Assembly: GCA_913055905.1 (NCBI GenBank)
Contig: CAJXLB010000005.1
Location: 62,001-126,000 of the forward strand
Direction: 5' to 3'
DNA from: an uncultured Winogradskyella sp.
Lineage (GTDB): Bacteria; Bacteroidota; Bacteroidia; Flavobacteriales; Flavobacteriaceae
Length of the DNA stretch: 64,000 nucleotides
A program made the translations under genes and the position numbers. Positions within the stretch are counted from its first letter, which is position 1, and every line of letters begins with the position of its first letter. Shown piece by piece: positions 1 through 64,000 of this stretch. A model generated the notes under the pieces. That model was not told the DNA's origin, ran no database searches, and was given only the letters and a program-made list of their open reading frames with translations.

Positions 1-114
1 GGTAATGAAGGGCACATCGTTAGATACCGAAATCAACGTTGCCAGAGGATAGTTCTTGATAACCTCGATTAGATGTTCTTTGTTATTATCTTGATGGTGT
101 TGAGGTGGGTACAA
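1..114 (-). CDS. PaiB-like FMN-binding protein, N-terminal fragment (cut by window edge)
   Basis: The reverse strand reads open from a TTG at 114 to the window edge, giving 38 residues that begin MYPPQHHQDNN and continue EVIKNYPLATLISVSNDVPF. This is the typical start of the PaiB / FMN-binding negative transcriptional regulator family, whose members open with M-Y-x-P-P and have an early 'hPLATLhoh' strand. An in-frame TAA lies eight codons before the MY pair and no ATG follows it, so TTG (or the adjacent ATT) must be the start. It diverges from radC across a 60-bp gap. Only about a fifth of the usual ~200-residue protein is present, so the rest of the fold cannot be checked. Confidence 0.72.
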   Translation of the reverse strand, partial: MYPPQHHQDNNKEHLIEVIKNYPLATLISVSNDVPFIT

Positions 115-174
115 AATGTGCGATTTAAGTCTAATAGTTTAGTGCATTAAAATTACAATTTTTATATTTAGAGC

Positions 175-873
175 ATGGCTAATGATAGGTCTTCATTTTC
201 AATTAAAAATTGGTCTCAAGATGACCAGCCTCGAGAAAAACTGAGGGATAAAGGGAAATCCGTTTTAAGCGATGCTGAACTCGTTGCAATATTAATTGGT
301 TCAGGAAACAGAGAGGAAAGTGCCGTAGACCTAAGTAAGAGAATCTTGGCCAGTGTGGACCACAATCTTAATGCTTTAGGTAAGCTATCCATTAAGCAGC
401 TTATGGCTTTTAAGGGCATTGGTGAGGCCAAAGCCATAACCATTGCAGCGGCCCTAGAGCTTGGCCGCAGGCGCAGACTAGCAGATTCTAGGATAATTAA
501 CAAGATACAATCGAGTCAATCTGTCTTTGAACTAATGCAACCTCTATTGGGAGAACTGCCTCACGAAGAATTTTGGATTCTCTACCTTAATAATTCCAAC
601 AAGGTAATTGCAAAAAACCAATTAAGTAAAGGAGGTATTACAGGAACATTGGTAGATGTTCGCTTAGTTCTTAAGAAAGCTTTGGAGGTTGGTGCCACGG
701 CCTTAATTCTTTGTCATAATCATCCATCCGGGACATTAAAACCAAGTCGTGCAGACCAGGATATAACCCAAAAATTAAAAACTGCAGCAACAAGCTTAGA
801 CATCAAAGTGCTTGACCATCTTATTATTACTGAAAAAACGTACTTTAGTTTTGCGGATGAAGGTATACTATGA
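175..873 (+). CDS. radC: RadC family JAB/MPN-domain protein
   Basis: This 232-residue protein has full family length. The N-terminal third contains a helix-hairpin-helix (AFKGIGEAKA, about residues 78-87) and the C-terminal half a JAB1/MPN metal-binding domain with the JAMM signature HNHPSG...PSRAD (H181, H183, D194). The family was named for a supposed DNA repair role that has not held up; its biochemical function is unsettled. It is transcribed alone, divergently from the PaiB-like gene, and followed by a hairpin-T-run. Identity is secure, function is not. Confidence 0.95.
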   Translation: MANDRSSFSIKNWSQDDQPREKLRDKGKSVLSDAELVAILIGSGNREESAVDLSKRILASVDHNLNALGKLSIKQLMAFKGIGEAKAITIAAALELGRRRRLADSRIINKIQSSQSVFELMQPLLGELPHEEFWILYLNNSNKVIAKNQLSKGGITGTLVDVRLVLKKALEVGATALILCHNHPSGTLKPSRADQDITQKLKTAATSLDIKVLDHLIITEKTYFSFADEGIL

Positions 874-893
874 TTCTGCAATACATTCTATAA

Positions 894-940
894 AAATCTA
901 TTCTTCTAAATCCCGAGTTTTGGAATAGGATTTTTTTATT
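894..940 (+). terminator. Probable terminator downstream of radC
   Basis: AAATCTATTC (894-903) pairs with GAATAGGATTT (923-933) with one bulged base, and the 3' arm runs into a T-rich tract. The loop is long (19 nt), so this is a weaker candidate than the terminators near 28 kb. Confidence 0.45.
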
Positions 941-967
941 TTTAGATTTTTGAATGCAACCCCTTTC

Positions 968-2263
968 ATGCTATTAGTTTATACACATAAAATCACACCT
1001 CGTCTAAGATTTACCTTTACGCATATTTGCAAGAGAATTTTAGGCGTTAAGGTAGCTTTCACATCTAAGATTGAAGATTTTATAGCTCACGATAGCCTAA
1101 AGATGTCCTACACGAAACAGCCTTTATCAAATGAACTTTTTGTTAGAAGCCATACCTTATTGTTTGAGCAAGGCCTATCGGATATAGAAATTAAGGTACA
1201 GCAATGGGACAACACAAAAGCATTTTTTTCAACAGGAGAGCGCAGCGATCTTCCCTTCGATATTTTTGCAGCATCATTTTATCTGTTAAGCCGCTATGAA
1301 GAATATCTTCCCCATGTTAAAGATGATTACGGAAGGTTCATGGCTAAGGAGAGCCTAGCTTACAAGAATAAATTCTTAAACCAACCCGTAGTAGATATTT
1401 GGGCCTATAAATTAAAGGCCTTGCTAAAAGAGAGATTTCCCGAATTTAACTTCCCAAAGCGGTTGTACAGCGTAAAACCTGTTATAGATGTCCCTATGGC
1501 CTTTTACTTTAAGCGAAAAGGGTTATTGCGGACGTTGGGAGGTACCCTAAACGATTTGCTTCGATTACGGGTAAAGCAACTGTACGAGCGCTACTTGGTA
1601 ATTCTTGGTTTTAAAAGAGACCCTTACGATACCTTTAAGTGGATAATTACAAAACAAAAACAGAATGATTTTAGATTCCTGGTGTTGTTTTTAATTGGAG
1701 ATTACTCAACCTATGACAAAAACATTAATAGCAGTAAAAAAGAGTTCGTTTCTTTAATAAAATCGGTTGCCGACTATTGCGATGTAGGACTCAAGGCTTC
1801 GTATTTTGCCTTAGAGGATATTGCAATCTTAAAAAAAGAGAAACGCAAAATGGAAGCCATAATAAACACGGAATTGAACGCTGTAAGAAATTCATTTTCA
1901 AAACTCAATTTACCAACATCCTACAGAAACCTTATAGAATTGGATATTTTCAATGATTATTCTATGGGTTATGTTGATACTTTGGGCTTTAGAGCAGGCA
2001 CATGTACGCCATTTCAATTCTATGATTTAGATTATGAAGTACAGACGCCACTGCAAATAAATCCTTACTGCCTTTTGGATTTTGGTCTTCTAAAATACGC
2101 TTCGCAACTCGATAAATCCGAGCATCTCCAAAAGCTCATTAACGAGGTTAAAGCAGTTAATGGTACCTTTGTTCCCGTATTCCACAATTATTCCTTTAGT
2201 GATATGGAACGTTGGGAAGGCTTCAAATCATTATTTACAAGCATTTTGAACTCGGTAGAATGA
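968..2263 (+). CDS. Polysaccharide deacetylase-family protein (Bacteroidota type)
   Basis: This 431-residue protein resembles the flavobacterial polysaccharide-deacetylase-like family that opens MLLVYTHKITPRL. An N-terminal family-specific region carries the motif LPFDIFAASFYLLSRYEEY. The C-terminal half has the outline of a NodB-like barrel (FLVLFLIGDYSTYD, then GYVDTLGFRAGTC), but the canonical D-D-H metal triad is not obvious, so catalysis is uncertain. I chose ATG 968; a TTG at 950 would add six residues. It ends in an ATGA overlap with the phosphatase gene, so the two are probably translationally coupled. There is no signal peptide, so it is probably cytoplasmic. Confidence 0.75.
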   Translation: MLLVYTHKITPRLRFTFTHICKRILGVKVAFTSKIEDFIAHDSLKMSYTKQPLSNELFVRSHTLLFEQGLSDIEIKVQQWDNTKAFFSTGERSDLPFDIFAASFYLLSRYEEYLPHVKDDYGRFMAKESLAYKNKFLNQPVVDIWAYKLKALLKERFPEFNFPKRLYSVKPVIDVPMAFYFKRKGLLRTLGGTLNDLLRLRVKQLYERYLVILGFKRDPYDTFKWIITKQKQNDFRFLVLFLIGDYSTYDKNINSSKKEFVSLIKSVADYCDVGLKASYFALEDIAILKKEKRKMEAIINTELNAVRNSFSKLNLPTSYRNLIELDIFNDYSMGYVDTLGFRAGTCTPFQFYDLDYEVQTPLQINPYCLLDFGLLKYASQLDKSEHLQKLINEVKAVNGTFVPVFHNYSFSDMERWEGFKSLFTSILNSVE

Positions 2264-2946
2264 CAAACGGTATAAAACATATTTTTTTTGATTTAGATCA
2301 CACGCTCTGGGATTTTGATAAAAATTCAAAATTAACATTCGAACAGATCTTTAAGATTCATGGGCTGTCTTTAGAAATCGATACCTTTATTGAGGTATAC
2401 GAACCAATAAATCTAAATTATTGGAAATTATATAGAGAAGAACGCGTCACAAAGGCAGATTTGCGTTACGGTCGGTTAAAGGAAACCTTTGATGCCATAA
2501 ATATCGTAGTAGAAGACGACGTTATACATAAACTCTCTGTTTCGTATATCGATTATTTGACAACATACAACCACCTGTTTGAAGGGACGCGCGATATACT
2601 CAACTACCTTTCAGATAAATATCATTTACATATTATTACCAATGGTTTTGAGGAAGCCCAGGAACGCAAACTAAAAAACGCAGAAATTCGCCACTATTTT
2701 AAGACGATAACAAATTCTGAAATGGTTGGTGTAAAAAAACCTAATCCTAGGATTTTTAATTTTGCCCTGGAACAGGCTAGTGCAGTCGCTTCAGAAAGTA
2801 TTATGATTGGTGATAGCTTAGAGGCAGATATCCAAGGTGCCCATAATGTTGGTATCGATGGTATTTTGTTTTGTAGCTATGATGATTATGCTACGGCAAA
2901 AGTCAAAAAAATCAAGCAATTAAAAGATTTAAAACAATTTTTATAA
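2260..2946 (+). CDS. YjjG-type HAD-superfamily phosphatase (5'-nucleotidase-like)
   Basis: All four HAD motifs are visible: I, FFDLDHTLWDF near the N terminus with the nucleophile and acid aspartates; II, IITNG; III, the lysine in VGVKKPNP; IV, MIGDSLEADIQGA. The DHTLWDF variant and ~228-residue length match the YjjG family of noncanonical pyrimidine nucleotidases, which hydrolyse nucleoside monophosphates. The start is ATG 2260, inside the stop region of the preceding gene; a longer reading from 2212 would add residues unlike any family N terminus. The next gene overlaps by one base (TAATG), so the three genes look like one operon. Confidence 0.85.
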   Translation: MTNGIKHIFFDLDHTLWDFDKNSKLTFEQIFKIHGLSLEIDTFIEVYEPINLNYWKLYREERVTKADLRYGRLKETFDAINIVVEDDVIHKLSVSYIDYLTTYNHLFEGTRDILNYLSDKYHLHIITNGFEEAQERKLKNAEIRHYFKTITNSEMVGVKKPNPRIFNFALEQASAVASESIMIGDSLEADIQGAHNVGIDGILFCSYDDYATAKVKKIKQLKDLKQFL

Positions 2947-3743
2947 TGAAAAAATTAGTTCTCCTCTGTTTCTTTATGCTGCTGTGTATTCCCGGAATTG
3001 CTCAGAACAGCCTGAATGATTATAAATATATAGTGGTGCCCAAAAGGTTTGATATGTTCAATGAAGACGATAAGTACCGCTTAAATACCTTATTACGATA
3101 CTTGTTTAAAAACGAGGGCTATGAGGTATATACAGACCAAGAGGCGTTTCCAGAAGATTTGATTAATGACAAGTGCTTAGGACTTTACACGGAAATCGAA
3201 AAATTAAAAGGAGGAATCTTTAAAACAAAAATGCAAATTCTTTTAAAGGATTGTTATGGGAAGGTGGTCATCACATCTGAAATTGGTGAATCTAGGCAAA
3301 AGGCTTATAATGATGCTTATAAAGAAGCTATCGAAAATGCATTTACTTCTTTTAAAAATATAGATCACAGTTATAAACCAACTAATGTAAATAAACAAAA
3401 GGAAGGCACAGTGGTAACTGCCAAAATACCTGAACCAGAAACTGAGCAAGTCAATGAGTCCATAGAAAAGCCAGCTCAGGTTTCAACAATAGAAGAAGAT
3501 TCTTCAGTCGAAGATGAAGAGTCCATTAATAAAGTGCTTACAGCTAGACCAATAGTTATGGGTTTTGAAATCTTAAATGCCAAGGGCGATATTGTAATGG
3601 TCTTACTTAGTACTTCTTCCAGAGATGTTTTTATTGTAAAGGATAAATCCGCAGTGGTTTTCAAAAATTCACAGGGGAATTATCGCTACTCGGAAAATGA
3701 TGGTTCTAGTTTAAAGGAGATGGAACTAAAAATTCAATTTTAG
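2946..3743 (+). CDS. Exported protein of unknown function, flavobacterial type
   Basis: The 265-residue product begins with a clear Sec signal peptide (hydrophobic LVLLCFFMLLCIPGIAQ, cleavage expected after Ala-Gln near residue 20). The mature N-terminal domain (NDYKYIVVPKRFD..., DCYGKVVITSEIGESR...) resembles a family I recognise from many flavobacterial genomes without an assigned function. An acidic, Ser/Glu-rich linker (about residues 150-195) joins it to a small C-terminal beta region that ends [10 protein letters not shown]. It is the last gene of the operon and meets rarA tail to tail with a 4-bp overlap. A periplasmic or outer-membrane-associated location is an inference. Confidence 0.7.
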   Translation: MKKLVLLCFFMLLCIPGIAQNSLNDYKYIVVPKRFDMFNEDDKYRLNTLLRYLFKNEGYEVYTDQEAFPEDLINDKCLGLYTEIEKLKGGIFKTKMQILLKDCYGKVVITSEIGESRQKAYNDAYKEAIENAFTSFKNIDHSYKPTNVNKQKEGTVVTAKIPEPETEQVNESIEKPAQVSTIEEDSSVEDEESINKVLTARPIVMGFEILNAKGDIVMVLLSTSSRDVFIVKDKSAVVFKNSQGNYRYSENDGSSLKEMELKIQF

Positions 3744-5017
3744 TAGCCGTATTTTTCTTTCCAGAGCTGCCTTAGAAAGTCGCGCTGTGCTTTTTCCCTA
3801 GAGTTATTGCCTGGATTGTACAATTTGGTATTACTTATTTCAGTAGGTAAAAATTCATGAGATGCAAAATTATTTTCATAGTTGTGGGCGTACTTATAGT
3901 CGTCTCCATAGCCTAATTCTTTCATTAATTTCGAAGGTGCATTTCGAAGGGATAAAGGAACTTCAAGGTCTCCAGTTTCATTAACAAGCTGTTGCGCCTT
4001 ATTAATGGCATCGTAGGCCGCATTACTTTTAGGTGAGCTTGCAAGATAAGTGGCGCATTGGCTTAATATAATTCGAGATTCTGGATTGCCCACGACAGAT
4101 ACCGCTTGAAACGTACTATTGGCCAAGACTAAAGCCGTAGGATTCGCATTGCCAATATCCTCACTGGCTAATATCAATAATCGACGTGCAATGAACTTTA
4201 CGTCTTCTCCACCTTCAATCATTCGCGCTAAATAATAAACCGCTGCATTGGGATCGCTTCCTCTTATAGATTTAATAAATGCGGATATGATATCGTAGTG
4301 TTGATCACCAGTTTTGTCATATCTAACACTTTTGCTTTCAACCTTAGCCATAACCATATCGTTTGTTATGGTAATTTCTTCTTGGTCTTCAGAGTTGATT
4401 ATAAGTTCAAATAAGTTAAGGAGTTTACGAGCATCGCCTCCCGAGAGACGCAGTAATGCCTGTGTTTCTTTAAGGTTAATCCTTAGCTTTGAAACCTCAG
4501 GGTCTTTATTAATGGCTCTTTGAAGCAAACGTTCCAGATCTTCTCTATTAAAAGGTCTAAGCGTATAAACTTGGCATCTGGATAGGAGTGCCGATATCAC
4601 TTCAAAACTGGGATTCTCGGTAGTGGCTCCGATGAGTGTTACCCACCCTTTTTCAACAGCTTCCAGGAGCGCATCCTGTTGGGATTTGCTGAAACGATGA
4701 ATTTCATCTATAAATAGAATGGGATTTCTAGAGGTAAATAAACCACCACTCTGTTTAGCCTTATCAATGACCTCTCTAATATCCTTAACTCCTGAATTTA
4801 TAGCACTCAATTTGTAGAAGGGCCTCTCAGTTTCGTGGGCAATAACGTTGGCTAATGTCGTTTTTCCAACTCCTGGTGGTCCCCAGAAAATCATAGAAGG
4901 TATAATGCCATTTTTTATTTGTTTGGACAGCATGCCATTTGGTCCAACAATATGATGTTGGCTCAAATACTCTTCTAAGGAAGTAGGTCTTAATCGTTCT
5001 GCTAATGGTGTGCTCAT
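3740..5017 (-). CDS. rarA: Replication-associated recombination protein A (AAA+ ATPase)
   Basis: The 425-residue protein has the clamp-loader-like AAA+ layout of RarA/MgsA: Walker [10 protein letters not shown] (residues 46-54), Walker [10 protein letters not shown] (D104, E105), sensor 1 GATTENPSF, then the MgsA C-terminal domain beginning around [14 protein letters not shown]. The family acts at stalled replication forks with SSB and the replisome. ATG 5017 is only four bases downstream of a TAATTTTG element, so the message may be leaderless. Confidence 0.95.
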
Positions 5018-5021
5018 GAGT

Positions 5022-5029
5022 CAAAATTA
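5022..5029 (-). promoter_or_regulatory. Candidate -7 element of rarA, four bases before the ATG
   Basis: The reverse strand reads TAATTTTG, matching the Bacteroidota TAnnTTTG element, then 4 nt, then the rarA ATG. Transcription from it would start at or next to the start codon. The best upstream TTTG lies 24 bp away, at the long end of the usual spacing. Confidence 0.4.
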
Positions 5030-5084
5030 CAAAATGAAGACGCAATACTATCACAAATTGAAAATGCAATATGACAATTTTTCA

Positions 5085-5111
5085 TTGTTTCAAGGTTTGG
5101 TTATAACTTTG
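5085..5111 (+). promoter_or_regulatory. Candidate promoter of the rhomboid gene
   Basis: TTG at 5085-5087, then 16 bp, then TAACTTTG at 5104-5111, a match to TAnnTTTG. The coding start follows at 5128. The spacing is slightly short of the common 17-23 bp. Confidence 0.45.
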
Positions 5112-5127
5112 ATTATACAAATGCGTT

Positions 5128-5874
5128 ATGGCTCAAACCCAATTTAAATTTTCACCTAGTGTAATAGTATATCCTCTGTTGTTGGTATTTCTAATATGGC
5201 TCGCCTTTTGGTACCAAGTGAGAATTGATTATGGCATAACATCTTTTGGAATAAGACCACAAAAGCTGGAAGGTCTTTTTGGAGTAGTCTTTAGTCCGTT
5301 TTTGCATGGTGATATAGAACATTTATATAATAACTCTATACCGCTACTTGTGTTATCATTGGCGCTGTTTTACTTCTACCATAAAATTGCCTGGAAGGTT
5401 ATTTTGTATGGAGTTCTTTTCTCTGGGTTGCTAACTTGGCTTATTGCGGATAGAGGAAATCATATTGGAGCAAGTGGATTGATTTATGTTTTGGTCAGTT
5501 TTATCTTTTTCAAGGGGATTTTTGCTAAGCACTACAGATTAATTGCACTATCCTTAATTGTTATTTTTTTATATGGCAGCATGATTTGGTACGTTTTTCC
5601 AATCAGGGATGGCATGAGTTGGGAAGGACACCTTAGTGGATTGATTACCGGTTTCATATTCGCATTGATATTTAGAAGACAGGTCGCCAAACCTGAACGC
5701 TATAGATGGGAAACTCCAGATTATAATGAAGAAGACGACCCATTTATGCGTCATTTTGATGAAAACGGGAACTTTATAGAGCATATCCCTGAAATTGATA
5801 ACGATAGCAACGAGGAAAGTGGTGGGCCGGAAAAGACCAATGTCAACTACATATTCAAGGAAAACAAGGACTAA
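5128..5874 (+). CDS. Rhomboid-family intramembrane serine protease
   Basis: This 248-residue membrane protein has about six hydrophobic segments. The catalytic serine sits in GASG (S116) and the histidine in EGHLSG (H168), the expected Ser-His dyad. H65 in HLYNNS matches the conserved oxyanion-side His/Asn region. A hydrophilic, acidic cytoplasmic tail of about 60 residues (EEDDPF..., GGPEKTN) follows the last helix. Rhomboids cleave transmembrane substrates within the bilayer; the substrate cannot be predicted. It converges on rlmB with a 4-bp overlap. Confidence 0.93.
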   Translation: MAQTQFKFSPSVIVYPLLLVFLIWLAFWYQVRIDYGITSFGIRPQKLEGLFGVVFSPFLHGDIEHLYNNSIPLLVLSLALFYFYHKIAWKVILYGVLFSGLLTWLIADRGNHIGASGLIYVLVSFIFFKGIFAKHYRLIALSLIVIFLYGSMIWYVFPIRDGMSWEGHLSGLITGFIFALIFRRQVAKPERYRWETPDYNEEDDPFMRHFDENGNFIEHIPEIDNDSNEESGGPEKTNVNYIFKENKD

Positions 5875-6608
5875 AGCCGTTGCCTTGTAGCTTCATATAA
5901 AATGGCACCACAAGCCACAGAAACATTTAGGGATTCGATAGAACCTAGGATTGGCAATTTGGCACTTTCATCAACCAACTTTAGTACGGATGGATTTATG
6001 CCCTTTCCTTCCGAACCCATTATAATAGCACACGGCTCTGCGAAAGAACAATCGTAAATAAGGTTTTCGGCCTTCTCCGTGGCTGCAATCACTTTTATTC
6101 CTGAGGACTGCATGTAAAAAATGGCGTCTTTAATGTGATCTACTTTACAGATGGGAACATTAAAAATAGCTCCAGCGCTAGTTTTTACGGTGTCGCCATT
6201 TATTGGAGCTCCACCTTTTTTTTGTATAATTACTGCAGAAACACCTGTACATTCTGCAGTTCTTACTATTGCACCAAAATTTCTAACATCACTAAGTTGG
6301 TCTAGTATTAAAAATAGTGGCGCTTTTCCGGTCTCAAAAGAATTTAGAACAACGGCATCGAGACTATGGAATTCTACAGGAGATATTTGCGCCACAGCAC
6401 CCTGATGATTTTTTCCACGACTCATTCTGTTGAGCTTTTCAACAGGAACATAAGAGCTGTTTATACCTTCTTGTCTTAACAGTCTTTCAAGCTCTTGAAA
6501 TAGTTCACCTCTCAATCCTTTCTGAACAAAAACCTTGTCTATGGTTGTGCCAGAATTTATGGCTTCCGTTATAGCCCTAATGCCATAAATTGTAGTCTCT
6601 TTTTTCAT
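5871..6608 (-). CDS. rlmB: 23S rRNA (guanosine-2'-O-)-methyltransferase RlmB (SpoU/TrmH family)
   Basis: The 245-residue protein has the two-part RlmB layout: a small L30e-like substrate-binding domain (YGIRAITEAI...) and a SPOUT knot domain with motif 1 NFGAIVRTAECTG, motif 2 IIMGSEGKGI and motif 3 PILGSIESLNVSVACG. RlmB methylates G2251 (E. coli numbering) in the peptidyl-transferase P loop using S-adenosylmethionine. Paralogues in the SpoU family methylate other positions, so the exact target is inferred from length and the N-terminal domain. Confidence 0.92.
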   Translation of the reverse strand: MKKETTIYGIRAITEAINSGTTIDKVFVQKGLRGELFQELERLLRQEGINSSYVPVEKLNRMSRGKNHQGAVAQISPVEFHSLDAVVLNSFETGKAPLFLILDQLSDVRNFGAIVRTAECTGVSAVIIQKKGGAPINGDTVKTSAGAIFNVPICKVDHIKDAIFYMQSSGIKVIAATEKAENLIYDCSFAEPCAIIMGSEGKGINPSVLKLVDESAKLPILGSIESLNVSVACGAILYEATRQRL

Positions 6609-6655
6609 CGTTTTAATTTAGGAGGCGTTGCTAATGTCTGTGAAATAATTCTTTT

Positions 6656-8284
6656 TTAACGTTTAAGGATTTTCTTATTGATGCTCCCTTTGTCACTATG
6701 AATTCTTAAGAAGTAAACGCCAGCCGTTAACCCTTGCAAACTTACCTGATTTCTATTTCTAATCTCATTTATTTTATTACCATTGATATTAAAGACTTCA
6801 ATACTTTCAATGGGTTGCTCTGTCTCTATAAAAACAATGTCTTCCGTTGGGTTTGGAAACAGTTTCAAACTTGTTAATTCAAATTCAGATGCGCTCAGGA
6901 TAGTTTGACAATCTGAAATGTCCGGATTGTTTTCTAGAGGAGGGTCAGGGTTGGATAAGTCCCTTCCTATAAAAGCAGGGTAATCAGGGCCATATTTTGT
7001 AGCTCTAAACGCAAAATTGTTTGGTGGTATAGGGTCGCCCTGATCATAAACCGTACCGTCAGCATTGCTAATAGGTGAGGCATATTCCCAAACAATAGTG
7101 TTGGAGTTGTCTATTTCAAAGAAAAAGCCTTCCCGCCCTTCACATATTAATATATTTCCGTTTGGCAATTGCTGGCCACTGCTTACAATAGCTGAGAAAA
7201 ACTCCGAATCTGAAGTAGGTACCGTTTCTGGATATCTGAAGGATACGAGTTCTGGTCCAAAAGCTGTTCCAGGCGTGTAGCTGTAATTACCATTACTATC
7301 AACTGGTGGCTCAATGATTAGAACTTCAGAATACGAAGGTGAACGGTCTATACCGTTATTAAAGACCATGATTTTTCTTTCATTGGGAAAGCCACTAGGG
7401 ATATAATACGGTGTATGCTGCCCAAATAATGTTCTATCCAGTGCCGTACCCTGGTCGTAAGCTTGTGGATTTCCCCATCTGTAAAGTAAATCTCCTGCAG
7501 GACCTGCTGCTTCTGCCGTGGTAGTATTGTGGTCAATTACCCAAAGTTCACTCCATCGGCGCGAGCTGATGACTATTTGGTCAAATTCCTCATCGTATTG
7601 AATAGAGTTGATGTGAAGCCAATTATTTTCGGCAGGCCAACCATTTAAAAAATTAATATCTATTTTACCTGGATTATCGGCCACAACACCAAAATTATCT
7701 TTAGTAGCATCAAAATCTTGTATAATATGGTCGGTAACATTCCATTCCCAGACAATATTACCTCCATTGGACCCAATAGGCTCTACTTCATAGATCCTTT
7801 CATTATAGAGTTCTCCATCATCCAATAAATTAGGGTCTCTCCCAGCTTGAATGGCGTCAGCTTCACTTACAACTGTTGCCGAGAGGATTAGGACATTACC
7901 ATTAGGCATGGGAAAGATATCGTGATGCTGTCTAGAGTCATCAGAGCTATCTATCCAAGACCATATGACGTTACCATCCCAGTCAAAGAGTTCAATAATA
8001 CCACCGCTACCTGGAATAGTAACAGGATTGCTGCTTTGTATAAATCGGCCTGCTCGTAAAAGGTTGCCATTGGGTAGTAAATACACCGAGTTGCCAGGTA
8101 GGTAGCTGCTGTTCCAGGAATTAATTACCTGTCCGCAATTATCAATAAGATAAGCGTCAGTATGGGTAGAAAACAGGGTGTAGCCTTCATAAACATCTGG
8201 CGTAACTGATATGGTGCCAACGGTGTTTTGAGCAAATGAACAATATGTAAATAAAACCAAAAGTGCGTAGATAATTCTCTTCAT
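6656..8284 (-). CDS. Arylsulfotransferase-like beta-propeller protein exported by T9SS
   Basis: The 542-residue protein has a signal peptide (MKRIIYALLVLFTYCSFAQ) when started at ATG 8284; a longer reading from 8320 would bury it. The body shows repeated 'PNGNxLI' and tryptophan-rich blades typical of arylsulfotransferase (ASST)-like propellers, with histidines in SRQHHDIFPMPNGN, NNWLHINSIQY and FGQHTPYY that match the conserved His positions. The last ~80 residues are a type A T9SS sorting domain (LKLFPNPTEDIVFIET ... GVYFLRI ... KKILKR). The substrate is unknown; it is probably released or cell-surface attached. Confidence 0.85.
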   Translation of the reverse strand: MKRIIYALLVLFTYCSFAQNTVGTISVTPDVYEGYTLFSTHTDAYLIDNCGQVINSWNSSYLPGNSVYLLPNGNLLRAGRFIQSSNPVTIPGSGGIIELFDWDGNVIWSWIDSSDDSRQHHDIFPMPNGNVLILSATVVSEADAIQAGRDPNLLDDGELYNERIYEVEPIGSNGGNIVWEWNVTDHIIQDFDATKDNFGVVADNPGKIDINFLNGWPAENNWLHINSIQYDEEFDQIVISSRRWSELWVIDHNTTTAEAAGPAGDLLYRWGNPQAYDQGTALDRTLFGQHTPYYIPSGFPNERKIMVFNNGIDRSPSYSEVLIIEPPVDSNGNYSYTPGTAFGPELVSFRYPETVPTSDSEFFSAIVSSGQQLPNGNILICEGREGFFFEIDNSNTIVWEYASPISNADGTVYDQGDPIPPNNFAFRATKYGPDYPAFIGRDLSNPDPPLENNPDISDCQTILSASEFELTSLKLFPNPTEDIVFIETEQPIESIEVFNINGNKINEIRNRNQVSLQGLTAGVYFLRIHSDKGSINKKILKR

Positions 8285-8351
8285 TGGTGTTGAGCAAATT
8301 TTTTTGGCCAAGTTAATCATTATTTGGCTAATAGTATATAAATAAACACTC

Positions 8352-10031
8352 TTAGAAAGTCGCTGTCAAGCTAACGTGTACTTTTGAGTCTGAAAGTCTA
8401 AAGGGACTATTGTCTCTTTTGCCACTAGAATAATTAAGTCTAAAGAGGCCTGCATTGGTGAGTAACCCTAAACCAAAGCCAAAGCCAAAAAGTTTCTCTT
8501 TGGTTTCGGTGATTTGATTTTCAAAATAAGCAGCATCAAAGACACTATGAACGTATATAGATGAGCTGAGGCGATAACGGTATTCGGTATTTACAACACC
8601 AAAAAGATCTGCTACGATACTATTTTCTTCAAATCCTCTTATGGAATTGATACCTCCAAATCTATAAAGTTCATTATCCAAATAGTTGTCTGAGGCCAAA
8701 TAGGCGCCATTCAGTCTCATAAACAGGCTATTTCTCTCATTTAAGTTAAAAATCTTGTAAGTATTAAGACTTACCATATTCTGCGAAATGTTTTCATTGG
8801 CATTTTCCCTTTGACCTGTTCCAAGATTTAAATCCAACAAAAAGTTAATAGGGAATAAAGGGTCATAAAATTGAGGGCGAATAAATTGATACCCGAAGGT
8901 TAAAAAGTTGGACGAGTAATCGTTTAAGATTGCCGAGTCGTTCTCCAGTAGGTTGCTTGAATTTGTTAAACTGAAACCAAGGCCAATTTTTTGCTGTGCA
9001 TTAATCTGATAGTTTACGAGGGCGTGTTGGTTGGCATTGACAAAAGTAGAGTCTTTTCTAAAGATATTTAGACCAGCTTCAATACCAATAGGCAATTTAA
9101 AAAGGTAAGGCAGCTCAAGATTAACCCTAAAGGTTTGTTGGTCTATCTCATCGCTTTTATAGAATAAATTGAGCGTTTCACCATAGTTAAGATTATTGAT
9201 TAGTCTAAGGTCCAAGTAGCCATCAAACTCCAACTTATTGGTTTGCTCATCGGTGCCAAAGCCTAAAAATCCATCAAAATTATTGGTTTTGTTTTTTTCA
9301 ATATATAAGTACAGCGTAGTTGAGTCCGTTGTAAATAAAACTTCAGGGTCTCTAATCTTTTTAGCGAATCTCAAGTTTTCCAAAAGGTCAATTTTTTCTT
9401 TGATTTCCGTGAGGTTGAATTCTTGGCCACGCTTCAGTTTTAAGTAGTGTTTTATGAAGGATTCTGGGAACTTTTCATAACCCTTAACTATAATATTATT
9501 TATCCGTCTTTTTTTATTGGTAGTGATTTTTAAATCAGCCCTAATCGCCTGGTCGTTGAATTTTTCAATATTTATAAGCTGAAGTGACGAAAATGGATCA
9601 CCTTGCTCAGCCATTTTCCTATTCAAGACATCAAGCACGTTCTCTAGGTCGTTTAGATCCAAAATAAATTGACCATCTTTCGGTTCTATATTAACAAAGT
9701 TCAATAGGTCATCATTGAACGTATGGTCGTAAAAAATAGTTATGCGTCGCCGCTGTGCTCCAAGGATTAGATTTGCCTTAAACAAGCTATCATTGGTTTT
9801 TGAAATTTCTTTGACAAAGGCATCGATATATCCGCTGCGCCATAATTTTTTGATGAAAGTGCTAACTTCACTCTCCAAGCTCTTATATGTGTCAAAACGC
9901 TTTATATAGCCTAAGGAATCTATAAGACTGGATTTAGGTTTGTCCTCAGCAACTATTTTTAGTTCAAGGCTTTGAGACGAGCACAAGTTTGCCAGTAAAA
10001 TAATGGTAATAATGGAAAATGCCCTTAACAA
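8352..10031 (-). CDS. BamA/TamA-like outer-membrane protein (POTRA plus Omp85 barrel)
   Basis: About 560 residues: a signal peptide (LLRAFSIITIILLANLC), POTRA-like repeats in the N-terminal half (for example RRINNIIVKGYEKFPESFIKHYLKLKRG, split here as RRINNIIVKGYEKF then PESFIKHYLKLKRG), and a C-terminal 16-stranded-type barrel with YRFGGINSIRGFEEN, the Omp85 'RGF' lid-lock motif, and a terminal Phe. It probably inserts or exports outer-membrane proteins or lipids. No ATG precedes the signal peptide. A TTG at 10070 is possible, but a TAnnTTTG element at 10075-10068 overlaps that start, so I prefer TTG 10031. It diverges from rpsL. Confidence 0.8.
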   Translation of the reverse strand: MLRAFSIITIILLANLCSSQSLELKIVAEDKPKSSLIDSLGYIKRFDTYKSLESEVSTFIKKLWRSGYIDAFVKEISKTNDSLFKANLILGAQRRRITIFYDHTFNDDLLNFVNIEPKDGQFILDLNDLENVLDVLNRKMAEQGDPFSSLQLINIEKFNDQAIRADLKITTNKKRRINNIIVKGYEKFPESFIKHYLKLKRGQEFNLTEIKEKIDLLENLRFAKKIRDPEVLFTTDSTTLYLYIEKNKTNNFDGFLGFGTDEQTNKLEFDGYLDLRLINNLNYGETLNLFYKSDEIDQQTFRVNLELPYLFKLPIGIEAGLNIFRKDSTFVNANQHALVNYQINAQQKIGLGFSLTNSSNLLENDSAILNDYSSNFLTFGYQFIRPQFYDPLFPINFLLDLNLGTGQRENANENISQNMVSLNTYKIFNLNERNSLFMRLNGAYLASDNYLDNELYRFGGINSIRGFEENSIVADLFGVVNTEYRYRLSSSIYVHSVFDAAYFENQITETKEKLFGFGFGLGLLTNAGLFRLNYSSGKRDNSPFRLSDSKVHVSLTATF

Positions 10032-10067
10032 GTTATAACGGTAATTTTGCCGAAGCAGTTTGATATG

Positions 10068-10075
10068 CAAACGTA
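10068..10075 (-). promoter_or_regulatory. Candidate -7 element of the BamA/TamA-like gene
   Basis: The reverse strand reads TACGTTTG, matching TAnnTTTG. Transcription would begin near 10062, which rules out a translation start at 10070 and favours the TTG at 10031. No convincing -33 TTTG is seen. Confidence 0.45.
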
Positions 10076-10144
10076 AAAAATACCAACATATTTAATGGCC
10101 GTAAACAAATTGAATTATTTCTTTGGAAAATAAATTATCAACTA

Positions 10145-10175
10145 TTTGAATTATAAATATATATTTCTACCTTTG
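10145..10175 (+). promoter_or_regulatory. Promoter of the str/S10 ribosomal-protein locus
   Basis: TTTG at 10145-10148, 19 bp, then TACCTTTG at 10168-10175 is a full match to the Bacteroidota -33 TTTG / -7 TAnnTTTG consensus with ideal spacing. The start site is expected near 10180, about 40 nt before rpsL. Confidence 0.78.
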
Positions 10176-10178
10176 CAG

Positions 10179-10194
10179 CCCTCAAAAGTGAGGG
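10179..10194 (+). other. Hairpin at the 5' end of the rpsL leader
   Basis: CCCTCA (10179-10184), loop AAAG, TGAGGG (10189-10194) form a perfect 6-bp stem at or just after the predicted transcript start. It could stabilise the message or serve in ribosomal-protein feedback; neither is shown by the sequence alone. Confidence 0.5.
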
Positions 10195-10220
10195 TTAGTA
10201 AAATTTTATAGCAAAAATAT

Positions 10221-10595
10221 ATGCCAACAATTTCACAATTAGTACGAAAAGGAAGAGCCAAAATAACCAAGAAGAGTAAATCGGCTGCTTTGGATTCGTG
10301 TCCTCAAAGACGTGGTGTATGTACTCGTGTTTATACAACGACGCCTAAAAAACCTAATTCAGCAATGCGTAAGGTAGCAAGGGTACGTTTAACAAACGGT
10401 AAAGAGGTTAACGCATACATTGGTGGAGAAGGACATAACCTCCAAGAGCACTCGATAGTATTGGTTAGAGGTGGAAGGGTAAAGGACTTGCCAGGTGTAA
10501 GGTATCACGTTGTTCGTGGTGCTCTGGATACTGCTGGTGTGGCCGATAGAACACAGCGTAGATCAAAATACGGTGCAAAACGCCCTAAAAAGTAA
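10221..10595 (+). CDS. rpsL: 30S ribosomal protein S12
   Basis: The 124-residue decoding-centre protein contains the invariant blocks [20 protein letters not shown] and [20 protein letters not shown]. Both lysines classically mutated in streptomycin resistance (in TPKKPN and GRVKDL) are present as Lys, so the allele looks wild type. First gene of the locus, 22 bp ahead of rpsG. The leader holds a small hairpin behind a strong promoter. Confidence 0.99.
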
Positions 10596-10617
10596 TTTAA
10601 AACTTTAAGAAGAAGAC

Positions 10618-11094
10618 ATGAGAAAAAGACAAGCGAAAAAAAGACCGCTTTTACCAGATCCACGATTTAACGACCAGTTAGTAACGAGGTTCGTTAATAT
10701 GATGATGTGGGATGGTAAAAAGTCCGTGGCGTTCAAAGTATTCTACGATGCTATAGATATCGTCGATGAGAAAAAGAACAATGACGAGAAAACGGCACTA
10801 GAATTATGGAAAGATGCATTATCTAACGTTATGCCTCACGTTGAAGTGAGAAGTAGACGTGTAGGTGGAGCAACATTTCAAATTCCAATGCAGATTCGTC
10901 CAGACAGAAAAGTTTCAACTGCTATGAAATGGCTGATTAGTTTTGCTCGCAAGAGAAACGAAAAATCTATGGCTCAAAAATTAGCTGCTGAAATTTTAGC
11001 TGCTGCTAAAGAAGAAGGTGCTGCTGTTAAGAAACGTGTAGATACGCATAGAATGGCAGAAGCGAACAAAGCATTCTCACACTTTAGATTTTAA
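10618..11094 (+). CDS. rpsG: 30S ribosomal protein S7
   Basis: The 158-residue primary 16S 3'-domain assembly protein includes [16 protein letters not shown] and the typical C terminus [16 protein letters not shown]. Length matches the family. In E. coli S7 represses the str operon by binding the rpsL-rpsG spacer; here that spacer is only 22 bp and shows no comparable structure, so regulation must differ. fusA follows after 5 bp. Confidence 0.99.
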
Positions 11095-11099
11095 TTAAA

Positions 11100-13229
11100 A
11101 TGGCACAAAGAGATTTAAAATTTACTAGAAATATAGGTATTGCAGCACATATTGATGCTGGTAAGACAACTACAACAGAGCGAATCCTTTATTACACTGG
11201 TGTATCGCATAAAATTGGTGAGGTGCATGATGGAGCAGCTACGATGGACTGGATGGAGCAAGAGCAGGAAAGAGGGATTACCATTACCTCTGCTGCAACG
11301 ACTTGTACTTGGAACTTTCCATTGGAAAATGGTCAGCCCACTCCAGAAACTAAAGGTTATCACTTTAATATTATAGATACTCCCGGTCACGTGGATTTTA
11401 CGGTTGAGGTTAACCGTTCTTTACGTGTACTAGATGGATTAGTCTTTTTGTTTAGTGCAGTTGATGGTGTAGAACCACAATCTGAAACAAACTGGAGATT
11501 AGCAGACAACTATAAAGTTCCTCGTATAGGATTCGTAAACAAAATGGACCGTCAAGGGTCTAACTTTATGGCTGTTTGTCAGCAGGTTAAAGATATGTTA
11601 GGGTCTAACGCCGTACCAATTGTAATGAATATTGGTGAAGAGGCAGACTTTAAAGGAATTGTTGATTTAGTGAAGAACAGAGCTATTATCTGGCACGATG
11701 AAACACTAGGTTCAACATTCGACGTTGTCGATATACCTGAAGAATTAAAAGAAGAGGCATCTCAGTTAAGAGCTCAATTAATAGAGGAGGTTGCAACTTA
11801 TGATGAAAATCTTCTTGAAAAATTTATGGAAGATGAAGATTCTATTACAGAAGAAGAAGTGCATGCTGCACTAAGAGCTGCTGTAATGGATATGTCAATT
11901 ATCCCAATGATTTGTGGTTCGGCTTTCAAAAATAAAGGAGTACAGTTCTTGTTAGACGCTGTATGCCGTTACTTACCATCACCAGTAGATAAGGAAGCTA
12001 TTGTTGGTACAGAGCCAGGAACAGACAAAGAAATTGCTAGAAAGCCAGATGTAAAAGAGCCTTTCTCTGCTTTAGCTTTTAAAATTGCTACAGACCCATT
12101 CGTAGGTCGTTTGGCATTCTTTAGAGCTTATTCTGGACGTTTAGATGCTGGATCTTACGTTTTAAACAATAGATCAGGTAAAAAAGAACGTATCTCTAGA
12201 ATTTATCAAATGCATTCCAACAAGCAAAACGCTATAGAATACATTGAAGCTGGAGATATCGGTGCAGCCGTTGGTTTTAAGGATATTAAAACTGGAGACA
12301 CCTTATCAGATGAGAAGCATCCTATTGTTTTGGAATCTATGGACTTCCCAGATCCAGTAATTGGTATCGCTGTTGAGCCTAAGACTAAGGCAGACGTTGA
12401 TAAATTGGGTATGGCATTAGCTAAATTGGCTGAAGAGGATCCTACCTTTACAGTTAGAACAGATGAAGCTTCTGGCCAAACCATTATTTCTGGTATGGGT
12501 GAGCTTCACTTAGATATTATCGTAGACCGTCTTAAGCGCGAGTTTAAGGTAGAGGTTAACCAAGGTCAACCTCAAGTGGAATATAAAGAGGCGATTACAC
12601 AACGTGCTGAGCACAGAGAGGTTTATAAAAAGCAATCTGGTGGACGTGGTAAATTTGCTGACATTGTATTTACACTAGAGCCAGCTGAGGAAGGAAAGCA
12701 AGGACTTGAGTTCGTTTCCGAAATCAAAGGTGGTAATGTACCTAAAGAATTTATTCCTTCTGTTGAAAAAGGATTTAAAATGGCAATGGTTAATGGACCA
12801 TTAGCAGGTTATGAGATTGATGCCATGAAAGTGACATTAACTGATGGGTCTTACCACGATGTAGATTCGGACCAGTTGTCTTTTGAGTTAGCGGCTAAAT
12901 TAGGATTTAAATCTGCAGCTAAGGCTGCAAAGGCTGTAATCATGGAGCCAATCATGAAGTTAGAGGTTTTAACTCCAGAGGAATACATGGGAGACATTGT
13001 TGGTGACTTAAACCGTCGTCGTGGTCAAGTAAATAATATGAGCGACCGTGCCGGTTCTAAAGTTGTAAAAGCTGAGGTTCCTTTATCTGAGATGTTCGGT
13101 TATGTTACATCATTAAGAACATTATCATCAGGTAGAGCAACATCAACTATGGAATTCTCACACTATGCTGAAACACCTGCCAATATCTCTGAAGAGGTTA
13201 TTAAAGCAGCTAAAGGAGTTGAAGCTTAA
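11100..13229 (+). CDS. fusA: Translation elongation factor G
   Basis: The 709-residue GTPase drives ribosomal translocation. GTP-binding motifs are complete: G1 [14 protein letters not shown]2 [12 protein letters not shown]3 DTPGHVDF, G4 NKMD, G5 GSAFKNKG. Domain IV shows [11 protein letters not shown] and domain [17 protein letters not shown]. tuf does not follow, unlike the enterobacterial str operon; rpsJ starts 11 bp later, fusing the str and S10 operons. Confidence 0.99.
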
Positions 13230-13240
13230 ATCTTAAGGAA

Positions 13241-13546
13241 ATGAGTCAAAAAATTAGAATAAAATTAAAGTCATATGATCATAACTTGGTAGACAAGTCT
13301 GCCGATAAGATCGTAAAAACGGTGAAAAGTACTGGCGCTGTAGTAACAGGTCCGATTCCATTACCAACGCACAAAAAGATTTTTACAGTATTGCGTTCAC
13401 CACACGTTAACAAGAAGTCTAGAGAGCAGTTCCAATTGAGTTCTTACAAAAGGCTGTTGGATATTTACTCATCGTCTTCTAAAACCATCGATGCTTTAAT
13501 GAAACTTGAATTACCAAGTGGAGTTGAAGTTGAGATTAAGGTGTAA
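13241..13546 (+). CDS. rpsJ: 30S ribosomal protein S10
   Basis: The 101-residue protein has the S10 core [38 protein letters not shown] and the C-terminal [11 protein letters not shown]. It contributes to the 30S head and, in other bacteria, joins NusB in antitermination. It is separated from rplC by a 140-bp gap that contains a hairpin-T-run, whereas in most bacteria these two genes are nearly adjacent. Confidence 0.99.
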
Positions 13547-13552
13547 TGCCAA

Positions 13553-13590
13553 GTTGAGCCCTGAGGCTCGATGACATGTCCGGAGCTGCG
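13553..13590 (+). repeat. Degenerate intergenic repeat-like segment between rpsJ and rplC
   Basis: GAGCC-ctga-GGCTC forms a short perfect hairpin followed by CGATGACATG. It resembles the 'CGAnnCnGCTCnATGACA' class of small dispersed repeats that I recall from Bacteroidota intergenic DNA, and a related string occurs at 55751-55780. The assignment rests on pattern memory only. Confidence 0.3.
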
Positions 13591-13618
13591 AGCGAAGGAA
13601 AAACGGAAAATACAATTC

Positions 13619-13652
13619 AAGGCTGAAAGGTATTTTTCGGCCTTAAGTTTTT
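13619..13652 (+). terminator. Terminator/attenuator-like hairpin between rpsJ and rplC
   Basis: AAGGCTGAAA (13619-13628) pairs with TTTCGGCCTT (13635-13644) in a 10-bp stem with one G-T wobble and a 6-nt loop, followed by AAGTTTTT. It has the form of an intrinsic terminator inside a presumed single operon, so it may act as an attenuator or end a str-specific transcript. Confidence 0.62.
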
Positions 13653-13686
13653 AAATAATTAAAATTAATTAATAATAAATAATCAT

Positions 13687-14304
13687 ATGTCTGGGTTAAT
13701 TGGAAAAAAAATCGGTATGACCAGCATTTTCGATGAAAATGGAAAGAATGTTCCATGTACAGTAATCGAAGCAGGTCCATGTATCGTTACCCAAGTCAGA
13801 ACTGAAGAAGTTGATGGCTACAAAGCCCTTCAACTAGGTTTCGATGACGCAACAGACAAAAGTGCTACTAAAGCGGCCCAAGGTCATGCTAAAAAAGCTG
13901 GTACTTCTGTTAAACGCAAGGTTGTTGAATTCCAAGGTTTTGATGAGGAGTACAAATTAGGTGATGCAATCACTGTAGAGCAATTTACAGAAGGTGAGTT
14001 CGTGGACGTTTCAGGGACTTCTAAAGGTAAAGGTTTTCAAGGTGTAGTTAAGCGTCACGGTTTTGGTGGTGTAGGTCAAGCTACACATGGTCAGCACAAC
14101 CGTTTAAGAGCACCAGGTTCTATTGGAGCCGCATCCTATCCTGCACGAGTATTCAAAGGCATGAGAATGGCCGGTAGAATGGGAGGAGAAAAAGTTAAAG
14201 TTCAAAATTTAAGGGTTTTAAAAGTAGTACCAGAGAAAAACCTTCTCATTGTTAAGGGATGTGTACCTGGTCACAAAAACGCTTATGTAACTATTGAGAA
14301 ATAA
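13687..14304 (+). CDS. rplC: 50S ribosomal protein L3
   Basis: The 205-residue protein opens [15 protein letters not shown] and carries the peptidyl-transferase-proximal loop region around [18 protein letters not shown] and [20 protein letters not shown]. The glutamine in the ATHGQHN block is the usual PrmB methylation site. First gene after the hairpin at 13619-13652; TAATG overlap with rplD. Confidence 0.99.
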
Positions 14305-14933
14305 TGAAAGTAGCAGTTTTAGATATTAAAGGAAAAGACACTGGTAGAAAAGCTGAGCTTTCTAAAGAAGTGTTTGCTATAGAGCCTAATAACCATGCTG
14401 TATATCTTGATGTAAAACAGTATTTGGCCAACCAGAGACAAGGTACTCATAAAGCTAAGGAGCGTGGTGAAATTACTGGAAGTACACGTAAGATTAAGAA
14501 GCAAAAGGGTACTGGTACAGCTAGGGCTGGTAGTATTAAATCAGGTGTTTTTAAAGGTGGTGGCCGTATGTTTGGTCCAAGACCGAGAAACTACGGTTTC
14601 AAATTAAATAAGAACGTAAAGCGATTAGCACGTAAATCGGCCCTAAGTATTAAGGCAAATGACAAATCTATTGTCGTTTTGGAAGACTTCAATTTTGAAG
14701 CGCCTAAGACCAAAGATTTCGTAAACTTGTTGAAAGCCTTAGAAATAGAGAACAAAAAATCTCTGTTTGTATTGGGTGACTCAAATAATAACGTATATTT
14801 GTCGTCGCGCAATTTTAAAGGCTCTGAAGTTATAACATCTTCAGAATTAAGCACTTATAAAATAATGAAAGCCAACAAAGTTGTGCTTTGCGAAGGTGCT
14901 TTAGAAGGAATTGAAACGAATTTAAGTAAATAG
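14304..14933 (+). CDS. rplD: 50S ribosomal protein L4
   Basis: The 209-residue protein has the tunnel-constriction loop [19 protein letters not shown] with [16 protein letters not shown]. In gamma-proteobacteria L4 feeds back on the S10 leader; here the closest candidate structure is the hairpin just upstream of rplC. Overlaps rplC by one base. Confidence 0.99.
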
Positions 14934-14939
14934 AACGAG

Positions 14940-15230
14940 ATGAGTATCTTAATAAAACCTATAATCACTGAGAAAGCAACAATGCAAAGCGAGTTGCTTA
15001 ATGCTTATGCATTTGAGGTGAATACTAAGGCGAACAAGATAGAAATTAAAAAAGCGGTGGAAGCGGCTTATGGTGTTTCTGTTGAAAAAGTTCGTACGAT
15101 GAATGTCCGTCCAGATAGAAGAACCCGTTATACAAAAACAGGTATTCAAAATGGTAAAACAAAAGCTATTAAAAAAGCGATTGTACAACTGGCGGAAGGT
15201 GAAACAATAGATTTATATGCTAACATGTAA
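14940..15230 (+). CDS. rplW: 50S ribosomal protein L23
   Basis: The 96-residue protein begins MSILIKPIITEKAT and contains YAFEVNTKANKIEIKKAVE and the basic RPDRRTRYTK segment. It lines the exit of the peptide tunnel and is the docking site for trigger factor and SRP (Ffh is encoded at 55.9 kb). Confidence 0.98.
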   Translation: MSILIKPIITEKATMQSELLNAYAFEVNTKANKIEIKKAVEAAYGVSVEKVRTMNVRPDRRTRYTKTGIQNGKTKAIKKAIVQLAEGETIDLYANM

Positions 15231-15240
15231 TTAGACAACA

Positions 15241-16068
15241 ATGTCAGTTAGAAAATTAAAACCAATTACATCAGCCCAGCGTTTTAGAGTAGTCAATGGA
15301 TTTGACGCCATTACTACTGATAAGCCGGAGAAAAGCTTGCTTGCTCCGAAAAAAAGGTCTGGTGGTAGAAACAGTCAAGGAAAAATGACCATGCGCTATA
15401 AAGGCGGAGGTCATAAAAGAAAGTATCGTATCATAGATTTTAAGCGCAACAAGACTGGAATTCCAGCAGAAGTGAAGTCTATAGAATACGATCCAAACAG
15501 AACTGCGTTTATTGCTTTATTGAATTACCAAGATGGTGAAAAGCGTTATATCATAGCTCAGAATGGTCTTCGAGTAGGGCAAACTGTGGTTTCAGGAAAA
15601 TCAGGTGTATCTACCGAGATAGGTAATGCAATGCCTTTAAGTGAAATTCCATTAGGTACTATCATTTCTTGTATAGAATTGCATCCTGGCCAAGGAGCTG
15701 TTATGGCTCGTAGCGCAGGAGCATTTGCTCAATTAATGGCAAGGGAAGGTAAATTTGCTACCGTGAAGTTACCTTCTGGTGAAACACGTATGATACTAGC
15801 CTCTTGTATGGCAACTATTGGAGTCATCTCCAACTCAGATCACCAATTAGTGGTATCTGGTAAAGCCGGAAGAAGCAGATGGTTAGGAAGACGTCCTAGA
15901 ACTAGACCAGTAGTTATGAACCCTGTAGACCATCCAATGGGTGGTGGAGAAGGTAAATCTTCTGGTGGTCATCCAAGATCTAGAAATGGAATACCTGCAA
16001 AAGGTTATAGAACACGTTCTAGAACTAAAGCGAGTAACAAGTATATTGTAGAACGTAGAAAGAAATAA
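15241..16068 (+). CDS. rplB: 50S ribosomal protein L2
   Basis: The 275-residue protein shows [16 protein letters not shown], the OB/SH3-type core, and the C-terminal [21 protein letters not shown] with the conserved histidine needed near the peptidyl-transferase centre. Ten bases upstream of rpsS. Confidence 0.99.
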
Positions 16069-16078
16069 TTAAGATAGT

Positions 16079-16357
16079 ATGGCACGTTCATTAAAGAAAG
16101 GACCTTATATCCACTATAAATTAGAGAAAAAAGTTGCAGAAAATGTTGCAGCTAACAAAAAGACCGTTATCAAAACGTGGTCAAGAGCATCTATGATTTC
16201 TCCAGATTTCGTAGGCCAAACGATTGCAGTACATAATGGTCGTCAGTTTGTTCCTGTTTATATCACAGAGAACATGGTAGGTCATAAATTGGGAGAATTT
16301 TCACCAACACGATCGTTTAGAGGTCATGCAGGTGCTAAGAATAAAGGTAAAAAATAA
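16079..16357 (+). CDS. rpsS: 30S ribosomal protein S19
   Basis: The 92-residue protein begins [19 protein letters not shown] and includes [22 protein letters not shown] and [13 protein letters not shown], all family-invariant. It forms a complex with S13 at the 30S head. Five bases separate it from rplV. Confidence 0.99.
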
Positions 16358-16362
16358 GAATC

Positions 16363-16770
16363 ATGGGAAGTCGTAAAAAACAAATGGCAGAAGCCATTAA
16401 AGCGGAGAAAAAGCAGATAGCTTTTGCTAAGCTAAATAACTGTCCTACATCTCCAAGAAAAATGCGCCTTGTCGCAGATATTATTAGAGGTGAAAAGGCT
16501 GAGAGAGCTCTTCAGATTCTTAGATTTAGCCAAAAGGAAGCGGCTCGTCGCTTAGAGAAATTGGTATTATCTGCAATTGCAAATTGGCAGGCCAAAAATG
16601 AAGATGCGGACATCGAACAAGCAGACTTATTCATTAAGGAAATAAGAGTAGACGGTGGTACAATGTTAAAGCGTTTGCGTCCAGCTCCTCAAGGTAGAGC
16701 GCATAGAATTAGAAAAAGATCAAACCATGTTACAGTGGTTATTGATGCATTAAACAAAACACAAAGCTAA
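16363..16770 (+). CDS. rplV: 50S ribosomal protein L22
   Basis: The 135-residue protein has an N-terminal extension of about 25 residues before the family core ([18 protein letters not shown]), a form I recall from other Bacteroidota. The tunnel-lining beta-hairpin region is [22 protein letters not shown], where macrolide-resistance changes arise in other species; the loop looks intact. Confidence 0.98.
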
Positions 16771-16779
16771 GATAGAGAT

Positions 16780-17484
16780 ATGGGACAAAAGACAAATCCA
16801 ATCGGAAATCGTTTAGGAATTATCAGAGGATGGGAATCTAACTGGTATGGTGGCAATGATTATGGAGATAAGCTGGCCGAAGACGACAAGATTAGAAAAT
16901 ATGTTCACGCACGTTTATCTAAAGCTAGTGTGAGTAGGGTAATTATTGAGCGAACCCTTAAACTTGTAACCGTTACTATCACAACGGCAAGACCAGGAAT
17001 CATTATTGGTAAAGGTGGCCAAGAGGTAGACAAGTTAAAAGAAGAGCTTAAGAAAATTACTGGTAAAGAAGTTCAATTGAACATCTTTGAAATTAAGAGA
17101 CCTGAACTAGATGCACATTTAGTGGCAGCAAGTATTGCGCGTCAAATAGAAAGCCGAATTTCTTACAGACGTGCGATAAAAATGGCTATCGCTGCAGCAA
17201 TGCGTATGAATGCTGAAGGAATCAAAATTCAAATCAGTGGTCGTTTGAACGGTGCAGAAATGGCACGTTCAGAGCACTACAAGGAAGGCCGTATTCCATT
17301 ATCAACCTTTAGGGCAGATATTGATTATGCTCTAGTTGAAGCGCACACTACCTACGGTAGATTGGGTGTTAAGGTATGGATAATGAAAGGTGAAGTCTAT
17401 GGAAAAAGAGAACTTTCTCCATTAGTTGGACTTTCTAAACAAAAAGGAAAAGGTGGACGAGGAAAATCTCGTCGTAGAAAGTAA
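16780..17484 (+). CDS. rpsC: 30S ribosomal protein S3
   Basis: The 234-residue protein opens [13 protein letters not shown]. The KH domain carries the GxxG loop in [17 protein letters not shown]; the C-terminal domain has [22 protein letters not shown], and the protein ends in a basic [10 protein letters not shown] tail. It helps form the mRNA entry site. Confidence 0.99.
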
Positions 17485-17504
17485 TTTTTTAAAGAAAAGA
17501 CAAA

Positions 17505-17924
17505 ATGTTACAGCCTAAAAGAACAAAATTTCGTAAGCAGCAAAAAGGTCGTATGAAGGGTAATTCCGGACGAGGCCACAGATTATCAAATGGTACATTT
17601 GGTATAAAATCTTTGGACTCTAAGTTTATCACTTCACGCCAAATAGAAGCAGCTCGTATCGCAGCGACACGTTACATGAAGAGGGAAGGGTCCTTATGGA
17701 TTAAAATCTTTCCAGACAAACCAATTACCAAGAAACCTCTTGAGGTGCGTATGGGTAAAGGTAAAGGTGCGGTTGAGTACTGGGCAGCTGTTGTTAAACC
17801 AGGACGTATCTTGTTTGAAATAAGTGGTGTGCCATTAGAAACTGCCCAAGAGGCACTTCGATTGGCAGCTCAGAAACTTCCGGTAAGAACTAAGTTTGTC
17901 ATAGCTAGAGATTACGAAGCTTAA
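17505..17924 (+). CDS. rplP: 50S ribosomal protein L16
   Basis: The 139-residue protein has the [15 protein letters not shown] start and the [20 protein letters not shown] core. The arginine in [16 protein letters not shown] corresponds to the usual hydroxylation/23S contact region. It binds near the A-site tRNA elbow. Confidence 0.99.
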
Positions 17925-17935
17925 TAAAAAGTATT

Positions 17936-18127
17936 ATGAAGCAATCAGAAATTAAACAGCTTTCTACAGCTGAGTTACAAGAAAAACTTAGTGAGACCAA
18001 AAAGAGTTATGCAGACCTGAAAATGGCTCACGCAATTTCTCCTTTAGAAAATCCAATTCAGCTTCGTACCATACGTCGTACTGTGGCTAGATTGGCAACT
18101 GAATTAACTAATAGAGAAGACCAATAA
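17936..18127 (+). CDS. rpmC: 50S ribosomal protein L29
   Basis: The 63-residue two-helix protein MKQSEIKQLSTAELQEKL... ends with the typical IRRTVARLATELTNRE helix. It sits by the tunnel exit next to L23. Short but fully conserved in position between rplP and rpsQ. Confidence 0.97.
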   Translation: MKQSEIKQLSTAELQEKLSETKKSYADLKMAHAISPLENPIQLRTIRRTVARLATELTNREDQ

Positions 18128-18144
18128 TTGTATTCTGCTGAAAG

Positions 18145-18402
18145 ATGGAAAAAAGAAATTTAAGAAAAGAACGTATAGGAGTAGTTACTAGTAACAAAAT
18201 GGAGAAATCTATAGTGGTTTCAGAAGTTAAAAAAGTAAAGCATCCTATGTATGGAAAATTCGTGTTAAAGACTAAAAAATATGTCGCGCACGACGAGAAA
18301 AACGACTGCAACGAAGGTGATACTGTAAAGATCATGGAAACAAGACCTTTGAGTAAATCCAAGTGTTGGAGATTAGTAGAAATAATTGAAAGAGCGAAGT
18401 AA
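18145..18402 (+). CDS. rpsQ: 30S ribosomal protein S17
   Basis: The 85-residue OB-fold protein contains [19 protein letters not shown] and [20 protein letters not shown], the family signature. It is a primary 16S 5'-domain binder. Two bases separate its stop from rplN. Confidence 0.98.
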
Positions 18403-18404
18403 TT

Positions 18405-18773
18405 ATGGTACAACAAGAATCAAGATTAAAAGTAGCTGATAACACTGGTGCGAAAGAGGTTTTAACAATCCGCGTACTCGGTGGAACCAAGAAGCGTTAT
18501 GCTTCCGTAGGAGATAAAATAGTTGTTTCTGTAAAAGAGGCCACTCCTAATGGAAATATCAAAAAAGGTGCAGTATCAACTGCCGTTGTTGTGCGTACAG
18601 CTAAGGAAGTTAGAAGACCAGATGGATCGTACATCAGATTTGATGACAATGCCTGCGTACTCTTAAACCCACAAGGTGAAATGAGAGGTACTCGTGTTTT
18701 TGGTCCTGTGGCAAGAGAGCTTCGCGACAAACAATTTATGAAGATAGTATCATTGGCACCAGAAGTGCTTTAA
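18405..18773 (+). CDS. rplN: 50S ribosomal protein L14
   Basis: The 122-residue protein starts [19 protein letters not shown] and contains [20 protein letters not shown] and the final [10 protein letters not shown]. It forms intersubunit bridges and is the docking site of the silencing factor RsfS, whose gene is at 43.1 kb in this window. Confidence 0.99.
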
Positions 18774-18785
18774 TTGATAAGTAAA

Positions 18786-19097
18786 ATGAAAAAGCTTAAA
18801 ATAAAATCAGGAGATACCGTTAAAGTTATTGCTGGAGACCATAAAGGTTCAGAAGGTAAGGTGCTTTTGGTATTAAAGGATAAAAACAAGGCCATCGTGG
18901 AAGGTGTGAATATGGTTAAGAAACATACTAAACCAAGTGCACAAAATCCTCAAGGTGGCATTGTAGAGAAAGAAGCCGCTATTCATATTTCTAATTTGTC
19001 TTTGATGACAGGTAAGGGAGAGCCAACTAGAGTTGGATACAGAATGGATGGCGACAAAAAAGTGAGATATTCTAAAAAATCCAATGAAGTAATTTAG
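18786..19097 (+). CDS. rplX: 50S ribosomal protein L24
   Basis: The 103-residue KOW-domain protein reads [22 protein letters not shown], then [23 protein letters not shown] 18786 ([10 protein letters not shown]) is the family start; a TTG at 18774 would add four residues overlapping nothing useful. It initiates 23S rRNA assembly. Confidence 0.98.
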
Positions 19098-19099
19098 TT

Positions 19100-19651
19100 A
19101 TGGCTTACGTTGCAAGATTAAAAAAGGAGTATAAGGAAAAAGTAATTCCTGCTCTAACAGAAGAGTTTGGGTACAAGAATGTGATGGAAGTTCCAAAACT
19201 AGAAAAGATTGTTATTTCTAGAGGTGTTGGTGCGGCAGTTGCAGATAAGAAGCTTATTGACCATGCGGTTGAAGAGCTCACTCAAATTTCTGGACAGAAA
19301 GCAGTAGCAACAATGTCTAAAAAAGACGTCGCTACCTTTAAGTTACGTAAAGGAATGCCAATTGGTGCTAAAGTTACTTTACGTGGAGAGAGAATGTACG
19401 AATTTCTAGACCGTTTGGTAACTACAGCTTTACCACGTGTTAGGGATTTCAACGGAATTAAAGCTACCGGTTTTGATGGTAGAGGAAATTATAATTTAGG
19501 TGTAACCGAGCAAATAATCTTTCCTGAGATTGATATCGATAAGATCAATAAGGTCTCTGGGATGGATATCACATTTGTGACAACTGCTGAGACCGATAAG
19601 GAAGCAAAGTCACTATTAGCAGAATTAGGTTTACCATTTAAAAAGAATTAA
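19100..19651 (+). CDS. rplE: 50S ribosomal protein L5
   Basis: The 183-residue protein has [36 protein letters not shown] and [16 protein letters not shown]. It binds 5S rRNA with L18 in the central protuberance. Spaced 2 bp from each neighbour, indicating tight coupling. Confidence 0.99.
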
Positions 19652-19653
19652 AT

Positions 19654-19923
19654 ATGGCTAAAGAATCAATGAAAGCCCGTGAGGTTAAGCGAGCAAAAAC
19701 AGTTGAAAAGTATGCTGAAAAGCGCAAAGCTTTGAAAGAAGCAGGCGATTATGAAGCACTTCAGAAACTACCAAGAAACGCTTCTCCAATACGTATGCAC
19801 AATAGATGTAAGCTTACCGGGAGACCAAAAGGTTATATGAGACAATTTGGTATTTCTCGCGTAATGTTTAGAGAAATGGCTAACAAGGGCTTGATTCCAG
19901 GAGTTAAAAAAGCGAGTTGGTAA
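19654..19923 (+). CDS. rpsN: 30S ribosomal protein S14 (zinc-independent form)
   Basis: The 89-residue protein is the long, cysteine-poor form of S14: it has [20 protein letters not shown] and [17 protein letters not shown] but lacks the CxxC...CxxC zinc ribbon of the ~61-residue form. A 108-bp gap with two small inverted repeats follows before rpsH. Confidence 0.98.
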
Positions 19924-19929
19924 AATAAG

Positions 19930-19975
19930 GAAGCGAATAAGCTTCTGTACAATTATCAATAGATTAATTATTGTA
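19930..19975 (+). other. Two inverted repeats in the rpsN-rpsH spacer
   Basis: GAAGC-gaataa-GCTTC (19930-19945) and TACAAT ... ATTGTA (19948-19953 with 19970-19975) lie in a 108-bp spacer inside the spc cluster. In E. coli S8 represses the spc operon through a site near rplE; whether these small stems take part in a similar control is unknown. Neither is followed by a T-run. Confidence 0.35.
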
Positions 19976-20031
19976 TAATCGGGATTTAGGTTCGTACTAA
20001 TAGCGAAAACCACTTCCTAAAATTTAAAACT

Positions 20032-20430
20032 ATGTACACAGATCCAATAGCGGATTACTTAACGCGAGTTAGAAACTCGGTTAAAGCCAACCACAGAGTG
20101 GTTGAAATACCTGCGTCTAACTTAAAAAAGGAGATAACTAAAATACTGTTCGATCAGGGCTATATTTTAAGTTATAAGTTTGACGACTCTACGGCTCAAG
20201 GGACAATTAAAATAGCCCTTAAGTATAACAAAGACACCAAGGAGTCTGTCATTAAAAAAATTCAAAGAATTAGTAAACCAGGTTTACGTAAGTATGCTAG
20301 CGCCAAAGAAATGCCTAGAGTCCTTAACGGCTTAGGTATTGCAATTGTTTCTACCTCTCATGGTGTTATGACAGGTAAGCAAGCAGAGCGAGAAAATGTT
20401 GGTGGTGAAGTATTATGTTACGTCTACTAA
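20032..20430 (+). CDS. rpsH: 30S ribosomal protein S8
   Basis: The 132-residue protein includes DPIADYLTRVRNSVKANH and the C-terminal VSTSHGVMTGKQAERENVGGEVLCYVY, which is diagnostic. S8 is a primary 16S central-domain binder and the known spc-operon feedback regulator in E. coli. Confidence 0.99.
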   Translation: MYTDPIADYLTRVRNSVKANHRVVEIPASNLKKEITKILFDQGYILSYKFDDSTAQGTIKIALKYNKDTKESVIKKIQRISKPGLRKYASAKEMPRVLNGLGIAIVSTSHGVMTGKQAERENVGGEVLCYVY

Positions 20431-20442
20431 AAACAGGAAATT

Positions 20443-20985
20443 ATGTCAAGAATAGGTAACAACCCAATAACAATTCCTGATGGCGTAACTGTAGAAGTTA
20501 ACGACAATGTAATCACAGCTAAAGGAAAGCTAGGTGAGTTAACTCAGGAATACTCGGATGTAGACATCAAAATTGAAGATGGTATAATCAAGCTTGAGCG
20601 TCCAACAGACGGTAAGGTCCACAAAGCTAAACATGGACTTTACAGAGCGTTGATTTCAAATATGATAGAAGGTGTATCTAATGGCTGGACCAAGGAATTG
20701 GAATTGGTCGGAGTTGGTTATAGAGCATCAAATCAAGGAAATAAATTGGATTTGGCCATTGGCTTTTCACATAACATCGTTATGGAAATAGCACCAGAGG
20801 TTAAAGTAGAAACCATTACGGAGAAAGGTAAAAATCCAATCGTTAAATTAACATCACATGACAAACAACTTGTTGGTCAGGTAGCCGCAAAGATTCGCGG
20901 ATTTAGAAAGCCTGAACCATACAAAGGAAAAGGAATTAAGTTTGTTGGTGAAGAGATTAGAAGAAAAGCAGGTAAATCAGCTTAA
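20443..20985 (+). CDS. rplF: 50S ribosomal protein L6
   Basis: The 180-residue protein has two L6 repeats; the C-terminal one ends with the signature KPEPYKGKGIKFVGEEIRRKAGK. It lies near the sarcin-ricin loop. Confidence 0.99.
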   Translation: MSRIGNNPITIPDGVTVEVNDNVITAKGKLGELTQEYSDVDIKIEDGIIKLERPTDGKVHKAKHGLYRALISNMIEGVSNGWTKELELVGVGYRASNQGNKLDLAIGFSHNIVMEIAPEVKVETITEKGKNPIVKLTSHDKQLVGQVAAKIRGFRKPEPYKGKGIKFVGEEIRRKAGKSA

Positions 20986-20995
20986 TAGTTAAGTT

Positions 20996-21352
20996 ATGGC
21001 ATTAACAAAGAACCAAAGAAGGACAAGAATTAAAAACAGAATTCGAAAGATAGTGTCGGGTACTGAAACAAGACCAAGATTATCTGTTTTTAGAAGTAAC
21101 AAAGAGATCTATGCTCAAGTTGTGAATGATGTAACTGGTGAAACTATCGCTGCTGCATCTTCAAGAGATAAAGACATCGCTAAGTCTAAAGGAAATAAGA
21201 CCGAGATAGCTGCTTTAGTAGGAAAAGCTGTTGGAGAGAAGGCGATTAAAGCAGGAGTTGAGTCTATTTCATTTGATAGAGGAGGCTATTTATATCATGG
21301 AAGGGTTAAATCATTAGCGGATGGCGCAAGAGAGGCCGGACTAAAATTTTAA
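20996..21352 (+). CDS. rplR: 50S ribosomal protein L18
   Basis: The 118-residue protein has the basic N-terminal [22 protein letters not shown] followed by [16 protein letters not shown] and [21 protein letters not shown]. It binds 5S rRNA. Confidence 0.99.
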
Positions 21353-21358
21353 GATAAT

Positions 21359-21883
21359 ATGTATCAGAAATATAAAAACGCAGAAATAGTAAAGCCTGGT
21401 GGACTTGAGTTGAAAGACCGACTAGTAGGAGTTCAACGTGTAACTAAGGTAACTAAAGGTGGTAGAGCTTTTGGTTTCTCCGCGATCGTTGTCGTTGGAG
21501 ATGAAGCTGGAGTTGTTGGGCATGGATTAGGAAAATCTAAAGATGTTGCCACCGCTATTGCAAAGGCAGTAGAGGACGCTAAGAAAAACCTTGTGCGCAT
21601 TCCTATCATTAAAGGAACCTTACCACACGAGCAGAAGGGTAAGTATGGAGGAGCTCGAGTAAATATCATTCCAGCAGCACCTGGTACAGGAGTTATCGCT
21701 GGTGGTGCGGTTAGAACTGTACTTGAAGCCGTTGGAGTACATGATGTATTATCAAAGTCTCAAGGATCTTCTAATCCTCACAATGTGGTTAAGGCAACTT
21801 TTGATGCTTTATTGCAGCTTAGGGATGCTAGAACCGTTGCCAAGGAAAGAGGTATTTCAATAGAAAAAGTATATAACGGATAA
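21359..21883 (+). CDS. rpsE: 30S ribosomal protein S5
   Basis: The 174-residue protein shows [22 protein letters not shown], the family signature, and [20 protein letters not shown]. The spectinomycin-contact loop around KGGRAFGFS has no obvious change. It lines the mRNA entry channel. Confidence 0.99.
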
Positions 21884-21896
21884 TCTAAAGGATACG

Positions 21897-22076
21897 ATGG
21901 CAAAGATTAAAGTAACAAAAGTAAGAAGTGCAATAAACCGTTCAAAAAATCAGAAGCTTATCTTAAAGGCTTTAGGTTTGAAGAAAATCGGTCAGGTTGT
22001 AGAACATAATGCCACGCCAAATATCCTTGGTATGGTAAAAAAAGTAGAACACTTAGTTTCTGTAGAGGAAGCTTAA
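21897..22076 (+). CDS. rpmD: 50S ribosomal protein L30
   Basis: A 59-residue reading frame, MAKIKVTKVRSAINRSKNQK through VKKVEHLVSVEEA, lies between rpsE and rplO exactly where rpmD belongs. It has the L30 core ALGLKKIGQVVEHNATPNILGMV. The gene is short but complete, with 13 bp before and 18 bp after it. Confidence 0.97.
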   Translation: MAKIKVTKVRSAINRSKNQKLILKALGLKKIGQVVEHNATPNILGMVKKVEHLVSVEEA

Positions 22077-22094
22077 AAAATAATAGCTTAACAA

Positions 22095-22547
22095 ATGGAT
22101 TTAAGTAATTTAAAACCTGCAGAAGGTTCAGTAAAACATCAGGGAAAGCGTCTTGGACGAGGACAAGGCTCTGGTAAAGGCGGAACAGCTACACGTGGCC
22201 ATAAAGGTGCAAAGTCTCGTTCTGGATATTCCAAGAAAATTGGATTTGAAGGTGGACAGATGCCACTTCAAAGACGTGTTCCTAAGTTTGGATTTAAAAA
22301 TATTAACCGTGTAGAGTATCAGGTTATAAATCTAGATACGCTCCAAGAGTTGGTAGATAATAAGAAAGTTAAGGACACTGTAGATTTTGAAACCTTAGTG
22401 TCTCTTGGAAGAGCCAACAAAAACGATTTGGTTAAAATTTTAGGACGAGGAGAGTTAAAAGCTAAGTTAACAGTGACTGCTCATAAATTTACTGCTACAG
22501 CAAAAGCCGCTATCGAAGCTGCTGGTGGTGAAGCCGTAACTTTATAA
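22095..22547 (+). CDS. rplO: 50S ribosomal protein L15
   Basis: The 150-residue protein has the glycine-rich N terminus GKRLGRGQGSGKGGTATRGH and the core FEGGQMPLQRRVPKFGF. secY begins 10 bp later. Confidence 0.99.
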   Translation: MDLSNLKPAEGSVKHQGKRLGRGQGSGKGGTATRGHKGAKSRSGYSKKIGFEGGQMPLQRRVPKFGFKNINRVEYQVINLDTLQELVDNKKVKDTVDFETLVSLGRANKNDLVKILGRGELKAKLTVTAHKFTATAKAAIEAAGGEAVTL

Positions 22548-22557
22548 GATCTTGATA

Positions 22558-23913
22558 ATGAAAATAATTGAAACATTAAAAAACGTTTGGAAAATCACGG
22601 AGCTCAAGGATAGAATTATTCTAACCTTAGGATTGCTATTAGTGTATCGTTTTGGAGCTCAGGTCGTATTACCGGGAATCAATATAAATGCACTAGGTGG
22701 TTTACAAGCAGGAACAGATAGTGGTATATTAGGACTTTTAAATGCCTTTACTGGAGGAGCTTTTGCCAATGCATCAGTTTTTGCTTTGGGTATAATGCCC
22801 TACATATCCGCATCTATTGTTGTTCAGTTAATGGGTATTGCAATTCCGTATTTACAGAAGCTTCAAAAGGAAGGAGCCAGCGGACAAAAGAAAATTACCC
22901 AAATTACAAGATGGCTCACCATAGGGATTTGTTTGGTACAAGCTCCTGGATATTTGGCTAGTGTTCCTGCTTTATCTGGAGCACCTTCTATGAGTACGCT
23001 ATTAGTGCCAGGGTTTAATGAAAATATTTTCTACTTCTCTTCCGTGATTATTCTAGTTACAGGCTGTGTATTTGCAATGTGGTTAGGTGAAAAAATTACA
23101 GATAAGGGTATTGGAAATGGGATTTCGTTATTAATTATGGTAGGTATTATTGCTACTATGCCTCAGTCCTTCATGCAAAATGCATTGTCTAGAGTTGAGG
23201 GTAATGGTGGTTTCATGATGATTCTTATAGAACTTGTTATTTGGTTCTTAATCATTTTGGCATCTGTGTTCTTGGTAATGGCCGTTAGAAAAATTGCGGT
23301 GCAGTATGCGAGAAGAACGGCCTCAGGAGGTTATGAAAAGAATGTCTTTGGATCACGTCAGTTCTTACCCTTAAAGCTTAATGCTTCGGGAGTAATGCCA
23401 ATCATTTTTGCTCAGGCAATCATGTTCGTTCCTAGTTTAGTTGGACGTTCTATGTCTGAAGGTTCAGAAATTGGTCAGTGGTTGCAGGCGCAGTTCAATG
23501 ATATTTTTGGCTTGTGGTATAACGTGGTATTTGGTCTGTTGATCATTATATTCACCTATTTCTATACTGCAATTACGGTTCCTACCAATAAAATGGCAGA
23601 CGATTTAAAACGTAGCGGTGGATTTATTCCTGGAATTAGACCAGGAACGGAAACTGCGGAGTACCTAGATAAAATAATGTCACAAATCACGTTGCCAGGA
23701 TCTATTTTCTTGGCGCTAATTGCAGTATTTCCTGCATTTATTGTGAAATTAATGGGTGTACAGCAAGGCTGGGCCCTTTTCTTTGGAGGTACTTCTTTGC
23801 TCATTATGGTGGGTGTGGCTATTGATACGATGCAGCAGATTAATTCTTATTTATTGAATAAGCATTATGATGGATTGATGAAAACCGGTAAAAACAGAAA
23901 AGCAGTAGCATAA
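22558..23913 (+). CDS. secY: Preprotein translocase channel subunit SecY
   Basis: The 451-residue inner-membrane protein has ten hydrophobic segments. The signatures GIMPYISASIVVQLMGIAIP (plug/TM2) and KITDKGIGNGISLLIMVGI are intact. It forms the SecYEG channel used by the many signal-peptide proteins encoded here. I chose ATG 22558; a TTG two codons earlier is possible. adk and map do not follow, unlike in Firmicutes; infA does. Confidence 0.98.
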   Translation: MKIIETLKNVWKITELKDRIILTLGLLLVYRFGAQVVLPGININALGGLQAGTDSGILGLLNAFTGGAFANASVFALGIMPYISASIVVQLMGIAIPYLQKLQKEGASGQKKITQITRWLTIGICLVQAPGYLASVPALSGAPSMSTLLVPGFNENIFYFSSVIILVTGCVFAMWLGEKITDKGIGNGISLLIMVGIIATMPQSFMQNALSRVEGNGGFMMILIELVIWFLIILASVFLVMAVRKIAVQYARRTASGGYEKNVFGSRQFLPLKLNASGVMPIIFAQAIMFVPSLVGRSMSEGSEIGQWLQAQFNDIFGLWYNVVFGLLIIIFTYFYTAITVPTNKMADDLKRSGGFIPGIRPGTETAEYLDKIMSQITLPGSIFLALIAVFPAFIVKLMGVQQGWALFFGGTSLLIMVGVAIDTMQQINSYLLNKHYDGLMKTGKNRKAVA

Positions 23914-23925
23914 TAAAATAAAACT

Positions 23926-24141
23926 ATGGCAAAACAGGCAGCAATTGAACAAGATGGAACGATAATAGAGGCATTGTCTAACGCTATGTTCCGAGTAGAA
24001 CTTGAGAACGGTCACATTGTGACAGCTCATATATCTGGTAAAATGCGTATGCACTATATTAAGTTATTGCCAGGTGACAAAGTAAAATTAGAAATGAGCC
24101 CTTATGATTTAACAAAGGCTCGTATAACATACAGATACTAA
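23926..24141 (+). CDS. infA: Translation initiation factor IF-1
   Basis: The 71-residue S1/OB-fold protein reads [19 protein letters not shown] then [20 protein letters not shown], the family pattern. It blocks the 30S A site during initiation. Located between secY and rpmJ. Confidence 0.98.
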
Positions 24142-24166
24142 AAGTATCTTTTAAAAACAAAGACAG

Positions 24167-24283
24167 ATGAAAGTAAGAGCATCAGTTAAAAAGAGAAGTG
24201 CTGATTGTAAATTAGTACGTAGAAAAGGAAGACTATACGTCATTAATAAAAAGAATCCAAGATTTAAACAAAGACAAGGCTAA
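24167..24283 (+). CDS. rpmJ: 50S ribosomal protein L36 (zinc-lacking form)
   Basis: A 38-residue frame starting [20 protein letters not shown] and ending NPRFKQRQG sits between infA and rpsM. Of the usual Cys-Cys-Cys-His zinc ligands only one Cys (position 14) remains, so this is a C-minus form like E. coli YkgO. The zinc-free rpsN nearby fits the same pattern. Confidence 0.96.
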
Positions 24284-24288
24284 AAGAA

Positions 24289-24381
24289 AGTCATTAGTAA
24301 TTAGTGGTTAGATGAATCTGTTCGAAATCGAGAGGTTTAGGATTCTAACAACTAAAAGCTAACAGCTAAAAACTAAATTAT
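24289..24381 (+). repeat. 93-bp duplicated leader, copy 1, directly before rpsM
   Basis: This segment matches 24770-24862 in 87 of 93 positions with no indels; both copies end on the base before an ATGGCAA start. Positions 19-68 of the copy are identical in both. It contains a dyad in which TTAGTGGTTAGATGAATC can pair with GATTCTAACAACTAA around a loop holding TTCGAAATCGAGAGG, and A-rich CTAA repeats near the ribosome-binding region. Confidence 0.92.
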
Positions 24382-24756
24382 ATGGCAAGAATTGCAGGTG
24401 TAGACATACCAAAACAAAAAAGAGGTGTTATCGCTTTAACCTATATCTACGGAATTGGAAAAAGTAGAGCAAAAGAAATTTTGGCAGCGGCTAAAGTTGA
24501 TGAGGGTATAAAGGTACAAGATTGGTCAGATGACCAAATTGGAGCTATCCGTGAGGCAGTTGGTTCGTACAAAATTGAAGGTGAACTACGTTCAGAAACC
24601 CAATTGAACATTAAGCGATTAATGGACATCGGTTGTTACCGAGGAATCAGACACAGAGCTGGACTTCCGCTTAGAGGTCAGAGAACAAAGAACAACTCAA
24701 GAACAAGAAAAGGGCGACGCAAAACAGTTGCTAATAAAAAGAAAGTAACTAAATAA
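24382..24756 (+). CDS. rpsM: 30S ribosomal protein S13
   Basis: The 124-residue protein starts [20 protein letters not shown] and has the signature [21 protein letters not shown]. It contacts S19 and tRNA in the P site. In E. coli S4 represses the alpha operon at a pseudoknot covering the rpsM start; here the same position is occupied by the 93-bp duplicated element. Confidence 0.99.
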
Positions 24757-24769
24757 TAATAAAGACAGT

Positions 24770-24862
24770 AGTCATTAGTAATTAGTAGTTAGATGAATCT
24801 GTTCGAAATCGAGAGGTTTAGGATTCTAACAACTAAACGCTAACAACTAGAAACTAAAACAT
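24770..24862 (+). repeat. 93-bp duplicated leader, copy 2, directly before rpsK
   Basis: Second copy of the element found before rpsM. The six differences are at copy positions 18, 69, 77, 81, 90 and 91, so five of six fall in the last 25 bases near the start codon. In the dyad the changed base (G to A at position 18) faces a T in the opposite arm, so the dyad is preserved or slightly altered rather than lost. Confidence 0.92.
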
Positions 24863-25246
24863 ATGGCAAAGTCAAGTACAAAAAAACGCAAAGTAATAGT
24901 AGATGCAATTGGAGAAGCGCATATTACAGCTTCTTTCAATAACATTATAGTTTCTTTGACCAATAAAAAAGGAGATGTGATTTCCTGGTCTTCAGCTGGT
25001 AAAATGGGCTTTAGAGGATCTAAGAAAAATACACCTTACGCAGCGCAACTTGCTGCAGAAGATGCAGCTGCAGTAGCTAAGGAAGCTGGTCTTAAAAAAG
25101 TAAAGGTATACGTTAAAGGTCCAGGTAATGGAAGAGAGTCTGCTATAAGATCAATCCACAATGCTGGTATCGAGGTGTCAGAAATAATTGATGTTACACC
25201 ACTGCCACATAACGGATGCCGTCCTCCAAAAAGAAGAAGAGTATAA
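24863..25246 (+). CDS. rpsK: 30S ribosomal protein S11
   Basis: The 127-residue protein has [38 protein letters not shown] and the C-terminal [18 protein letters not shown]. It lies in the 30S platform near the E site. The coding sequence begins immediately after copy 2 of the 93-bp repeat. Confidence 0.99.
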
Positions 25247-25308
25247 TAATTACGCAAAAACGTTGTAAATTCTCTGCTTGTACTAGTTATAAAGCGGAAT
25301 TTAATACG

Positions 25309-25316
25309 TACATTTG
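25309..25316 (+). promoter_or_regulatory. Candidate -7 element before rpsD
   Basis: TACATTTG matches TAnnTTTG. The nearest upstream TTG is 28 bp away, too far for the usual spacing, so the call rests on the -7 element. It would start an rpsD-rpoA-rplQ transcript with a ~90-nt leader that holds the inverted repeat at 25355-25394. Confidence 0.35.
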
Positions 25317-25354
25317 CAAACTTTTATAAATCAAGTATAAACGGAAGAGACAAA

Positions 25355-25394
25355 TATTTTAGAAGGATAAGATTTAGACCTTAATTCTAAAATA
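25355..25394 (+). other. Inverted repeat in the rpsD (S4) leader
   Basis: TATTTTAGAA (25355-25364) and TTCTAAAATA (25385-25394) are perfect 10-bp complements; the stem can be extended by GG-CC with a TTAA bulge. No T-run follows, so it is not a terminator. It lies 20 bp before the rpsD ATG, a plausible place for S4 autogenous control. Confidence 0.6.
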
Positions 25395-25414
25395 CTTCCA
25401 AAATAACTTAAACA

Positions 25415-26020
25415 ATGGCAAGATATACTGGTCCAAAAACTAAAATCGCTCGTAAATTCGGGCAACCTATCTTCGGAGATGATAAAGCCTTCGAAAAAAG
25501 AAATTACCCTCCGGGACAACACGGTAATAACCGACGAAGAGGTAAGAAATCTGAATATGCTATCCAGTTGATGGAAAAGCAAAAAGCTAAATATACCTAC
25601 GGTATTTTAGAAAGACAATTCAGAAACATGTTCAAAAAAGCGACCGCCGCAGAAGGAATTACTGGTGAGGTTTTGTTACAATTGTGTGAATCGCGTCTCG
25701 ATAACGTTGTTTACAGAATGGGTATAGCACCTTCAAGAAGTGCAGCAAGACAATTAGTATCTCACAGACACATAACGGTGAACGGTGACAAAGTAAATGT
25801 ACCATCTTACCAATTAAAAGCTGGTGATGTTGTTGGCGTTAGAGAAAAATCAAAATCTCTAGAAGCTATTCAAAATTCATTGACTAATTCTAGTCAGGTT
25901 TATGAATGGATTACCTGGAACAACGATAAGATGGAAGGAACTTATGTTTCGGTACCTGCAAGGATTCAGATTCCAGAACAAATCAACGAGCAATTCATCG
26001 TTGAACTTTACTCTAAATAA
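25415..26020 (+). CDS. rpsD: 30S ribosomal protein S4
   Basis: The 201-residue protein has [20 protein letters not shown], the S4 RNA-binding domain [18 protein letters not shown] with [15 protein letters not shown], and the conserved C-terminal [15 protein letters not shown]4 nucleates 16S 5'-domain folding and is the classic alpha-operon repressor in E. coli. Preceded by a 168-bp gap with its own -7 element and inverted repeat. Confidence 0.99.
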
Positions 26021-26115
26021 TAAATTAATCATATTGGTATTTGGCCAAAGGGTTTATAGGTCTTCTTCAAACTTTTAAACCGCGCAACTAAATAACAATT
26101 AAAACGAAGAACACA

Positions 26116-27108
26116 ATGGCAATATTAAATTTTCAGAAGCCCGACAAAGTAATCATGATTGATTCTACTGATTTTGAAGGTAAATTTGAATTTAGACCTT
26201 TAGAACCAGGATATGGATTAACAGTTGGTAACGCTCTTCGCAGAGTGTTGCTATCTTCTTTAGAAGGATTCGCAATAACCTCTGTAAGAATAGAAGGTGT
26301 AGACCACGAATTCTCTACCATCTCTGGAGTTGTCGAGGATGTAACTGAAATGATATTAAACTTAAAGCAAATAAACTTTAAGCGTCAAATCGATGAAATT
26401 GATAACGAAACCGTTACCATTTCAATTTCTGGGCAAGAACAAATTACAGCTGGAGACTTTCAAAAGTTTATCTCTGGTTTTCAGGTGCTAAATACGGATT
26501 TGGTGATTTGTAATCTAGACCCTAAGGTTAACATCAATATGGAGTTAACCATAGAAAAAGGTAGAGGTTACGTACCGGCAGAAGAAAATAAAAAGTCATC
26601 TGCGCCAATGGGTACTATTTTCACAGACTCTATTTACACACCTATAAAAAACGTAAAGTATAGTATTGAAAACTTCCGTGTAGAGCAAAAAACGGACTAT
26701 GAAAAATTAGTTTTTGAAATTATTACTGACGGTTCCATTCATCCAAAGGATGCCCTAACGGAAGCAGCTAAAATATTAATCCATCACTTCATGCTATTCT
26801 CTGATGAAAGAATCACATTAGAAGCCGATGAAATTGCTCAAACCGAAACTTACGATGAAGAGTCGCTCCATATGAGACAGTTGCTAAAGACCAAATTGGT
26901 TGATATGGACTTGTCCGTACGTGCTCTTAATTGTTTAAAAGCTGCTGAAGTAGATACATTAGGTGATTTAGTATCATTCAACAAAAACGATTTAATGAAA
27001 TTTAGAAATTTTGGTAAAAAGTCCTTAACTGAGCTAGAGGAGCTCGTAAGCTTAAAAGGCCTTAATTTCGGAATGGATTTAAGCAAATATAAATTAGATA
27101 AAGATTAA
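26116..27108 (+). CDS. rpoA: RNA polymerase alpha subunit
   Basis: The 330-residue protein has an N-terminal dimerisation domain ([26 protein letters not shown], given here as [10 protein letters not shown] then [13 protein letters not shown]) and a C-terminal domain with helix-hairpin-helix [20 protein letters not shown] and [12 protein letters not shown]. The 95-bp upstream spacer contains the palindrome TTTGGCCAAA (26040-26049) and a GGTTTA/TAAACC pair but no convincing promoter. Confidence 0.99.
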
Positions 27109-27174
27109 TTATAACTCCTTTATAGTTTGCTCCTTGGAGAAGTTGCAGCAAGATAGAGGTTTAAACAAAAAGTC

Positions 27175-27654
27175 ATGAGACACGGTAAAAAATTCAACCA
27201 CTTAGGAAGAAAGTCAGCACACAGAAAATCAATGTTGGCTAACATGGCATGTTCTTTAATTGAGCATAAGCGCATTAACACCACTACAGCTAAGGCCAAA
27301 GCCTTGAGACAGTTTGTAGAGCCGTTGATTACCAAATCCAAAACGGATACAACGCACAACAGACGTGTTGTTTTTTCTAAACTAAGACAAAAGGAAGCAG
27401 TAGCCGAGTTGTTTAGAGATGTTGCTCCTAAGGTAGCAGATCGTCCAGGTGGTTATACAAGAATTATAAAACTTGGAAGTAGATTAGGTGATAACGCTGA
27501 CATGGCTATGATTGAGCTTGTAGATTACAACGAATTGTACAATGCCGGTAAGCCAGCTAAAAAATCTACAAGACGTAGCAGAAGAGGTAAGAAGAAATCG
27601 TCGCCAGCAGTAGCACCAGCGGTAGATACTCAAGCTTCAAATGAAGAAGAATAA
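27175..27654 (+). CDS. rplQ: 50S ribosomal protein L17
   Basis: The 159-residue protein has the L17 core [20 protein letters not shown] and the family's typical [12 protein letters not shown] region, followed by a ~40-residue tail first rich in Lys/Arg/Ser then in Ala/Pro/Glu. The tail is longer than in E. coli L17. Last gene of the locus; a strong terminator lies 24 bp after the stop. Confidence 0.98.
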
Positions 27655-27678
27655 TGTTAATAAGCATTTATAAATATC

Positions 27679-27712
27679 AAGGATAAACGTTTTTCGTTTA
27701 TCCTTTTTTTTT
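27679..27712 (+). terminator. Terminator of the ribosomal-protein locus
   Basis: AAGGATAAACG (27679-27689), a T5 loop, and CGTTTATCCTT (27695-27705) form a perfect 11-bp stem followed by an uninterrupted T-run. Confidence 0.93.
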
Positions 27713-27763
27713 GAATTTTGTGAAATATCTAAAATTTAGAACGGGGTTCTTTAATTTAATAGA

Positions 27764-28867
27764 ATGAAATATAAACAACGACAAAAAGCCTTTATTTTAT
27801 TAGCCGACGGAACTATATTCTACGGTAAATCTATAGGAACGGAAGGTACTGCTTTTGGTGAGGTATGCTTCAATACTGGCACTACGGGTTATCAAGAAAT
27901 ATTTACGGATCCTTCTTATTTTGGTCAGCTTATGGTTACAACCAATGCACACATTGGTAATTACGGCACCAAGGAAGATGAAATGGAATCCGAGTCTATA
28001 AAAATTGCAGGATTGATTTGTAAGAATTTCAGTTTTGAATACTCCAGGCCTGGTGCCGAAATGTCTCTTGAAGATTTTTTTGCCAAATACAATACCCTTG
28101 CTATATCAGATGTAGATACGAGGGCATTGGTGAGCTATATTAGAGAGAAAGGTGCTATGAATGCCGTAATTTCGACTGAAGTAGACAGGATAGATGAGTT
28201 AAAAGTAGAATTGGCAAAAGTTCCATCTATGGAAGGCTTGGAATTAGCATCTAAAGTATCTACAAAAGAGCCTTACTATGTTGGTGACGAAAATGCCAAA
28301 TATCGTATAGCAGCATTAGATATTGGGATCAAAAAGAATATTTTAAGAAACCTCGCAAAGCGTGATGCTTACATAAAGGTATTTCCTTACAATGCGACCT
28401 TTTCTGAGTTAGAGGCTTTCAACCCAGATGGCTACTTTTTGTCAAATGGTCCAGGAGACCCAGAACCACTGGTAGAAGCCCAAGTACTGGCCAAGGAAAT
28501 CATAGCAAGGAATAAACCGTTATTTGGTATTTGTCTAGGTCATCAGGTCATTGCATTGGCAAATGGAATTTCTACCTATAAAATGCATAACGGACACCGA
28601 GGAATTAATCACCCGGTAAAGAATCTTTTAACTGGCAAGGGAGAAATTACCTCACAAAACCATGGTTTTGCCATCAACAGAAAAGAGACTGAATCGCATC
28701 CAGATGTGGAGATAACACATGTTCATCTCAATGACGATACCGTAGCAGGTATACGATTAAAGAATAAGAACTGTTTCTCCGTTCAATACCATCCAGAGGC
28801 TAGTCCAGGGCCTAATGATTCCGTATATCTCTTTGATCAGTTTATAGAAAACCTTTCAAAACATTAA
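27764..28867 (+). CDS. carA: Carbamoyl-phosphate synthase small (glutaminase) subunit
   Basis: The 367-residue protein has the CPSase small-chain N-terminal domain (FNTGTTGYQEIFTDPSYFGQ) and a class I glutamine amidotransferase domain with the nucleophile elbow LFGICLGHQ and the His-Glu pair in QYHPEASPGP. It supplies ammonia to CarB for carbamoyl phosphate, used in arginine and pyrimidine synthesis. carB is not in the window, though pyrE is at 44.7 kb. Flanked by terminators, so it is monocistronic. Confidence 0.98.
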   Translation: MKYKQRQKAFILLADGTIFYGKSIGTEGTAFGEVCFNTGTTGYQEIFTDPSYFGQLMVTTNAHIGNYGTKEDEMESESIKIAGLICKNFSFEYSRPGAEMSLEDFFAKYNTLAISDVDTRALVSYIREKGAMNAVISTEVDRIDELKVELAKVPSMEGLELASKVSTKEPYYVGDENAKYRIAALDIGIKKNILRNLAKRDAYIKVFPYNATFSELEAFNPDGYFLSNGPGDPEPLVEAQVLAKEIIARNKPLFGICLGHQVIALANGISTYKMHNGHRGINHPVKNLLTGKGEITSQNHGFAINRKETESHPDVEITHVHLNDDTVAGIRLKNKNCFSVQYHPEASPGPNDSVYLFDQFIENLSKH

Positions 28868-28870
28868 TAG

Positions 28871-28910
28871 AAAAAACGCAATGATTTCAATATAACATTG
28901 CGTTTTTTTT
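28871..28910 (+). terminator. Terminator downstream of carA
   Basis: AAAAAACGCAATG (28871-28883) pairs with CATTGCGTTTTTT (28896 onward) across a 12-nt loop, ending in eight T. The A-run and T-run make it usable from either side. Confidence 0.92.
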
Positions 28911-28981
28911 GTTACGAAAACATTGTAGTAAATATAAATCGCAATTATGATTTTTGTTCTGTTTTAGCCTATAGTTTTTCG

Positions 28982-28989
28982 TAAATTTG
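28982..28989 (+). promoter_or_regulatory. Candidate -7 element of eno
   Basis: TAAATTTG matches TAnnTTTG. A TTTG lies upstream at 28953-28956 with 25-bp spacing, slightly long. The eno start is 31 bp downstream. Confidence 0.5.
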
Positions 28990-29016
28990 AAAGAATTCAA
29001 TTCTAAAAATCATTAA

Positions 29017-30312
<1,296 letters not shown>

Positions 30313-30332
30313 TCATATTTATATAAAAGTTT

Positions 30333-30362
30333 AAAGCCCTTTAGAAATAAAGGGCTTTTTTT
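30333..30362 (+). terminator. Terminator downstream of eno
   Basis: AGCCCTTT (30335-30342), loop AGAAAT, AAAGGGCT (30349-30356), then a T-run: a perfect 8-bp stem. Confidence 0.92.
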
Positions 30363-30421
30363 ATGGCTTAGACACTGTTAAATCCCTTTTAAATCTAGTA
30401 CCGAAATCGTTTGATATTTCT

Positions 30422-30429
30422 TAAATTTG
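30422..30429 (+). promoter_or_regulatory. Candidate -7 element of gltA
   Basis: TAAATTTG, identical to the element before eno, 32 bp ahead of the gltA ATG. No TTTG at the expected -33 distance. Confidence 0.45.
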
Positions 30430-30460
30430 TAATCCTTCAAATAATAATAGAAACAACAAT

Positions 30461-31747
30461 ATGTCAGAAAAAGCTACCCTAGAAATAAATGGTAAGAAAT
30501 ATGAGTTCCCACTTGTAAGAGGAACAGAAAACGAAGTTGCAATTGATATAAAAACCCTGAGAAGTTCTACGGGTGGAGTAATTACCATTGACCCTGGTTA
30601 CAAAAACACTGGTAGTTGTGAGAGTGCCATAACGTTTTTAGATGGCGAAAAAGGGATTTTACGCTATAGAGGGTATTCTATTGAAGACCTCGCTGACAAA
30701 GCAGACTTTCTTGAAGTTGCTTACTTGCTCATTTTTGGGGATTTGCCAACGCAAGAGCAATTAGATAAATTTCATTCTGATATAAAAGAAAATTCAGTAG
30801 TTGATGATGATGTTAAAAAGATTTTGGACGCTTTTCCAAAGTCCGCGCATCCTATGGGAGTACTATCCTCATTGACTGCTGCCTTAACCGCATTTAACCC
30901 ATCTTCAGTTGATGTAAGTTCCGAACAGGACATGTACAATTCTATTGTTAGGATAATGGGTAAATTTCCAGTCCTGGTGTCTTGGGCAATGAGAAAAAAA
31001 CACGGCTTGCCTCTTGAGTATGGAGATGACAACTTAGGCTACGTAGAGAACGTTCTAAGGATGATGTTCAAAAATCCTAACCGGGAATATGAGCAAAATC
31101 CAATACTTATAAATGCTTTAGATAAACTCCTTATTTTACATGCCGATCATGAACAGAACTGCTCTACCTCAACAGTTAGAATCACAGGTTCTTCGCATGC
31201 CGGACTATTTGTTTCTCTTGCTTCTGGTATTTCTGCACTTTGGGGACCATTGCACGGTGGTGCAAACCAAGCCGTTTTGGAAATGTTAGAGGCTATTAAA
31301 GAAGACGGAGGAGATACCAAAAAATACATGGCTAAGGCCAAAGATAAGAATGATCCGTTTAGGTTAATGGGCTTTGGACATAGGGTGTATAAGAATTTTG
31401 ACCCTAGGGCTCGTATCATAAAAAAAGCGGCAGACGAAGTTTTGGGAGATCTAGGTGTAGAAGATCCAATACTGGATATAGCAAAAGGATTAGAGAAGGA
31501 AGCTCTAGAGGATCCATATTTTGTGGATAGAAAACTATACCCAAATGTAGATTTCTACTCAGGTATAATATATAGAGCCATGGGCATACCAGTAGAGATG
31601 TTTACCGTAATGTTTGCATTAGGTCGTCTACCAGGTTGGATAGCTCAATGGAGAGAGATGCGCTTAAGAAAAGAGCCTATTGGTCGACCACGCCAATTAT
31701 ATATTGGAGAGACTTACAGGCCGTTTAAGGCTATAGCGCAACGCTAA
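30461..31747 (+). CDS. gltA: Citrate synthase
   Basis: The 428-residue enzyme condenses oxaloacetate and acetyl-CoA. The N-terminal part carries the small beta-domain typical of hexameric proteobacterial-type enzymes. Catalytic histidines lie in SSHAGLFVSLASG / GPLHGGANQAV and GFGHRVYKNFDPRA, with the conserved Asp in NVDFYSGI. Single gene closed by a hairpin terminator. Confidence 0.98.
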   Translation: MSEKATLEINGKKYEFPLVRGTENEVAIDIKTLRSSTGGVITIDPGYKNTGSCESAITFLDGEKGILRYRGYSIEDLADKADFLEVAYLLIFGDLPTQEQLDKFHSDIKENSVVDDDVKKILDAFPKSAHPMGVLSSLTAALTAFNPSSVDVSSEQDMYNSIVRIMGKFPVLVSWAMRKKHGLPLEYGDDNLGYVENVLRMMFKNPNREYEQNPILINALDKLLILHADHEQNCSTSTVRITGSSHAGLFVSLASGISALWGPLHGGANQAVLEMLEAIKEDGGDTKKYMAKAKDKNDPFRLMGFGHRVYKNFDPRARIIKKAADEVLGDLGVEDPILDIAKGLEKEALEDPYFVDRKLYPNVDFYSGIIYRAMGIPVEMFTVMFALGRLPGWIAQWREMRLRKEPIGRPRQLYIGETYRPFKAIAQR

Positions 31748-31768
31748 TCAATACTTAATTAAAAACAG

Positions 31769-31798
31769 GAAGCTTCATAATATCTATGAAGCTTTTTT
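31769..31798 (+). terminator. Terminator downstream of gltA
   Basis: AAGCTTCATA (31770-31779), loop ATATC, TATGAAGCTT (31785-31794) and a T-run form a perfect 10-bp stem. An ATG inside the 3' arm (31786) is in frame with the next gene but is better read as part of this hairpin. Confidence 0.9.
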
Positions 31799-31812
31799 CT
31801 GTAATCTACTAT

Positions 31813-32724
31813 ATGAAATTAAATATTCAAAACGAAACGTCACGTTTACGAGCTGTTATTTTAGGAACTGCAGAGAGTAATGGTCCAACCCCTAAGCCAG
31901 AGGAGTGCTATGACCCTAAAAGTTTGGAACATGTGCTTGCCGGAACTTATCCTAAGGAAGAAGACATGATCAAAGAAATGGAAGCTGTGGCAGCAGTTTT
32001 GAAGAAATACGACGTCACTGTTTATAGACCAAAAGTCCTAGAAAATTATAATCAGATTTTTGCTAGGGACATTTCCTTTGTAATCGAAGATAAAATAATT
32101 ATTGCCAATATTCTTCCGGATAGAAAGCGGGAAGTGGAGGCTACAGAATATGTATGGATTAATGTAGACAAGTCCAACCGGATTATTCTTCCAGATGATT
32201 GCCACGTTGAAGGTGGCGATGTTATGCCTTGGAACGACTACATTTTTATGGGGACTTACACAGGTGAGGATTATTCAGAATATATAACCGCAAGGACAAA
32301 TAAGCAGGCTGTCGATGCCATTCAAAAATTATTTCCTCACAAAAAAGTGAAATCATTTGAGTTGCGTAAATCAAATACTGATCCCAGAGAAAATGCCTTG
32401 CATCTAGATTGCTGTTTCCAACCGGTCGGAAAAGACAAGGCCATAATTCATAAGAATGGCTTCTTAATTGAGGAAGAATACCAATGGTTGGTAGATTATT
32501 TTGGAAAGGAGAACATTTTTGAAATAACCAAGGACGAGATGTACGATATGTACAGCAATATCTTTTCCATTTCAGAAAATGTGGTTATCTCAGAACGAAA
32601 TTTTACACGATTAAATAATTGGCTTAGAGCCAATGGATTTACCGTAGAGGAAGTCCCTTATGCAGAAATTGCTAAGCAAGAAGGCTTGTTGCGTTGTTCA
32701 ACGATGCCATTGATAAGGGACTAA
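31813..32724 (+). CDS. Arginine deiminase / dimethylargininase-fold hydrolase
   Basis: The 303-residue protein of the guanidino-modifying (pentein) superfamily starts MKLNIQNETSRLRAVILG. Catalytic residues of the family are visible: Asp in FARDISFV, Glu and Asp in VEGGDVMPW, His in ALHLDCCFQPV, and the nucleophilic Cys in GLLRCSTMPL. It could be a dimethylarginine dimethylaminohydrolase, an arginine deiminase relative or an amidinotransferase; the substrate cannot be fixed from sequence. ATG 31813 is preferred over 31786, which lies inside the gltA terminator. Converges on the sterol-desaturase gene. Confidence 0.85.
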   Translation: MKLNIQNETSRLRAVILGTAESNGPTPKPEECYDPKSLEHVLAGTYPKEEDMIKEMEAVAAVLKKYDVTVYRPKVLENYNQIFARDISFVIEDKIIIANILPDRKREVEATEYVWINVDKSNRIILPDDCHVEGGDVMPWNDYIFMGTYTGEDYSEYITARTNKQAVDAIQKLFPHKKVKSFELRKSNTDPRENALHLDCCFQPVGKDKAIIHKNGFLIEEEYQWLVDYFGKENIFEITKDEMYDMYSNIFSISENVVISERNFTRLNNWLRANGFTVEEVPYAEIAKQEGLLRCSTMPLIRD

Positions 32725-32733
32725 CCTAGCTAT

Positions 32734-33612
32734 CTAGTCGCTTTTCCGTTTTCCAAAACCATAAGTGTTTTGGCCAATAAAGTCCTTAGGGAATTTGTCA
32801 TCACCTTTAAATCCAATCTCAATGGTACCACTATCTTCTGGCACATAATCAGTCTTAAATATGTAATCCCAAAGACTAAGACTTATGCCATAATTTACAC
32901 CGTGTTTTCCTTCGGGTAGTTTATAGGCATGGTGATATAAATGCATTACCGGATTATTAAAAATATATTTAAGTGGTCCCCAGGTAATTTTAATGTTAGC
33001 ATGGTTTAAATGACCTATAGCTATGGCTACGAAGTGAACAATATAAGCTTGCTCTGGCTCAAAACCACCTAAGATCATTACCCCAAAAGTCTTTAAGGGT
33101 TTATACAAAATGTTTTCCATCCAATGGAATCTTAAATGCGCAGCAAAGCCCATTTCCTTAACGCTATGGTGTACCTTGTGAAAATTCCAAAGGAACCTGT
33201 ATCTGTGAAGTAGAACATGCGTAAACCATTGTACAAAATCCAAAATAATAAAGAAGACCAATAATTGGAGGCCAGGTGCCCAGTTGGACATATCAATTAT
33301 AGCTAAGCTTTTGGCTGTTATATTGACCTCTGCGAAAAGAAGTTCAAGAATTTTATAAACACCGCTAATAACTATAGCGAAAATGAAAAAATTAAAAAAC
33401 ATGTAGAAGGCGTCCAGCCAGAAGTCTTTCCTAAAGATGGATTGATCTTTTCTCCACGGAAAGATGATTTCGAGCAGCCATACAATTAACGAAATTGCAA
33501 TTAGGCCCCAAAAATAGTTAGTGTACCATGGGACTTCAAAAATTATCGATTTCCAAGTCCAGTTAAGTGTGCCTTCAAAGGCACTTACAAATGCATCTAG
33601 ATATTTTTCCAT
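32734..33612 (-). CDS. Sterol desaturase / fatty-acid hydroxylase-family membrane protein
   Basis: The 292-residue protein has about four membrane segments and the histidine clusters of the di-iron hydroxylase superfamily: HVLLHR, NFHKVHHS, GHLNHANI and HLYHHAY. Such enzymes use O2 and a di-iron centre to hydroxylate or desaturate lipids. Fourteen bases downstream of the sulfurtransferase gene, so probably the last gene of the sulfite-dehydrogenase transcript, though a functional link is not evident. Confidence 0.88.
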   Translation of the reverse strand: MEKYLDAFVSAFEGTLNWTWKSIIFEVPWYTNYFWGLIAISLIVWLLEIIFPWRKDQSIFRKDFWLDAFYMFFNFFIFAIVISGVYKILELLFAEVNITAKSLAIIDMSNWAPGLQLLVFFIILDFVQWFTHVLLHRYRFLWNFHKVHHSVKEMGFAAHLRFHWMENILYKPLKTFGVMILGGFEPEQAYIVHFVAIAIGHLNHANIKITWGPLKYIFNNPVMHLYHHAYKLPEGKHGVNYGISLSLWDYIFKTDYVPEDSGTIEIGFKGDDKFPKDFIGQNTYGFGKRKSD

Positions 33613-33625
33613 TTCTTTTCTTTTT

Positions 33626-34537
33626 TTAAAACGTTTCTATTTCTATAGGTAAATCATTATGATAACTCCATTCTACCCATGACCCATCATAATTTTTTAC
33701 ATTCTCAAAACCTAACAACTGTGTCAATACAAAAGTTGTATGTGCTGAGCGCACACCACTGTGGCAATATAAAATTATAGGGTCTTGTTTTTGTAGGTTT
33801 AAAAAAGCATAGTTTTTTCCAATCTCTTCTTTACTTTTAAACCTTTTATCGCCATTAAAATTAATATTGTTGGCCCAATCTACATGAATACTATTTGGTA
33901 TTCTACCGGCTCTTGAAGCTCCCTTTTTCAGTTGTCTACCTGAATACTCGTCTAAAGACCTTGCATCTATTACTGCAGGCTTGTCCTTTAAAGCTTCGAC
34001 CAGTTCTTCTTTTGAGATATGGTATTTCATGCTTGGCGTTCCTTTAAGTTTAAATTGAGTGGGTTGCCATTCAGGTTTTTCAGTGGTTAGTTCTCCTTTG
34101 TGTTCGAGCCAAGCAGTAAAACCACCGTTAAGTAACTTTACATTATCAAAATTATAATTCTGTAAAATCCACCAGAGTCTAGCTGCCTCACAAACACCAT
34201 TGTCATCATAAATTACAATGGTATCATCAGAGCTGATACCGAGTTGTCCAAAAAGTTGTTCAATTTGTTCTTTCCTAGCCATCATACCACCATAGGGATA
34301 ATTTACATCTTCTATAGCTTTTCTGGTAATATGAATTGCATTCCTAATATGGCCCTGATTATAAAGTGTATCAGCTCTAAAATCTAAGATTTTGGTATTA
34401 GGTTGATTTAGGAGATCGGCTAACTGCCAAGACTCAATGAGATAGTCCTTTTTTAAGGATACAACTTCTTCGGGCTTCCCTTTATTACAGGAGAAAAGCA
34501 CCAACATGATGAGTGTTATGTTAATTCTCCAACTCAT
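33626..34537 (-). CDS. Lipoprotein sulfurtransferase with two rhodanese domains
   Basis: The ~303-residue product has a lipoprotein signal peptide (INITLIMLVLFSC, lipid-Cys 17 from ATG 34537) and tandem rhodanese domains. The C-terminal one has the active loop YCHSGVRSAHT with catalytic Cys at about 258 and matches 3-mercaptopyruvate/thiosulfate sulfurtransferases. The N-terminal domain carries Asp at the Cys position (YDDNGVCEAARLWW), as usual for the inactive half. It overlaps the cytochrome gene by 17 bp, indicating an operon. It probably moves sulfane sulfur in the periplasm and may supply or remove the sulfite-dehydrogenase substrate. Confidence 0.9.
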   Translation of the reverse strand: MSWRINITLIMLVLFSCNKGKPEEVVSLKKDYLIESWQLADLLNQPNTKILDFRADTLYNQGHIRNAIHITRKAIEDVNYPYGGMMARKEQIEQLFGQLGISSDDTIVIYDDNGVCEAARLWWILQNYNFDNVKLLNGGFTAWLEHKGELTTEKPEWQPTQFKLKGTPSMKYHISKEELVEALKDKPAVIDARSLDEYSGRQLKKGASRAGRIPNSIHVDWANNINFNGDKRFKSKEEIGKNYAFLNLQKQDPIILYCHSGVRSAHTTFVLTQLLGFENVKNYDGSWVEWSYHNDLPIEIETF

Positions 34538-34994
34538 ACCATTCAATTCCAGAAAGCGCCATCCGTCTTCCCTTGGCGACAGGCGGATAGTTTTTTACTA
34601 AATAGTTAACTATAATTTCTTGGTTTTTTCCCAAATCCCATAAATTCTGTGTTTCCTGCATCCATTTAATGGTAGTGTTCCATCGTTCTTCATTCATCCT
34701 ATTCTGAGTAATTATCTTAGCAGAATGGCAGTTGGTGCAATTATTAACTACAACCATTAAACCTTCATCATCTTTTAATCCAGTTCTAACATGTATACCA
34801 TCTACAATTAAGTCCTCATCAACTTCTTCGGGTACAGCAGCAACTGTATCAGAATTACCGCTAAAATTGAATGCACTAGGATTGTTTGCGTAATAAACTA
34901 ATGCGCCACCTGCCAAAACAAACAATGAAAATAAGACCATTAACAATCTGTAAATGGCTTTTATTTGTTCATAGAATGCTTTTTGATTTTCCAT
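34521..34994 (-). CDS. Membrane-anchored monohaem cytochrome c (sulfite dehydrogenase subunit)
   Basis: The 157-residue protein has one N-terminal membrane helix (about residues 14-36) and a periplasmic domain with a single haem c site NNCTNCHS (C86, C89, H90); M112 in KWMQETQ is a likely sixth ligand. Its start overlaps the stop of the sulfite-oxidase-type gene by one base. By analogy with SorAB it should accept electrons from the molybdenum subunit and pass them to the respiratory chain. The gene order is the main basis for the partner assignment. Confidence 0.88.
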   Translation of the reverse strand: MENQKAFYEQIKAIYRLLMVLFSLFVLAGGALVYYANNPSAFNFSGNSDTVAAVPEEVDEDLIVDGIHVRTGLKDDEGLMVVVNNCTNCHSAKIITQNRMNEERWNTTIKWMQETQNLWDLGKNQEIIVNYLVKNYPPVAKGRRMALSGIEWYELEN

Positions 34995-36214
34995 TAGTTC
35001 ACTTTAATTGCTATTCTATGGCAAGCATTGTTTAAATATCCTTTGGGATTCCAACCTGGTAGTACCATCGGTTGGGCTTTCCCTTGGCTATCTGTAGCTT
35101 TAGCCCAAACTTCATAATACCCTTTTTGCGGAAAATCTACGGTTGCTGAAAAGTGCTGCCAGGCTAATCTATTTGCTGGCGACTCTAAATTACAGCTCTT
35201 CCATGTTGCGCCAAAGTCTATGGAATAATCCACCTTTGCAACCTCTAACTCTCCAGCCCAGGCATGTCCTCGTATATTTAATTTTTGTCCTTTTTTAATC
35301 ATAGCACCAGACTTAGGGTAGGTGATTAATGACTTAACAGGCATAGATTCTATAATGCACATGTCTTCGTCTTTCACTTTTTCTCCCGGAGCCACAGGCT
35401 CGCAAGGCACTCTATAGGCTGTGCCATTCATTTTGGCACCATCATGTACTTTATTTCGGATACTAATGCGATTAACCCATTTACCCGATACTGAAGCGGG
35501 CCAGCCACCAGCAACTAATCTAAGCGGATAGCCATGAATTAATGGTATATCATTGCCATTCATCTTAAATGCTAACAAGGTCTCTTCTTGAAGCGCTTTG
35601 GCCATCGGACATCCTCTGGAAATGGCTTCCTTGTTTGGGTCTTTACTGAGATGCTGATCTATGGCATGGAATCCTATATAAACGGCATCGTTTTTAATTC
35701 CCGTATCTTCTAGAACATCCTTTAACCTCACTCCTGTCCATGAGGCACAGTGTACAGCTCCTACTTTCCACTGATTACCTTTTGCAGGAGGGTCAAATTC
35801 GGCCCTACCATTTCCGCCACATTCAATGGTCAATTGATAGGTGTGGTGCTCAAATTTTGATTTTAGCTCTTCTAGTGTATATGTTTTCTTTTGTTTTGCA
35901 GACTCTCCGTCGATGGTTAAAGTCCAAGTTTTAGCATCAATATCTTCGGGGACTAGACCATTATTTCTTACAAACATGGAAGAATTTGGCGTGATTTTGT
36001 CATCTAACAAATGCGCCAGAGACTCTATGTTCCATGGCCTGTCGTTAAGGACAATCATTTCCTTGTTTTTGTTAAACATCTTAAAGGGGTCAGGGTCTTG
36101 CAAAGCTAATGGCTTGTAACCTTCGTACATTTTGGAGCCAAAGACAATCTCTGCACCGATTAATGCTGCAAAGGAACTTAACGTAGTTTTTTTGACAAAA
36201 TCTCTTCTCTTCAA
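34994..36214 (-). CDS. Sulfite oxidase-family molybdopterin oxidoreductase (SorA/SoxC-like), Tat exported
   Basis: The 406-residue protein begins with a twin-arginine signal (MKRRDFVKKTTLSSFAALIG). The molybdopterin domain has the cofactor-ligating cysteine in TIECGGNGRAEF (C132) and CPMAKALQEETLLAF / GYPLRLVAGGWPA; the C-terminal Ig-like dimerisation domain starts near SMPVKSLITYPKSG. Such enzymes oxidise sulfite to sulfate and pass electrons to cytochrome c. The start codon is TTG 36214, the only one that keeps the RR motif at the N terminus. A palindromic operator lies 62 bp upstream. Substrate is inferred from family; sulfoxide or other substrates are possible. Confidence 0.9.
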   Translation of the reverse strand: MKRRDFVKKTTLSSFAALIGAEIVFGSKMYEGYKPLALQDPDPFKMFNKNKEMIVLNDRPWNIESLAHLLDDKITPNSSMFVRNNGLVPEDIDAKTWTLTIDGESAKQKKTYTLEELKSKFEHHTYQLTIECGGNGRAEFDPPAKGNQWKVGAVHCASWTGVRLKDVLEDTGIKNDAVYIGFHAIDQHLSKDPNKEAISRGCPMAKALQEETLLAFKMNGNDIPLIHGYPLRLVAGGWPASVSGKWVNRISIRNKVHDGAKMNGTAYRVPCEPVAPGEKVKDEDMCIIESMPVKSLITYPKSGAMIKKGQKLNIRGHAWAGELEVAKVDYSIDFGATWKSCNLESPANRLAWQHFSATVDFPQKGYYEVWAKATDSQGKAQPMVLPGWNPKGYLNNACHRIAIKVN

Positions 36215-36265
36215 AACAAAAAAATTAAGGCAGTTGAGTGTAACTATCTAAAATAAAAACTATTT

Positions 36266-36273
36266 CAAAAATA
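36266..36273 (-). promoter_or_regulatory. Candidate -7 element of the sulfite dehydrogenase operon
   Basis: The reverse strand reads TATTTTTG, matching TAnnTTTG, two bases downstream of the ATGTAAC-N4-GTTACAT palindrome. The palindrome would then cover about -15 to -32. Confidence 0.45.
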
Positions 36274-36275
36274 TA

Positions 36276-36293
36276 ATGTAACAATAGTTACAT
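36276..36293. promoter_or_regulatory. Palindromic operator ATGTAAC-AATA-GTTACAT before the sulfite dehydrogenase gene
   Basis: A perfect 7-4-7 inverted repeat. It overlaps the stop codon of the THEP1-type gene (36288-36290) and sits 62 bp before the TTG start of the sulfite-oxidase-type gene. The same palindrome with one changed spacer base occurs at 37843-37860. The size and symmetry fit a dimeric helix-turn-helix regulator; a Crp/Fnr-type protein is a reasonable guess from the TGTAAC half-site. Confidence 0.78.
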
Positions 36294-36779
36294 TTCTTTA
36301 AGTTGGGATAGATTTTCTGTGGTCAACTCCCTTGGGCTTGATAAATCGTAATGTTTTTTAATGGCTTCAATTAGGGAATTACGTATAACCAATATGGCAT
36401 GAAGTTGGGGATTTTGTTTTGTCTTTTTAATCAATTCTTTTGCAGAGGCATGAAGTCCTTGGTTTTTTAGTTCCAACTTCCCTAATTCATCAATGACAAT
36501 GTATCCTGATAGGTGTTCTTTTACATTCTTTTTTATAATGGCATTGGCTTGGTCAAAAGAGGATGTGTAAAAATGATACCGACCTATGGAAATGACATTT
36601 TTTTCGTTAGGAAGGGCTTCCATTGCAAATCTTGCTTTTGTTTTAATGTTATAGAAAAACCTTTTCTTCCTATTGTCAACAGGGCTTAATATACCATAAA
36701 CATAAGGTTTCTGTTTCACCCAATTTAGAAGTGCAGTGCTTTTTCCGCTTTGTATGTCTCCAACGAGGAGGTATATCAT
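36288..36779 (-). CDS. THEP1-type P-loop NTPase
   Basis: The 163-residue protein has Walker A GDIQSGKST (7-15) and Walker B YIVIDELGKLEL (D97, E98, G100), the layout of the THEP1/DUF265 nucleoside-triphosphatase family. Physiological roles for this family are poorly known. Its start overlaps the stop of the upstream membrane-protein gene (ATGA), so the two are translated as a pair. The neighbouring molybdenum enzyme invites a cofactor-related role, since some related NTPases lie beside molybdenum genes; this is speculation. Confidence 0.82.
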   Translation of the reverse strand: MIYLLVGDIQSGKSTALLNWVKQKPYVYGILSPVDNRKKRFFYNIKTKARFAMEALPNEKNVISIGRYHFYTSSFDQANAIIKKNVKEHLSGYIVIDELGKLELKNQGLHASAKELIKKTKQNPQLHAILVIRNSLIEAIKKHYDLSSPRELTTENLSQLKEM

Positions 36780-37798
36780 TGTTCTTGTAGCTTAAAATGA
36801 AAACTATAAACAATACTTCTAGAAATAAAATACTGTATTCTTTTTAGGCCTTTAAGCTCTTTGCTTTCTTCCCAAGCATATAGAATAATAGATTTTAAGT
36901 AAGGTAAAATCTCTAAGGTAAGTTGAATATCAGATTGGTATTTTGAACCTTTTTTCCTTAAAACTTTATTGAGGACTTTTAGAATTACAGGGCCAACTAT
37001 GAAGTACCATATTCCAATGACTATTAAACTTCTAGCGATTAAATATAAGCCTTTAGTCCAACTATTAGAGTTATCGTTGAAAACGAATAAAGATACCAAT
37101 ATCAACACTAAAATGATTAGCCAAAACAAAATAGGTTTTCTTTTGGACCGAGATGTCTTCTTTTCTCCCAAGATTGAAGTCTTGCTTATTATAGGATTAA
37201 AATTGTCCGGAACTTTTATAGTGTGTACGAGTTGGTAAACTCTAAATATTAAAACTCCAACAAATAAACCGGCCAAGGCGTAAAATGAGAGAAATGCTAA
37301 AATTAAGTGTTTTGAGGAGAGCCCAAGTTCTATAAAATTTAGTTTAAGACTTATCCACGAAATATAGTTGTCAATGGCTTCCCAAAGTGATTGTCCGTAA
37401 ATTATGGTTAGTGTGAGAAGTTTTTGAAGAGCCGATTCTAAAAAGGTTGTGACAGCAAAAACAATAATAGATAAGGCATTTACAGAAAGTAATCTAAATA
37501 GTACGATACCCAAAAGACCTTGGAATGAGACGGCGAAATATGCTGGTAAAGGAGAATGCGGACTTACACTAAGTTTTACTATCAGCACAATACTGAGTGC
37601 TTTAATAACACTGGTTTGCACATGTTTTGCATAAGAGGCAATGAGCGTCACCATTAATATAGAAACCCCTCCAACTATGATTCCTGTAAATGGAGAACTG
37701 AAGGCGTGCATAAAACCTCCGAGTCCACATTCGTTAAGAGCCCAGAGTGCCGTAAGCCTATTAATAATTAAACTGTTATTCCTTTGAGGTGATTCCAA
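36776..37798 (-). CDS. Seven-helix membrane protein of unknown function, paired with THEP1-type NTPase
   Basis: The 340-residue protein has hydrophobic segments at about 36-55, 63-79, 87-106, 108-120, 164-190, 222-241 and 253-275, and a soluble basic tail. Conserved-looking motifs are RLTALWALNECGLGGFMHAF, PFTGIIVGG, PAYFAVSFQGLLG and ESALQKLLTLTIIYG. I do not recognise a characterised family; an ECF-like substrate-binding membrane subunit is one idea, the NTPase partner being the reason. The start is TTG 37798, since a TAA immediately precedes it and no ATG occurs until residue 30. Divergent operator at 37843-37860. Confidence 0.72.
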   Translation of the reverse strand: MESPQRNNSLIINRLTALWALNECGLGGFMHAFSSPFTGIIVGGVSILMVTLIASYAKHVQTSVIKALSIVLIVKLSVSPHSPLPAYFAVSFQGLLGIVLFRLLSVNALSIIVFAVTTFLESALQKLLTLTIIYGQSLWEAIDNYISWISLKLNFIELGLSSKHLILAFLSFYALAGLFVGVLIFRVYQLVHTIKVPDNFNPIISKTSILGEKKTSRSKRKPILFWLIILVLILVSLFVFNDNSNSWTKGLYLIARSLIVIGIWYFIVGPVILKVLNKVLRKKGSKYQSDIQLTLEILPYLKSIILYAWEESKELKGLKRIQYFISRSIVYSFHFKLQEQ

Positions 37799-37842
37799 TT
37801 AATAAAATTCCTTCAAAATTTAGAGTGCTATTATCAGTTGTA

Positions 37843-37860
37843 ATGTAACAAAAGTTACAT
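37843..37860. promoter_or_regulatory. Palindromic operator ATGTAAC-AAAA-GTTACAT in the divergent intergenic region
   Basis: Perfect 7-4-7 inverted repeat between the start codons at 37798 (reverse) and 37913 (forward). On the forward side a degenerate -7 (TAGCTTTC, 37881-37888) and on the reverse side TAAATTTTG (37822-37814) would each put the palindrome centre about 40 bp from a start site, the classic class II activator distance. Both -7 calls are imperfect. Confidence 0.78.
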
Positions 37861-37912
37861 AACCAAACGTTCAAAAATAATAGCTTTCTCCTTATTTCTA
37901 ACTCAAAGTATT

Positions 37913-38596
37913 ATGAAACAAAAAGATTTTGAAACTAAGGTAGTTGGTTGGGCCTTTTTAATGGCTGCAGCTTTATTGTGGATAGGCTGGGGCTTATCAC
38001 CGCATCACATTGGCGAATATATACAAGCTTCAGATTTTGAAAAGATAGGTGAAAGTGTTTGGACATGGATATGGATGTATCGTATTCACATATTCGGATG
38101 GGTCACTTTAGGTATTGCAGTGTTTGCCTTAGTCTCGGTTACGGCTAGAAGGCCTTTTCGCGTTTTAATTTTACCAGGCGCTGGCATGATAATTATAGGA
38201 ACCTTCACTTTGGCCATAGCCAATGCTTACTTCTACAATTTTGGTGCTTGGGGCGTAGGGCAGACAGCTGGTAAATCTGTGGCAGAAATAAATGCATTTA
38301 TGCATGACATCTTATTCACCAACCAGTATGTTACATGTTTCATTAGATTTGGAAGGATATTTTCTGGTGTAGGATTCGTCCTTCTAGGTTGGGCTTTTTT
38401 GAAATGGCAAATGGTTAATAAATTATTAGGTGCCTTCACCGTACTTTTTGGCTTAGCTGCAATGGGTATTATTTTAGCCATACCAGATAATTTTGAAATC
38501 TATAAACCACTCTTCCACGTGAAAGTAGTCTGGGCCATAATAATGGGTGTAACCTTCTTGAGGTCTGGCGTAAATTTACCTGAACAAAAAGCTTAA
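37913..38596 (+). CDS. Six-helix membrane protein of unknown function
   Basis: The 227-residue protein has about six membrane segments (11-28, 58-77, 84-107, 147-165, 171-190, 203-216). Histidines lie at or near membrane boundaries (H31-H32 in GLSPHHIGEY, H59 in RIHIFGW, H131 in FMHDILF, H202 in LFHVKVVW), so haem or metal binding is conceivable but not shown. I do not recognise a named family. It is transcribed divergently from the membrane-protein/NTPase pair across the shared palindrome, which suggests co-regulation with the sulfite-dehydrogenase cluster. Confidence 0.75.
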   Translation: MKQKDFETKVVGWAFLMAAALLWIGWGLSPHHIGEYIQASDFEKIGESVWTWIWMYRIHIFGWVTLGIAVFALVSVTARRPFRVLILPGAGMIIIGTFTLAIANAYFYNFGAWGVGQTAGKSVAEINAFMHDILFTNQYVTCFIRFGRIFSGVGFVLLGWAFLKWQMVNKLLGAFTVLFGLAAMGIILAIPDNFEIYKPLFHVKVVWAIIMGVTFLRSGVNLPEQKA

Positions 38597-38640
38597 ATTT
38601 TTAAGGTTTAATAGATTAAGGTAGTTGTGAAGCGGTCTGT

Positions 38641-38907
38641 TTATTTTCTGTAAAGAAAATAATTCTTAACTAGCTTTATATACTGTCTTTTGGCTTCATC
38701 TTGGCTAATGTCCTTTACTTGAAAAAGGGCATTAGTCTTAAAGGCATTTATTATGGGCTTTCTACTATTTGGTCTACCGTAGTCGTTAGTCGCCTTTTTA
38801 TAATAGGCATATAGTCTTAATAGGAAGTCGGCAGGAAAAGGGTCTGTGTGTTCATTAACACGCTCAACAGCTTCTTGGAATTTTATGTCGAGTTCCTCTG
38901 AGGTCAT
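38641..38907 (-). CDS. Acyl-CoA-binding protein
   Basis: The 88-residue protein matches the four-helix ACBP family: DIKFQEAVERVNEH, LLRLYAYYKKATNDYG and KRQYIKLVKNYF. ACBPs bind long-chain acyl-CoA. Its start overlaps the psd stop by 4 bp (ATGA), placing it in the phospholipid operon LUD-cdsA-psd-ACBP, which makes functional sense. Confidence 0.9.
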   Translation of the reverse strand: MTSEELDIKFQEAVERVNEHTDPFPADFLLRLYAYYKKATNDYGRPNSRKPIINAFKTNALFQVKDISQDEAKRQYIKLVKNYFLYRK

Positions 38908-39557
38908 GAGATTTCTGCGATTAAAGTTTCGCCACCGCGGACTTTTTGGTTCAATTCTACCTTAACTTCCGCATGTAAGGGCAAAAAGATGTCCACGCGA
39001 GACCCAAATTTTATAAAGCCTGAGTCGTCGCCTTGCTTTACTGATGTATTCTCTTTTGCATAGTTTACAATTCGCCTTGCTAGTGCTCCTGCAATTTGCC
39101 TGAACAAAATAGGGCCAATAGAATTATTTTCTACAACAACAGTGGTCCTTTCATTTTCTTCACTCGATTTAGGATGCCAGGCAACGAGGTATTTTCCAGG
39201 ATGGTATTTGCTATAAGCAACGTTGCCACTGATTGGGTACCTAGTGACATGTACATTTACGGGCGACATGAAAACTGAAACCTGAATACGCTTATCCTTA
39301 AAAAATTCGGGCTCTTCTACTTCCTCAATGACCACAACCTTACCATCTACAGAAGACAATACATGATTATCATTTACATGGGTGTGACGTTTTGGATTCC
39401 TAAAAAACTGTAAAATTAGGATAAAGCCAATAAGAATGGCAATCATTAATCCTTTCCTTAACCATTCGAGGGTCACAAACTCATCAATTAGAAAGAATGA
39501 ACCAACTACGATGACCAGCGCGGTGAAAATGATCTTATGTCCTTCCTTATGAAACAT
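38904..39557 (-). CDS. psd: Phosphatidylserine decarboxylase (short, archaeal-type)
   Basis: The 217-residue proenzyme has two N-terminal membrane segments (IIFTALVIVVGSFFLI and LMIAILIGFILILQ) and a C-terminal processing site in FIKFGSRVDIFLP, where the serine becomes the pyruvoyl group. It makes phosphatidylethanolamine from phosphatidylserine in the inner membrane. It overlaps cdsA by 11 bp and ACBP by 4 bp. Confidence 0.93.
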   Translation of the reverse strand: MFHKEGHKIIFTALVIVVGSFFLIDEFVTLEWLRKGLMIAILIGFILILQFFRNPKRHTHVNDNHVLSSVDGKVVVIEEVEEPEFFKDKRIQVSVFMSPVNVHVTRYPISGNVAYSKYHPGKYLVAWHPKSSEENERTTVVVENNSIGPILFRQIAGALARRIVNYAKENTSVKQGDDSGFIKFGSRVDIFLPLHAEVKVELNQKVRGGETLIAEIS

Positions 39558-40368
39558 GCTGTGAAATTCTTAAAAATAAATATATAAATGGTGCTACAAA
39601 TATAAGACTATCTAACCTGTCTAACAGACCTCCGTGCCCTGGCATAATAACACCACTATCTTTAACACCGGCCATGCGCTTAAATTTAGATTCTATAAGA
39701 TCGCCAAAAGTACCTAAAACACTGACAATTATAGAAAGAATAAGCCATGCATTGAAATTTAGGGTATGGGTGTATTTTGAAATGAAATAACTAGATATGC
39801 TTGCAAAAAGCAAACCTCCTAGAAATCCTTCAACTGTTTTTTTTGGAGAAATTCTGGGAAATAACTTCTGCTTTCCGAAATTTTTACCGATTAGATAGGC
39901 AGCGCTATCATTTACCCACATTAAAATAAAAGTTCCCAAGAGGAGGAGCGGTGTAAATTCATGCTTGAAATTAGCTACTTGAATCATAAAAACAAACCCG
40001 CTGGATAAATAGAACGTAGTAGTGATATATCGTTTAGACTCAAATAAGGGAATTCGTTTAGTTGTAAAGAGATCTTTAATTAGAAGCAGGTTTACAAAAA
40101 TTGTAAGGACCAATAATATTTGAATGGCTTCATCGCCACCAGCGGCATCTGGATCTAGAAGGCTAATATATCCAAAAACTATATAGAGAATTATAAAAAT
40201 AACATACTGTAGGTAGGACTTTAGGCTTATAAGTTTACTAAATTCGAGAAGGCTTATTAATCCAAAAGCAGCTAAAATCAGTGAAAGTGCAGTTTGGGAA
40301 TACAAAGAGACAATTAAAAGTAAAGCATAGATAAATCCGGAAATTGCTCTTATGTATAATTCTTTCAT
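39547..40368 (-). CDS. cdsA: Phosphatidate cytidylyltransferase
   Basis: The 273-residue polytopic enzyme carries the CDP-alcohol signature near its C terminus: SKFKRMAGVKDSG then MPGHGGLLDRLDS. It makes CDP-diacylglycerol, the precursor of phosphatidylserine and hence of the Psd reaction. Start overlaps the LUD-gene stop by one base. Confidence 0.96.
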   Translation of the reverse strand: MKELYIRAISGFIYALLLIVSLYSQTALSLILAAFGLISLLEFSKLISLKSYLQYVIFIILYIVFGYISLLDPDAAGGDEAIQILLVLTIFVNLLLIKDLFTTKRIPLFESKRYITTTFYLSSGFVFMIQVANFKHEFTPLLLLGTFILMWVNDSAAYLIGKNFGKQKLFPRISPKKTVEGFLGGLLFASISSYFISKYTHTLNFNAWLILSIIVSVLGTFGDLIESKFKRMAGVKDSGVIMPGHGGLLDRLDSLIFVAPFIYLFLRISQHVS

Positions 40369-40976
40369 TATAAATCTTCGAGTAGAAGTAGGTAAAGGTC
40401 TTTTGCACTACTGCCGTAGGACATAAAATCCTTGTCGTCAGCTGCTTTAAAGTGCTTAATGGTGGTAATATTTGTTGGAATGGAAGACTTACTTTTACTC
40501 TTTATTCCTTTTAGACCTTCTCCAATATTCTCAACAAATTGGCTCGTTGTGGCATAAATGATAAAGTGATGTGGTAATTCTTTTAACTTCTTTTCAGCAA
40601 TTTGATTAGAAGAAATGAGTAAAGATCCATCGTCTGAAATTAAATACTCACAAGTCGATAAAAAATAATCGCTTTCATCAACCTTGTTTGTAGCTTTAAG
40701 ATTAAAGTCTTTAAAGAGTTGGTTCAGTCTCTCATCTATGAGAAAGACCTTGGAATCTTGCCAATTGTTTTCCTTCAAGATTTCGTTAAAGCTCTCTTTA
40801 ACTTCATTCATGTTTTCGCAATACAAGAACTTGCCACCATTGGCTTTGAAATTTATGGTAAATCGCTCATCAGCTGGTAGCTTCACCTCGGGCATATACT
40901 TGCCACGTTCTTGGTCTGGGATGCTCTCTTCAGATTTTTTTGTCTTTTTACCGAAAAGTTTGCGAAAAAAGCTCAT
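40368..40976 (-). CDS. LUD-domain (LutC/YkgG-like) protein
   Basis: The 202-residue protein has the LUD fold layout: ESDYFLSTCEYLISDDGSLLISS (split as SDYFLSTCEYLIS and DDGSLLISS), LPHHFIIYATTSQFV, and a C-terminal DLYLLLLEDL. LutC relatives act in lactate utilisation with iron-sulfur partners, none of which is present here, so the role is open. It heads the cdsA-psd operon. Confidence 0.8.
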   Translation of the reverse strand: MSFFRKLFGKKTKKSEESIPDQERGKYMPEVKLPADERFTINFKANGGKFLYCENMNEVKESFNEILKENNWQDSKVFLIDERLNQLFKDFNLKATNKVDESDYFLSTCEYLISDDGSLLISSNQIAEKKLKELPHHFIIYATTSQFVENIGEGLKGIKSKSKSSIPTNITTIKHFKAADDKDFMSYGSSAKDLYLLLLEDL

Positions 40977-41021
40977 TTAAATGTTGCTATTAATACTCAG
41001 TCTGGAGCGTTTCTCAAATAT

Positions 41022-41060
41022 AAAAAACTTAAACCAACTAATTGTCAATTTAAGTTTTTT
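41022..41060. terminator. Terminator downstream of ftsH (12-bp perfect inverted repeat)
   Basis: AAAAAACTTAAA (41022-41033) and TTTAAGTTTTTT (41049-41060) are perfectly complementary, and the stem ends in T-runs on both strands. It separates the rsfS-ftsH transcript from the LUD-cdsA-psd operon. Confidence 0.85.
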
Positions 41061-41085
41061 ATATGAAGCAGCTTAATCTCCGTTG

Positions 41086-43086
41086 TTATTCTTCCTCGTC
41101 AATTGACGTTTGATTTGCTGCAGGTACTTCTTTTCCATTTTTAGTTTGCTCTGCAGTACCTTCCTCCGATTTAGAATCAAACGGACGTTTACCAAATATT
41201 TTTTCTAGATTGTCTTTGAAAATAACTTCTTTATCCAGTAAAACTTCAGCGAGTTGCGTTAACTTATCCTTGTTTTCTTCCAATAACTTAACCGCACGAT
41301 CGTACTGTTCTTCGATAATATCGGAGATTTCTTTGTCAATCAATTCGGCAGTTTGCTCACTGTATGGTTTTGTAAAACCATATTCAGATTGTCCAGATGA
41401 ATCATAGTAGGTTAAGTTACCTACTTTTTGGCTCAAACCATAAATGGTAACCATAGCTCTTGCCTGTTTCGTTACCTTTTCCAGGTCGCTCAAAGCTCCT
41501 GTAGAAATCTTACCAAAAATGACTTGTTCAGCGGCTCTACCTCCAAGTGCTGCGCACATTTCGTCTAACATTTGTTCTGGGCGCACGATAAGTCGTTCTT
41601 CAGGCAAGTACCATGCTGCACCCAAGGAACGCCCTCTAGGTACAATGGTAACCTTAACTAGTGGAGCAGCATGTTCCAGCATCCAACTAACTGTGGCATG
41701 GCCAGCTTCGTGAAATGCAATGGCTTTTTTCTCTTCTGGTGTAATGATTTTATTTTTCTTTTCCAGTCCTCCAATAATACGGTCAACCGCATCTAAAAAA
41801 TCTTGTTTGTTTACAGCTTTTTTACCTTTTCTGGCTGCAATAAGAGCAGCTTCATTACAGACGTTTGCAATATCAGCTCCAGAAAATCCAGGTGTTTGCT
41901 TGGCTAAAAAGTCTACATCTAAGGTTTCTTCTTTTTTAAGCGGACGCAGATGAACTTCAAATATTTCTTTGCGCTCTCTCACATCAGGAAGGTCGACATA
42001 AATTTGTCTGTCAAAACGGCCTGCCCTCATTAAAGCCTTGTCTAAAACGTCAGCTCTGTTTGTAGCAGCTAGAACAATAACATTGGTATTGGTACCAAAG
42101 CCGTCCATCTCCGTTAGTAATTGATTTAAAGTATTTTCGCGCTCGTCATTAGACCCTGAAAAATTACTTTTCCCTCTGGCACGTCCAATAGCATCAATTT
42201 CATCAATGAATATAATGGATGGTGATTTTTCCTTGGCTTGTTTAAAAAGGTCTCTTACCCTTGAGGCTCCTACACCAACAAACATTTCAACAAAGTCTGA
42301 GCCAGACAAAGAAAAAAATGGAACTTGAGCTTCACCTGCAACAGCTTTTGCAAGAAGGGTTTTACCCGTACCAGGAGGCCCAACAAGAAGTGCACCTTTA
42401 GGTATTTTTCCACCTAAAGACGTGTATTTTTCTGGATATTTTAGGAAATCAACAATTTCTTGTACTTCCTCTTTAGCCCCTTCTAAACCTGCAACATCTT
42501 TAAAAGACGTTTTAGTATCTGTTTTTTCGTCAAATAGTTTAGCCTTTGATTTTCCAATATTGAAGATTTGGCCTCCAGCTCCGCCGCCTCCGCCAGCAGA
42601 CATACGGCGCATTATAAAAATCCAAACACCAATTATTAGTATAAATGGCAATAAGGTTAAGAGAAAATCGCCCCAAACGTTATGTTCTGTTTCGTAGGTG
42701 ATAACAGTATTTAAATTATTCTCACTGATTATTTCCTGCATTTGCTTCTCAAAATTCTGCAAATCACCGAATTCAAATTTGTAATTTGGAGTCGGTGACA
42801 CCGAAGGAAACATGGATTTAGGTTTAGACTTTCTATGGACCTCTTGTTCCTCCGCCTCATTGGTAATGTAGACCCTTGCTTCTCTCTTGTTTACTATTTC
42901 TACTTTTTCTACATCACCTTTCCTAAGAAAATCCAAGAATTGTGCAGGTGTGGTTTGCGTCCCTGTTGACGCGCTAAAGCCACCTGAAAACAGTTGGATA
43001 GATATAAATACTGCTATAATGACCCCATAAATCCAGTAGGGGTTCATTTTTGGTTTTTTATTTAAATTTTTATTGTCTTTTGCCAT
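41086..43086 (-). CDS. ftsH: ATP-dependent zinc metalloprotease FtsH
   Basis: The 666-residue protein has two N-terminal membrane helices around a periplasmic domain, an AAA module with Walker [14 protein letters not shown], Walker [14 protein letters not shown] and second region of homology [20 protein letters not shown], and an M41 protease domain with [10 protein letters not shown]. The C terminus is a Glu-rich tail. It degrades misfolded membrane proteins and regulatory targets. Follows rsfS by 14 bp. Confidence 0.98.
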
Positions 43087-43100
43087 TTATAGCTTCTTCT

Positions 43101-43472
43101 TTAATAACTTGTTTCTACTTGGGTAATTTTGGCATCACCCCATAAACTTTCTATATCGTAATATTCTCTTGTTTGTTTCTGGAACACGTGCACTACTACG
43201 TTGATGTAGTCCATGAGCACCCATTCGCCATTTTTGGTACCCTCAACGTGCCAGGGCTTGTCTTTTAATGCTTTGCTTACTTTTTTCTGTATTGAATTGA
43301 CTATTGCGTTGACTTGGGTATTTGAAGTCCCTTCGCAAATAATGAAATAATCACAGACCGTATTTTCTATATCTCTTAAATCTAAAATTGAAATTTCTTT
43401 TCCTTTAACTTCTTCAATCCCAGCAATAATTGTAGTTATAAGTTGGTCTGCATTCTTTTTTTCTTTCGTCAT
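43101..43472 (-). CDS. rsfS: Ribosomal silencing factor RsfS
   Basis: The 123-residue protein has the family core ISILDLRDIENTVCDYFII and WHVEGTKNGEWVLMDYINVVVHVF. RsfS binds L14 and blocks subunit joining in nutrient limitation. It heads the rsfS-ftsH pair, an arrangement I recall as common in flavobacteria. Confidence 0.96.
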   Translation of the reverse strand: MTKEKKNADQLITTIIAGIEEVKGKEISILDLRDIENTVCDYFIICEGTSNTQVNAIVNSIQKKVSKALKDKPWHVEGTKNGEWVLMDYINVVVHVFQKQTREYYDIESLWGDAKITQVETSY

Positions 43473-43492
43473 TAAATTGATTTAAATTTATG

Positions 43493-43500
43493 CAAAGTTA
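43493..43500 (-). promoter_or_regulatory. Candidate -7 element of rsfS-ftsH
   Basis: The reverse strand reads TAACTTTG, matching TAnnTTTG, 20 bp before the rsfS ATG. No TTTG is seen at the -33 distance. Confidence 0.45.
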
Positions 43501-43566
43501 TTATTTTTTTAGTTCTTGTATGCCTTGTAATTCATAAGAAATCTATAAAAAACAACACCTGCTAAC

Positions 43567-44298
43567 ATGTTTATTATCAAACTTGATGCCATTGATTCTA
43601 CCAACTCCTACCTTAGAGCTTCGGCCAATGTGTCTTTGCCTAAAGATTTTACTGTTGTGTGGAGCGATTTACAGACCGAAGGCAGGGGTCAAATGGGTAC
43701 GCAATGGCAATCTCAAGGTGGTAAGAACCTAACATTCAGTGTCTTTAAGCGGAACACGAATTTTAATATTGAAGAGCGTTTTGTTATTAGTATGTTAGTC
43801 TCCCTGGCTATATATAATTGTCTAAGGACATTTCAGATTCCAAAATTAAAGATAAAATGGCCTAACGACATTTTGGCAGAAGAACATAAAATATGTGGCA
43901 TTTTAATTGAAAATATCATAAAGAATAATGCGCTAGCCGGTTCAGTTATTGGTATTGGTTTAAATGTGAATCAACGTTTTTTTGACGATTTACCTCGTGC
44001 CAGCTCCATGTATTCATTAACGGGTAAACTATTTGATAGAGATGAAGTGCTTACAGCATTGATTGGGTCTTTAAAACAACAGTTCGAGGCTGTAGATAAC
44101 AAAACTTTTAAAGGCATAAAAAAAGAGTACGAATCGCATCTTTTTCGGTTTAAGAAACCGTCTACCTTTAGAGCTTTAAATGGAGAAACAATTACAGGTA
44201 TTATAAAAGGTGTTACCCAGGATGGGCAACTACGGCTTTTGCTTGAGGATGATAAAATTGAAATTTTTGATTTTAAGGAACTGACCCTGCTTTATTGA
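43567..44298 (+). CDS. birA: Biotin-[acetyl-CoA-carboxylase] ligase, monofunctional
   Basis: The 243-residue enzyme has DSTNSYLR, the biotin-AMP loop EGRGQMGTQWQSQGGKNL and KWPNDILAEEHKICGILIE. It lacks the N-terminal DNA-binding domain of E. coli BirA, so it should not be a repressor. It loads biotin on carboxyl-carrier proteins. Its last seven bases overlap the convergent SRPBCC gene. Confidence 0.96.
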   Translation: MFIIKLDAIDSTNSYLRASANVSLPKDFTVVWSDLQTEGRGQMGTQWQSQGGKNLTFSVFKRNTNFNIEERFVISMLVSLAIYNCLRTFQIPKLKIKWPNDILAEEHKICGILIENIIKNNALAGSVIGIGLNVNQRFFDDLPRASSMYSLTGKLFDRDEVLTALIGSLKQQFEAVDNKTFKGIKKEYESHLFRFKKPSTFRALNGETITGIIKGVTQDGQLRLLLEDDKIEIFDFKELTLLY

Positions 44299-44690
44299 AT
44301 TGCAGCTGGCATATTAGTGGCTAGCGTTTCTATAAATTTTGAGATAGGTCCTTTTATCATCATGGCCATCATGGCGTTAAATTCACCTTCAAAACTTAAA
44401 TTCACAGCACTTTTATTTTCTTCTAAATTTTCAATATGTGCCGTTAAGGAGAAGTCGAGCTTACCACCTCCTGCACCCAACACAATTTTGTCATGAGGCT
44501 GGCTTTCCTTCTTTTCTAAGACTATTTCAGGCATTCCTTTTAGCGCAAAAAGGAATTTGTCGGTATCGATAATTTCAAATTTTTGGATGGTATTGGGCAT
44601 TAAAGCCTCAAAATTTTCAACTTGAGATAAAAATTCAAAAGTGTCTTTGGCAGATTTATTAATCGTGACTTTTGGGGATTCAAGGTTCAT
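44292..44690 (-). CDS. SRPBCC-family (START/CoxG-like) protein
   Basis: The 132-residue protein has the helix-grip pattern: KDTFEFLSQVENFEALMP near the N terminus, alternating strands, and a long C-terminal amphipathic helix around GPISKFIETLATNMPAAI. These proteins bind hydrophobic ligands; the ligand is unknown. It follows pyrE by 25 bp on the same strand. Confidence 0.8.
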   Translation of the reverse strand: MNLESPKVTINKSAKDTFEFLSQVENFEALMPNTIQKFEIIDTDKFLFALKGMPEIVLEKKESQPHDKIVLGAGGGKLDFSLTAHIENLEENKSAVNLSFEGEFNAMMAMMIKGPISKFIETLATNMPAAIQ

Positions 44691-44715
44691 ATAATTCAGT
44701 TTACCCTATTAAATA

Positions 44716-45360
44716 TCAATTGTTATTCCATTCGGCTGGATTGGCATTCCATTGTGTCAATATGTCTTGCTGCTTTTCTGTAATGTAATTGGTTTCCATA
44801 GCCTGTTCTAAAAGATTTTCATAATCGCTCAATGTGGTTAAATCTATCTCGGAATCGAGAAAATTAGCCTTTGCGACTGGAAATCCATAAGAAAAAATGG
44901 CCACCATGCCCTTAACATTGGCTTCGGCCGTTTTTAAGGCTTTAACGGCATTGAGGCTACTATTTCCAGTACTTATTAAATCTTCAATAACAACTACATG
45001 TTGTCCTTTTTCCAGATAGCCCTCAATTTGGTTTTGGCGTCCATGTTTTTTCGCCTCTGGCCGTACGTATATAAAAGGCAGATTAAGGTACTCAGCCACC
45101 AACGCACCAATTCCTATGGCACCAGTAGCCACTCCAGCAATGACATCTGGTTTACCGTATTTTTCCTCAACAATTTTAGCCAGATTCTCCCTAATAAAAT
45201 TTCTTATTAAGGGATAGGATAAAACAATTCTATTGTCGCAATAGATAGGCGATTTCCAACCAGAAGCCCAAGTAAAAGGCTGCTCAGGTTGTAATTTTAT
45301 GGCATTTATTTGAAGTAAAACTTCAGCCGTTTTCTTTGCAATTTCCTTTGTATAAACCAT
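44716..45360 (-). CDS. pyrE: Orotate phosphoribosyltransferase
   Basis: The 214-residue enzyme transfers orotate to PRPP in pyrimidine synthesis. The PRPP-binding loop is VVVIEDLISTGNSS and the substrate region FTWASGWKSPIYCDNR. The start codon is four bases after a TAGTTTTG element, so the message may be leaderless. It diverges from the Nudix gene. Confidence 0.97.
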   Translation of the reverse strand: MVYTKEIAKKTAEVLLQINAIKLQPEQPFTWASGWKSPIYCDNRIVLSYPLIRNFIRENLAKIVEEKYGKPDVIAGVATGAIGIGALVAEYLNLPFIYVRPEAKKHGRQNQIEGYLEKGQHVVVIEDLISTGNSSLNAVKALKTAEANVKGMVAIFSYGFPVAKANFLDSEIDLTTLSDYENLLEQAMETNYITEKQQDILTQWNANPAEWNNN

Positions 45361-45364
45361 AACG

Positions 45365-45372
45365 CAAAACTA
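45365..45372 (-). promoter_or_regulatory. Candidate -7 element of pyrE, four bases before the ATG
   Basis: The reverse strand reads TAGTTTTG, then CGTT, then the pyrE ATG. Same geometry as rarA and rluF. No TTTG at the -33 distance is seen. Confidence 0.42.
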
Positions 45373-45474
45373 ATATAATTTATAGGTAGAATTTCTTTAA
45401 ATTAATTTAATTTTGAGATTGTAAGCGGTCACGTCTGTGACATTACGCTCAAAAACTTGGAAATTCTGGATGAT

Positions 45475-46056
45475 ATGTACACCATTTTTGTTGGTGATAA
45501 ACCAATAATTTTAACAACGAAAATAGAAAAAGAAACTAACTTTAAATCGTTTCTTCTAAAAACGGTGAATATTGGAAAGGTTATATATCTTCTAAACAAG
45601 ACCAAGCTAGAGCAGGTTCGTTTAATTCATCACAACCCTGATACCTTATTGAAACATTTTTTAAAGCTGTTGCCTGTTGTCCATGCTGGTGGAGGTAAGG
45701 TGGTAAATGACTCGGGAGAAGTTCTGTTCATTTACAGAAATGATAAATGGGATTTACCAAAGGGAAAAACCGAGAAAAATGAATCCATGCCAGAAACAGC
45801 AATGCGCGAGGTGGAGGAGGAGACAGGAGTAAAAGGCTTGTCAATAACCAAGACGCTGCCCGTGACTTACCATATTTTTAAAAGAAATGGAAAACACAAA
45901 ATTAAGGTGACCCATTGGTTTGAAATGCAAACCAATTTTAATGGGAAGCTTTTTCCACAAGAAAAAGAAGGGATTACCAAGGTTAAGTGGCTAGACAAAA
46001 AAAGTGCCGAAAGGGCATTGGAAAATAGTTATGCCAACATAAGGCTTCTTATGTAA
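45475..46056 (+). CDS. Nudix hydrolase
   Basis: The 193-residue protein carries a complete Nudix box, G-x5-E-x7-REVEEETGV (GKTEKNESMPETAMREVEEE...), about residues 105-127, preceded by a separate N-terminal region. Nudix enzymes hydrolyse nucleoside diphosphate-linked compounds; the substrate is unknown. ATG 45475 is preferred over a TTG at 45457. Confidence 0.9.
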   Translation: MYTIFVGDKPIILTTKIEKETNFKSFLLKTVNIGKVIYLLNKTKLEQVRLIHHNPDTLLKHFLKLLPVVHAGGGKVVNDSGEVLFIYRNDKWDLPKGKTEKNESMPETAMREVEEETGVKGLSITKTLPVTYHIFKRNGKHKIKVTHWFEMQTNFNGKLFPQEKEGITKVKWLDKKSAERALENSYANIRLLM

Positions 46057-46445
46057 TCTTTTAATTAAGAGCTGTTTTCAATAATGATTCTCTACTGTTA
46101 AACTTTCTTAAAGTTTGGGCCGTTTTTTGTTGTGCCTGCCAAACAGTGTTTAACTTTACATTTAAAAAGTTAAACAAAATAATAGTCAAATTGAAACTTT
46201 TTTGCTTAAAAGGTTTATTTAAAAGCTAGGACTATTATCTTATGTTGAGTTGAGGCGTCATTTATAAAATCACCAACAATAGCTCGTGACAATTTCAAAA
46301 GTCCGATACAGAATGGCAATTCAGAGTTTGGGAAATCAGTTCCAGCAAAAAGGAGAGCTAATACTGTTATAATACAGATTCAAATCATGCAATAACCTAA
46401 CGCAGTTTTGAATCCAACAAGAGGCCACTTCAATCAGTGGTCTCT
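46057..46445 (+). other. Long non-coding interval between the Nudix and M14 genes
   Basis: About 390 bp without a recognisable protein gene. It holds a candidate promoter, an inverted repeat and a forward-strand terminator, treated separately as a possible small RNA. A very short frame (GTG 46286 or ATG 46313, ending at the TAA before 46380) reads MAIQSLGNQFQQKGELILL; nothing supports its translation. Confidence 0.6.
46126..46158 (+). promoter_or_regulatory. Candidate promoter for a small RNA
   Basis: TTTG at 46126-46129, 21 bp, then TAACTTTA at 46151-46158, one mismatch from TAnnTTTG. The spacing is within the normal range. Confidence 0.4.
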
Positions 46446-46452
46446 TTATTTT
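46163..46452 (+). ncRNA. Candidate small RNA of unknown family
   Basis: A near-consensus promoter upstream and a strong hairpin-T-run downstream frame about 290 nt with no coding potential. Near the 5' end ATAATAGTC (46179-46187) and GACTATTAT (46230-46238) form a perfect 9-bp stem enclosing a GCTT/AAGC pair. It does not show the hallmarks of tmRNA, RNase P RNA or SRP RNA. It could also be a long 3' UTR of the Nudix gene. Confidence 0.33.
46420..46452 (+). terminator. Forward-strand terminator before the M14 gene end
   Basis: AGAGGCCACT (46420-46429), loop TCAATC, AGTGGTCTCT (46436-46445) give a 10-bp stem with one G-T pair, followed by TTATTTT on the forward strand. On the reverse strand the hairpin follows the M14 stop but has no T-run. 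Confidence 0.75.
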
Positions 46453-48191
46453 AGCCTATAGATAGGATACTGAAGATGGGCTTTTTCGTAATGTGGGCTT
46501 TTTTTATGAAGCCACTCCAACTGGGCATACCAGTTTTGGGCAAAGTCCTCATTGTAAGACTTCTTTAAGTTATATTCAATTTGCAATTTTGGATTGGTTT
46601 TTAAGAGCATTTGAGCTTTATCTTCCCACACGTAAGGCGAGAAGCCCTCTTTTTGTTGAAGGATGGTGTCAAAGAAATTCCAATTAAAAAAAGAATCAGT
46701 CGCAGAGGGTTCTAACGTTTCCACTAAGTATCTCATTGCGGGTTGGTTTGTACTAACAATAATATCTCCCTTTTGAAACGCCATTTCAATATTCGAAGTG
46801 CTTGTTGCAGTATCGTAATGCGGATAATGTCCTTCGTAAGGATTTTGTCTCGTCTTGTAATTTTCAATTCTGTAGGCCTCAACTTGTATAATGGTGTCTT
46901 GTTCTAAAGGATTCAGCTTGGCTCCATTCAACTTTAATAGGTCAATTATGTTGTGCCATCCCTTAGGAATAACATAAGCTGAGGGTATCACAACATTTTG
47001 TTTTGGTTTGAAGTAGTTTTTATAGATGACCTCTTTCGTGAAAGGTTTGTTTCTATTGAATTTAAGTCGTTGTGCGCCAGTAAGTGCACTTGGAATAAAC
47101 TCACCTTCATAGCCTTTAAACATTAATGTCGAAACTTTTGAGGTATCCAATTCCCACTGTATTGGGTATTCATCTCCAATCTTCCAGTTTGTGCTATTTT
47201 CCATTTGTGCTTGTCTTATCTCAAGACCGTCTTCCTCAACAATTTCCAACATACTTAGCAGCAACTCGTAAGTGCCTTTTACTCTTTTATCATAGGGTTT
47301 TAGCATATGGGTTTCCACCATCATACCTAGCGTATTAAAAAGCGTTGTGTAACCTGTGGAATACCTTGGGGAATCAAAAAATTGAGAAAATCCTATTTCT
47401 GGTCTACGGTTAAAAACATTGACATATGGTGTAATATCCCAAGACTTTTCCTTGAGTTTGGTTTCTAATTTTGGCATTACCGATTTATGCAATAGGGAGC
47501 CCAACTTACCGCCTAATTTATTGTGCTGTGTGAATAGATGGGTAAGTGTATACTGGTAATCGGCACCATTGCTTACATGAGTGTCAATAAATACATCCGG
47601 CTGTACTTCATGAAATAATTTGGCAAAGGCGTGAGCATTTTTTGTATCCGATTTAATAAAATCCCTATTTAAATCATAGTTGCGCGCATTTCCTCTAAAT
47701 CCATAGGCCTTAGGCCCATTTTGGTTAGTTCTCGATGTAGAATTTCTGTTGAGGCAACCACCAATATTGTACACAGGAATGGCACAGATTATTGTATTTT
47801 CAGGTACAGGAACAAGGCCTAATGCTAAGTCTCTAAAAAGGAGCATCGTAGCATCGATGCCATCAGGCTCGCCAGGATGTATGCCGTTATTAATAAGAAT
47901 TATTCTGTTGTCTTCTCTTAAGTCCGGAAAGTTGTCTCCTATTGCTTTAGGATTAAAGGTGACAAGATGTAATGGATATCCTGAATCGGTTTCACCTATG
48001 GTTTTAATTGAAACTTGATCAAAACAGCGCTCTAAATCTTTATAGAAGGATATAATTTCAAAATAAGTAGCAGTTTCCTTCCCATCGCTAGTTTCAAAAA
48101 CAGTAACGAAATCCTCTTTGCTGAGGTTTGTTTTTTTTGATTCTGAATTACAGGCAAGGATTAAAAAAATAAAAGGAAAAATCTTTTTCAT
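46446..48191 (-). CDS. M14-family zinc carboxypeptidase-like lipoprotein
   Basis: The 581-residue product starts with a lipoprotein signal (FPFIFLILAC, lipid-Cys at about residue 14). The N-terminal half is a peptidase M14 domain with the zinc motif NNGIHPGEPDG (H-x2-E) and the third-ligand region VFIDTHVSNGADYQYTLTH. The C-terminal half carries an alpha/beta extension of unknown role. It likely trims peptides in the periplasm or at the cell surface; cleavage specificity is unknown. Divergent from the CtlX-like gene. Confidence 0.87.
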   Translation of the reverse strand: MKKIFPFIFLILACNSESKKTNLSKEDFVTVFETSDGKETATYFEIISFYKDLERCFDQVSIKTIGETDSGYPLHLVTFNPKAIGDNFPDLREDNRIILINNGIHPGEPDGIDATMLLFRDLALGLVPVPENTIICAIPVYNIGGCLNRNSTSRTNQNGPKAYGFRGNARNYDLNRDFIKSDTKNAHAFAKLFHEVQPDVFIDTHVSNGADYQYTLTHLFTQHNKLGGKLGSLLHKSVMPKLETKLKEKSWDITPYVNVFNRRPEIGFSQFFDSPRYSTGYTTLFNTLGMMVETHMLKPYDKRVKGTYELLLSMLEIVEEDGLEIRQAQMENSTNWKIGDEYPIQWELDTSKVSTLMFKGYEGEFIPSALTGAQRLKFNRNKPFTKEVIYKNYFKPKQNVVIPSAYVIPKGWHNIIDLLKLNGAKLNPLEQDTIIQVEAYRIENYKTRQNPYEGHYPHYDTATSTSNIEMAFQKGDIIVSTNQPAMRYLVETLEPSATDSFFNWNFFDTILQQKEGFSPYVWEDKAQMLLKTNPKLQIEYNLKKSYNEDFAQNWYAQLEWLHKKSPHYEKAHLQYPIYRLK

Positions 48192-48226
48192 TATGTCAAC
48201 GAAATTAGGTCGTAATGCACGGATTT

Positions 48227-48234
48227 CAAACTTA
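48227..48234 (-). promoter_or_regulatory. Candidate -7 element of the M14 peptidase gene
   Basis: The reverse strand reads TAAGTTTG, matching TAnnTTTG, 35 bp before the ATG. No -33 TTTG at the normal distance. Confidence 0.42.
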
Positions 48235-48265
48235 GTGTTTTTGGCCGATAAATTGACGTCTGAAA

Positions 48266-48296
48266 TTGAAATGAAGCCATAAAAAGGCTAATTTTG
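48266..48296 (+). promoter_or_regulatory. Promoter of the CtlX-like gene
   Basis: TTG at 48266-48268, 20 bp, then TAATTTTG at 48289-48296: both elements and the spacing fit the Bacteroidota consensus. The ATG is 21 bp after the -7 element. Confidence 0.62.
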
Positions 48297-48317
48297 CCAT
48301 CAATAAGCATTAATCTT

Positions 48318-49250
48318 ATGAGCCAATCTACAAATACAATACTTATGATTCGCCCTGTTGGTTTTAGAAAAAACGAGCAGACTGCCGTCAATAACTATTT
48401 TCAAGAGAATTTAGAACTGCAAAACGCAGAGATTAATGCAAAGGCTCAAGAAGAATTTGACACTTTTGTGAACAAGTTGAGAGCGGTTGGTGTTAATGTG
48501 ATAGTGGAAAGTGACAATCCAGACACGGATACTCCAGACTCTATTTTTCCTAATAACTGGGTAAGTTTTCACCAAAATGGAAATATTGCCATTTATCCCA
48601 TGTTTGCCGAAAATAGAAGGCAAGAGCGACGTGAAGACATATTTGTTAGGTTAGAAGAAGAAGGGCTCAAAATCAGCGCTATTGTAGATTACACTCAAGC
48701 CGAAGAAGATGAAGTATTTTTAGAGGGAACGGGAAGTATGGTGTTAGACCGAGAGCATAGAAAGGCCTATTGTGCATTGTCACCAAGAGCAGATGAAGGA
48801 CTATTCATTGAATTTTGTGAAGATTTTGAATACTCACCTATAGTCTTCAAAGCCTATCAAACTATAGAGAACAAGCGTATGCCTATATACCATACAAACG
48901 TGATGATGTGTATCGCTGATGATTTTGCTGTTATTTGTTTAGACTGCATTGATGACAAAAAAGAACGGAAAAGCGTTATGAAGCAGTTAAAGGCCGATAG
49001 CAAGGAGATTATTGCTATTACCGAGGCACAGATGCATCAATTTGCTGGTAATATGCTACAAGTGAAAGGCGACAAGGATAAAAAGTATCTCATAATGAGC
49101 GAAGCAGCTAGAAATAGCTTAACGCAACAACAGGTAGATAAGATAGAAAAGTACTGCACTATAGTATCAAGTTCATTGGAAACCATAGAGACATGTGGTG
49201 GTGGAAGTGCTCGTTGTATGATGGCAGAGGTTTTTTTACCTAGAGCTTAG
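48318..49250 (+). CDS. Citrulline-utilisation hydrolase CtlX-like protein (pentein fold)
   Basis: The 310-residue protein matches the CtlX/amidinotransferase-like family: TILMIRPVGFRKNEQTAVNN near the start, IFPNNWVSFH, EGTGSMVLDREH, YHTNVMMCI (His) and the nucleophile region GGGSARCMMAEVF. It is the second pentein-superfamily hydrolase of the window, but from a different subfamily than the one at 31.8 kb. The substrate may be citrulline or another guanidino/ureido compound. ATG 48318 is chosen over an upstream TTG because a promoter element covers the latter. Confidence 0.85.
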   Translation: MSQSTNTILMIRPVGFRKNEQTAVNNYFQENLELQNAEINAKAQEEFDTFVNKLRAVGVNVIVESDNPDTDTPDSIFPNNWVSFHQNGNIAIYPMFAENRRQERREDIFVRLEEEGLKISAIVDYTQAEEDEVFLEGTGSMVLDREHRKAYCALSPRADEGLFIEFCEDFEYSPIVFKAYQTIENKRMPIYHTNVMMCIADDFAVICLDCIDDKKERKSVMKQLKADSKEIIAITEAQMHQFAGNMLQVKGDKDKKYLIMSEAARNSLTQQQVDKIEKYCTIVSSSLETIETCGGGSARCMMAEVFLPRA

Positions 49251-49885
49251 TTTAGTTTGTTAAAGATATAGCCACCTCCTTTGGCGCCCCAGACTTGATT
49301 GCCGTTCGAATCAAAACCACGATCCCAAGATATAATTTTATTTGAGAGGATTTCAACTTCACTTGTTGCAAAAGATGCGCCTCTGAGATTACTTATACAA
49401 GTGGTATCTCCGGTTTTTCCAACAAAATGATTTGGACCTTTTCGCTTTAAAATGACTTCACAACCTGATTTTAAAGAAACACCTTCGGTTGAAAGGGAAT
49501 CAAATGCCTCTGGTGTTTTCCATTTTCCAATCCATAACGAATCTTGCACTATAGTATAAATGGCAGAGCTAAAAGTGCTATCGGATTGCCGTTTAACTTC
49601 ATAGATTCTTTGTCTGTAAGGTTGGTCTTGTGTGCTATTAACGGCTTGCTCTACATAAAGAAAGTGACCTTTCTCCTCCCAAATAGGATACATATGCAGC
49701 GAAATATTAAAGTAACTGGAGTCTGTTTTAGATTGTAGTTCAGAGTTGAAGGATCCTTGCATCAAAGCAAAAAGTTCCTGAAGTTCTTTGTCTTCTGAAT
49801 CAGTTGTTTTGTTATCCGATTGCCTCTTGCAGGAGCTTGAAATTATAAGAAGCACTGCAGCAAGTGTGACCATTATATTTTTCAT
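49247..49885 (-). CDS. CpeT/CpcT-family lipoprotein
   Basis: The 212-residue protein has a lipoprotein signal (TLAAVLLIISSSC, lipid-Cys 19) and the CpeT/CpcT fold pattern: LFALMQGSFNSELQS, QPYRQRIYEVKRQ, LKSGCEVILKRKGPNHFVGKT, and GWG-type end (NQVWGAKGGGYIF). In cyanobacteria these proteins attach bilins to phycobiliproteins. A heterotrophic flavobacterium is not expected to have phycobiliproteins, so a lipid- or tetrapyrrole-binding role is more likely. Overlaps the CtlX-like gene by 4 bp tail to tail. Confidence 0.82.
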   Translation of the reverse strand: MKNIMVTLAAVLLIISSSCKRQSDNKTTDSEDKELQELFALMQGSFNSELQSKTDSSYFNISLHMYPIWEEKGHFLYVEQAVNSTQDQPYRQRIYEVKRQSDSTFSSAIYTIVQDSLWIGKWKTPEAFDSLSTEGVSLKSGCEVILKRKGPNHFVGKTGDTTCISNLRGASFATSEVEILSNKIISWDRGFDSNGNQVWGAKGGGYIFNKLN

Positions 49886-49923
49886 AGAAGTGAAAATTGA
49901 ATGAACTCAAGATACTACTTATT

Positions 49924-51978
49924 TTAATTCTGGGGAGCCGCCTTTGGAAGTTCAATGAAGAATTTACTGCCAACGTTAACTGTACTTTCAACCCAAATCT
50001 TACCATTATTAAGCTCTACCAAATCTTTAGCTATGGTAAGACCTAGACCAGTACCTTTTTCATTTTTTGTCCCTACAGTGGTGAAATTCTTATTGGCATT
50101 GAAGAGTTTGTCAATGTTCTCGCTAGAGATTCCAACGCCAGTATCTTCTACGCAGATAAGTGCTTTGCCGTTGACATCTTGGTTGGAAATCGTGATTACA
50201 TCGCCTGTACGACTAAATTTTACAGCATTGGTAATAAGATTTTGAATCACGATTTCTATCATACTGCGATCGGCATAAACAAAGTCGCGTTGGGATTCAT
50301 CAATTAGAACTATTTTTTTGTCTTCCACCTTTTGCTCTACTAGAGCCATTTTGGTGTGAAATACATCTTGAATATTAAATAACTCAGGTTTTGGCTCTAA
50401 ACTTTGTAATTGTGATTTAGACCAATTGAGCAGGTTGAACAAGAGCTGGGAGGCGTTATCTGCATTTTCACTCAGTTCAGGAATTAACTCCCTAAATTCT
50501 TCCTTGGAGATGCTGTCTTCCTTAAGCAAATCCAAGAAGGCCTTTATAGACGAAATACTATCCTTTAAATCGTGCGATACAATAGAAAAAAGTTTGTCCT
50601 TGACCTGGTTTACTTCTTCCAAATGATGCGTTTGCTCCAAAATAGCTTCGTTTCTAATTTTCTCTTGAGCTAAAAGGTCTTCTTGTTCATTGAGATTGTC
50701 TTTAATTTGTTTGGTCTTTAGCAAACTGTAGAGCAACAAGGCCAATAAAAGAACTAATGTGGCCACAAAACCATAAAAAACATAAGGGTCATTGAACCAA
50801 GTTTTAGCATATGAATCTGTATCGGCTTCAGTTTGGCCGTCAGGGTCATTAAAAAGTGTAACTTCGCTTTCAAGGGGTAAATCGGGCTTTTGTGAATAGA
50901 CCTGGGCTTTTTCCTTATCCAACTGATCTCTTAAATCGTAATATTTATTTTGCCAGAAAAACGCGTTTTGGTAAAATCCCCTTGTTGAGTCTAGTGAGAC
51001 ATGAAGTCTGTAGTTGTTGAGTAGTGCTTCCTTATCATCAAGTTTTATGGCAATATTGTAGGCCTCATCTAATTGCAATGAAGCAAGTTTAATCTTATTT
51101 CGCATCAGATTGAGTTTGCCAATAGCGTTAAGGGACCTTAGTATGCCTTCTTGATTATTCTCACTTCTATTGAATTTTAATCCTTGCACCAAGATTTCGG
51201 CAGCTTTGTCGTATTCCTTGAATTCTAAATACTCATTACCCAACTTTGGTAGAATCTCACCTTTAAGCTCTTTGTCTGTTTCGGGATTTAGTAAAATCAA
51301 TACCCTTTCAAAATATTCGATAGCTTTTCTGTGTTCTTTTCTTAAGGAATAGAGTTCAGCTATTTTTTTTGTTGAAAGTTTGATGCCCGATTTATCATTA
51401 AGTTGCTTTCTAACCTCTAAAGCCTTAAAGTTAAAATCCAAGGCCTTATCAATTTGATCTGTTTTATGATAAGCCTCTGCCAAATTGTTATAGGCTAGGC
51501 TAAGTTCTTCCAGTAGATTGCGTTCTTCGAAAATGCTAATGGCAGCAAGGGAGTTTTTAAGTCCAACGGCATAATTGCCGCGCTTTATTTCAATAAGCCC
51601 TATGTTATTGCTCACCTTGGCAACACCTAAGGTGTCCTTTATTTGCAGGAAATAATTTCTGGATTTGTTGTAATTATCTATGGCGTTGTAGTAGTCATTG
51701 CGCTTGGAGTATATTACTGCACGGTAGTAACTACTTTCGGCAAGGCCTTTAATATAATCTAGACTTTTAGAGAGTTTGGCAGTTTGGTTGACGTAGAGAA
51801 GGGCTTTTTTATAGTCTCCTATGGCATACAGTTCCTCAATCAATTCTATAGAAAGATTGACCTTTGTTGAATCTTGCTGCTGGTAAGCCAATTGCACGGT
51901 AAGATTGTCAATTTTCTCATTTTGGCTAAAAATGGAAATTGATCCGAGCAGAAAAACATATGTCAACAGTCGTTTCAT
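49924..51978 (-). CDS. TPR-containing sensor histidine kinase
   Basis: About 684 residues: signal peptide (MKRLLTYVFLLGSISIFSQ), a periplasmic sensor of tetratricopeptide repeats (to about residue 330), one membrane helix (FYGFVATLVLLLALLLYSLL), a coiled-coil linker, a HisKA domain with phosphoacceptor SIVSHDLKDS, and a HATPase domain with NLITNAVKF, VEDTGVGIS and GTGLGLTIAKDL. No response regulator gene is adjacent, so the partner is unknown. An ATG four codons upstream (51990) is possible but would add charged residues ahead of the signal peptide. Confidence 0.92.
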   Translation of the reverse strand: MKRLLTYVFLLGSISIFSQNEKIDNLTVQLAYQQQDSTKVNLSIELIEELYAIGDYKKALLYVNQTAKLSKSLDYIKGLAESSYYRAVIYSKRNDYYNAIDNYNKSRNYFLQIKDTLGVAKVSNNIGLIEIKRGNYAVGLKNSLAAISIFEERNLLEELSLAYNNLAEAYHKTDQIDKALDFNFKALEVRKQLNDKSGIKLSTKKIAELYSLRKEHRKAIEYFERVLILLNPETDKELKGEILPKLGNEYLEFKEYDKAAEILVQGLKFNRSENNQEGILRSLNAIGKLNLMRNKIKLASLQLDEAYNIAIKLDDKEALLNNYRLHVSLDSTRGFYQNAFFWQNKYYDLRDQLDKEKAQVYSQKPDLPLESEVTLFNDPDGQTEADTDSYAKTWFNDPYVFYGFVATLVLLLALLLYSLLKTKQIKDNLNEQEDLLAQEKIRNEAILEQTHHLEEVNQVKDKLFSIVSHDLKDSISSIKAFLDLLKEDSISKEEFRELIPELSENADNASQLLFNLLNWSKSQLQSLEPKPELFNIQDVFHTKMALVEQKVEDKKIVLIDESQRDFVYADRSMIEIVIQNLITNAVKFSRTGDVITISNQDVNGKALICVEDTGVGISSENIDKLFNANKNFTTVGTKNEKGTGLGLTIAKDLVELNNGKIWVESTVNVGSKFFIELPKAAPQN

Positions 51979-52186
51979 CCGCAATAGCATTTTGGATGAC
52001 TTGTAATGTTTTGGTGTAAATAACTTTTGCTGAGGGAAGAAAAAAGTAAGTCAACACTAAACAATAACAACTGGGTTAATGTTTGATAATTAAGCCTCAT
52101 TAACGTTTGGGACATTGATTAATAGCTTACCAAAAATGCCATAATGTGCTGAAATACGCTAATTATTAGGATTTATTACCAATAAA

Positions 52187-52210
52187 TTAGATGAAATGTT
52201 AGATGAAATT
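52187..52210 (+). repeat. Tandem 12-bp repeat TTAGATGAAATG/T
   Basis: TTAGATGAAATG (52187-52198) is followed directly by TTAGATGAAATT (52199-52210). The core ATGAAAT recurs in the repeats 30-80 bp downstream. Confidence 0.75.
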
Positions 52211-52226
52211 CACAAAAAAAATGACC

Positions 52227-52280
52227 TATCGACAAAGTGCATAAATCATGGAAAAACTACATGTTTATCGATGAAATGCA
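52227..52280 (+). repeat. Two direct repeats TATCGAYRAARTGCA spaced 39 bp
   Basis: TATCGACAAAGTGCA (52227-52241) and TATCGATGAAATGCA (52266-52280) agree in 12 of 15 positions and start 39 bp apart, close to four helical turns. Such an arrangement suits binding of a transcription factor, perhaps one of the LytTR or response-regulator type, on one face of the DNA. Confidence 0.55.
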
Positions 52281-52470
52281 CACTAGTTATAAAAGGTTGT
52301 AAATCAAACCATTATTTCTATCTGCTTTTTAAGCAAAAAAGTGGTAGAGTAAAGCGTTGTTTAGTAATGGATTTAAGTTGAAATTTTAACCTGTTGCAAT
52401 CCGATTCAGTGCAGAGGTTTATTCAGTTCCAATTAATGCAAAATACTCCAAATTAAGTCTAGAAATCCCC

Positions 52471-52478
52471 TATCTTTG
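52471..52478 (+). promoter_or_regulatory. Candidate -7 element of argS
   Basis: TATCTTTG matches TAnnTTTG, 30 bp before the argS ATG. No TTTG at the -33 distance is apparent. Confidence 0.5.
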
Positions 52479-52507
52479 CCAGCGTTTAATCTAGCAATAT
52501 TTTAGAA

Positions 52508-54286
52508 ATGACACTTGAAAACACCCTAGAGCAACAGGTTAAAAATGCGGTTCAATCGCTTTTCGATGTAGAATTGGGAACGGTTGAATTTCAGGCAACC
52601 AGAAAGGAATTTGCTGGAGATATTACGGTTGTGGTTTTTCCGATGCTGCGACAGATTAAAGGTAATCCAGCGGTGATAGGAGAGCAAATAGGACAGAATT
52701 TAAAAAATGAAGTCGAATTGGTCAAGGATTATAATGTTATCAAGGGATTTTTAAATATTGAAATTGATGATTCCTATTACATAAATCTCTTCGCTCAGAT
52801 TATTAAGGATGATTTATATGGCTATGCTAAAACAAAGGATACCGATGCCATTATGGTGGAGTATTCCTCACCAAATACAAACAAGCCCTTACATCTTGGC
52901 CATGTGCGTAATGTGCTCTTGGGCTATTCTGTTGCAGAGATTCTAAAGGCATCTGGCAAAACCGTATACAAAACCCAAATAGTAAATGACCGAGGTATTC
53001 ATATCTGTAAAAGTATGGTGGCCTGGCAGCGTTATGGAGCTGGCGAAACACCGACTTCTTCTGGTTTAAAGGGTGATAAACTGGTTGGAAAATATTATGT
53101 TGCCTATGATAAAGCTTATAAAGAAGAGGTAGAGCAACTAATTAATCAAGGCGTAAGTAAAAGTGAAGCTGAGGCCAATGCACCTATTTTCTTGGAAGCA
53201 AAAAATATGCTGCGACAATGGGAAGCTGGCGATAAGGAAGTAGTGGCACTCTGGCAAAAGATGAATGGTTGGGTATATGAAGGTTTTGAGGATACCTATC
53301 AGAGAATAGGTGTGGATTTTGACAAGAATTATTATGAAAGTGATACCTATTTGCTCGGTAAGGAATTTGTGGACGAAGGCTTAAAGTCTGGCGTATTTTT
53401 CAAAAAAGAAGATGGTTCGGTATGGTGTGATTTAACGGATGAAGGGCTCGATGAAAAACTCGTTTTAAGAAGTGATGGCACTGCGGTATACATGACTCAG
53501 GATATTGGCACGGCAATTCAACGAATAAAGGATTTTCCTGATGTTGGCGGTATGGTTTACACGGTTGGCAACGAGCAAGATTACCATTTTAAAGTACTTT
53601 TTCTCATTCTACAAAAACTAGGATTTAATTGGGCGCAAAACCTCTATCATTTGAGTTATGGAATGGTAGATTTGCCTAGCGGAAAGATGAAAAGTAGGGA
53701 AGGAACCGTTGTAGATGCAGATGATTTAATTGATGAGATGACAGAAACCGCTAAAGATATTTCCCAAGAACTTGGAAAATTGGAAGGCTATTCCGAAGCG
53801 GAGAAAAATAACCTTCACACAGTTGTGGGTCTTGGTGCTTTAAAATACTTTATACTCAAAGTAGATCCAAAAAAGCGCATCTTATTTGATCCTAAGGAAT
53901 CTATAGATTTTCAGGGTAATACAGGACCTTTTATACAATATACCTACGCAAGAATTCAATCCATCCTGCGCAAGAGTGCGGTGGAGGTCCAAACTGAGAG
54001 CTTCGCTCAAATAAATTTGCATCCCAAAGAAAAACAATTGCTCAAGCAATTGGAGCAGTTTCCAACGGTAATACAAAATGCTGCACAACAATATAGTCCT
54101 GCTTTAATTGCCAACTATACTTATGATTTGGTTAAAGATTTTAATTCCTTTTACCAGAACGTTTCCATTTTGGGTGCCGATAGCGATTTGGAAAAATCCT
54201 TTAGGGTAGCACTCTGCAATAGCGTTGGAAAGACCATAAAAAATGCCTTTAAGCTGTTGGGTATCGACGTACCAGACCGCATGTAG
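52508..54286 (+). CDS. argS: Arginyl-tRNA synthetase
   Basis: The 592-residue class I enzyme has the arginyl N-terminal add-on domain, the HIGH motif as HLGHVRN in SSPNTNKPLHLGHVRN, the KMSKS-like segment GKMKSREGTVV and a C-terminal DALR anticodon-binding domain (NYTYDLVKDFNSFYQ). It charges tRNA-Arg with arginine. Confidence 0.98.
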   Translation: MTLENTLEQQVKNAVQSLFDVELGTVEFQATRKEFAGDITVVVFPMLRQIKGNPAVIGEQIGQNLKNEVELVKDYNVIKGFLNIEIDDSYYINLFAQIIKDDLYGYAKTKDTDAIMVEYSSPNTNKPLHLGHVRNVLLGYSVAEILKASGKTVYKTQIVNDRGIHICKSMVAWQRYGAGETPTSSGLKGDKLVGKYYVAYDKAYKEEVEQLINQGVSKSEAEANAPIFLEAKNMLRQWEAGDKEVVALWQKMNGWVYEGFEDTYQRIGVDFDKNYYESDTYLLGKEFVDEGLKSGVFFKKEDGSVWCDLTDEGLDEKLVLRSDGTAVYMTQDIGTAIQRIKDFPDVGGMVYTVGNEQDYHFKVLFLILQKLGFNWAQNLYHLSYGMVDLPSGKMKSREGTVVDADDLIDEMTETAKDISQELGKLEGYSEAEKNNLHTVVGLGALKYFILKVDPKKRILFDPKESIDFQGNTGPFIQYTYARIQSILRKSAVEVQTESFAQINLHPKEKQLLKQLEQFPTVIQNAAQQYSPALIANYTYDLVKDFNSFYQNVSILGADSDLEKSFRVALCNSVGKTIKNAFKLLGIDVPDRM

Positions 54287-54384
54287 TTGGCTCGGTCCAT
54301 TTTGTTTTTTAACATAATGCGGCAGTATCTATTCGTGCAATTCTCCTTATCTTTAATAGCCTTTTAGAATGAAAAAGAATTGTT

Positions 54385-55683
54385 ATGAAAAAAATGTTAT
54401 CCACCACAAAAACTTTAAGTCTAGGACTTGGGCTTCTATTTTTCCTTTTAGCTCAAGTCGTTTTTGCTCAAACTTCCTTTACTGAGTTTACCGGTAAAGT
54501 TGTAGATAAGAATTCCGGGAAGCCTCTTGAAGCTGTAAGTTTAAGACTTGTCAACAGAAATATAGGTACAGTTACCAATACTGAAGGTGATTATGTCCTT
54601 AAAGTTCCTCAGGACTACATGAACGCCCAACTTTCGGTGAACCTTCTAGGGTACAAACCTTATGTCATTGATCTAGAAGACCTCAAAAGAACTGAAGCCA
54701 TAATAGAATTGAATCAGTTAGTGACCAAGCTTTCACAGGTCAATATTTCGGCATATAAAAGCGCTAAAGCGTTAATAGAAAAGATATTTAAAAATAGAAT
54801 GAAAAATTTTGATGATCAATACCTTAAGATGACCGCCTTTTATCGGGAAACAATTAAAAGAAGGAATAGAAATGTGTCGCTTACAGAAGCCGTAGTGGAT
54901 ATTGTTAAACAGCCTTACGATATGTTGGGCCGAGATAAGATTGGTCTAAGCAAAGCTCGGAAAAGTACCGATTATAAGCGCTTAGATACCTTATCTGTTA
55001 AGCTACAGGGAGGTCCTTTTTCTACAATTTATCTAGATGTCATGAAATACACCGAGTACATCTTCGATGAAAATTACTCCAATTATAGATTTACTTTTGA
55101 CCAACCTTCAACCATAGACAATCGCGATGTTTACGTCGTTAAGTTTGAACCGATTAGTAATACTATGAATTTAATGTATGAAGGCAAACTTTTTATCGAT
55201 GTAGAGTCCTTGGCTTTGGTTAGTGCAGAGTATGCTTTAGACCTAAGAAATAAAAGACGTACTAAAAACCTATTGGTAAGAAAAAAACCAAGTGATGTTA
55301 TTGTGTATCCTGTTGAGGCAAATTACAAAGTGGATTATAGTTTTGATGGAGAAAAATGGCATTATGGCTATTCCAATTTGTACTTAAAGTTTAAGGTTAA
55401 CAAGAAACGGTCACTATTTAATAAAGTCTATTCGTTGGCTAGTGAAATGGCGGTGACGGATTGGTACAAAATGAAGTCTCGCAAAGACTTTGATGTTAAA
55501 GAGCCTTTAAGACCTTCGATAATTATCGCCGATGAAATTTCAGGGTTTTCAGACCCAGATTTTTGGGGACAGTATAATTTGATAGAACCAGAAAAGTCTA
55601 TAGAATCTGCTATTGAGAAAATTCAGAAAAGCATTGAAAGAGAAAAGGCTAAAGAGAACAATAAAGAAGAGACCTTACCTTAA
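54385..55683 (+). CDS. Exported protein with CarboxypepD_reg-like domain
   Basis: The 432-residue protein has a signal peptide (LGLGLLFFLLAQVVFAQ), then a carboxypeptidase-regulatory-like beta-sandwich (FTGKVVDKNSGKPLEAVSLR ... NTEGDYVLKVP), and a ~300-residue region rich in basic residues and aromatic strands (AFYRETIKRRNRNVSLTEAVV..., VYVVKFEPIS) resembling the Bacteroidota family often found with this domain. The C terminus is a charged coiled-coil-like helix. Location is probably periplasmic or outer-membrane associated. Function unknown. Confidence 0.8.
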   Translation: MKKMLSTTKTLSLGLGLLFFLLAQVVFAQTSFTEFTGKVVDKNSGKPLEAVSLRLVNRNIGTVTNTEGDYVLKVPQDYMNAQLSVNLLGYKPYVIDLEDLKRTEAIIELNQLVTKLSQVNISAYKSAKALIEKIFKNRMKNFDDQYLKMTAFYRETIKRRNRNVSLTEAVVDIVKQPYDMLGRDKIGLSKARKSTDYKRLDTLSVKLQGGPFSTIYLDVMKYTEYIFDENYSNYRFTFDQPSTIDNRDVYVVKFEPISNTMNLMYEGKLFIDVESLALVSAEYALDLRNKRRTKNLLVRKKPSDVIVYPVEANYKVDYSFDGEKWHYGYSNLYLKFKVNKKRSLFNKVYSLASEMAVTDWYKMKSRKDFDVKEPLRPSIIIADEISGFSDPDFWGQYNLIEPEKSIESAIEKIQKSIEREKAKENNKEETLP

Positions 55684-55697
55684 GCTGCTCTAACTTT

Positions 55698-55723
55698 TCT
55701 TTTAGCGTAGAGGCTAAAATTTA
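55698..55723 (+). terminator. Probable terminator after the CarboxypepD_reg-like gene
   Basis: TTTTAGC (55700-55706), loop GTAGAG, GCTAAAA (55713-55719), followed by TTTATT. The stem is 7 bp and A/T-rich. Confidence 0.5.
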
Positions 55724-55750
55724 TTGTCAAGAATGCTATGGATAATTAGA

Positions 55751-55780
55751 GTCGACTACGCCACTGCGCTTCAATGACAT
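55751..55780 (+). repeat. Degenerate intergenic repeat-like segment before ffh
   Basis: GTCGACTACGCCACTGCGCT followed by TCAATGACAT resembles a class of small repeats ('GTCGA...GCTCAATGACA') that I recall from Bacteroidota intergenic DNA. It shares the TCnATGACAT end with the segment at 13553-13590. Assignment by pattern memory only. Confidence 0.3.
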
Positions 55781-55910
55781 AACCGCAGCCATTGCTAAAT
55801 TATTTTGTCATAACACGTTGCTTGTTTCAACTCCGGCTTTAATTAACCTTTAATTCTTAAAAAATAAGGCTTTAGTGGTATACTATCTTCTAATATCTAG
55901 CTTAAATTCT

Positions 55911-55918
55911 TAAATTTG
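55911..55918 (+). promoter_or_regulatory. Candidate -7 element of ffh
   Basis: TAAATTTG, identical to the elements before eno and gltA, 25 bp before the ffh ATG. Confidence 0.48.
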
Positions 55919-55942
55919 CAACTTCAAAAGTAGAATGAGATT

Positions 55943-57274
55943 ATGTTCAATAATTTAAGTGATAAGTTAGATAAAGCCCTGCACGTTTTAAAAGGACATG
56001 GCAGTATTACAGAAGTTAATGTTGCCGAAACCTTAAAGGAGGTGCGCCGTGCGCTTTTAGATGCCGATGTTAATTTTAAGATTGCCAAACAATTTACCAA
56101 TACGGTTAAAGAAAAAGCCTTAGGGCAAAATGTATTAACAACCCTCCAGCCAGGACAGTTAATGGTTAAAATCGTCAAGGACGAATTGACCCAACTCATG
56201 GGTGGTGATGCCGAGGGTATTAATCTCTCAGGTAATCCAAGTGTCATCCTTATGTCGGGTTTACAAGGTTCTGGTAAGACAACTTTTTCTGGCAAACTGG
56301 CTAATTATTTAAAGAACAAGAAGACAAAAAAGCCACTTCTCGTAGCTTGTGACGTTTATAGGCCAGCAGCGATAGATCAGTTACATGTCGTAGGAGACCA
56401 GATCAATGTTGAGGTTTACAGTGATAAGGGAAATTCGGATCCCGTCGCCATTGCTCAAGCTGGTATAGCCCACGCAAAAGCCAACGGACACAATGTAGTT
56501 ATTATAGATACCGCGGGTCGTTTAGCTGTAGATGATGCTATGATGACCGAGATTTCCAATATCCATAAGGCCATACAACCACAAGAAACCCTTTTTGTTG
56601 TTGATGCCATGACGGGTCAAGATGCGGTTAATACGGCCAAGGCATTTAACGATATCTTAAATTTCGATGGAGTTATTCTCACCAAACTAGATGGTGATAC
56701 GCGAGGTGGTGCTGCCATTTCAATTAAATCCGTTGTTAATAAGCCTATTAAATTTATAGGTACTGGTGAAAAAATGGAAGCCATTGATGTGTTCTATCCA
56801 TCCCGAATGGCAGACCGTATTTTGGGAATGGGTGATGTCGTATCTCTTGTAGAACGTGCCCAAGAGCAGTACGACGAAGAAGAAGCACGCAAGATTCAGA
56901 AGAAAATAGCCAAGAACCAATTTGGTTTTGATGATTTCCTAAAACAGATACAGCAGATAAAGAAAATGGGTAACATGAAAGACCTCATTGGCATGATTCC
57001 AGGAGCTGGTAAAATGATGAAAAACGTGGATATTGATGACGACGCCTTCAAAGGTATCGAAGCAATTATCCATTCCATGACTCCAGGAGAGCGCTCCAAT
57101 CCTTCCGTAATTAATGCGAGTAGAAAAAAGCGAATTGCAAAGGGATCTGGGACTTCTGTGCAAGAGGTTAACCAATTGTTGAAACAGTTCACCCAAATGA
57201 GTAAAATGATGAAAATGATGCAAGGAGGCGGCGGAAGAAAGATGATGCAGATGATGAAAAATATGCCGAGATAA
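55943..57274 (+). CDS. ffh: Signal recognition particle protein Ffh (SRP54)
   Basis: The 443-residue GTPase has an N domain, G-domain motifs GLQGSGKTT, DVYRPAAIDQL, DTAGRL and TKLDGDTRGG, and a methionine-rich M domain ending with many Met residues (KMMKMMQGGGGRKMMQMMKN). It binds 4.5S RNA and signal sequences and delivers nascent chains to the SecYEG channel whose SecY is encoded at 22.6 kb. folD follows after 37 bp. Confidence 0.98.
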   Translation: MFNNLSDKLDKALHVLKGHGSITEVNVAETLKEVRRALLDADVNFKIAKQFTNTVKEKALGQNVLTTLQPGQLMVKIVKDELTQLMGGDAEGINLSGNPSVILMSGLQGSGKTTFSGKLANYLKNKKTKKPLLVACDVYRPAAIDQLHVVGDQINVEVYSDKGNSDPVAIAQAGIAHAKANGHNVVIIDTAGRLAVDDAMMTEISNIHKAIQPQETLFVVDAMTGQDAVNTAKAFNDILNFDGVILTKLDGDTRGGAAISIKSVVNKPIKFIGTGEKMEAIDVFYPSRMADRILGMGDVVSLVERAQEQYDEEEARKIQKKIAKNQFGFDDFLKQIQQIKKMGNMKDLIGMIPGAGKMMKNVDIDDDAFKGIEAIIHSMTPGERSNPSVINASRKKRIAKGSGTSVQEVNQLLKQFTQMSKMMKMMQGGGGRKMMQMMKNMPR

Positions 57275-57311
57275 CTCTTATAACTGCATCACACCTAACA
57301 ATAACTGAATT

Positions 57312-58190
57312 ATGACACTTTTAGACGGAAAAAAAGTCAGTAACGACATCAAAAATGAAATTAAGGCCGAAGTTGACAAAATGAAGGCCAACGGAGAAAA
57401 AGTTCCGCATTTGGCGGCAGTTATTGTAGGTAATGACGGTGCTAGTTTAACTTATGTTGGTAGTAAGGTAAGAGCATGTGAACGCGTTGGTTTTGAATCT
57501 ACCATGGTGCGCATGTCTAATACCACAAGCGAGATAGAACTTTTAGATAAAATAGAAGAGCTCAATAATAATGACGATATAGATGGGTTTATAATTCAGT
57601 TGCCATTACCACCTCAAATCAATACGCGAAAAGTATTAATGGCAGTACATCCAGATAAGGATGTAGATGGTTTCCATCCCATGAATTTTGGGAAAATGGC
57701 CTTGGACATGTCCACATTTATCCCAGCAACGCCTTTTGGCATTCTAGAGCTTCTCGATCGCTATAATGTCGAGACCGACGGAAAGCATACCGTTATTATT
57801 GGGCGTTCCCATATCGTAGGACGACCCATGAGCATATTAATGGGACGAAAGGGTTTTCCTGGAAATTCAACAGTAACCTTAACCCATAGTCATACCAAGA
57901 ACATCACACAAATTACCTCTCAAGCAGATATTATCATTTCAGCTTTGGGCGTTCCCGGATTTCTTAAGGCCGAAATGGTAAAGGATGACGTGGTTATCAT
58001 CGATGTTGGCATTACGCGTGTTCCCGATGATTCTGCTAAAGGATACTACATCACAGGAGATGTAGATTTTGAAAACGTGAGCAAAAAAGCAAGTTACATA
58101 ACTCCTGTCCCTGGAGGTGTAGGCCCAATGACCATTGCAATGTTGCTTAAAAATACCTTATTGGCAAGAGAACGCCATAAGAAAAAGTAA
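57312..58190 (+). CDS. folD: Methylenetetrahydrofolate dehydrogenase / cyclohydrolase
   Basis: The 292-residue bifunctional enzyme has the catalytic lysine in YVGSKVRACERVG, IQLPLPPQINTRKVL, the NADP-binding VIIGRSHIVGRPMS and the signature TPVPGGVGPMTIAML. It interconverts 5,10-methylene- and 10-formyl-tetrahydrofolate. Probably co-transcribed with ffh. Confidence 0.98.
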   Translation: MTLLDGKKVSNDIKNEIKAEVDKMKANGEKVPHLAAVIVGNDGASLTYVGSKVRACERVGFESTMVRMSNTTSEIELLDKIEELNNNDDIDGFIIQLPLPPQINTRKVLMAVHPDKDVDGFHPMNFGKMALDMSTFIPATPFGILELLDRYNVETDGKHTVIIGRSHIVGRPMSILMGRKGFPGNSTVTLTHSHTKNITQITSQADIIISALGVPGFLKAEMVKDDVVIIDVGITRVPDDSAKGYYITGDVDFENVSKKASYITPVPGGVGPMTIAMLLKNTLLARERHKKK

Positions 58191-58200
58191 GTGCGTAATT

Positions 58201-58623
58201 CTATTTTGCAAAGAGCTGGCTTTGGTCTTTAAAAGCCTTAAACTCCAAGGCATTTCCACTTGGGTCTTTAAAAAACATGGTGGCTTGTTCACCAACTTCT
58301 CCTTTAAATCTAATGTAGGGCTCAATAATGAATTCTATGCCTTTGGAACGAAGTCGTTCGGCAAAAGTCTCAAAGATGTCCCAATCTAAAACTACACCAA
58401 AGTGAGGTACAGGCACATCTTTTCCGTCTACTGCATTTGTATGAAGCTCTTCTCCTGTAGAAGGTTTGTAGTGAATGACTAATTGATGGCCAAAAAAGTT
58501 GTAATCTACCCAATGGTCGCTACTGCGTCCTTCTTCTAATTCTAAGGTGTTTGTATAAAATGCCCTGTTAGCATCTAAATCATCTACAGGTATGGCTAAA
58601 TGAAACGGTGAAAGTGCTGACAT
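58201..58623 (-). CDS. VOC (glyoxalase/dioxygenase-fold) family protein
   Basis: The 140-residue protein has two beta-alpha-beta-beta-beta modules. Candidate metal ligands are His8 in PFHLAIPV, His77-type residue in [10 protein letters not shown] and Glu in [12 protein letters not shown]. Members range from glyoxalases to resistance proteins, so the reaction cannot be stated. It ends 10 bp from folD tail to tail and lies 2 bp after rluF in one transcript. Confidence 0.85.
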
Positions 58624-58625
58624 AA

Positions 58626-59387
58626 TTATCGCTTTGGTTTTCGGTTTTGTCTGGGTTGAAATGTTTTTTTTGAATCCTTTATAAGGTCGCTTAGCTCTGA
58701 AAACTCTTTAGGTGTGAGCTCTCTGTAAGTTCCGACAGGAATATCAAGTTCAATGTTCATAATACGAATACGCTTTAGGCTCTCAACCTCATAATTAAGA
58801 TATTCGCACATTCTGCGGATTTGCCTATTTAAGCCTTGGGTTAATATAATCTTAAAGGTAAAACGGTCAATTTTAGTGACGTTACACTTTTTTGTTCGTT
58901 GTCCAAGTTCTTCCAGGTAGATGCCACTTGACATCCGTTGAATAAATGTTTGCGAGATAGGTTTGTTAACCGTTACGATGTACTCTTTTTCGTGATTGTT
59001 GCTGGCTCGTAGAATTTTGTTTACGATATCTCCGTCATTGGTCAATAAAATGAGACCCTCGCTTGGCTTATCTAAACGGCCAATAGGGAAAATACGTTGA
59101 GGATAGTTTATAAAATCTATGATATTATCCTTCTCTACGCGAGTATCGGTTGTACATACGATGCCTACAGGTTTATTAAAGGCGAGATAAACAAAATCAT
59201 TGTGTTTGGCGTTGATAGTTTCACCATCAACCTTTACCACGTCATTTGGTGCCACTTTGGTTCCCATTTCAGGAACGCTATCGTTGATTGTAACCCTTCC
59301 AGCATCAATTAATCGGTCTGCTTCGCGTCTCGAGCAGTATCCAGCTTCACTCAGATATTTGTTGAGGCGTGTTAACTTGTTGCTCAT
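58626..59387 (-). CDS. rluF: 23S rRNA pseudouridine synthase RluF-type
   Basis: The 253-residue protein has an S4 domain ([20 protein letters not shown]) and a pseudouridine-synthase domain with the catalytic aspartate in [13 protein letters not shown] and [15 protein letters not shown]. Motifs fit RluF (U2604) better than RluB, but the two are close. Its ATG is four bases after a TATTTTTG element. Confidence 0.9.
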
Positions 59388-59391
59388 AGTA

Positions 59392-59399
59392 CAAAAATA
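59392..59399 (-). promoter_or_regulatory. Candidate -7 element of rluF, four bases before the ATG
   Basis: The reverse strand reads TATTTTTG, then TACT, then the rluF ATG. A TTTC sits 18 bp upstream as a possible -33 relic. Same geometry as rarA and pyrE. Confidence 0.42.
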
Positions 59400-59424
59400 G
59401 CATATTACAATGGTATTGAAACGC

Positions 59425-60144
59425 CTAATCTGTTTTAGGAAGAAGTAAGTTCATGCGATTTAAAGTTATCTCGTCTAAATGTCCCATAAATTTGCCGTCT
59501 GCTGTAATTAGGTGCATGTGAGTGTAGGCATCATGATGCGTAAAAATCCCTTGATGGTTCTTGGAATAAAATCCAACAATTTCCACGTCTTTATCTTTAA
59601 TAAGAAAGGTTCTTTGACCCTCATGGGCTTCTTTTGGAGAACTTACTTTTGTGCCTTCGGGTAAATTCTGCACATGAATCTTAGCTTTAGCTATCGAGCC
59701 ACGTAATTTAAACAGAAATGGTATCGAATCCTTGATGTGGGACGCTACATAGGTTTCAATATCTTTTATGTTTTTAATAGTATTGGGAATAGCTGTAGTA
59801 TCCCAACTAGAGGCATTGGCATACACAAAAAATGGTGCACTTAGGCCATTTTTTTCATCTACAACTAAAGAATCCTTACTATCTATATAGGACAAATACG
59901 TTTTTCCATTTAGCACCAATAGTTCGCCGCGCATGAAGCTCATAGGACCTAAACCGTACAATCCGGTTTTATCTGAGATAGTATCCAATAAGACCTTGGG
60001 AAAGAGTTCGCCCTTCCACATGGCATCTTTCATAGCTCCTACCACATTAACCTTAATCTGCTCTGGTTTAACCGATTTGTTCTTTTGGCAAGACCACGTT
60101 AGGATTATAATTAAAAACAGTGCGAAAAAACAGGTTCTATGCAT
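59425..60144 (-). CDS. Alpha-acetolactate decarboxylase-like lipoprotein
   Basis: The 239-residue protein has a lipoprotein signal (FALFLIIILTWSC, lipid-Cys 19) and the acetolactate-decarboxylase pattern: GLYGLGPMSFMRGELLVLNG near the N terminus and the zinc-ligand region HHDAYTHMHLITADGKFMGH. Typical enzymes convert acetolactate to acetoin in the cytoplasm; a lipid-anchored envelope form is unusual. It overlaps the alpha/beta hydrolase gene by 8 bp. Confidence 0.82.
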   Translation of the reverse strand: MHRTCFFALFLIIILTWSCQKNKSVKPEQIKVNVVGAMKDAMWKGELFPKVLLDTISDKTGLYGLGPMSFMRGELLVLNGKTYLSYIDSKDSLVVDEKNGLSAPFFVYANASSWDTTAIPNTIKNIKDIETYVASHIKDSIPFLFKLRGSIAKAKIHVQNLPEGTKVSSPKEAHEGQRTFLIKDKDVEIVGFYSKNHQGIFTHHDAYTHMHLITADGKFMGHLDEITLNRMNLLLPKTD

Positions 60145-60964
60145 TTATGAAATCTATAATTTTAGGCGTTATGGAAGGGTCTTTAAGGCCATGCCCAAAA
60201 CCGGTAGTCGTTATTAGTTCAGCCTTTTTAAACCTATTGGCAAAGAGCAAGGCATCTTCGTAAGGAATGATTTTATCTTTTTTGTCATGAACAATAAGAC
60301 CCTTAATATTAAATTCTGAAGTAAAATTAGCCGCTGAAAAATAGTCTACAGGTCGCCCAAAACGTTCTAGGACAATACGGTCTAAGCCATCAGAGATTTT
60401 TTTATTGTAGCCCATCATGGTTTTGTATCTGGCAAATACGCCCGTGAAGTGGGCAGGAGCGCCCAATAATACTAGTTTTTTTACGGAAGGAATGTCATAA
60501 TTATTCTTGCAAAATACACTTGCCATACCACCAACCGAATGGCCTATAACAACTTCTGGATTAAATCTGTTAATGGCTACTTTCAAAAATTCTGAATAAA
60601 GCAGCGCATTAAACTGATTGCCATCCGAACGTCCATGTGCAGGAGCATCTAGGGCAATGATGTCATAATTATTTGCCTTAAATTCTTTGAGCAAATACTT
60701 CCAGCGGGAGGCGTTACTTTCCCAGCCATGAGCTAAAAGCACAACTTTGTTTTTGCCGTGCCATCTATAGGTGGCAATGCTCAGGTTGTCGTGCATAAGC
60801 TCTTCAAAAATAGCAGAATCTATGACCTTTCGCTGCTTTTCGGTATAGCGTCCTTTGCGCGGTGAAGCAAATAACTGTAGTGCCTTGGCGCTAGCGTATC
60901 TTGGCGAAATTAGACTTGTGGCGTTGAGTGCATTGCCTATGGTTTTAATCACAAAACTGCTCAT
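60137..60964 (-). CDS. Alpha/beta hydrolase
   Basis: The 275-residue protein has the hydrolase fold with an oxyanion region LLAHGWESN, nucleophile elbow GHSVGGMAS, acidic residue in KKDKIIPYEDA and catalytic His in GFGHGLKDPS. Substrate unknown. It follows the cupin gene by 1 bp on the reverse strand. Confidence 0.9.
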   Translation of the reverse strand: MSSFVIKTIGNALNATSLISPRYASAKALQLFASPRKGRYTEKQRKVIDSAIFEELMHDNLSIATYRWHGKNKVVLLAHGWESNASRWKYLLKEFKANNYDIIALDAPAHGRSDGNQFNALLYSEFLKVAINRFNPEVVIGHSVGGMASVFCKNNYDIPSVKKLVLLGAPAHFTGVFARYKTMMGYNKKISDGLDRIVLERFGRPVDYFSAANFTSEFNIKGLIVHDKKDKIIPYEDALLFANRFKKAELITTTGFGHGLKDPSITPKIIDFINA

Positions 60965-60965
60965 A

Positions 60966-61340
60966 TTACGATTTTTCTCTATTTACAGCGTCTATAGAAA
61001 AGGCAGGCATGCAAATCGCGAGGTACTCACAAGGTTCTGTAAAAGGATTTGAATATTGAATTCTGGTATGCTTTTCAATTTTAATTGATTCACCAGCTTC
61101 TAAAACTAGGGTTTCGCCATCGACAATGAATTGCTTTTTACCCTTTATTATAAAAGTGAATTCATCAAATTCTGGTGTTTGAAAAGGCTCGCTCCAACCA
61201 GGCGGTGCTACCATATGGGCAATGCTTATTTTTGAGTTACCATCAGAGGCTAAGCCAAAATGTTCCTTGATTACTTTACCGTCGGTCGTTGGGACAACAA
61301 ATGGCGATTTTTGAACAGTATATTTTTTTGGAGTACTCAT
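60966..61340 (-). CDS. Cupin-domain protein
   Basis: The 124-residue single-domain cupin shows motif-like pieces: a first motif region around PPGWSEPFQTPEFDEFTFII (few histidines) and a second, LEAGESIKIEKHTRIQYSN. Metal-binding residues are incomplete, so it may bind ligand rather than catalyse. It lies directly upstream of the alpha/beta hydrolase and 17 bp after the lipoprotein gene. Confidence 0.85.
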   Translation of the reverse strand: MSTPKKYTVQKSPFVVPTTDGKVIKEHFGLASDGNSKISIAHMVAPPGWSEPFQTPEFDEFTFIIKGKKQFIVDGETLVLEAGESIKIEKHTRIQYSNPFTEPCEYLAICMPAFSIDAVNREKS

Positions 61341-61357
61341 AATAGTTGGAATTAGTT

Positions 61358-61915
61358 TTACCAGTGCAGCATAAAATATTTGATTTTTGCCTTTTCTGGA
61401 ATTTGAATTGGGTCAATGCTCAAACTCATATCAAAGCGTAAGCTTGCTGGGAGTTCTTTTTTGTCTATAGTAAAAGACGCATTGAGTTCATTAACGGAGA
61501 CAACAATAGCATTGATTAAATTATCAATTTTTGAAATCTTATAAGCATTTTGAATCTCACCAAAAGTACTTAGAACAGATATGTCTTTTTCGGTTTTGTA
61601 GCGCGAATCTATAATCCGAACAGATGAAATAACCGAGGTGGAGTCTAAAGGTTCCCTTGGAGAGACGTCCAATAACTTTTTACCTCCTTTTTCAAAAATT
61701 TCGATAACATTAATGGAGCCTGCAAACTCATCTCCAGCAACATAACGGACCACGGAGTCATTGGCAAAAATGGCATCTAAATCCTTAACCCTTGTACTGT
61801 CCGTTAATAGACCAATGTTATTTTTTTTAATCAAAAAGGGGTTAGGGGCGTTATCTTTTGCGCAGCCTATAAAAATTACTGCACACAGCAACATAATGAT
61901 AATGTGTTGTTTCAT
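61358..61915 (-). CDS. Lipoprotein of unknown function
   Basis: The 185-residue protein begins with a lipoprotein signal (IIIMLLCAVIFIGC, lipid-Cys 18). The mature part is mixed alpha/beta (NNIGLLTDSTRVKDLDAIF, GSINVIEIFEKGGKKLL). I do not recognise a characterised family. Nearby genes (HerA-like ATPase upstream, cupin downstream) share its strand. Confidence 0.75.
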   Translation of the reverse strand: MKQHIIIMLLCAVIFIGCAKDNAPNPFLIKKNNIGLLTDSTRVKDLDAIFANDSVVRYVAGDEFAGSINVIEIFEKGGKKLLDVSPREPLDSTSVISSVRIIDSRYKTEKDISVLSTFGEIQNAYKISKIDNLINAIVVSVNELNASFTIDKKELPASLRFDMSLSIDPIQIPEKAKIKYFMLHW

Positions 61916-61933
61916 GTAGATATTGTATAATGT

Positions 61934-63487
61934 TTATTTGAGCATTTTAGTCAGGATACCTAAGACACTGCGAATTACAGTGGGGCTAGATAGTACCTTT
62001 ACTACAGGGTTTTGTCTTGTGCTTCGTCGTGTTGAGCTACGACTTTTTTTGCTTTCTGCTTTCTCAAGCGCTTTTCTCTCTTCTTCTGCTTTCCTTTTAG
62101 CTTCCTCAGCTTCAGCACGCTCAATTTTTTCATTAAGCATTTCATAGGCGCTCTCTCGGTCTACATCTTCATTATATTTTTTTGCTAGTTCAGATTCAGC
62201 CAATAAGTTGGAAAGCTCTGAAGGTGTTAAAATATCCATACGACTCATCGGAGCGCGCATCATGGTTGCTGCTAGAGGTGTGGGTTTTCCTTTTTCATTC
62301 AATGCCGAAACCAAGGCTTCCCCAATTCCTAAGGAAGTGAGTACTTCTGTAGTGTCGTAAAATTCGGTTACTGGGTAATTTTGTGCCGTGAGTTTTATCG
62401 CCTTTCTGTCCTTAGCTGTAAATGCTCTTAGTGCATGTTGAACTTTAAGTCCTAGTTGACCCAATACTTCTTCTGGTACATCAGTTGGGTTTTGTGTAAC
62501 GAAGTAAAGTCCAACACCTTTACTGCGAATAAGCTTAACAATACTTTCAATTTGATTGAGTAAAGCATCTGAAGCTTCGTCGAAAATGAGGTGAGCTTCA
62601 TCAATAAACATAACGAGTTCTGGACGACCGCTATCACCTTGCTCTGGGAATGTAGAATAAATTTCAGCCAACAGGCTTAACATAAAGGTCGAAAATAACT
62701 TAGGCCTATCTTGAATATCCGTTAGTCTTATGATATTGATGTAACCCCTTCCGTTATCGTCAATTCGCAGCAGGTCTTGGGTGTCAAAAGACGTTTCGCC
62801 AAAAAATAAATCGCCTCCTTGCTGCTCAATTTCAATAATCTTTCTCAAAATTGCTCCTGTAGAAGCGGTGGAAATACGTCCGTATGCTTCTTGGAATTCG
62901 GTTTTACCTTCACCTGTAGCATATTGAAGGATTTTTTTAAAATCCTTTAAATCTAACAAGGGGAGCTTATGGTCGTCACAATATTTAAATATAACTGAGA
63001 TTATACCAGCTTGGGTTTCGGTTACACCCAGAATACGCGAAATTAAAACAGGTCCAAATTCGCTTACGGTAGCCCTAAGTCTTACACCATCTTGTTCTGA
63101 GAGTGTAAGAATTTCTACAGGAAAGGACTTAGGGTTAAACGGGATGCCAATTTTTTCGTGACGTTCGTCAATTTTTGGATGGCCTGGACTTGGTTTGGCA
63201 AGTCCACTTAAGTCTCCTTTAATATCCATGAGCAATACAGGTACGCCTTTTTCAGATAGATTTTCTGCTAAAACTTGTAGCGTTTTGGTCTTGCCCGTTC
63301 CTGTTGCACCAGCAATTAAGCCATGGCGGTTCATTGTTTTCAATGGGACATTAACCAAGGTATTTGTTAGGGTTTCTCCATCTAGCATGGCAGCTCCCAG
63401 CGTTATAAAATCTCCTTTAAAGGAGTTGCCTTCATTTATTTGGCTTTTAAAAGCGTCCGTTTTATTCATCCATCCAAAAATTTGCAT
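61934..63487 (-). CDS. HerA-like (DUF853/YjgR-type) ATPase
   Basis: The 517-residue protein has Walker A AGATGTGKTKTLQ, Walker B PELVMFIDEAHLIFD, and the arginine-finger-like region of the HerA/FtsK class. The family is annotated as DUF853 with unknown biological role. The C-terminal ~90 residues are a charged Glu/Ala/Lys coiled coil then a basic Ser/Arg-rich segment. It diverges from the RidA-like gene. Confidence 0.88.
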   Translation of the reverse strand: MQIFGWMNKTDAFKSQINEGNSFKGDFITLGAAMLDGETLTNTLVNVPLKTMNRHGLIAGATGTGKTKTLQVLAENLSEKGVPVLLMDIKGDLSGLAKPSPGHPKIDERHEKIGIPFNPKSFPVEILTLSEQDGVRLRATVSEFGPVLISRILGVTETQAGIISVIFKYCDDHKLPLLDLKDFKKILQYATGEGKTEFQEAYGRISTASTGAILRKIIEIEQQGGDLFFGETSFDTQDLLRIDDNGRGYINIIRLTDIQDRPKLFSTFMLSLLAEIYSTFPEQGDSGRPELVMFIDEAHLIFDEASDALLNQIESIVKLIRSKGVGLYFVTQNPTDVPEEVLGQLGLKVQHALRAFTAKDRKAIKLTAQNYPVTEFYDTTEVLTSLGIGEALVSALNEKGKPTPLAATMMRAPMSRMDILTPSELSNLLAESELAKKYNEDVDRESAYEMLNEKIERAEAEEAKRKAEEERKALEKAESKKSRSSTRRSTRQNPVVKVLSSPTVIRSVLGILTKMLK

Positions 63488-63527
63488 AAAAATAATGTAA
63501 TTTTAATCAAGATTAAAACCGAAGTTA

Positions 63528-63974
63528 ATGAAGCCAAAACAGTGTTTTCTCGTTCTTTCAATTTTTGTTTTGTTATGTTCATGCCATACAGAAACGACTA
63601 AGATAAAATTCCATAAATCACATGAAACAAGCAGGCATAGCGCACCTTTTAGCGATGCTGTTGAGACTGAAGATTTACTCTTTCTAACGGGTCAGATAGG
63701 AAAAAATCATAAAACCGGCAAACTGGTGCAGGGTGGTATAGAGGAAGAAACGAGACAGGTTATCGAAAATATTGAGGCTGTCTTAAATCACCACGGTCTT
63801 AATTTGGAGAATGTTGTAAAATGTACGGTTATTTTGAGGGACATCAATGATTTTAGTGCTTTCAATTCTGTCTATTCCGATTATTTTTCTAAAAAACCTG
63901 CCAGGACGACATTCGCCGCGTCTGGTTTGGCAGGAGGTGCAAGCATTGAAATCGATGTCATTGCTGCCAAATAG
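63528..63974 (+). CDS. Exported RidA (YjgF/UK114)-family protein
   Basis: The 148-residue protein has a lipoprotein-type signal (LVLSIFVLLCSC, lipid-Cys 19) and a RidA domain: DLLFLTGQIG, VKCTVILRDINDFSAFNSVY and the substrate arginine in KKPARTTFAASGL. RidA proteins deaminate reactive enamine/imine intermediates in the cytoplasm; an envelope location is atypical. It ends 26 bp before the window edge. Confidence 0.88.
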   Translation: MKPKQCFLVLSIFVLLCSCHTETTKIKFHKSHETSRHSAPFSDAVETEDLLFLTGQIGKNHKTGKLVQGGIEEETRQVIENIEAVLNHHGLNLENVVKCTVILRDINDFSAFNSVYSDYFSKKPARTTFAASGLAGGASIEIDVIAAK

Positions 63975-64000
63975 ATTCTTATTCAGTGATTTTTTAATGT

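Follow-up and report, generated by a model that had tools for sequence, protein, structure and literature searches.

The two palindromes of the analyzed sequence are probably operators of a Crp/Fnr-type activator with which flavobacteria turn on the oxidative conversion of sulfide and persulfide to sulfite and sulfate, and this activator is most likely the protein encoded at C3:274655-275290 of the same genome. For this reading, the sites, their geometry, their conservation and the co-occurrence with the Crp are supported by sequence comparison. We infer that the Crp binds the sites, activates transcription and senses sulfide-derived persulfide or polysulfide by Cys78 with Cys84/Cys85. A Crp dimer would bind GTAAC-N4-GTTAC with the centre at about −41.5 and recruit the RNA polymerase at a −7 box of the type TAnnTTTG. 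Operator 1 would drive sorAB as well as the sulfurtransferase and hydroxylase genes, and operator 2 would drive Mem227 in one direction and probably the Mem340-NTPase pair, a putative molybdoenzyme helper, in the other.

Flavobacteria are abundant marine bacteria, which are exposed to sulfide at particles and in sediments. For this group, a regulator responding to sulfide was not described in any of the open-access literature matches listed. The site model yields a ready regulon, names the cysteines of a candidate sensor and would tie sulfide to cytochrome bd. For two membrane proteins without Pfam match, first functional leads were obtained, one pointing to the sulfite dehydrogenase and the other to molybdoenzymes in general.

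Palindromes, genes and promoter geometry

The window, i.e., the whole stretch of 64 kb of DNA that was analyzed, contains two perfect 7-4-7 palindromes with identical 7-base arms and the spacers AATA and AAAA (Table 1). They are the sole exact copies in the window, so that the earlier note was correct on both points; its gene calls (sulfite-oxidase-type protein, cytochrome c, sulfurtransferase and THEP1-type NTPase) proved right as well. Operator 1 is the predicted operator of the SorA promoter. When up to two mismatches were allowed, four matches were found in the window, compared to 2.9 expected from shuffling. Training a weight matrix on 39 sites that came from other genomes and belonged to other genes resulted in scores of 20–30 for the two palindromes over both directions, a large share of which is contributed by the palindrome itself, and the next-best places in the window scored below 10. 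The palindrome at 36276 and the NTPase stop codon overlap, which had not been mentioned in the earlier note.

Table 1. Positions of the predicted operators, −7 boxes and genes in the window.
Feature	Position	Strand	Remarks
Operator 1, palindrome ATGTAAC-AATA-GTTACAT	36276..36293	.	Centre 36284.5; based on the sequence and on sites before SorA in relatives
Operator 2, palindrome ATGTAAC-AAAA-GTTACAT	37843..37860	.	Centre 37851.5; between divergent genes; conserved in L178-L180
−7 box of the SorA promoter (probable), TATTTTAG	36248..36255	-	Starts 29.5 bases from the palindrome centre
−7 box toward Mem340 (probable), TAAATTTT	37815..37822	-	29.5 bases from the centre of operator 2
−7 box toward the 227-aa gene (probable), TAGCTTTC	37881..37888	+	29.5 bases from the centre of operator 2
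Fatty-acid-hydroxylase-family membrane enzyme, putative operon end	32734..33612	-	PF04116
Rhodanese/mercaptopyruvate-sulfurtransferase-type protein, two-domain	33626..34546	-	PF00581, two stretches
SorB-like c-type cytochrome with CTNCH	34521..34994	-	NF052246 SorB 30.2 bits, cut-off of 93 not reached
SorA-like sulfite-oxidase-type molybdoenzyme	34994..36214	-	TTG start; Tat-type RRDF signal by eye
THEP1-type P-loop NTPase, molybdoenzyme-associated	36288..36779	-	PF03266, 45 bits
Mem340, 340-aa polytopic membrane protein, molybdoenzyme-associated	36776..37798	-	TTG start; 4-base overlap with the NTPase gene
Mem227, 227-aa polytopic membrane protein, divergent partner of the sulfite dehydrogenase	37913..38596	+	Co-occurrence, upstream palindrome

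The SorA-like protein scored above the cut-offs of PF00174 (172.1 bits) and PF03404 (75.2 bits). It carries the Oxidored_molyb and Mo-co_dimer domains that define the sulfite oxidase family and matches sulfite oxidases in the PDB. As in the SorAB sulfite dehydrogenase, a molybdoenzyme with a Tat-type signal (by eye) is encoded in tandem with a c-type cytochrome, but the window pair stays below the NCBIfam equivalog cut-offs (248.6 bits against 600 for SorA and 30.2 against 93 for SorB). In 13 of 19 relatives, SorAB is followed by a homologue of the hydroxylase. Mem340 and Mem227 had no match in Pfam or NCBIfam up to an E-value of 0.1. The structure models of these two membrane proteins were of fair quality (pLDDT of 78 and 81) and matched the PDB with E-values of 0.29 and 0.18 at best; for the Mem340 model (pLDDT of 80.9), there was no PDB match below 0.18. 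For the NTPase, no PDB relative was found by sequence up to an E-value of 0.1.

In the whole genome of 2.95 Mb, TGTAACN4GTTACA was identified three times without mismatch (one copy in the backward-read control) and 13 times when one mismatch was allowed (12 in the control). The genome scan proposed in the earlier note did thus not return the feared hundreds of copies. Since both numbers are close to the control, the motif count alone is weak evidence, and the number of exact copies was rejected as proof of a regulon. Next, the palindrome was combined with the −7 box (TGTAACN4GTTACA-N21-TANNTTT, up to two mismatches), resulting in 16 matches on both strands at 13 palindromes compared to one match in the control. 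The site at 37843 matches this combined pattern without mismatch in both directions.

The third exact copy (C10:3996) is flanked by a TauE/SafE gene and by a gene with the domain architecture of a persulfide dioxygenase (PDO; metallo-beta-lactamase and two rhodanese domains), and it is centred 70.5 bp before the latter. At a distance of 2 kb, a one-mismatch copy precedes a gene matching sulfide:quinone oxidoreductase (SQR) type III with 229 bits, which is below the cut-off of 525. Independent copies therefore fall on sulfur oxidation genes.

Eleven of the 13 combined-pattern palindromes are located before or between genes that could belong to the regulon. PDO, TauE and SorA are preceded by such a site, one lies in the divergent gene arrangement of the window, and two precede cydAB (CydB above the NCBIfam cut-off, CydA below), so that the regulon probably includes cytochrome bd. 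Further sites were found before an SQR-like flavoprotein gene, before a TolC-type gene followed by apparent RND efflux genes (by eye), 42.5 bp before a thioredoxin-family gene and at a peroxiredoxin gene, for which a later start was assumed because the listed ORF begins upstream of the site. The site between a TonB receptor gene and an ABC uptake gene was counted as doubtful, since its distances of 505 bp and 10 bp to the starts are off the geometry. Of the 13 palindromes, one is located inside a gene and one 158.5 bp before an aldehyde dehydrogenase-like gene (by eye) with a poor box. The SQR gene itself has three mismatches to the combined pattern, the second persulfide dioxygenase gene (PDO2) has only a weak site (score of 9.7), and upstream of crp no site was detected in this genome. 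A single regulon with these operators is very likely. The earlier note had proposed one regulon of six or seven genes, of which the unity is well supported, but the regulon appears to be larger.

For the analysis of the promoter geometry, 56 site-to-gene pairs with up to one mismatch, located 40–130 bp before homologues of the genome's own genes, were used (51 from relatives and five from this genome, whereby a divergent site may count twice). A box TA-n-[TC]-TTT was found exactly at +29.5 from the centre, with frequencies of 82% for T, 84% for A and 93%, 93% and 73% for the three T positions. This box had played no part in the selection of the sites. It resembles the −7 element TAnnTTTG of the Bacteroidota. 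With the box at +29.5, the palindrome would lie near −41.5, as in class II activation. The boxes at the window sites fit this arrangement; two of them, TATTTTAG and TAGCTTTC, are imperfect.

Conservation in relatives and the Mem340-NTPase pair

The gene order 227-aa gene, operator, Mem340, NTPase, operator, SorA and SorB was found to be kept in Winogradskyella pelagia (L178), a Flavobacteriaceae MAG (L179) and Aureitalea sp. L0-47 (L180). Both palindromes are present there with no or one mismatch, one site preceding SorA and another preceding Mem227. In the alignment of the window locus, the arms GTAAC/GTTAC were invariant and the non-coding flanks mostly variable.

The SorA promoters of 19 orthologues with an upstream region were analyzed, leaving out the partial SorA matches L125-L127. 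A site not reached by any of 300 shuffles was found 55–75 bp before the start in 11 of the 19 relatives and in this genome. No clear SorA site was present in the remaining eight (G001, G080, G050, G056, G006, G075, G025 and G030). The occurrence of the palindrome at orthologous loci, which the earlier note had named as a test, thus holds for the 11 relatives but not for these eight. The SorA site of G080 was borderline (reached by 6 of 300 shuffles), and G050 is without the Crp.

Among 100 family genomes, Mem227 was identified in five (own included). All of these contain SorA, and the Mem227 start is preceded by a site at a distance of 55.5–68.5 bp in each. Since a site is found before its start in these genomes as well as in L178-L180, Mem227 is a consistent member of the putative regulon.

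Mem340 was found in 3 of the 100 genomes of the family sample. In a scan with one genome per GTDB species, 80 of the 91 loci from relatives were covered. Among these 80 loci (raw counts), the NTPase was present in 72 and a molybdoenzyme or maturation gene in 63, with XdhC in 38, the XDH-type Mo subunit in 39, FdhD in 15 and SorA in 3 loci. The other 17, some of them on short contigs, are without a molybdoenzyme or maturation gene. In G039, a fusion of the NTPase with a MobA-like domain was found. Because of these gene contexts, the Mem340-NTPase pair is best read as a putative molybdoenzyme helper, which would have joined the sulfur regulon where it serves the sulfite dehydrogenase. The pair neighbours several kinds of molybdoenzymes, and its tie to sulfur therefore appears to be local and regulatory. 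Three uncharacterised proteins had been linked to sulfur oxidation in the earlier note; Mem227 stands as a consistent partner, whereas Mem340 and the NTPase are primarily neighbours of molybdoenzymes.

A different explanation for the second palindrome is that it serves the 227-aa gene alone, with Mem340 and the NTPase inserted between the two promoters and left uncontrolled. We consider this rather unlikely, even if several observations are in its favour. In G005, G034 and G061, which are without the pair, the 227-aa gene directly faces SorA and is preceded by a site; the single palindrome of G005 lies between both genes and could serve both. Among the 80 of 91 loci covered, the pair is flanked by palindromes on both sides, and an operator is found between Mem340 and a divergent 227-aa gene, in the three SorA-type loci only. 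One-mismatch copies were additionally found about 330 bp before Mem340 in L227 and inside Mem340 in L244. Moreover, L178-L180 have a weaker −7 box in the Mem340 direction, with TTA in place of TAn. On the other hand, the box of the window in this direction, TAAATTTT, has no mismatch at the exact class II distance, the distance between the operator 2 centre and the Mem340 start is 53.5 bp, and a T-rich box is found at this position in all four genomes (own and L178-L180). Control of Mem340 by operator 2 thus seems, on balance, somewhat the likelier arrangement.

The candidate regulator and its signal

The cNMP-binding domain was matched by seven proteins of the genome. The candidate Crp, a protein of 211 aa, is encoded ahead of two YeeE/YedE-type sulfur transporter genes and the second persulfide dioxygenase gene. 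With 40.0 bits for PF00027 (cut-off of 27.5) and 50.1 bits for PF13545 (cut-off of 27), it belongs to the Crp/Fnr superfamily. A match with an E-value of 1e-20 or lower was found in 84 of the 100 family genomes (own included).

In 37 of 40 analyzed crp neighbourhoods, a homologue of YeeE/YedE, TauE, PDO, rhodanese or SQR is located within about 7 kb, in L091 by a weak SQR match only. No such homologue was found in L081, L084 and L100. The palindrome was present with no or one mismatch in 27 of the 40 neighbourhoods, mostly before TauE, YeeE, PDO, rhodanese and SQR genes, and an exact copy was located in G032 a few kb from crp, before a SorA gene (78% identical). The other 13 neighbourhoods, among them those of several of the closest orthologues (L066, L069, L070 and L071), are without such a site.

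Combined-pattern sites numbered 604 in the 77 genomes with a clear Crp orthologue (own included), compared to 227 in the control, and 39 compared to 51 in the 23 genomes without one (16 without match and seven with a match weaker than 1e-40). The difference in site excess was significant (Mann-Whitney p = 1e-7 on differences). The backward-read control was used because 12 of the 16 genomes without a match are smaller than 2.7 Mb, and it corrects for genome size in part. The candidate Crp is likely the regulator of these sites. The dimeric Crp/Fnr-type regulator suggested in the earlier note is thus supported by the third exact copy, the promoter geometry, the conservation of both palindromes and the excess of sites linked to the Crp.

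Sites away from crp were analyzed in a sample of 21 strong sites (no or one mismatch) from 20 regions, which were picked by eye among the matches listed. The sites G002:C12:116413, G060:C1:222686 and G079:C53:149 as well as the SorA/Mem227 rows of G034, G026 and G086 were left out. Where an assembly is broken, proximity to crp is still possible for a site on a different contig. Six of the 21 sites precede rhodanese-domain genes, two of these of the PDO type. The others precede genes for CydA (1), thioredoxin-like proteins (2), DUF983 (2), DUF302 (1), a di-haem cytochrome c peroxidase (1), a TolC-type protein (1), a methyltransferase (1) and proteins without Pfam match (4), and two sites are without a gene. 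For the recurrent targets DUF983 and di-haem cytochrome c peroxidase, a relation to sulfur is not evident.

The residues of the candidate Crp were compared in an alignment of 46 orthologues (own, 40 from the neighbourhoods and five more). In the recognition helix, the residues Arg183, Val184 and Arg188 are invariant (46 of 46). They are the same in NtcA (Arg-Val and Arg), and Arg-Glu and Arg are found at these positions in CRP. Cys78 and Cys84 are likewise invariant and form the conserved pair expected of a persulfide-sensing regulator. Cys85 was found in 44 of the 46 sequences and is replaced by V or F in the other two. We take the segment with these cysteines to be the part of the beta-roll that contacts cAMP in CRP. 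In CRP, the glutamate E72 contacts cAMP. The aligned position is Met80 in all 46 orthologues, and a regulator of the cAMP-CRP type was ruled out on residues. The score of the candidate Crp for PRK11753 was 55.3 bits (cut-off of 266). In FNR, four cysteines hold the 4Fe-4S cluster. The Crp of the window genome contains cysteines at positions 78, 84 and 85 only; since four are needed, it is unfit for such a cluster and the FNR type was ruled out, too. Persulfide sensing by the Crp cysteines is plausible, with about even chances.

The same operators and the same Crp might instead respond to oxygen, nitric oxide, thiol oxidation or sulfite, the sulfur genes belonging to a respiratory switch. Oxygen and NO are common signals of Crp/Fnr proteins, matching sites were found for the genes of cytochrome bd, DUF983, di-haem cytochrome c peroxidase and thioredoxin-like proteins, and any thiol-reactive species could act on the conserved cysteines. 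Such a signal is unlikely, given the sulfur-gene homologues within about 7 kb of crp in 37 of 40 neighbourhoods and the number of cysteines, which is too low for the FNR cluster.

Beyond the activation of sulfide oxidation by this Crp, a new class of reactive-sulfur sensors can tentatively be proposed, to which we give slightly less than even credence. A persulfide-reading C-x5-CC at the place of cAMP in CRP would be joined to an NtcA-type DNA recognition and would govern the path from sulfide to sulfate and a sulfide-tolerant cytochrome bd across the Flavobacteriaceae, one lineage having recruited the membrane protein/THEP1-type NTPase pair. If this is true, the pair serves three molybdoenzyme families, perhaps in the delivery of molybdenum or cofactor.

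With seven cNMP-binding-domain proteins in the genome, the operators could in principle belong to another Crp/Fnr paralogue, and the sulfur-adjacent Crp would be nearby by chance. This is very unlikely: the excess of sites tracks the presence of the sulfur-adjacent Crp orthologue, and in many relatives the sites lie directly beside its gene. In an alignment of five of the proteins (L006 and L008 were left out), the candidate Crp alone carries Arg-Val in the recognition helix, and Thr-Glu (L004, L005) or Pro-Val (L007, L009) is found at these places in the others, which makes the aligned paralogues improbable regulators. That the palindromes arose by chance or represent an element of a different kind, such as a terminator hairpin or a repeat, would fit the low motif counts relative to the control, but is extremely unlikely, being already contradicted by the conservation of position, spacing and box across genera.

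Comparison with known regulators

BigR/SqrR regulators are of the ArsR type. FisR, a sigma54 activator, and BigR were described to control PDO, SQR, TauE and YeeE/YedE genes in Acinetobacter (PMC7315123). For CstR, which is CsoR-like, SqrR and the FisR of Cupriavidus, sensing via disulfide or polysulfide links between cysteines was reported (PMC9774590). FisR, BigR/SqrR and CstR govern the same kinds of genes as the regulon predicted here, whereas the candidate regulator of this study is a Crp/Fnr-type protein with class II promoters. A Crp/Fnr-type regulator of the Bacteroidota responding to sulfide or persulfide was not found among the open-access literature matches listed, and neither were the spelled-out motif strings among the literature matches listed.

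NtcA, a class II activator of cyanobacteria, was among the best sequence matches of the candidate Crp with a solved structure (E-value of about 1e-14). It recognises GTAN8TAC centred near −41.5 and responds to 2-oxoglutarate and the nitrogen status (PMC3898017). Compared to this description, half-site and geometry are the same: GTAAC-N4-GTTAC fits GTAN8TAC, and the box at +29.5 places the predicted sites at the same position. The recognition helix Arg-Val-x-Val-x-Arg is common to both proteins. The difference lies in the signal, which is 2-oxoglutarate and nitrogen status for NtcA and is suggested here by conserved cysteines and a sulfur regulon. With 61.7 bits, the candidate Crp also stays below the cut-off of the NtcA equivalog TIGR03697 (244.95). 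CRP with a Val at position 181 reportedly prefers TGTAA, a preference not found in print among the literature matches listed.

The best structural relative of the candidate Crp by sequence was the Crp/Fnr protein of PDB entry 3dv8 (E-value of 9e-17). In this comparison at the sequence level, two cysteines of 3dv8 (DMCLLSASC) align with Cys78 and Cys84.

Cytochrome bd genes and further matching sites

Five sites matching the combined pattern (palindrome TGTAACN4GTTACA plus −7 box) are clustered in one stretch of the own genome (see table). The genes of this cluster all lie on the same strand: a peroxiredoxin gene, cydA-cydB with two of the sites, the gene of an SQR-like flavoprotein, and a TolC-type gene accompanied by efflux genes. 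The cluster suggests that cytochrome bd respiration is part of the regulon.

Two persulfide dioxygenase genes of identical architecture were found in the own genome, and their sites differ, one being strong and the other weak. A Thioredoxin_9 family gene starts 42.5 bp downstream of a matching site, and in G014, a genome of another genus, the corresponding distance is 50.5 bp. A combined site (palindrome plus TAnnTTT −7 box) with one mismatch separates the gene of a TonB receptor from a divergently oriented ABC uptake gene, which is accompanied by a periplasmic binding protein. At 505 and 10 bp, its distances from these genes depart from the usual geometry.

Coordinates of the described features
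Feature	Locus	Position
Cytochrome bd cluster, five sites	L258 (G000:C4:127000-146000)	7900-13300
Persulfide dioxygenase gene	L018	4074-5489
Persulfide dioxygenase gene	L026	6518-7924
Thioredoxin_9 site, own genome	L260	~3331
Thioredoxin_9 site, G014	L283	~103
TonB/ABC combined site	L259 (G000:C3:38409)	~4410
Fatty-acid-hydroxylase-family gene	window	32734-33612
Same, relatives	L106-L121	
Mem340-NTPase pair	L133, L134, L178-L257	

Partners of the molybdoenzymes

The pair of the membrane protein Mem340 and the THEP1-type NTPase was molybdoenzyme-associated in 63 of 80 loci. One NTPase homologue among these loci is fused to a MobA-like domain; Mem340 itself had no Pfam match.

The sulfite dehydrogenase genes (SorAB) are followed by a fatty-acid-hydroxylase-family gene in 13 of 19 relatives, and this gene would be an unexplained partner of the enzyme.

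Cysteine motif of the candidate regulator

The solved Crp/Fnr structure nearest to the candidate regulator by sequence is PDB 3dv8. Because two of its cysteines align with Cys78 and Cys84, the motif may reach beyond the Bacteroidota, outside of which the source organism of 3dv8 presumably lies.
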